From a virus, in IMG/VR virus record IMGVR_UViG_3300035180_003587, positions 1-20,472 of that record: DNA of 20,472 nucleotides; one strand, 5' to 3'. The translations under genes were made by a program, and so were the position numbers. Every line of letters begins with the position of its first letter. Position 1 is the first letter of the stretch. The notes beneath the pieces were generated by a model that was given only the letters and a program-made list of their open reading frames with translations, ran no database searches and was not told where the DNA came from. Shown here piece by piece: positions 1-20,472 of the stretch.

Positions 1-284
1 TGGACCCGCCCTACGGCGACTTCGTCGGCTACACCCGGCACGGCTTCACCACGAAGGACCAGCGCCTCCTGGCCGGCGAGCTCCACAACGCCTGCACCTA
101 CGGCTGCGCGGTGATCGCCTTCAACGCCCCTGGCGCGGAGTCGCTCTACCTGCACTGGGCCGAGGTGGAGGAGCTGCACCGCGCCGGCAACGTCTCCAGC
201 AAGGCGTCCGAGCGCGACCCGGTCGCCGAGCTGCTCATCACCGCGGGGCTGAAGACGCACCAGCTCCCCACCAAGGAGGCCTGA
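1..284 (+). CDS. Dam-like N6-adenine DNA methyltransferase, C-terminal part
   Basis: The reading frame is already open at base 3 and begins with DPPY, the catalytic motif IV of N6-adenine methyltransferases, then runs 94 codons to TGA at 282-284. In Dam (D12 class) enzymes DPPY is likewise followed by roughly 95 residues. The later NVSSKASERDPVAELLI stretch matches the family's C-terminal pattern of Ser-rich turn, Arg, then EL(L/I). The family transfers a methyl group from S-adenosylmethionine to adenine, often in GATC. The recognition domain lies upstream of DPPY and is outside the window, so specificity is not visible. The next gene starts two bases after the stop, with its ribosome site (AAGGAGG, 273-279) inside this gene, so the two are probably co-transcribed. 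In a phage the enzyme would modify its own DNA or regulate phage genes (inference). Confidence 0.85.
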   Translation, partial: DPPYGDFVGYTRHGFTTKDQRLLAGELHNACTYGCAVIAFNAPGAESLYLHWAEVEELHRAGNVSSKASERDPVAELLITAGLKTHQLPTKEA

Positions 285-286
285 AC

Positions 287-1237
287 GTGGCTCGACCTGG
301 CCTCACGAAGCACCGCAAGTTCCTCCGGCTCGCGCGCGCGATGGGATCCGCTCCGCTCGCGCTCGGCTCCCTCGAGATGCTGTGGGAGCATTGCTACGAG
401 TCCGGCGACGACTTCCTTGGCGACGCGACCGACGTCGAGACCGTGGCGCAGTGGGCCGGCGCTCCCGGCGCGCTGGTGGAGGCCCTCGTCACGGCTGGCG
501 GCGGCAGCGGCGCGGGGTTTCTTGAGCCCGACGCCGACAAGGCGGGCTGCTACCGCGTCCACGACCTCTACGACCACGCGCCCGAGTACGTCCGCAAGCG
601 GATGGACCGGGAAGCCGCCCGCAAGGACGCGGGAATCACGCTCAAGCAACTGCGTGCCGACGCCGCCGGCAAGCGATGGAAGCGGCAAAACTCAGATGCA
701 AACGGCAGCCACTTGCAGCCGCTTGCAATACAAACGGAAGCAAGCGGCACTACTCCCGCTCCCGCACCCAGCCCGCACCCAGCCCAGCCCAGCCCGGAGA
801 AGAATGCGCCGGGCGCGGCCGAACAGCCGGCCGCCCCGCCGGTCCCGGTGGTGCCCGTCGTCCCGCTGGCGGACCTGGAAGCCGACTGGCCTCCCGACCT
901 GATCAAGCGCGTCCGCGAGGCGGTGACCTCGACGCGACGGGGCGGCACGATGGCCGAGGGGCCCTGGCGCGCCTTCCTGCTCTCGGCTCGGCAGTTCGGC
1001 AAGGCGCAGCGCGAGGCCGCCGCGAACGAGTACCTCGACCGCGCCCTCGCCCCGACCGGCAAGGACGAGCGCTACCTGCTCGGGATGATCCGCAACGGCG
1101 CGGGGCCAGCGCAGCCGCAGCTGCCCGGCCGCGGGGGCGTCTACGTCCCGTTGACCGGCACCGCCGCCCGGTTCAAAGACCTCGACGACGGCGACCCGCT
1201 GGGCATGCACCTCAAGCCGAAGGAGCAACGACCGTGA
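287..1237 (+). CDS. Putative phage replisome organizer / replication initiator
   Basis: GTG start, chosen because AAGGAGG (273-279) sits 7 bases upstream and the codons remain in one clear frame; 316 residues. Residues 1 to about 110 look like the winged-helix N-terminal domain of phage replisome organizers (KHRKFLRLARAM, LEMLWEHCYE, YRVHDLYDHAPEYVRKR). A basic stretch and a Pro/Ala-rich linker (about 110-205) follow, then a helical C-terminal domain (DWPPDLIKRVREAV; WRAFLLSARQFGKAQREAA). The gene is followed by a DnaC-like loader, the usual initiator-loader pair, so its likely job is to bind the phage origin and recruit the loader with the host helicase. The linker-coding DNA (669-749) is AT-richer and carries repeats that could be that origin. 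I recognise the architecture but not a named family, so function is an inference. Its stop overlaps the next start (GTGA). Confidence 0.75.
   Translation: MARPGLTKHRKFLRLARAMGSAPLALGSLEMLWEHCYESGDDFLGDATDVETVAQWAGAPGALVEALVTAGGGSGAGFLEPDADKAGCYRVHDLYDHAPEYVRKRMDREAARKDAGITLKQLRADAAGKRWKRQNSDANGSHLQPLAIQTEASGTTPAPAPSPHPAQPSPEKNAPGAAEQPAAPPVPVVPVVPLADLEADWPPDLIKRVREAVTSTRRGGTMAEGPWRAFLLSARQFGKAQREAAANEYLDRALAPTGKDERYLLGMIRNGAGPAQPQLPGRGGVYVPLTGTAARFKDLDDGDPLGMHLKPKEQRP
669..749 (+). repeat. Iteron-like cluster inside the initiator gene, candidate replication origin
   Basis: Six 10-base units close to GCAARCGGCA lie within 81 bases: 669-678 (GCAAGCGATG), 678-687 (GGAAGCGGCA), 698-707 (GCAAACGGCA), 717-726 on the minus strand (GCAAGCGGCT), 730-739 (ACAAACGGAA) and 740-749 (GCAAGCGGCA). 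They fall in all three codon phases, so they are not explained by a repeated peptide. Units at 718-726 and 740-748 form a perfect 9-bp inverted repeat. The stretch is visibly AT-richer than its surroundings. Lambda O and other initiator genes carry their origin internally in the same linker position; applying that here is inference. Confidence 0.45.
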
Positions 1238-2031
1238 CGATCGCCGGCATCACCGAGACGATGGAGCGGGCCATCCAGGCGCGGCGGGAGCTGATCGCCA
1301 CGCTGCCCTGCGCGAGCTGCGAGGTGGACTCGGAGGCAGCGCAAGCTTGCCGGGTCTTCGACCAGGGAGGCTGCAAGCACATCCCGACCCTGGAGGCCCG
1401 CCGGGCGCAGGAGGAGCGGGCCCGCAACCGCCGGGACAACCTGCTGCGCGCGGGGCTGGACGCCTCGGTCATCGAGGAGGACGAGCGCCTGCAGATGGTC
1501 CTGCGCGAGACCATCGAGCCGTGGAAGGCTGTCCACGCCGTGCGCCGGGCGCTCGCAAGCAAGGCCCTGCGCTTCCTGGTTCTCGGCGGCGACCACCGCA
1601 GCGGCAAGACCCTCGCCCTGATCTACGCCTGCGCGCTGCGCTCGGACGCGGTCTACATCCCGGCCCAGCGGCTGGCGAAGATTGACCAGGACAACGAGCG
1701 CTGGGTGTCCTGCAAGCTGCTCTGCGTGAACGAGCTCGGCCGTGAGCACCTCGGCAAGGGCTACACCGCGAGCAACCTGGACGAGCTGATGGCGGAGCGG
1801 GAGTACGGCGGGAAGCTGACGATCTTCGCCACCAACCTGCCGCTCAGGAAGAAGAACCCGAACGACCTGCCGGCGCTGGCGGACCGCTACGGCGACCTCT
1901 TCGCCAGCCGGCTCGAGGCCCGGAACAAGATCGGCGCCTACGTCGTCTGCGAACCCGGCGCGATGGAGGCGGTCACCACGCTGGGCACGCCCACCAACCC
2001 CCAGCCCTTCAACGAGCGAGGCGAGAGATGA
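1234..2031 (+). CDS. DnaC-like helicase loader ATPase
   Basis: GTG start overlapping the previous stop (GTGA); AAGGAG at 1219-1224 is the likely ribosome site. The frame is open further upstream but that part is Arg-rich shadow. 265 residues. Walker A is G119-DHRSG-K125-T126. The Walker B position reads LLCVNELG, with N166-E167 where most family members have Asp-Asp or Asp-Glu. A sensor-1-like FATNL and a C-terminal RYGDLFASRL with candidate arginine finger follow. The N-terminal domain holds four cysteines, C26-x2-C29-x9-C39-x7-C47, a possible zinc site; DnaI-type loaders also carry an N-terminal zinc domain. Family role: an ATP-dependent AAA+ protein that loads the replicative helicase at the origin, in the cytoplasm. 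The upstream initiator-like gene fits. The Asn in Walker B may reduce ATP hydrolysis (inference). Confidence 0.85.
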   Translation: MTIAGITETMERAIQARRELIATLPCASCEVDSEAAQACRVFDQGGCKHIPTLEARRAQEERARNRRDNLLRAGLDASVIEEDERLQMVLRETIEPWKAVHAVRRALASKALRFLVLGGDHRSGKTLALIYACALRSDAVYIPAQRLAKIDQDNERWVSCKLLCVNELGREHLGKGYTASNLDELMAEREYGGKLTIFATNLPLRKKNPNDLPALADRYGDLFASRLEARNKIGAYVVCEPGAMEAVTTLGTPTNPQPFNERGER

Positions 2032-2237
2032 GCGGGCGCCACCTGCCGACCGAGGAGGCGCGGCGCGCTGTCGTCCGGCGGGACAGCCTGCAGCCCGAGA
2101 CCAGGCGCCGCATTGCCCGGGCGCTGGTCTACGCCCGCGAGTGCGGCGAGGTGCCGGTCATCAAGGAGATCGCCCGCCAGTTCGGGGTGTATCCGTCCAC
2201 CGTGCGCCGCATCCGCGACCAGGAGAAGACGCTTTGA
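2028..2237 (+). CDS. Small helix-turn-helix protein
   Basis: 69 residues; ATG overlaps the loader's stop (ATGA), with GAGGCGAGAG (2017-2026) just upstream. The C-terminal half, VIKEIARQFGVYPSTVRRIRDQ, is a textbook helix-turn-helix: EIARQFG helix, VYP turn, STVRRIR recognition helix. It resembles the DNA-binding end of Hin-like resolvases or Xre/RNAP-sigma-like regulators but is too short for any catalytic domain. It probably binds DNA as a phage regulator. Its stop overlaps the next start (TTGA), so it is translationally coupled on both sides. No specific family assigned. Confidence 0.8.
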   Translation: MSGRHLPTEEARRAVVRRDSLQPETRRRIARALVYARECGEVPVIKEIARQFGVYPSTVRRIRDQEKTL

Positions 2238-2626
2238 GCCAGACGGCCCACCAGCGCCAGCTCGAGCGCGAGCTGCTCGGCGCCGAGCGGATGACCTTCT
2301 CGAGCGTGCATCGGGCGCTCACCTGGTACGCGCGGGCGACGATGGACCCCGACAAGCGGCTGGCGCTCTCGATGATCCCCGACTCCCGCGGCACCAGCTC
2401 GCCGGAGTACCTCGCTGCCCGCGACCTCACGTGCGCGGCCATCGCCAGCTCCCTGAAGGGGCTCCATCATGGGGCGCTCCTGGTGGAGTGGTGCTCCACC
2501 GACCTCACCGGGGCGGACCTCGCGCAGGACAATGGCTTCCCATCGCTCTACTCGTTCAAGCAGGCCATGCGCCGGACGGAGGACTTGCTCGAGCCCCGCC
2601 TGCGCGAGAGGGGCGTGCTCGAGTGA
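2234..2626 (+). CDS. Hypothetical phage protein, possible late-gene regulator
   Basis: TTG start overlapping the upstream stop (TTGA), with AGGAGAAG at 2220-2227 as ribosome site. The frame is also open upstream, but no start there fits the operon spacing. 130 residues, soluble, mostly helical, with two conserved-looking blocks: SSVHRALTWYARATMDPDKR and a C-terminal LTGADLAQDNGFPSLYSFKQAMRR that could form a helix-turn-helix. Position after replication genes and before the head genes is where antiterminators or sigma-like activators (Q, ArpU, RinA types) often lie. That role is only suggested by place and size; I do not recognise the family. Confidence 0.75.
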   Translation: MSQTAHQRQLERELLGAERMTFSSVHRALTWYARATMDPDKRLALSMIPDSRGTSSPEYLAARDLTCAAIASSLKGLHHGALLVEWCSTDLTGADLAQDNGFPSLYSFKQAMRRTEDLLEPRLRERGVLE

Positions 2627-2835
2627 AGGAGAAGCGGCCCAGCCGGCGGATGAAGGTGCAGGAGCTCGTGCACGACCTTGGCCTCTCCCGCCAGACCATC
2701 GTTCGCCTTCTGAAGACGGGCCGTGTGCCAGGCGGCGAGCGGCTCTACACGACCGACAAAGGCCGGGAGCGCTGGGTGGTCGACAGGGCGATCTACGAGC
2801 GGTGGCGCGCCCTCCAGCAGGACCTGCGCGCGTAG
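2623..2835 (+). CDS. Excisionase/MerR-like small DNA-binding protein
   Basis: GTG start overlapping the previous stop (GTGA); 70 residues. The order is basic N-terminus, helix-turn-helix (KVQELVHDLGLSRQTIVRLL), a short wing with KTGRVPGGERLYTTDKGRERWVV, and a C-terminal helix (AIYERWRALQQDL). This is the layout of excisionase-type or MerR-type winged-helix proteins that read DNA with helix and wing. The last gene of the left operon: directly after its TAG lies the 9-base tandem array (2836-2880), a natural candidate for its binding site (inference). It could act as a recombination directionality factor or as a repressor; no integrase is visible in the window. Confidence 0.75.
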   Translation: MKEKRPSRRMKVQELVHDLGLSRQTIVRLLKTGRVPGGERLYTTDKGRERWVVDRAIYERWRALQQDLRA

Positions 2836-2880
2836 TGGATCACCTGGATCACCTGGATCACATTCGCCACCTCGATCCCG
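2836..2880 (+). repeat. Degenerate 9-base tandem array with GATC sites
   Basis: Five adjacent 9-base units: TGGATCACC, TGGATCACC, TGGATCACA, TTCGCCACC, TCGATCCCG. The first three are nearly identical; four of five contain GATC at the same register (2838, 2847, 2856, 2874). The array begins at the base after the stop of the excisionase-like gene. Nine bases is close to one helical turn, so bound proteins would line up on about one face. Possible uses are operator for the adjacent small DNA-binding proteins, iterons, or a methylation-sensitive control element. None is shown by the sequence alone. The following bases 2881-2940 are AT-richer (TTTCGGTAGTTTTC) and may hold a promoter, but no clear -35/-10 pair is visible. 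Confidence 0.6.
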
Positions 2881-2940
2881 TTTCGGTAGTTTTCAGGCAC
2901 GCTGGTTGTTTCCGCGTCTCCCACCACAACCGAGGTCGAG

Positions 2941-3180
2941 ATGAGCCCCGCGCTCGCGAGTGCCTTTCGGCTCGCCCAGCAGGTCGCGTCTCGTCCTCGC
3001 CGTGTCGTCCTCCCCGCGCCGGAGCAGCTGCGTGCGGGGCTGGCGCGTCGTCCTGCTGAGCAGGTGCCCGTCACGCTGCAACCGATCTCCATCCTCCGGC
3101 CCGTGCCCGAGGACCCGCTCGAGCTGCGGGAGTTCGTGCTGCTCCAGTTCCCGCCGGCTGCGCGCCGGCTCGCGAGGTAG
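2941..3180 (+). CDS. Hypothetical Arg/Pro-rich small protein
   Basis: 79 residues from ATG 2941, preceded by GAGGTCGAG, a weak ribosome site. The product is basic, with many Arg, Ala and Pro (VASRPRRVVLPAPEQLRAG) and a C-terminal LREFVLLQFPPAARRLAR. No motif, signal peptide or membrane segment is evident. Support for coding comes from its exact fit between the regulatory gap and the next gene: its GAGGTAG end provides the ribosome site for that gene. A competing 270-residue frame in the same DNA is Arg/Ser-rich shadow. Function unknown. Confidence 0.5.
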   Translation: MSPALASAFRLAQQVASRPRRVVLPAPEQLRAGLARRPAEQVPVTLQPISILRPVPEDPLELREFVLLQFPPAARRLAR

Positions 3181-3185
3181 CCCCG

Positions 3186-3674
3186 ATGGCCGTCTCCAAG
3201 CAGTTCCTGCTTTCGGGCACCTCGCCCGCTGCGCCCGGTACCAGCGTCCTCGCCACCATCACCAACCTCGACCAGTACACCGAGTGCGAGGTCCACGCGC
3301 TCCTCGTGGGAGCGACGGGCGGCACGCTCGACATCTACTTGCAGGCCAGCAACAACTGGCGCGCGGGGTCCAAGGACGAGACCGGCGACTACACCGCCTG
3401 GAGCCCCGCCGGCGGGAACTGGTACGACGTCGCCCACTTCCCGCAGCTCGCCGCGGGCGCTGTCGCGATCCGCTACCTCCTGACTCTCAGCCGCGGCTAT
3501 TCCAACGCGGCCGCAATTCTGGTGGCCAACACCGCAGACGGGACGCCCGCCCTCGCCCTCAACACCGTGCTGGTGGGCATGTGGGGCGGCGCCCTGCGCC
3601 TCGTTGCGGTGGCCGGCGCGAGCACGAGCGCGGGCGCGGTGCAGTCCGTCTACGCCCTCGCCAGCGACGGCTAA
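3186..3674 (+). CDS. Putative beta-rich virion (decoration-type) protein
   Basis: 162 residues; ATG is 8 bases after GAGG (3174-3177), which overlaps the previous stop. The composition is Gly/Ala/Thr-rich with alternating hydrophobic strands, typical of phage beta-sandwich proteins: TLDIYLQASNNW, GGNWYDVAHFPQL, AIRYLLTLS. The pattern 'TLD-Y-Q-S ... W-DVAHFPQ' is one I associate with small phage structural proteins that bind the head surface or tail; this is recollection, not a search. No signal peptide or enzymatic motif. It lies upstream of the terminase genes rather than beside the capsid, which is unusual for a decoration protein. A host-interaction or non-structural role remains possible. 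Confidence 0.7.
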   Translation: MAVSKQFLLSGTSPAAPGTSVLATITNLDQYTECEVHALLVGATGGTLDIYLQASNNWRAGSKDETGDYTAWSPAGGNWYDVAHFPQLAAGAVAIRYLLTLSRGYSNAAAILVANTADGTPALALNTVLVGMWGGALRLVAVAGASTSAGAVQSVYALASDG

Positions 3675-3687
3675 GGAGCACACCACC

Positions 3688-3822
3688 ATGGATGCCGGTC
3701 TCCGTCACGCTCGAGAGCGCACCCGTTCCCGCACCCGCGGCCCCGGCGACGGTCGTCGCAGGCGACAGCTAGGTCCAACCACTTCCCCTGCAGCACCTCC
3801 AACCCTCGGAGCAACGCCATGA
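3688..3822 (+). CDS. Uncertain tiny ORF in the 3675-3818 gap
   Basis: Two overlapping candidates start in ACCATGGATG after GGAG (3675-3678). One begins at 3688, 44 residues, Arg-rich, and ends with TGA overlapping the next gene's ATG (ATGA), the junction style used throughout this genome. The other begins at 3692, 26 residues (MPVSVTLESAPVPAPAAP then ATVVAGDS), ends at 3772, and has the more protein-like composition. The ribosome-site spacing favours 3688, the amino-acid content favours 3692. At most one is real, and both may be chance. Confidence 0.25.
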   Translation: MDAGLRHARERTRSRTRGPGDGRRRRQLGPTTSPAAPPTLGATP

Positions 3823-4226
3823 AGAGCTTCCTCGGGGCGGTCATCGCCGCCCTGCTGCTGCTGTCCGCCGCCCCCTCGTTCGCCGTCCAGCCCCTCGCCC
3901 CCGTCGCCACCAGCGATCATCTGGTGACCGCCGCGCCGGCGGTGGCCGTCGTGCTCGCGCTCGAGAGCGTGGAGCACGTCGACCTCCTCGCGCTGGACAC
4001 CAACCCCACCGAGAGCACCGAGAGCGCCGCCGCCATCGAGCGTGCCAACGCCCGCGTGCACGTTCCCATCCTCGACGAGAGCGAGCCGACCTATCGGCGT
4101 CCCGACCAGCTCGAGCGTGGACACGTCGCTGCCCACCTGGACACCTACCTGCCGATCGCCACGCGGAAGTACTTCACGGCGCCCCTGCTCAGGACGACCC
4201 CGCCCTACCAGCCCAGGCATCGCTGA
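3819..4226 (+). CDS. Secreted or periplasmic protein of unknown function
   Basis: 135 residues; ATG is 7 bases after CGGAG (3807-3811). The N-terminus is a clean Sec signal peptide: MKS, hydrophobic core FLGAVIAALLLL at 4-15, then SAAPSFA with cleavage predicted after A22 (AxA-like SFA). There is no lipobox cysteine. The mature part begins with Ala/Val/Pro-rich sequence, contains a moderately hydrophobic stretch (TAAPAVAVVLALE, about residues 37-50), and ends charged and polar. No enzymatic motif is visible and I do not recognise the family. Export of a protein from a gene between replication and packaging could mean lysis, superinfection exclusion or lysogenic conversion; the sequence does not choose. 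Its TGA overlaps the HNH start (TGATG). Confidence 0.75.
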   Translation: MKSFLGAVIAALLLLSAAPSFAVQPLAPVATSDHLVTAAPAVAVVLALESVEHVDLLALDTNPTESTESAAAIERANARVHVPILDESEPTYRRPDQLERGHVAAHLDTYLPIATRKYFTAPLLRTTPPYQPRHR

Positions 4227-4600
4227 TGCCGCTGCGGTCAGCGCATCCGTGCGGCCACCCTGGCTGCCGTGCGCTGGTCCGCGGCAAGCCGCGCTGCCCC
4301 GACCACACGACGCTGAAGGACGAGCAGCGCGGCACCAGCAATGAGCGCGGGTACGACGCCACCTGGCGCCGCCTCCGCGAGCAGCACCTGCGCCGCAACC
4401 GCGCGTGCGTCGGGGTCATCGAAGGCCAGCGCAGGCCCTGCGGTGAGTGGGCGACGGACGTCGACCACATCGTGTCGGTGAGGGACGCGCCCGAGCGCAG
4501 GCTCGACCCCACGAACCTCCGCAGCCTCTGCCACTCGTGCCACTCGCGCCGCACCGCACTCGATCAGAGTGGGTGGGGCAAGGGACGGGCCGAGGGGTAG
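4226..4600 (+). CDS. HNH endonuclease beside terminase
   Basis: 124 residues; ATG overlaps the previous stop. The HNH fold is clear: D80-H81 in TDVDHIVSV, N97 in DPTNLRSLC, and H106 in CHSCHSRR, with zinc-binding cysteines C102 and C105. An additional Cys/His-rich N-terminus (CGHPGC, then RCPDH) may bind a second metal. HNH nucleases next to P27-type small terminase are common in cos-packaging phages. In HK97-like phages the HNH protein works with terminase for specific cleavage of cos DNA, needed for packaging. Position directly before a short AT-rich gap and the terminase pair fits that role. A homing endonuclease is a less likely alternative, since the gene is fitted in an operon rather than interrupting one. 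Confidence 0.9.
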   Translation: MPLRSAHPCGHPGCRALVRGKPRCPDHTTLKDEQRGTSNERGYDATWRRLREQHLRRNRACVGVIEGQRRPCGEWATDVDHIVSVRDAPERRLDPTNLRSLCHSCHSRRTALDQSGWGKGRAEG

Positions 4601-4681
4601 GGGGATCGATTTTCTAGGGGTAGGTCCGCGCGACCGCCCAATCGTCAAAAATTCTCAGGCGCATAATTGGGAGGTTCGGCC
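4601..4681 (+). other. Candidate cos / packaging start region
   Basis: This 81-base gap separates the HNH gene from small terminase and is far AT-richer than its flanks (GATCGATTTTCTAG; GTCAAAAATTCTC; GCATAATTGG). It contains a two-fold symmetric core, GGTC-CGCGC-GACC (4623-4635), the kind of symmetry expected at a staggered terminase nick. In HNH plus P27 small-terminase phages the cohesive end site commonly lies in just this gap. The precise cut cannot be read from sequence. GGGAGG at 4669-4674 is the ribosome site of the small terminase; CATAAT at 4662 resembles a -10 box but no -35 is seen. Confidence 0.45.
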
Positions 4682-5122
4682 TTGGGCAACGTCGTGGGCA
4701 TCACGAGGGCCGGTCGGCCCCGTCTCCCGACGTCCACCAAGGAGTTGCGCGGCACGATCGAGAAGAGCCGCGAGAACCCCGCCGAGCCCCGCCTGGAGCC
4801 GTGCAAGCTGGGCAAGCCTCCCGACGCCCTGGACCGCGCGGCGGCCGCGGTGTGGACCGAGCTGGCCCCCCTGGTCGACTCGCTGAAGGTCGCAACGAAG
4901 GCGGACCGGCCCGCGTTCCGCGCGCTGGTGCTGGCGGTTGCTGGTGCGCGCGCCGCCTACGACGACGAGGAGCTCTCTCTCATGGCCAAGCTCGACGCCC
5001 GGGCCGAGAAGTGGCTCTCCCACTTCGGCCTCACGCCGGCGACGCGCGCGAAGGTCAACAAGCTCGGCGGCGACGTGAAGCCGAAGAGCCCGCTGGACGA
5101 GTTCGGACCGGGGCAGGGCTGA
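4682..5122 (+). CDS. terS: Terminase small subunit, P27-type
   Basis: 146 residues from TTG, chosen because GGGAGG lies 7 bases upstream; a GTG at 4694 is an alternative giving 142 residues. The N-terminus (ITRAGRPRLPTSTKELRGT, then ENPAEPRLEP) has the Gly-Arg-Pro/Leu-Arg-Gly look of P27-family small terminases. It is followed by the helical body LDRAAAAVWTELAPLVDSL, a middle helix region, and a C-terminal DEFGPGQG. The family binds phage DNA at the packaging start and brings it to the large subunit. The neighbours, HNH upstream and large subunit overlapping downstream (TGATG), support the call better than sequence motifs, which are weak. Confidence 0.85.
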   Translation: MGNVVGITRAGRPRLPTSTKELRGTIEKSRENPAEPRLEPCKLGKPPDALDRAAAAVWTELAPLVDSLKVATKADRPAFRALVLAVAGARAAYDDEELSLMAKLDARAEKWLSHFGLTPATRAKVNKLGGDVKPKSPLDEFGPGQG

Positions 5123-7050
5123 TGGCGACCAAGAAGAAGACGACGCGGGCGCCGGCCAAGAAGCCGACGCCAAGGAAGACTCGCGCCCGCAAGCCGGTGC
5201 CCAAGAAGAAGGCCCGCGCTGCCCGCAAGCCGCCGCCGGCGCCGCTCGACCCGCACTTCGCGAAGGCGCTCAAGTACTGCGAAGACGTCGTCGCCGGGCG
5301 GATCCCCGCCGGGCGCCTGGCTATCGCAGCCTGCAAGCGCCAGCTCGCCGACCTCGAGCGCGGCCGCGCCGGCTGGGAGTTCGAGTTCCGCGCGGACCTC
5401 GGCGGCCGCATCTGCCGCCTGATCGAGCTGCTGCCCCACATCGAGGGCCCGTTGGCGGGCCAGCTGATCAAGCTTGAGCCGTGGCAGTGCTTCATCCTCA
5501 CCACGGTGTTCGGGTGGGTGGAGAAGGGCACCAACAAGCGGCGCTTCCGCCGCAGCACCGTCTTCGTGCCTCGAGGGAACGGCAAGAGCGCGCTCACCTC
5601 GGGCGTCGGCATCTACGGCACGGGTGCAGATGGGGAGGGCGGTGCCCAGGTCCACAGCGCGGCCACCACCCGCGCGCAGGCACAGATCGTCTTCGGCATC
5701 GCGCAGAAGATGCTGCGCAAGGCTCCCGAGCTCCGCGAGCGCCTCGGCTTCGAGGTGCCGAAGAACGCCATCGTCCAGGCGAGCTCGGCCAGCAGCTTCG
5801 GTGCGCTCTCCCGCGAGGCGGACAACCTCGACGGGCTCAACACGCACCTCGCGCTCGTCGACGAGATTCACGCGCACAAGACGAGGGAGATCTACGACGT
5901 CATCGAGACGTCCACCGGCAAGCGCCAGCGCTCGCTGCTCTGGGTGATCTCCACCGCTGGGTTCGACTCCTCGGGGATCGGCTTCGAGGTCTACACGGAC
6001 GCGAAGAAGGTGCTGCTCGGCGAGGCCACCGACGAAGCGCTCTTCGCGGCCATCTGGGAGGCGGACCCGGAGGACGACTGGACGCTCGAGTCCACCTGGC
6101 GGAAGGCGAACCCGAACTGGGGCATCTCGGTGATGCCCGACGTCATCGCCCAGCTCGCCGCCAAGGCGATGCGCACCGCGTCCGCGGTGAGCGGGTTCGT
6201 CACCAAGCACCTCAATCGGTGGACGACCGCCGACCAGAGCGCCTTCGACATCCGCGCATGGGACAAGTGCGCGGACGAGCACCTCACGCCCAGCGAGCTG
6301 ACCGCGGCCGATGCGTTTGTGGGGGTCGACCTGGCCAGCAAGATCGACATCGCCGCCAAGGTGTTACTCTTTCGACGGGACGAGGAGAAGGCTCCTCAGC
6401 CGCCGTCTCACTCGACAGTCGCCGAAGTGGGGCGGGTTCTCGGCGCACCGCCCGAGCCCCTCGATGAGTTCGCGGAGCAGCCGCCCGCAGCGGCGGAGCA
6501 GCAGAAGCACGCCACGGAGCCGCACTACTACCTCTTCCTGTCGGCATATCTCCCCGAGGACGCAGTAACCGACGGGCGAAATGCGAGCTACCACGGATGG
6601 GAACTGGACGGGCACCTCACCACGACGGCCGGCGACGTCCTCGACTTCGCGGCCGTACGCTCCGACATCCTCGAGGACGTCGCTGCCTACCGCGTGCTCG
6701 AGGTTGCGTACGACCCTTGGCAGGCGACGCAGCTCGCGCAGGAGCTCGAGGCGCAGGGCATCCTCACCGTGGAGGTCCGCCCCAACGTCCAGAACTTCTC
6801 GCCTGCGATGCAGGAGCTGGACGCGGCGATGCGCTCGGGTCGGCTGCACCACGACGGGAACCCGGTGCTGCGGTGGATGGTCGCGAACACCGTCTGCCAC
6901 CGCGATGCGAAGGACAACGTCTACCCGCGCAAGCTGAAGCCCGAGAACAAGATCGACGGCGTGGTGGCGGCTTTGATGGCGCTCGGTCGCGCGATGCTCG
7001 CCGAGACCGGCTCGCCATACGAAACGAGAGGAGTGCGGACCCTTGGCTGA
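5122..7050 (+). CDS. terL: Terminase large subunit (Terminase_1 family)
   Basis: 642 residues, somewhat longer than the usual 500-580. ATG overlaps the small-subunit stop. ATPase: Walker A is VPRGNGK155-S156, Walker B LALVD247-E248 followed by IHAHK, and a coupling motif region near LLWVISTAG. Nuclease: D403 in VGVDLASKIDIA and D612 in KIDGVVAALMALGRA are the expected RNase H-like metal ligands. Role: the motor that cleaves concatemeric phage DNA and pumps it into the prohead through the portal. Two oddities: residues 1-42 are a Lys/Ala/Pro-rich, histone-H1-like tail; and about residues 419-466 form a Pro/Glu/Gln-rich insertion inside the nuclease domain, with less GC-rich codons nearby, including a rare TTA at 6364. 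Core motifs are intact, so the enzyme is probably active. Confidence 0.97.
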   Translation: MATKKKTTRAPAKKPTPRKTRARKPVPKKKARAARKPPPAPLDPHFAKALKYCEDVVAGRIPAGRLAIAACKRQLADLERGRAGWEFEFRADLGGRICRLIELLPHIEGPLAGQLIKLEPWQCFILTTVFGWVEKGTNKRRFRRSTVFVPRGNGKSALTSGVGIYGTGADGEGGAQVHSAATTRAQAQIVFGIAQKMLRKAPELRERLGFEVPKNAIVQASSASSFGALSREADNLDGLNTHLALVDEIHAHKTREIYDVIETSTGKRQRSLLWVISTAGFDSSGIGFEVYTDAKKVLLGEATDEALFAAIWEADPEDDWTLESTWRKANPNWGISVMPDVIAQLAAKAMRTASAVSGFVTKHLNRWTTADQSAFDIRAWDKCADEHLTPSELTAADAFVGVDLASKIDIAAKVLLFRRDEEKAPQPPSHSTVAEVGRVLGAPPEPLDEFAEQPPAAAEQQKHATEPHYYLFLSAYLPEDAVTDGRNASYHGWELDGHLTTTAGDVLDFAAVRSDILEDVAAYRVLEVAYDPWQATQLAQELEAQGILTVEVRPNVQNFSPAMQELDAAMRSGRLHHDGNPVLRWMVANTVCHRDAKDNVYPRKLKPENKIDGVVAALMALGRAMLAETGSPYETRGVRTLG

Positions 7051-8653
7051 GACCTCGACCAGCCTCTGGGCGCGCCTCACCGCGCCGTTCCGCCGGCGTG
7101 CTCCGCAGGCCGCGGTGACGTCCCGCGACCAGCCGTGGCTCTACTACCAGTACCTCGCGCACGAGCAGGCTGCGGGTGTCACCGTCACGATGGACAGCGC
7201 GCTGCATCTCTCCGTGGTCTGGGGCTGCGTGGTGGCGCTCTCCAACGCGCTCTCCACGGCGCAATGGAACGTCTGGCAGATCGACGACAACGGCCACCGC
7301 ATCGCCTTGCCGAAGGACCCGCTGAACTACGTGCTCAACGTCCGGCCGAACCCGGACATGACGCCGATCAGCCTCAAGGAAACGTTGATCTTCGCGGTGC
7401 TCACCTGGGGCAACGGGTACGCGGAGATCGTGCGCTCGGCGAGCGGTCGCGTCGTGGAGCTCTGGCCGCTGCTGCCCCACAAGATGTTCGTGCGGAGGGA
7501 CCCGCCCGAGCTCGGCGGCGCGCTCTTCTACGAGTACTCGCAGCAGAACGGTGGTGTGACGCGGCTCGAAGCCGAGGACGTCTACCACCTGCGCGGGCCC
7601 GGCATCTCCGGGCTGCTCGGCGACAACCTGGTCGCGCGCGCGGCGAAGACGATGGCCCTCGCGGCCGCGCAGGAGCGATTCGCCTCGACGTACTACGGGA
7701 ACAACACCGCGATCGGCGGCGTGCTCGAGGTGCCGCGCGTCCTCAGCGACGAAGCGTACGAGCGGCTCAAGAAGAGCTGGGAGGACGTGCACAAGGGTCC
7801 GAGCAAGGCGCACAAGATCGCCATCCTCGAGAGCGGGGTGAAGTTCACCGCGACGGCGAACAACCCCGTCGAGTCCCAGGCCGTCGAGTCGCGCACGCTG
7901 CAGATCGAGGAGGTGTGCCGCTGGTACGGCGTGCCGCCTCACAAGATCCAGCACCTCGCGCGCGCCACGTTCAGCAACATCGAGCACCTCGCGATCGAGT
8001 TCGTCCGCGACGGCGTGACCCCGTGGGCGCGCCGGATGGAGCAGGAGGCCGACTACAAGCTGCTGTCCGCGCGGGGGCCGACGCGCCGCACGCTGCTCGA
8101 CCTGGCGCCGCTGACCCAGGGCGACTTCCAGAGCCGCGCGACCGGCTACAGCATCATGAGGAACATCGGCGCCTACTCGGCGAACGACATCCTCCACCTC
8201 GAGGGCAAGAACGGCATCGGGCCCGCCGGCGACGTGCGGATCGTCGGGGTGAACATGCAGCCGCTCGAGCGGCTCCTCGGGCCGCCCCAGCTGCCCGCGC
8301 CCGGGAGCGGCGGCGGCGAGCCTCCTGTTGTGGACGCCGAGGAATCGGGCGCGCAGGCCCGGCTCCGCAGCATCGCGGTGGAGCACTACGCGCTGGTCTT
8401 CGCGCGGTACGTCCGCCGCCTGGACAACCGTCGCGCCGACATGGAGCGGGCGGGCTGCGCGCCGGCGGAGGTCGCCGAGAACCTCAAGGCGGAGCGCGAG
8501 CGCGCCGGGCTGCAGCTCGTGCAGGAGAACCGCGAGGTCACCGACCAGCTCGGGTTGCACCCGCAGTTCGTGATGGATGCGGTGGAGGCGGTGAACGCAG
8601 GGACCGACCCGCGCGCGGCCGCGCAGGCGCTGCTCGAAAGGAACACCCGATGA
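7043..8653 (+). CDS. Portal protein, HK97 type
   Basis: 536 residues from TTG, overlapping the large-terminase end by 8 bases, with GAGAGGAG (7026-7033) 9 bases upstream. The sequence follows the HK97 portal family: early ALHLSVVWGCVVALSNALS, clip/wing region LNVRPNPDMTP, GNGYAEIVRS, VYHLRGPGISGLLG, then stem and crown segments GVLEVPRVLSDEAYERLKK, EEVCRWYGVPPHKI and RMEQEADYKLL. The dodecameric portal forms the vertex ring through which DNA enters the prohead and where the neck attaches. Residues from about 430 on form an extra helical extension with many charged residues (HYALVFARYVRRLDNRRADME), past the usual 400-430 residue core. Such extensions occur in longer portals and may form the barrel. 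Confidence 0.95.
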   Translation: MAETSTSLWARLTAPFRRRAPQAAVTSRDQPWLYYQYLAHEQAAGVTVTMDSALHLSVVWGCVVALSNALSTAQWNVWQIDDNGHRIALPKDPLNYVLNVRPNPDMTPISLKETLIFAVLTWGNGYAEIVRSASGRVVELWPLLPHKMFVRRDPPELGGALFYEYSQQNGGVTRLEAEDVYHLRGPGISGLLGDNLVARAAKTMALAAAQERFASTYYGNNTAIGGVLEVPRVLSDEAYERLKKSWEDVHKGPSKAHKIAILESGVKFTATANNPVESQAVESRTLQIEEVCRWYGVPPHKIQHLARATFSNIEHLAIEFVRDGVTPWARRMEQEADYKLLSARGPTRRTLLDLAPLTQGDFQSRATGYSIMRNIGAYSANDILHLEGKNGIGPAGDVRIVGVNMQPLERLLGPPQLPAPGSGGGEPPVVDAEESGAQARLRSIAVEHYALVFARYVRRLDNRRADMERAGCAPAEVAENLKAERERAGLQLVQENREVTDQLGLHPQFVMDAVEAVNAGTDPRAAAQALLERNTR

Positions 8654-9333
8654 AGACGCGGATGCAGGCGCTGCTCGAGTCGTTCAAGGCGGGCGCGGGG
8701 AAGACGCGCTCCTTCCGCGCCGACGTCTCGGGCGACTCGGCGAAGCTGTACCTCTACGACATCATCGGCCAGGACTGGTTCGGCGGCGTTGGCCCGCAGG
8801 ACGTGGTGAAGGCGCTCGATGCCGCGGGGGGGAAGCCGCTCGACATCTTCATCAACTCGCCCGGCGGCGATGTCTTCGACGGGGTGGCGATCCACTCGCT
8901 GCTCAAGCGGTACGGCAACACGAAGACGATGCACGTCGATGGCCTCGCCGCGAGCGCGGCAAGCTTCCTGCTGATGGCTGGCGACACGATCGTGATGGCG
9001 CCCGCGGCCCAGATCATGATCCACGACGCCTGGGCCTACTCCTCTGGGAACGCGGCGGAGCTGCGCGCGACGGCGGACCTGCTCGACCAGACGAGCAAGA
9101 CGCTCTGCGACGCCTACGCGGCGCGCACCAAGCAAGACCCGAAGGACGTCGCCGCGTGGATGGCGGCCGAAACCTGGATGACCTCCGACGTGGCTCTCGC
9201 GCGCGGCTTCTGCGACGCGGTCGAGCCGGGCCAGGACGACGACAACGACGGTGACGGGGCCAAGGCTCGCGCCACTAAGCTGCTCGCCGAGCTCGGCGCG
9301 CGGTTGAAGAGTTCGCGGGCCAGCCCGCAGTAG
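8650..9333 (+). CDS. ClpP-type (S14) prohead protease
   Basis: 227 residues; ATG overlaps the portal stop (ATGA). The S14 pattern is complete: INSPGGDVFDG oxyanion loop, catalytic S102 in GLAAS102AAS, and H125 in IMIH125DAW. The third residue is likely an Asp in the TWMTSDVALARGFCDAV region. Family role: digests scaffold or the capsid delta domain in the immature head so the shell can mature and fill with DNA. The capsid protein downstream has a coiled-coil N-terminus and no separate scaffold gene is present, so cleavage of that N-terminus is expected. The C-terminus is an acidic tract (DDDNDGDG) followed by a basic helix. The acidic tail is unusual and might mediate self-control or capsid association. 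Confidence 0.95.
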   Translation: MKTRMQALLESFKAGAGKTRSFRADVSGDSAKLYLYDIIGQDWFGGVGPQDVVKALDAAGGKPLDIFINSPGGDVFDGVAIHSLLKRYGNTKTMHVDGLAASAASFLLMAGDTIVMAPAAQIMIHDAWAYSSGNAAELRATADLLDQTSKTLCDAYAARTKQDPKDVAAWMAAETWMTSDVALARGFCDAVEPGQDDDNDGDGAKARATKLLAELGARLKSSRASPQ

Positions 9334-9451
9334 CAACCCCGGCCAGCCGGGTCCACGCAGCGCAACCGCACCACCACCCCACCGCGCACACGGACGGGCC
9401 GCCCTCGGGCGCGCTCGCTGGCCGCGCTTCGCCCTGAGGAGGGCACCCGCA
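9315..9451 (+). promoter_or_regulatory. Hairpin pair and leader ahead of the capsid gene
   Basis: Two small hairpins lie back to back across the protease stop codon (9331-9333): GCGGG-CCAG-CCCGC (9315-9328 region) and CCCGG-CCAG-CCGGG (9338-9351). Both have 5-bp stems and the same CCAG loop. The remaining leader to 9451 is C-rich and contains further GC self-complementarity near 9401-9434, ending with GAGGAGG (9436-9442), a strong ribosome site 8-9 bases before the capsid ATG. No T-run follows, so it is not a standard terminator. A role in mRNA stability or in separating capsid from protease expression is inference. Confidence 0.35.
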
Positions 9452-10792
9452 ATGGACAAGAAGATCCAGGAGCTCGAGGCACTGAAGGAGAAGCTGCACT
9501 CCGACCTGCAGGCGCTGCTCGCCGCCGACGAGGTCGACGAGGCCAAGGTCGCCGGCATCAAGGCGCAGTTCGAGAAGGCCGACGCCGACATCGAGAAGCG
9601 CACCAAGATGCTCGCGATGGCCGACGAGCTGGAGGCCAAGATCCCGAAGGCCACCCGCAAGGTGCAGGAGGACGGCGCCCTCGAGGTGCGCGGCGGCGCC
9701 CGCGTCGCCGGCGGCGACACCAACGGCGCGCGGCCCGGGGCGTTCGGCTACCGCCACCTCGGCGAGTACTCCCAGTCGATCATCAAGGCCGGCAAGAACC
9801 CGCGCGCCGCGCTGATCGACATCGACCCGCGCCTCGACAAGCTCTACAACGCCTCGCTGACGAGCTGGGGCTCGGAGGGCATCGGCTCGGACGGCGGCTA
9901 CGCGGTGCCGCCGGACTTCCGGGCGGACATCCTCAAGAAGCTGCAGGGCGAGGACGCGCTGCTCGGCTACACCCAGCAGATCAACACCGGGTCCAACTCG
10001 GTGACGCTGCCGATCGACGAGGTCACGCCCTGGGACACCGGCTCTGGCGTCCTGACCTACTGGGCGGGCGAGGCGGCGGCGATCACGCAGTCCAAGCCCG
10101 CGCTGCAGAACACCACCATCCGCGCCGAGAAGCTCACGGCGCTGGTGCCGGTCGGTGACGAGCTGCTCAGCGACGCCCCGGCGCTCACCTCGTGGCTCAT
10201 GGGGAAGGCCCTCGACAAGCTGAACTACAAGGTCAACGACGCCATCGTGAACGGCACCGGCGTCGGCATGCCCTCGGGTATCCTCCAGGCCGGCGGCCTG
10301 GTCACCCAACCGGCGGAAGGCGGGCAGACGGCGGGCACGGTGGTCTTCAACAACGTGACCAAGATGTTCGGCCGCATGCGCGACGTCCAGCGCCGCAACG
10401 CCATCTGGCTCGCGAACCAGGACATCGAGCCGCAGCTGCAGGCGATGGTGGTCCCGGGCTCGAGCCCCTCGATCCCGGCGTACCTCCCCGCCGGCGGCCT
10501 CAGCACGCAGAAGTACGCGATGCTGATGGGCCGGCCGATCGTCTACACGGAGGCCACCAAGGCCATCGGCACCGTGGGCGACCTGATCCTCTGCGACATG
10601 GACACCTACCTCACGGTGGTGAAGGGCGGCGGCGTCCGCTCCGACATGTCGATCCACCTCTGGTTCGACCAGGACGTGACCGCCTTCCGCTGGATCCTCC
10701 GCATCGGCGGCCAGGGCCTCTGGAAGACCACCATCACCCGGCCGGGCGCCAAGCAGGTCTACGGCTCGTTCATCGCGCTGGCGGCTCGCTAA
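9452..10792 (+). CDS. Major capsid protein, HK97 fold
   Basis: 446 residues; ATG after a strong GAGGAGG site, as expected for the most abundant virion protein. Residues 1 to about 75 are a charged heptad-rich coiled coil (KKIQELEALKEKLHSDL ... DIEKR), the delta/scaffold domain typical of HK97 gp5. A flexible Gly/Ala/Arg region follows, then the mature shell domain: GGYAVPPDFRADIL (N-arm), TLPIDEVTPWDTGS, ITQSKPALQNTTIRAEKLTALVPVGDELL (E-loop and spine helix area), MPSGILQAGG, LMGRPIVYTE, and a beta-rich C-terminus (VTAFRWILRIGGQGLW). It builds the icosahedral head after protease removal of the N-terminal domain (family knowledge). The cleavage site cannot be placed exactly; it should lie about residues 80-135. 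Confidence 0.95.
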   Translation: MDKKIQELEALKEKLHSDLQALLAADEVDEAKVAGIKAQFEKADADIEKRTKMLAMADELEAKIPKATRKVQEDGALEVRGGARVAGGDTNGARPGAFGYRHLGEYSQSIIKAGKNPRAALIDIDPRLDKLYNASLTSWGSEGIGSDGGYAVPPDFRADILKKLQGEDALLGYTQQINTGSNSVTLPIDEVTPWDTGSGVLTYWAGEAAAITQSKPALQNTTIRAEKLTALVPVGDELLSDAPALTSWLMGKALDKLNYKVNDAIVNGTGVGMPSGILQAGGLVTQPAEGGQTAGTVVFNNVTKMFGRMRDVQRRNAIWLANQDIEPQLQAMVVPGSSPSIPAYLPAGGLSTQKYAMLMGRPIVYTEATKAIGTVGDLILCDMDTYLTVVKGGGVRSDMSIHLWFDQDVTAFRWILRIGGQGLWKTTITRPGAKQVYGSFIALAAR

Positions 10793-10801
10793 GCCCGCCG
10801 C

Positions 10802-10830
10802 GGGGGCGCCGCTCACCCCAGGGCGCCCCT
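10802..10830 (+). terminator. GC hairpin after the capsid gene
   Basis: A perfect 8-bp stem GGGGCGCC (10803-10810) / GGCGCCCC (10822-10829), extended by one G-U pair, with an 11-base loop, lies 10 bases after the capsid stop. No T-tract follows, so it would be a weak intrinsic terminator at best. A 3' stabilising structure for capsid mRNA or a partial attenuator reducing downstream expression is more likely (inference). Confidence 0.4.
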
Positions 10831-10865
10831 GCCCTCCCCTCACATCCCTTCAGGAGAACCAGACC

Positions 10866-11282
10866 ATGATCCCGAACATCCTCCCCAGCAAGGTCTACCC
10901 CTTCCTCGGCTCCGTCACGCCGCAGTCGCTCACGAGCGCTGCAGCCAACACCGGCGGCACCTACCTCCAGATCCCCCCCGGCTCGAAGTGGCTCATCGTC
11001 CGGCTGCTGGTCGGCGCGGGCGCGGGCTCGGTGGCGGTCACCGTCAACCAGGCGCTCACCATCGGCGGCGGCTCGACCAAGGCGCTCACGCTGACCGACG
11101 CCTCGGCGAAGGCCACCACCGGCATCCTCACCGCCCAGCCCGTCACCGACTTCGAGTTCAACCTGGACACCGGGATGGACGTGAACGGCGGCTTCAACTT
11201 CGTCCAGCTCGTGCTCACCGTCACCGGCACCCTCATCGTGGCCGCCGAGGTCTCGACGGGCCCGTCGCCGTACGCGAACTAA
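10866..11282 (+). CDS. Putative small head protein (decoration or fiber-like)
   Basis: 138 residues; ATG after CAGGAG (10850-10855). The protein is beta-rich and low in charge: Gly/Ala/Thr/Ser runs with regular hydrophobic alternation (KWLIVRLLVGAGAG, VAVTVNQALTIGGG, FVQLVLTVTGTLIVAAEVS). There are no cysteines and no signal peptide. Placed directly after the major capsid gene and flanked by two hairpins, it fits a head-decoration or stabilising protein made in large amount. I do not recognise a specific family. The structural role comes from position and composition. Confidence 0.7.
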   Translation: MIPNILPSKVYPFLGSVTPQSLTSAAANTGGTYLQIPPGSKWLIVRLLVGAGAGSVAVTVNQALTIGGGSTKALTLTDASAKATTGILTAQPVTDFEFNLDTGMDVNGGFNFVQLVLTVTGTLIVAAEVSTGPSPYAN

Positions 11283-11305
11283 GGCCCCCTGCAGCAGCAG
11301 CTCCG

Positions 11306-11335
11306 CGGGGCGGGCGCCAGCACGGGCCCGCCTCG
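11306..11335 (+). terminator. GC hairpin after the small head protein
   Basis: A 10-bp stem CGGGGCGGGC (11306-11315) / GCCCGCCTCG (11326-11335), with one G-U pair and a 10-base loop, lies 23 bases after the stop. CTCCTTCGTCTT follows, T-rich for this genome but not a proper U-tract. This is the most terminator-like of the three hairpins around the head genes; partial termination would lower expression of connector and tail genes relative to capsid (inference). Confidence 0.45.
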
Positions 11336-11381
11336 CTCCTTCGTCTTGCCGGTCCGCAGTCGCTGCACCACGAGGTGAACG

Positions 11382-12035
11382 ATGGCGACCGGCGACCTCT
11401 GCTCGCTCCCCGACGTGAAGGCGCTCCTCAACCTCACGGCCGCCACGGACGACGCTCTCCTCGCGCGCATGATCACGTCCGCGTCGAAGTACTTCGAGAA
11501 GCAGACCGGCCGCGTCTTCTCGACGACCAGCTACACCGAGGTCTTTGGCGGCTCCGACGACCGCATCCGGCAGCGCGCGGCCATCAACCTGTGGAGCCCG
11601 ACGGTGCAGCTGCTCGGGCAGCGCGGGTACGCGGTCAACCTGCGGAACTGGCCGATCACCGCCATCACCCAGGTGATGATCGACGGCGTGGTGGTGCCGG
11701 CGCGCCCGGCGCTCGTCGCGGGGGACACCAACAACGCGCTCTCCACCGACGGCTACGTGCTGGTGGACAAGAACCGGCTCGAGCTGCAGGGCAGCTACCA
11801 GTTCACGCCCGGGATCAGCAACATCCAGGTCGACTACTCCACCGGCTGGCCGGACGAGGATCTGGCGGTGGTGGGCGAGGCGGTCATCAACCTGGTGGCC
11901 TGGCGCTACAAGGGCAAGGACCGTATCGGCCAGCTCTCGAAGACCATCGGCGGCGAGACGGTCTCCTTCAGCCGCGAGGCGATCGACCCGTACACGCAGC
12001 AGATCATCGACCTGTACCAGACGGTGAGGGTCTAG
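11382..12035 (+). CDS. Head-tail connector, HK97 gp6-like
   Basis: 217 residues; ATG 6 bases after GAGGTGA. The N-terminal helical part (LPDVKALLNLTAATDDALLARMITSASKYFEKQTGR) is the standard opening of gp6-type connectors, which form a ring below the portal. It continues with a beta-rich middle (ITAITQVMIDGVVVPA, GYVLVDKNRLEL, IQVDYSTGWP) and a C-terminal helical region (VVGEAVINLVAWRYKGKDR ... IIDLYQTVRV). The length is about twice the ~100-residue HK97 gp6 but normal for the longer class of this family. It joins the DNA-filled head to the neck. The next gene abuts its TAG directly. Confidence 0.88.
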   Translation: MATGDLCSLPDVKALLNLTAATDDALLARMITSASKYFEKQTGRVFSTTSYTEVFGGSDDRIRQRAAINLWSPTVQLLGQRGYAVNLRNWPITAITQVMIDGVVVPARPALVAGDTNNALSTDGYVLVDKNRLELQGSYQFTPGISNIQVDYSTGWPDEDLAVVGEAVINLVAWRYKGKDRIGQLSKTIGGETVSFSREAIDPYTQQIIDLYQTVRV

Positions 12036-12512
12036 ATGCTCACCGTCCAGAGCAGCGTCGTCGGCGACGACGCGGTGAAGGCGCAGTTCGTCGAGCTCGG
12101 CTCCGCGGTGCGCCAGCGGGTCCGCGCCGCGCTCCGAGGCCTCGGGCGCGAGGCGCAGGCGGTGGCGCAGAGCCGCGCCCCGTGGAAGACCGGCGCGCTG
12201 ATCGACTCCATCAAAGTCCGCCTCAGCAACGGCGACGGCAAGTCGCTGACGATGACCGTCTCGCCCACCGGCAAGAGGAACTTCGTCGCCCGCCTCATGG
12301 AGTTCGGCGTGGTGGCGCACGGCTGGGCCAACAACAAGGCGCTCCGCGGGAACAAGCGGTCGATGGCCGCCATCGTCCGCCAGCGCCGCGCCGCCGGTCT
12401 CTACCGCATCGAGCCCCGCCCGTTCATGGCGGCGGCCGAGGCGGTCGTCCGCTCCAAGCTCGACGCCGCGTTGGGCGCCGCGCTCGACGCAGCCGCGCAG
12501 GAGGCGAGCTGA
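12036..12512 (+). CDS. Neck/tail protein of the HK97 gp10 family
   Basis: 158 residues; ATG immediately follows the previous stop, with GGTGAGGG upstream at 12024-12031. The family pattern is clear: basic amphipathic helix VRQRVRAALRGLGREAQAVAQSRAP, then KTGALIDSIKV, a beta hairpin, LMEFGVVAHG, and RPFMAAAEAVVRSKLDAAL at the C-terminus. These proteins (gp10 of HK97; related to lambda gpZ-type tail completion) sit at the head-tail junction and finish the tail end. The region with NNKALRGNKRSMAAIVRQRRAAG is a basic insertion between the 'EFG' and 'PF' motifs. Its TGA overlaps the next ATG. Confidence 0.9.
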   Translation: MLTVQSSVVGDDAVKAQFVELGSAVRQRVRAALRGLGREAQAVAQSRAPWKTGALIDSIKVRLSNGDGKSLTMTVSPTGKRNFVARLMEFGVVAHGWANNKALRGNKRSMAAIVRQRRAAGLYRIEPRPFMAAAEAVVRSKLDAALGAALDAAAQEAS

Positions 12513-12976
12513 TGGCTGCCTTCGACCGCGAGGCGATCTACGCCGCCCTCTACGCCCGCCTCCAGTCCAGCTTGGGCGCGACCATCACGACTTACTCGCG
12601 CCAGGTCCTCGACCTGGACGAGATGCCCGCCACCCAGCAGCCCGCGCTGCTCAGCCTCGCCACCGACGACGACCCCGACTACGGCCAGCCCGACGGCCTG
12701 CCGCCGCGCTGGTACCTTGGCGCGCTGGTCGTCATCTACCTGCGGGCCCAGCCCGACGAGGCGGCCGGGCCCGAGACGAAGCTCAACGGGTTCATCAAGG
12801 CGATCGAGACCGCGCTCCTCGCCGTGCCCGGCGAAGGCGTGCCGCTCGAGTACGCCACCACGCTCGGCGGCCTCGTCGAGTGGTGCCGGATCAGCGGCAA
12901 GATCGAGCGCCACCCGGGCGTGCGCGGCGACCAAGCCGCCGTCCTCATCCCGCTCCAGATGTTGAAGCTGCCCTGA
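12512..12976 (+). CDS. Tail terminator / tail-completion protein
   Basis: 154 residues; ATG overlaps the previous stop, GGAGGCGA just upstream. The sequence FDREAIYAALYARLQSSLGATITTYSRQ, then beta strands PALLSLATDDD, RWYLGALVVIYLRA, an alpha helix LNGFIKAIETALLAV and GVRGDQAAVLIPLQML matches the alpha-beta layout of gpU/gp17-type tail terminators. That fold caps the tail tube end so a head can join. The assignment leans on gene order (after gp10-like, before tail tube) as well as on the helix/strand pattern. The gene is last before a hairpin-bearing gap, so transcript level may change here. Confidence 0.8.
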   Translation: MAAFDREAIYAALYARLQSSLGATITTYSRQVLDLDEMPATQQPALLSLATDDDPDYGQPDGLPPRWYLGALVVIYLRAQPDEAAGPETKLNGFIKAIETALLAVPGEGVPLEYATTLGGLVEWCRISGKIERHPGVRGDQAAVLIPLQMLKLP

Positions 12977-13026
12977 CCCACTTCACGCCGTAAGCGCCAC
13001 CACCCAACCCGCACCGTCTCTTCCGC

Positions 13027-13059
13027 GCGCCGCCTCGGCGCCGTGGTGGGCGGCGCTTT
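13027..13059 (+). terminator. GC hairpin before the tail tube gene
   Basis: A perfect 8-bp stem GCGCCGCC (13027-13034) / GGCGGCGC (13049-13056) with a 14-base loop is followed by TTT. The 101-base gap between tail-completion and tail-tube genes contains nothing else clear except AAGGAG (13065-13070), the ribosome site for the tail tube. The short T-run makes this a weak intrinsic terminator or attenuator at best. Confidence 0.4.
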
Positions 13060-13077
13060 GCCACAAGGAGCACCATC

Positions 13078-14022
13078 ATGCGTCTCGGAGGACTCGGAGC
13101 CATCTACGCTGCGCCGTCGGGGGCGAACCCCACGCCCATCCCCATCGCCATCGCCAAGGGCGCGACGATCGGCTTCAAGCAGGAGAAGAAGGCGCTGCGC
13201 GGGCAGTGGACGCTGCCGATCGACGTCTTCGCCGGAGCCATCGACGGGTCGCTGAAGTTCCAGAACTGCGACTTCAAGGCAAGCACGCTGCAGATGGTGC
13301 TCGCCGGCAGCACGCTCACCGCAAACGCGACGCAGCTCGCGGCCACGGGCGAGGCCGTGGCGGTGCCCGGCTCCCCGTACCAGGTCGCCGTCGCCAACTC
13401 GGCCACCTTCGTCGAGGATGGCGGGGTGCTCGACCTGACCGCTGGCAAGTGGCTGGCCCGCGCGACGGCCTACCCGCCGCCCACGGGCCAGTACTGCGTC
13501 TCGGCTCCGTGCACCTTTTCGGGCACGTCGACGCTGACCACTCTCACCGTCACCGCGGTGGCCTCGGGCACGCTGAGCCTCGGCTCGGTGCTCGTCGGCG
13601 GCACGGCCGGCACCACGATCACCGCGTTCCTCACCGGCACCGGCGGCGTGGGCACCTACACCATCAGCGTCTCGCAGTCGGCGACGTTCACGTCGGCGAC
13701 GGCGGCCTACACGTTCGCGGCCGCTGACACGCTCCACAACATGAGCGTGGTCTACCGCTACTCGAGCACGCTCTCCGGGTCGCAGACGCTCACCTACAAC
13801 AACCAGGTGGTGGGCGCGTCGACGGGCTACCTGGTGCGCGTCTACTCGAACTTCAGCGTGAACGGGGTCATCCGGCCGCTCGGGTACGAGTTCCCCAACG
13901 TCCACTTCAGCGACCTCGAGCACGTCTTCAAGGTGGACGACTGGGCGGAGCAGAGCCTGAGCGGCATGATCGCTCAGGACACGGCCTCGCTGCTCGGCCT
14001 CAAGCACTACACGGGCGAGTAA
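13078..14022 (+). CDS. Major tail tube protein with inserted beta domain
   Basis: 314 residues; ATG after CAAGGAG with 8-base spacing. The outer parts look like a tail tube subunit: [20 protein letters not shown] near residues 60-80, [23 protein letters not shown], then [37 protein letters not shown]. Tube subunits stack as hexamer rings around the tape measure. Between about residues 136 and 212 lies a Thr/Gly/Ser/Val-rich block ([42 protein letters not shown]), a motif seen in many phage surface proteins, so an extra domain would decorate the tail exterior (inference). This explains the length, longer than the usual 150-250. Function assignment rests on position before the G/T chaperones and tape measure. 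Confidence 0.85.
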
Positions 14023-14024
14023 CG

Positions 14025-14357
14025 ATGGCCACTATCACGCTGGGAGGCCGCGAGCTGGACGTGAAGCCCGCGACGCTCGGGTTCCTGAAGCGCGAGATCT
14101 TGCCCTGGAAGCGCGACACGCCGAAGCGCGTTCCGGGCACCGAGCTCGACATCGGCGGCATCGCGGACCTCGAGGAGGAGATCATCAACTGGAGGGTCCG
14201 CGGCCTGCTCCTCTACCTCGGCCACAACACCGGCGTGGACGCCACCTGGATCGAGGACCACGTGGTCGACGTCGAGGCCGCGGTGACGAAGGTCATCGCG
14301 GCCGCGGGCCAGGAGCCGGCACCCAAGGCCACGCCGGGGGAAGCTCCGCGCCCGTAG
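14025..14357 (+). CDS. Tail assembly chaperone G
   Basis: 110 residues, starting 2 bases after the tail tube stop. The sequence ATITLGGRELDVKPATLGFLKREILPW is typical of small tail chaperones, followed by acidic helical text (DIGGIADLEEEIINWRVRGLLLYL; DHVVDVEAAVTKVIAAAG) and a Pro/Ala-rich tail (EPAPKATPGEAPRP). Family role: lambda gpG coats the tape measure protein during tail assembly and is not in the virion. The gene ends within a frameshift signal (14336-14395), so a fraction of ribosomes should go on in the -1 frame and make a G-T fusion of 212 residues. Confidence 0.9.
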   Translation: MATITLGGRELDVKPATLGFLKREILPWKRDTPKRVPGTELDIGGIADLEEEIINWRVRGLLLYLGHNTGVDATWIEDHVVDVEAAVTKVIAAAGQEPAPKATPGEAPRP

Positions 14358-14395
14358 AGGACGAGGCCGTCCTGCTGCGACGGATCTACGGGCGC
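14336..14395 (+). promoter_or_regulatory. Programmed -1 ribosomal frameshift signal
   Basis: In the zero frame the codons read CCG GGG GAA, giving the heptamer G-GGG-GAA (14336-14342), on which the glycine tRNA can re-pair perfectly after slipping back one base. Five bases later a perfect 11-bp stem begins: GCGCCCGTAGA (14348-14358) pairs with TCTACGGGCGC (14385-14395), and it includes the zero-frame stop TAG (14355-14357). A second 5-bp stem, GGACG/CGTCC (14359-14363/14368-14372, loop AGGC), stacks directly inside. The -1 frame is open far beyond, without a start codon. This is the slip site, spacer and structure arrangement known from lambda-type tail chaperones; efficiency cannot be read. 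Confidence 0.85.
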
Positions 14396-14662
14396 ATCAT
14401 CGACCGGACGGGGTGGTCGTTCCCGACGGTCGACGCCCTTCGCCTCGACGAGATGCACGACCTCTTCGACCACTGGGCCGAGGAGCCGCCGCTCTCGGTG
14501 GTGGTGCGCGCGCTCGCCGGATGGGAGCCGCAGACGCCGGAGAACGACCCGGCGACGCCGAAGGTGGTCACGCAAGAGGAGTGGGACCGGATGGTCGGTG
14601 CCGCGCAGGTCGGGGCGAAGGTCGGTGCACAGAGGCTCGCGCAGGCGCAGCACGGGAGGTAG
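14339..14662 (+). CDS. T part of the G-T tail chaperone, -1 frame
   Basis: After a slip at GGG the -1 frame continues 107 residues from GSSAPVEDEAV to the TAG at 14660-14662. Between the G stop and the first ATG (14453) there is no ATG, GTG or TTG in this frame, yet the text is plainly protein-like and family-typical: LLRRIYGRIIDRTGWSFPTV, LRLDEMHDLFDHWAEEPP. Annotation from ATG 14453 alone would remove about 38 residues of this domain. In the fusion, the T domain binds tail tube subunits while G binds the tape measure (lambda model). The C-terminus is Ala/Gln/Arg-rich. Tape-measure translation begins four bases after its stop, with its ribosome site GGGAGG (14654-14659) inside this gene. Confidence 0.85.
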   Translation, partial: GSSAPVEDEAVLLRRIYGRIIDRTGWSFPTVDALRLDEMHDLFDHWAEEPPLSVVVRALAGWEPQTPENDPATPKVVTQEEWDRMVGAAQVGAKVGAQRLAQAQHGR

Positions 14663-14665
14663 CCG

Positions 14666-16612
14666 GTGGGTCAACCGATGAAGATCCAGGTTGAGGTCGA
14701 CGCCTCGGGCCTCGTCTCGGGTCTGAAGGTGGCCACGACCGGCGTCGACGCCGCCGCCACGGCGATGCGCACGGGCCTCAAGGCCACCGGCGACGCGGCC
14801 ACCGCGGCGGGCAAGTCGCACGAGGGGCTGCTCGGCACGCTGCGCGCGTTCAAGGCCGAGCAGGTCCAGCAGGGCAGGGTAGCGAAGTTCTACGCGTCCG
14901 AGCTCACCGGCATCATCCCGGCGAGCGCGGGCGCGTCGAACGCGCTGCGCGGGGTGCTCGGCGCCGGCGTCGAGCTCGCGGCCGGCGGCGGAGTACTTGC
15001 CGTCGGATTTGAGCTCGCGAAGGTCGGCATCGAGGCCTTCAACGAGAAGACCGAGGAGAGCCAGGCGCGAGCGGCCGAGCTGCGCGCCGTCTACGTGAAG
15101 GCCACCGACGAGATCGACAAGTCCTTCCGCGCCGTGCGGCAGAGCCTCCAGGGAGAGCTCTCGGCGGCGGGCGCGGCTTGGCAGGGCGACGTCAACAAGA
15201 CGAAGGACACGCTCAAGGAACTCCAGAACGAGATCGCCGAGAAGACCGCCAAGGCCGGGTCGAGCGTCTGGGCGCAGATCAAGGGCGGGCTGCAGCAGAT
15301 CGTGGAGATCGGCGGCGGTTCCGGCAAGGGCGTTAATACAGGCGAGGACGAAGAGATCGCGCAGATGCAGAAGAAGCAGCTCGCCGAGGTAAAGGCGCTG
15401 GAGGACCGGAAGGTCGAGGCCAAGAAGCTCGCCGGCGAGGAACAGAAGAAGCTGGCCCGTTCCACCGCGCTCGAGGTCGAAAGCATCGAGGCGAAAAGCG
15501 CGGGCAAGATCGCCGAGATCCGCGCGGCGCTGCAGACGCGCCTGCACCAGCTCGAGGAGCAGAAGGACAAGCTCGACCCGGACGGATCCGGGGCGAACCG
15601 GGGCAAGCTCGAGGTGGCCGCGCGGAGGGAGACGGACGAGCAGATCCGCCGTGTCCGCGTCGATGAGGAGCAAAAGACCAACGAGACGATCCTCTCGCTG
15701 CAGAAGCCCTTCCTTTCCGAGTACGGCGCAGCCATCCGCGAGAGCGAGCTGCGCATCGCCTCGCTCGAGGAGGCGATCCGGCGCACGAAGGACCAGAAGG
15801 AGATCGACAACCTGCGCACGCAAATTGATGCGCAGGAGGACCTGGAGGGCGCTGCCTTCGACCGCCGCATCGCGCTCGAGCGGAAGAAGGAGGCCGAACT
15901 CGCCGCGGAACGCGAGGCCAACGTCCGCAAGAACATCGACAAGGCCATCGCGATGGAGGGAGAGGCGATGCGCCGGTGGGAGGTCTCCAACAAGAACTCC
16001 ATCGCGGTGGTGTCGGCCGCGGCCGGGTCGCTGGTGCACGGGTTCAGCGCTGGCATCCAGGGCATGATCACCGGCACCGAGTCCCTCGGCCAAGCGATGG
16101 CCGACCTCGCCACCGGGATGCTGGAGGCAGTGCTCGGCGCGCTCGAGCAGATCGCCGCCGAGTGGGTCACCCAGAAGGCGCTCGAGGTAATCCTCGGCAA
16201 GGCGGCCGCGGCGTCCAACGCCCAGGGCAACATCGCTGTAGCGGCGACCGGCGCTGCGGCATCGCAGGCTGCGATCCCCATCGTGGGCCCGGCGCTGGCG
16301 CTCGGCGCGGCCTCGGCGATGATCGGCGCGCTCGAAGGGATGGCGCTGCCGCTGCTCTCCGCCCGCGGCGGATTCGACATCGGCGCCGGCGTCAACCCGA
16401 TCGTCCAACTCCATGAAAAGGAGATGGTGCTCCCGGCTCGCATCGCGGAGCCCCTGCGCCAGCAACTGTCCGGCGGCGGTGGGCGTGACGGCGGAGTCCA
16501 CCTGCACATCCACGGCGACGTCTACGACGCTGGCGGCGTCGAGGCCCTGCCCAGCAACCCGAAGTTCCTGCGCGGGATGCGCGAGGCACGCCGGAACGGG
16601 AAGGCCTTGTGA
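14666..16612 (+). CDS. Tape measure protein
   Basis: 648 residues from GTG, 6 bases after GGGAGG; ATG 14678 in the same frame is possible but 18 bases away. N-terminus MKIQVEVDASGLVSGLKVATTGVDAAATAM is typical of tape measures. The centre (about residues 125-440) is a long Lys/Glu/Ala-rich coiled coil (LEDRKVEAKKLAGEEQKKLARS; LEEQKDKLD; RKKEAELAAEREANVRKN). Two hydrophobic Gly/Ala stretches, near residues 90-125 and about 525-570 (AAIPIVGPALALGAASAMIGALEG), fit the membrane-active parts that help DNA pass the envelope. The C-terminus has HLHIHGDVYDAGGVEAL. The coiled coil sets tail length; at about 0.15 nm per residue the tail would be at most near 100 nm. It follows the chaperone genes as expected. 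Confidence 0.95.
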   Translation: MGQPMKIQVEVDASGLVSGLKVATTGVDAAATAMRTGLKATGDAATAAGKSHEGLLGTLRAFKAEQVQQGRVAKFYASELTGIIPASAGASNALRGVLGAGVELAAGGGVLAVGFELAKVGIEAFNEKTEESQARAAELRAVYVKATDEIDKSFRAVRQSLQGELSAAGAAWQGDVNKTKDTLKELQNEIAEKTAKAGSSVWAQIKGGLQQIVEIGGGSGKGVNTGEDEEIAQMQKKQLAEVKALEDRKVEAKKLAGEEQKKLARSTALEVESIEAKSAGKIAEIRAALQTRLHQLEEQKDKLDPDGSGANRGKLEVAARRETDEQIRRVRVDEEQKTNETILSLQKPFLSEYGAAIRESELRIASLEEAIRRTKDQKEIDNLRTQIDAQEDLEGAAFDRRIALERKKEAELAAEREANVRKNIDKAIAMEGEAMRRWEVSNKNSIAVVSAAAGSLVHGFSAGIQGMITGTESLGQAMADLATGMLEAVLGALEQIAAEWVTQKALEVILGKAAAASNAQGNIAVAATGAAASQAAIPIVGPALALGAASAMIGALEGMALPLLSARGGFDIGAGVNPIVQLHEKEMVLPARIAEPLRQQLSGGGGRDGGVHLHIHGDVYDAGGVEALPSNPKFLRGMREARRNGKAL

Positions 16613-17856
16613 GCAACCTCGTCTTCCCCCTCAGCACCTACGGCGGCTACGTAAAGTCGTCCGAGATGATCTCCTCGGTCCGCATCGACGAGAGCGCCTC
16701 GGGCAAGGAAGCGCGGTCGAGTTGGTGGAGCGTGCCTCGATGGCGCTACCAGATCGCGTTTGACGTCCTCCGGCGCGACGCGCGCGCGGACCTGCAGCAG
16801 CTGGTCAACCACTTCGCGCGCCACTTCGGCCAGCTCGACTCGTTCCTGCTCCTCGATCCCGAGGACAACGCTGCCTCTGCCCACGGCTTCGGTGTCGGCG
16901 ACGGGAGCACCACCACCTTCCAGCTGCAGCGCTCGCTTCTCGGCTCCAAGACAGACGTCCTCGGCGGCCCGTGGCCCGTGCTGTCCACGCCGCGCACGAA
17001 CCTCGCGCTCTGGTCGCAGGACCTCACGCAGGCGACCTGGACGAAGACGGCGAGCTCCGCCGCGCTCACCACTACCCTCGCGCCCGATGGCACAGCGACC
17101 GCCTGCAAGCTCACGGACACGGCGGCGACCAGCACCCACCTCGCCTCGCAGCCGGTGACGCTCACTTCCGGGGTGACCTACACGCTCTCGGCCTGGGTGA
17201 AGGCCGCGGGTCGCAGCCAGGTCGCGCTCTATGCGCAGGGGACCACCTTCGGCGCGCTCTTCGACCTCACCGCTCTCACCGGCGCCGCGCTCGCGGGGGC
17301 GGTGACGCCGGCCGCACCCGTCGCGCACCCGACGCTCGCCGGCTACTACCGCTGCGCGTTCACCTTCACCGCGACGGCGACCGGCGCCACCACGTTCCAG
17401 GCGAACCTCGCGAGCGGCGGCGCGGTCAGCTACCTGGGCGACGGCTCCAGCGGGGCAATCGTCTGGGGCGTGCAGTTCGAGGCGGGCACGGCCGCGACCA
17501 GCTACATCGCCACCACCAGCGCCGCGCTCATCAGCACGCCCTCGTATTGGCCGAGCTACGCCGACGGGTTCGAGCCCGTCTTCGACTTCGGGCCCGCCCC
17601 CGTCATCTCCGTGGCCGGCGTCGCCAAGGTGCAGACCACCGATTACACGCTCTCCACCTCGAACTACGGCGGCGCCGACGCATCGCTCTCCGTCGGCCAG
17701 GTGAAGTTCGTGGCTGCGCCCGCGAGCGGCGCCGCGCTCACCTGGTCGGGCTCCTTCTACAAGCGTGTCCGCTTCGAGAGCCCCTCGATGTCGCTCGAGC
17801 GCATCGGGCTCAACTTCTGGCGGGGCGAGATGTCGCTCTTGAGCGTGAAGCCATGA
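16609..17856 (+). CDS. DUF2460-type distal tail protein with inserted carbohydrate-binding-like domain
   Basis: 415 residues; GTG overlaps the tape-measure stop (GTGA). The two ends match DUF2460 (gene transfer agent gp12 family): residues 1-110 with SWWSVPRWRYQIAFDVLRRDA, LQQLVNHFARHFGQLDSFLLLDPED, and GFGVGDGSTTTFQLQRS; and about 310-415 with PVISVAGVAKV, YTLS, GQVKFVAAPASGAALTWSGSFYKRVRFESPS and LSLERIGL-like text. DUF2460 proteins are usually about 200-215 long. The extra roughly 190 residues (about 120-308) form a lectin-like beta-sandwich: NLALWSQDLTQATWTK, PDGTATACKLTDTAA, SQPVTLTSGVTYTLSAWVKA, GYYRCAFTFTATATG, and VQFEAGTAATSYIATT at its end. Such domains bind sugars in phage tails and enzymes. 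It probably adds host-surface binding to the tail tip. Confidence 0.9.
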   Translation: MSNLVFPLSTYGGYVKSSEMISSVRIDESASGKEARSSWWSVPRWRYQIAFDVLRRDARADLQQLVNHFARHFGQLDSFLLLDPEDNAASAHGFGVGDGSTTTFQLQRSLLGSKTDVLGGPWPVLSTPRTNLALWSQDLTQATWTKTASSAALTTTLAPDGTATACKLTDTAATSTHLASQPVTLTSGVTYTLSAWVKAAGRSQVALYAQGTTFGALFDLTALTGAALAGAVTPAAPVAHPTLAGYYRCAFTFTATATGATTFQANLASGGAVSYLGDGSSGAIVWGVQFEAGTAATSYIATTSAALISTPSYWPSYADGFEPVFDFGPAPVISVAGVAKVQTTDYTLSTSNYGGADASLSVGQVKFVAAPASGAALTWSGSFYKRVRFESPSMSLERIGLNFWRGEMSLLSVKP

Positions 17857-18779
17857 AGACCGCCCCCGGTGCGCTCACCGCGTGGTTGGCCCTCGGCGGC
17901 AACAACCGCGAGGTCTGGCGCGCGGACCTCGTCTCGGTCTTCCTCCGCGGCAACGCTACGGCCACGCCGGACTACGTGTGGACGACGTGGGACCGGGACC
18001 TCACCGTCGCCGGCACGAAGTACCTCACCTACCCGGGCGGCCCGCTGGTGCGCCGCGGGAGCTACTCCCAGAACCGCTTCCCAACCATCGACACGCTCGA
18101 CATGGTGATCGGCGGCGCGGGCTTTCTCGTCGCCGGCAAGGCGATCGGGCTGCAGGCCGCGACCGGCTACTTCGACGGCGCGCGCGTCCGCGTCGACCAC
18201 ATCCTCATGCCCTCGCCGGGCGACGTCTCGCTGGGCCCGATCACCGGCTTCTTCGAGGGGCGCGTCTCCGGCGTGGAGCCGCAGGGCACCGACGTCCGGA
18301 TGCGCCTCAAGAGCGAGGTGGTCACGCTCTCCGTGAAGCTCCCGCGCTTCTTGATCCAGTCGCAGTGCATGAACGGGGTCTACGACGCGAACTGCGCCGC
18401 GAGCCTCGGCGGAACAGCGGCGATGCGCGCGACCTTCTCGGTCACCGGCGCCATCGTCACCGGCTCGCCGACCACCACGACGTTCACCACCAGCAACGCG
18501 ACGATCCAGGGGAAGGCCACCGGCTTCTACGCCCTCGGCGTGCTCACCTTCACGAGCGGGGCCAACGTCGGGCTCAAGCGCAGCGTCCTCGCATCCACCA
18601 CGGGTACCGGCTCGATCGTGCTCGCGCAGCCGCTCCCGGTTGCGACCGCGCCCGGCGACACCTTCACCATCTACCCTGGCTGCGACCACTCTCGCGCATG
18701 GTGCAACACCACCTTTGGCAACCTGAGCCAGTGGCGCGGCTACCCCCACGTCCCGAGCACCGAAGGGGGGGCGCTCTAA
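17853..18779 (+). CDS. DUF2163 / lambda L-like tail tip protein with four cysteines
   Basis: 308 residues; ATG overlaps the previous stop (ATGA). The C-terminal part is diagnostic of the DUF2163/phage BR0599 family: GVLTFTSGANVGLKRSVLAS, LAQPLPVATAPGDTFTIYPGCDHSRAW, then FGNLSQWRGYPHVPS. N-terminal half begins LTAWLALGGNNREVWRADLVSVFLR and has the beta-rich hub pattern (YLTYPGGPLVRRGSYSQ; VDHILMPSPGDVSLGPITGFFEGRVSGVE). Four cysteines C172-x8-C181 and C277-x6-C284 are placed like those that hold an iron-sulfur cluster in lambda gpL. Role: ring or hub protein linking tail tube to the J-like tip. The family is shared by lambda-type phages and gene transfer agents (gp13). Confidence 0.92.
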   Translation: MKTAPGALTAWLALGGNNREVWRADLVSVFLRGNATATPDYVWTTWDRDLTVAGTKYLTYPGGPLVRRGSYSQNRFPTIDTLDMVIGGAGFLVAGKAIGLQAATGYFDGARVRVDHILMPSPGDVSLGPITGFFEGRVSGVEPQGTDVRMRLKSEVVTLSVKLPRFLIQSQCMNGVYDANCAASLGGTAAMRATFSVTGAIVTGSPTTTTFTTSNATIQGKATGFYALGVLTFTSGANVGLKRSVLASTTGTGSIVLAQPLPVATAPGDTFTIYPGCDHSRAWCNTTFGNLSQWRGYPHVPSTEGGAL

Positions 18780-20472
18780 TGCCTCGTCCCGGAAGCCTTG
18801 GGAACGTCAACGACCCGCCGATCACGGATCCCGAGGATCCGCCGCTGTCTGAAACTCGCCCTGCGCGCGGCCACTCACCCAGGCCGCAGACCACGGCAGA
18901 GCAAGGCAAGGCGCTGCCGATCGTCTATGGGCAAGGTAAGGTGGCCGCGCAGCTGGTCGAGAAGCAGGCACCCACTACAACGAACGCTCCGCTCCGGCGC
19001 ACGGCTAGCTCGCAGGTCTATGCGGGCGAGTACCGCACCGTCCTCGCCTATCTCGTGCAGGGAGTAGGCGCCGGCAACGATGGCTCTTTCCTCTGCACCC
19101 AGACGGGTGTCACCGGCGCGGCGGCGGACTTCACCTCTGGCTCGCTGATCACGGTCGGGCAGGCCGGGATCGTGGATGGCGGATGCCTTTGGACGTGCAT
19201 CTCGCTCGGCAACTGCGAGGTCATCGCCAGCCAGCAGTTCACCGCGGCGCTCTGCGAGGGCGAGATTGTGGGGGCAATCAACCTCTACTGGGACAAGGAG
19301 GTGGGCACCGCGGTGTCGCTCACCAATCCCGGGAAGGGGTGCGGCCTCGCCGTCGGACCCGATGCGGCCACGCAGAGCCTGGTCGGATACGCGGTTGAGA
19401 ATTACCAGCACACGGCGGTCATCTTCGCGCTCGCCGCGCCCACGGGCACCCAGAAGGAGATCCCCGCCATCGCGGTGGAGCTCAAGGGCGTCATGTTCGG
19501 CGGCGCGGGCCCGGACGTCTCGCCAGCGGACATCCTGAACGACCTGCTGACGCACACGCGCCGCGGGGCCGGCTGGGTCAGCTCGCGGGTGGACTCCTCG
19601 ATCACCGGCAGCGGCGTCAGCGGGTATCGAGTCTATTGCGACGCGTTCGGGTTGAGGGTCAGCATGGTCATCGACAGCCAGCAGACGGCGGCAGCCATCA
19701 TCGCAGCGCTCCTCGCGGCCACGAACTGCGAGGCCGTGTGGAGCCAGGGTTCGCTCCACTGCGTCCCGCTGGGCGACACGTCGAGCAGCTCGCCGGTCTT
19801 CGGCGCGACGAACTACACCGCGCCTAGCGCCGCGGTGGCCTCGTTCGGCGCGGCTGACTTCCTCGACACGGTCAACCCCGTGCAGGTCCAGCGGCGCGAT
19901 GACAGCGACTGCTACAACGCCTGGCCGATTGAGTTCACCGACCGCAGCTCCCGCTACGCGCGCGCGACGGTGGAGGACCAGGTCCTCGACGACGTCGAGG
20001 TGCGCGGCGGCGTCGCGCGTGCCGGCGTCACCAGCTACCCGATCATCCTGCCCAACGGCAAAGCCGCCACGATGCTCTCGCGCATCCTCGGCAACCGCTC
20101 GATCAAGAACCGGAACACGTACACGTTCCGGGTCTCGTGGGCTTCGGGCGTGCTGATCGAGCCGTGCGACCTGCTCACGCTGACCGAGCCGGGCATCGGC
20201 TTCGTCAACACGCCGGTGCGGGTGACCTCGGTAGCCGAGGCGGAGGACGGCACGTTCTCCATCACGGCCGAGGACTGGCCCGTGGGAGTGCAGACGGCGC
20301 TGGCGTACACGCCCCAGGCGAACGATGGGCTGCGCACGAACGACCGGGGCAGCCTCGCCAGCATCGGCGGCGGCGCCGCGGGGACTCGGCCCGTACCCGC
20401 GCCGACCACCGTCGGCGCAGCGCAGGTCGGAGTCGGCCAGGTTGGGCGGAGCAACCAACCTATCGGTAACGC
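18779..20472 (+). CDS. Tail tip hub protein, J-like (C-terminal end outside window)
   Basis: ATG overlaps the upstream stop (TAATG); open for 564 codons to the window edge. The start is preceded by GAAGGGGGGGCG (18764-18775). The N-terminus has Pro-rich lead-in, then KALPIVYGQGKVAAQLVEKQ, the opening typical of J/gp15 hub proteins. Around residues 98-143 a Cys-containing module (FLCTQTGVTGAAADFTSGS, DGGCLWTC) appears to be inserted in that domain. Around 250 comes PADILNDLLTHTRRGAGWV, the strongest family signature, followed by YRVYCDAFGLRVSMVIDSQQTAAAIIAALLAATNCEAVW and later ILGNRSIKNRNTYTFRVSW. The hub closes the tail tube and carries the receptor-facing end; the C-terminal specificity region is not in the window. 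At least 564 residues; full J proteins often exceed 1,000. Confidence 0.92.
   Translation, partial: MPRPGSLGNVNDPPITDPEDPPLSETRPARGHSPRPQTTAEQGKALPIVYGQGKVAAQLVEKQAPTTTNAPLRRTASSQVYAGEYRTVLAYLVQGVGAGNDGSFLCTQTGVTGAAADFTSGSLITVGQAGIVDGGCLWTCISLGNCEVIASQQFTAALCEGEIVGAINLYWDKEVGTAVSLTNPGKGCGLAVGPDAATQSLVGYAVENYQHTAVIFALAAPTGTQKEIPAIAVELKGVMFGGAGPDVSPADILNDLLTHTRRGAGWVSSRVDSSITGSGVSGYRVYCDAFGLRVSMVIDSQQTAAAIIAALLAATNCEAVWSQGSLHCVPLGDTSSSSPVFGATNYTAPSAAVASFGAADFLDTVNPVQVQRRDDSDCYNAWPIEFTDRSSRYARATVEDQVLDDVEVRGGVARAGVTSYPIILPNGKAATMLSRILGNRSIKNRNTYTFRVSWASGVLIEPCDLLTLTEPGIGFVNTPVRVTSVAEAEDGTFSITAEDWPVGVQTALAYTPQANDGLRTNDRGSLASIGGGAAGTRPVPAPTTVGAAQVGVGQVGRSNQPIGN

Follow-up and report, generated by a model that had tools for sequence, protein, structure and literature searches.

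A short cassette in the tail module of an uncultured siphophage is very probably a −1 programmed ribosomal frameshift signal, placed in a tail assembly chaperone gene of the lambda G/G-T type. It combines an in-frame GGGGGAA slip site with a hairpin that encloses the zero-frame stop codon. An earlier sequence-only reading had proposed such a cassette with a stimulatory stem as its central claim, and the comparison of relatives strongly supports it.

Two overlapping frames upstream of the tape-measure gene

The window, i.e. the whole stretch of DNA analyzed, is a 20,472-base IMG/VR virus record with a G+C content of 70%, and it encodes a siphophage head–tail module. Portal (7043-8653), capsid (9452-10792, with relatives annotated as major capsid proteins) and tail completion (12036-12512) genes are followed by a gene at 13078..14022 (+), which is presumed to encode the major tail protein from its position and its match to phrog_8234 (E 3e-15, no function given). 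Its homologue in locus L002 lies directly upstream of the L002 G gene, and its homologue in Brevundimonas phage Polewnik lies upstream of the tape-measure gene. In the window's protein an additional segment (residues 146-229; window 13513-13764) matches phrog_21413 and the tail-fibre family phrog_38233; the L002 homologue is shorter by ~70 residues. The tape measure protein gene occupies 14666..16612 (+; phrog_2854 tape measure, E 1e-18). Two overlapping frames, G and T, lie between it and the presumed major tail gene, giving the order tail-type gene, G, T, tape measure.

G, the open reading frame at 14025..14357 (+), is the putative zero-frame tail assembly chaperone of 110 aa. Its C-terminus reads ...TPGEAPRP, and its stop codon, TAG at 14355..14357 (+), can be read directly within the 5′ arm of the stem. 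T is in the −1 frame (14339..14662, +) and runs for 107 codons from GGA to a TAG at 14660-14662. By its codon-position composition T is a coding frame, the G+C content at positions 1/2/3 being 0.75/0.47/0.92 vs 0.71/0.45/0.91 in the tape-measure gene, which bears out the earlier description of 107 coding-like residues. It had also been noted that T has no start codon before 14453. Reading the frame back to the previous −1-frame stop (13967) confirmed this: neither ATG, GTG nor TTG occurs until the ATG at 14453, 117 nt past the first base of the heptamer, and conventional initiation of T is therefore impossible.

T might still be made by internal initiation, if GGGGGAA(G) acted as the Shine-Dalgarno element of a −1-frame start that is weak or non-standard, or by reinitiation past the TAG. 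In an E. coli reporter, G-rich tetramers plus a G gave apparent low-level initiation at AUA (PMC4066793), and a ribosome terminating at 14357 adjoins the T frame. Against this, the nearest ATG, GTG or TTG is as remote as just described and at least 66 nt away in 13 loci, the available start codons come too late to include the conserved parts of T (PV...YG), and the invariant in-frame slip geometry and the stem would be left unexplained. We consider this route very improbable. A T start codon of its own in homologues had been named as an observation that would count against frameshifting; in the 13 loci the first −1-frame start lies 66-123 nt downstream of the heptamer, and none is closer than 66 nt on its 3′ side.

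The assignment of G and T as chaperones is inferred from gene order and frame relation. The AlphaFold model of G (pLDDT 86) has an N-terminal beta hairpin and helices. Its best match among 350,542 PDB chains is the HK97 tail assembly chaperone 2ob9, at a non-significant E of 6.9, and several chaperones are among its weak matches in BFVD (best E 0.097). The window's G matched no Pfam or PHROG family, a fold search with T gave no significant match, and neither protein significantly matched any named chaperone family in the sequence and fold searches. The G of 9/15 relatives matches phrog_7947 (no function given).

The slip site and the hairpin

The slippery heptamer G GGG GAA lies at 14336..14342 (+), read in the zero frame as (CC)G GGG GAA, and is followed by a 5-nt spacer, GCTCC (14343..14347, +), so that both elements are present as first described. 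The motif is in frame in 17/17 relatives, and the gap between heptamer and CCCGTAG is 8 nt in all of them. The + strand of the window contains just two GGGGGAA heptamers. The second, at 8828 in a protease-like gene, looks like chance because the −1 frame there is open for only 54 codons.

With its five G and two A, the heptamer departs from the canonical X XXY YYZ form, and re-pairing in the A site needs a G-U pair. It does correspond to the 'fivetwo' motif of PRFect, with G GGG GAA in the zero frame before the G stop and an open −1 frame. PRFect gives the 'fivetwo' motif GGGGGAA for all of about a thousand such SEA-PHAGES sites and accounts for the second tRNA by a G-U pair (PMC10885494). Corynephage phi16 has also been proposed to use this heptamer in its tail-assembly genes (PMC5506516). 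GGGGGAA is an established tail-chaperone slip motif, and its description as atypical in the sequence-only reading has to be withdrawn. A Shine-Dalgarno stimulator was sought upstream of the slip site, and none is conserved among the relatives.

Downstream of the spacer, GCGCCCGTAGA (14348..14358, +), which contains the zero-frame TAG, is perfectly complementary to TCTACGGGCGC (14385..14395, +), which encodes I-Y-G-R in T. The perfect 11-bp stem enclosing the stop thus stands as originally read. A contiguous inner stem had also been claimed, and its arms, GGACG (14359..14363, +) and CGTCC (14368..14372, +), are indeed complementary. On folding of the region, as the earlier reading had suggested, the outer stem is present in both the minimum-energy and the centroid structures (−28.7 kcal/mol, z −2.6), whereas the inner stem appears in the centroid only. 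Since the inner 5-bp stem is missing from the minimum-energy fold and alone does no better than shuffled loops (p=0.26), the case for a double stacked stem is plausible, though weaker than that for the outer stem.

The stem stands where a stimulator would be expected. Structure-stimulated −1 frameshifting uses a structure 5-8 nt downstream of the slip site (PMC4066793), and the window combines a 5-nt spacer with a stable stem of −28.7 kcal/mol. In simulations that kept the dinucleotide content, 0.044% of sequences had a perfect 11-bp stem beginning 3-10 nt past a fixed point, and codon shuffles that preserve the T protein match the window stem in 0.7% of cases (p=0.007). Perfect 11-bp inverted repeats as such are expected about once per window of this kind (2 observed vs a simulated mean of 1.1), which leaves room for the repeat being a transcription terminator or other DNA element, or for the two frames reflecting a sequencing error or a decaying gene. 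Yet the repeat has no downstream T run and lies within a coding frame, both frames are coding-like, and 17 independent sequences repeat the frame relation, making such explanations extremely improbable. It is the stem's position, rather than the inverted repeat itself, that is unlikely by chance. A search of 14200-14700 with Rfam covariance models gave no match up to E 1.

In the proposed mechanism, most ribosomes would read GGG GAA GCT CCG CGC CCG TAG and stop within the hairpin, yielding G (110 aa). With GGG in the P site and GAA in the A site, the base of the hairpin would be 5 nt downstream, near the mRNA entry of the ribosome, where it would hinder further advance. A minority of ribosomes would re-pair one base back, with tRNA-Gly on GGG and tRNA-Glu on GGA through a middle G-U pair, pass the TAG and read the −1 frame to 14662, yielding a G-T fusion of ~212 aa. 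The P-G-G-S junction put forward earlier would need amending: tandem slippage would give ...PGESSAPV, and PGGSSAPV would require slippage of the P-site tRNA ahead of GAA decoding. In the lambda model, the tape measure is bound by G and the major tail protein by T (PMC5009743). By analogy, G may coat the tape measure protein in this phage, and a few G-T molecules may recruit the major tail protein.

Conservation of the cassette in relatives

The same cassette (GGGGGAA, 8 nt, CCCGTAG...CTACGGG) recurs at the G/T junction of 15 other viral contigs and two bacterial MAG contigs. In each true relative, the zero-frame stop falls at the same codon, 6 codons on, and a tape-measure-like gene follows. 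L002 was reached via its capsid protein (65% identical); its G/T junction, GGGGGAA, 5 nt and GAGCCCGTAGA/TCTACGGGCTC, has the window geometry, a C-G stem pair being replaced by A-T. Further viral-contig members came from a DNA pattern in which heptamer and stem core were fixed, and the contigs of two MAGs, one Anaeromyxobacter and one Dependentiae, from a genome scan; since contigs are not assigned to MAGs with certainty, these names are no firm guide to hosts. A tape-measure profile collected relatives independently of the cassette and returned GGGGGAA chaperone genes of many kinds, with L069, L070, L072, L113 and L128 carrying the cassette; the nine-sequence tape-measure alignment was too diverse as a search query. 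A pattern with a free 3′ arm found nine independent true chaperone loci, 9/9 with a complementary 3′ arm (L113 with one mismatch). Among them was a new close relative, L177, whose T is 41% identical to the window's across the alignment. Searching with the T protein alone returned just L177 and the L052 group (with copies), all of which have the cassette. The loci found without use of the 3′ arm (the window, L002, L050, L051, L052, L055, L059, L067, L113, L128 and L177) all keep a complementary 3′ arm.

Used as single-protein queries, G and T found no relatives among viral contigs. Against phage isolates, T, like the T of L152, found none and G gave chance-level matches only; no close isolate relative was found. 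When a model of the cassette was run against 195 genomes from the phylum to which the Anaeromyxobacter MAG belongs, and against 39 further capsid-related or isolate loci, no additional copy was detected. L060, L149, L150, L153 and most matches of the free-3′-arm pattern were judged to be chance or another system and stand outside the counts.

The proteins of the relatives are highly diverged. G and T are 14-44% identical among relatives and, compared with the window's across alignments, 14-32% for G and 25-42% for T. Invariance is confined to residues whose codons lie in the slip site and the stem (G105, E106 and P110 in G; G1, P5, V6 and G18 in T), a result that is partly built in, most rows being pattern-fetched, with the stem Gly exempt in the 11 loci whose selection did not use the 3′ arm. 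In 11/11 of these loci the stem Gly codon is GGG, a minority codon that makes up 14-38% of Gly codons (product 6e-8 if the loci are independent).

Pairing is likewise maintained. In alignment A3, with 17 distinct sequences, stem cells are paired in 90.9% of cases vs 19-47% when the arms are slid; most of the 17 rows were pattern-fetched and 7/11 pairs fixed by the pattern, which makes those pairs weakly informative there. The earlier reading had proposed comparing homologues for the heptamer and for compensatory stem changes, the lack of which would have spoken against it. Besides the invariably in-frame heptamer, such changes are present, with both sides altered at three stem pairs across the 17 rows. 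L128 has both sides changed in two adjacent pairs, including C-G for G-C beside the core, L154 has both sides changed at the outermost pair, and the second stem pair occurs as A-U, C-G and G-C among the rows. The covariation score is 0.124 vs 0.079 in shuffled alignments and is reached by 6/500 shuffles, relatedness being ignored. In L177 the stem Tyr is replaced by Cys (TGC) and the pair is kept as U-G; L113 has Phe at the stem Tyr and one mismatch. The two outermost pairs are unpaired in 6/17 and 8/17 rows. A clear inner stem is generally absent from 13-nt loops, while a second stem usually forms in longer ones (22-34 nt), individually at p<0.05 only in L055, L067, L154 and L177.

These data bear on whether the stem is a by-product of protein conservation, without RNA function, and GGGGGAA alone drives frameshifting. 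The protein motifs concerned are Pro-Val and Tyr-Gly in T, and Pro-Gly-Glu and Ser/Arg-Pro in G. The invariant stem core does overlap the PV and YG codons, and most sampled GGGGGAA chaperone genes manage without a strong stem. This explanation is nevertheless improbable: it does not account for the uniform use of the minority codon GGG for the stem Gly, the retained U-G pair in L177 or the two-sided changes in L128 and L154. Moreover, T proteins lacking the cassette stem read VIVHV, LYAHL or LYSFL where stem carriers read IYG(R/L), so that YG is not a general requirement of the protein. A stem maintained as RNA in a frameshift signal remains the preferred reading.

The tape-measure-collected loci together with the window contain 27 G/T-type GGGGGAA sites, and 23 non-redundant chaperone genes were analyzed, the window's and 22 gathered by way of the tape-measure protein. 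The stem beats codon shuffles at p<0.05 in 6/23, namely the window, L069, L070, L106, L123 and L125; the L128 and L113 stems are not significant, and significance at single loci is modest. Combined by Fisher's method, the stem test gives p=2e-4 over all 23 loci; when those with the GCCCGTAG stem are left out, the remaining 18 give p=0.008. In L106, L123, L125, L130 and L102, sequence-unrelated hairpins stand 4-6 nt past GGGGGAA, just upstream of the tape-measure gene, as in GCCTCAGCCGG/CTGGCTGAGGC and GCCCCAGC/GCTGGGGC. Because the L106, L123 and L125 hairpins are unrelated and the 18 loci retain p=0.008, hairpins at this position probably arose more than once. Judging from the sampled genes, a hairpin is not required with GGGGGAA. 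The earlier suggestion that a strong structure compensates for the slip site is unsupported, as most of these genes have no strong hairpin.

Two copies of a similar cassette, GGGGGAAACCCCGACCCCGTAG plus a nested hairpin, lie ~2.4 kb apart in a Corynebacterium phage lineage and a C. variabile genome (L056 at 4271 and 6684, reverse strand coordinates; L151, L054, L068, L187-L195), a set likewise kept outside the relative counts. One copy is at the end of the major capsid gene (phrog_10), the other at the end of a tail-type gene. In each, the zero frame terminates in SGETPTP and the −1 extension encodes the same 26-aa peptide type, GNPDPV(A/G)LRP(R/H)KGLHP.., perhaps a C-terminal tag common to both proteins and produced by frameshifting. 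More broadly, and as a tentative idea that we regard as rather unlikely, the cassette (GGGGGAA, 8 nt, CCCGTAG hairpin with the stop in its stem) could be a compact portable frameshift module kept as a unit in different structural genes, from the tail chaperones of the window's group to these capsid and tail-type gene ends; the stop within the stem might then couple termination to opening of the hairpin.

Relation to known frameshift systems

The lambda heptamer is G GGA AAG. The window, unlike lambda, has GGGGGAA with a strong conserved hairpin enclosing the zero-frame stop, and neither its G nor its T is significantly related in sequence to a named chaperone family. Shared with lambda G/G-T are the overlapping frames before the tape-measure gene, the −1 slip near the end of G, a T without its own start and a fusion expected as a minority product (PMC5009743).

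The SEA-PHAGES sites of PRFect agree with the window in slip motif, gene kind, −1 direction, G-U argument and high G+C content; they come from actinobacteriophage isolates, whereas the window group is uncultured, and in the available part of that paper the motif is described without a conserved downstream hairpin, unlike the present cassette (PMC10885494). Corynephage phi16 likewise combines GGGGGAA with a predicted downstream RNA structure in tail assembly genes, but the structure proposed there is an H-type pseudoknot with an internal Shine-Dalgarno sequence (GAGG), while the window has a hairpin, either simple or nested, and its group lacks a conserved SD-like sequence upstream (PMC5506516). 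IS911 and IS3 also have a slip site followed by a structure generally starting 5-8 nt downstream (PMC4066793); the window case differs in being a phage structural gene, in having its stop inside the stem and in a slip site that is not X XXZ ZZN. Separately, Brevundimonas phage vB_BpoS-Polewnik (ON529863.1; L179:4666) probably has a −1 frameshift, missing from its annotation, at a GGGGGAG that lies between two hypothetical-protein genes ahead of the tape-measure gene.

While this kind of frameshift is already known, the stop-in-stem hairpin conserved in an uncultured phage group appears undescribed; our literature search, with subscription journals mostly outside its coverage, found no description of it. 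A near-constant RNA element across highly diverged phage proteins makes the rules of slip site and stem readable from natural variation. The cassette makes it testable whether the little-studied GGGGGAA motif needs a stimulator in some phages and not in others, and whether a stop inside the stem is relevant, and it allows split chaperone genes to be annotated in uncultured phages.
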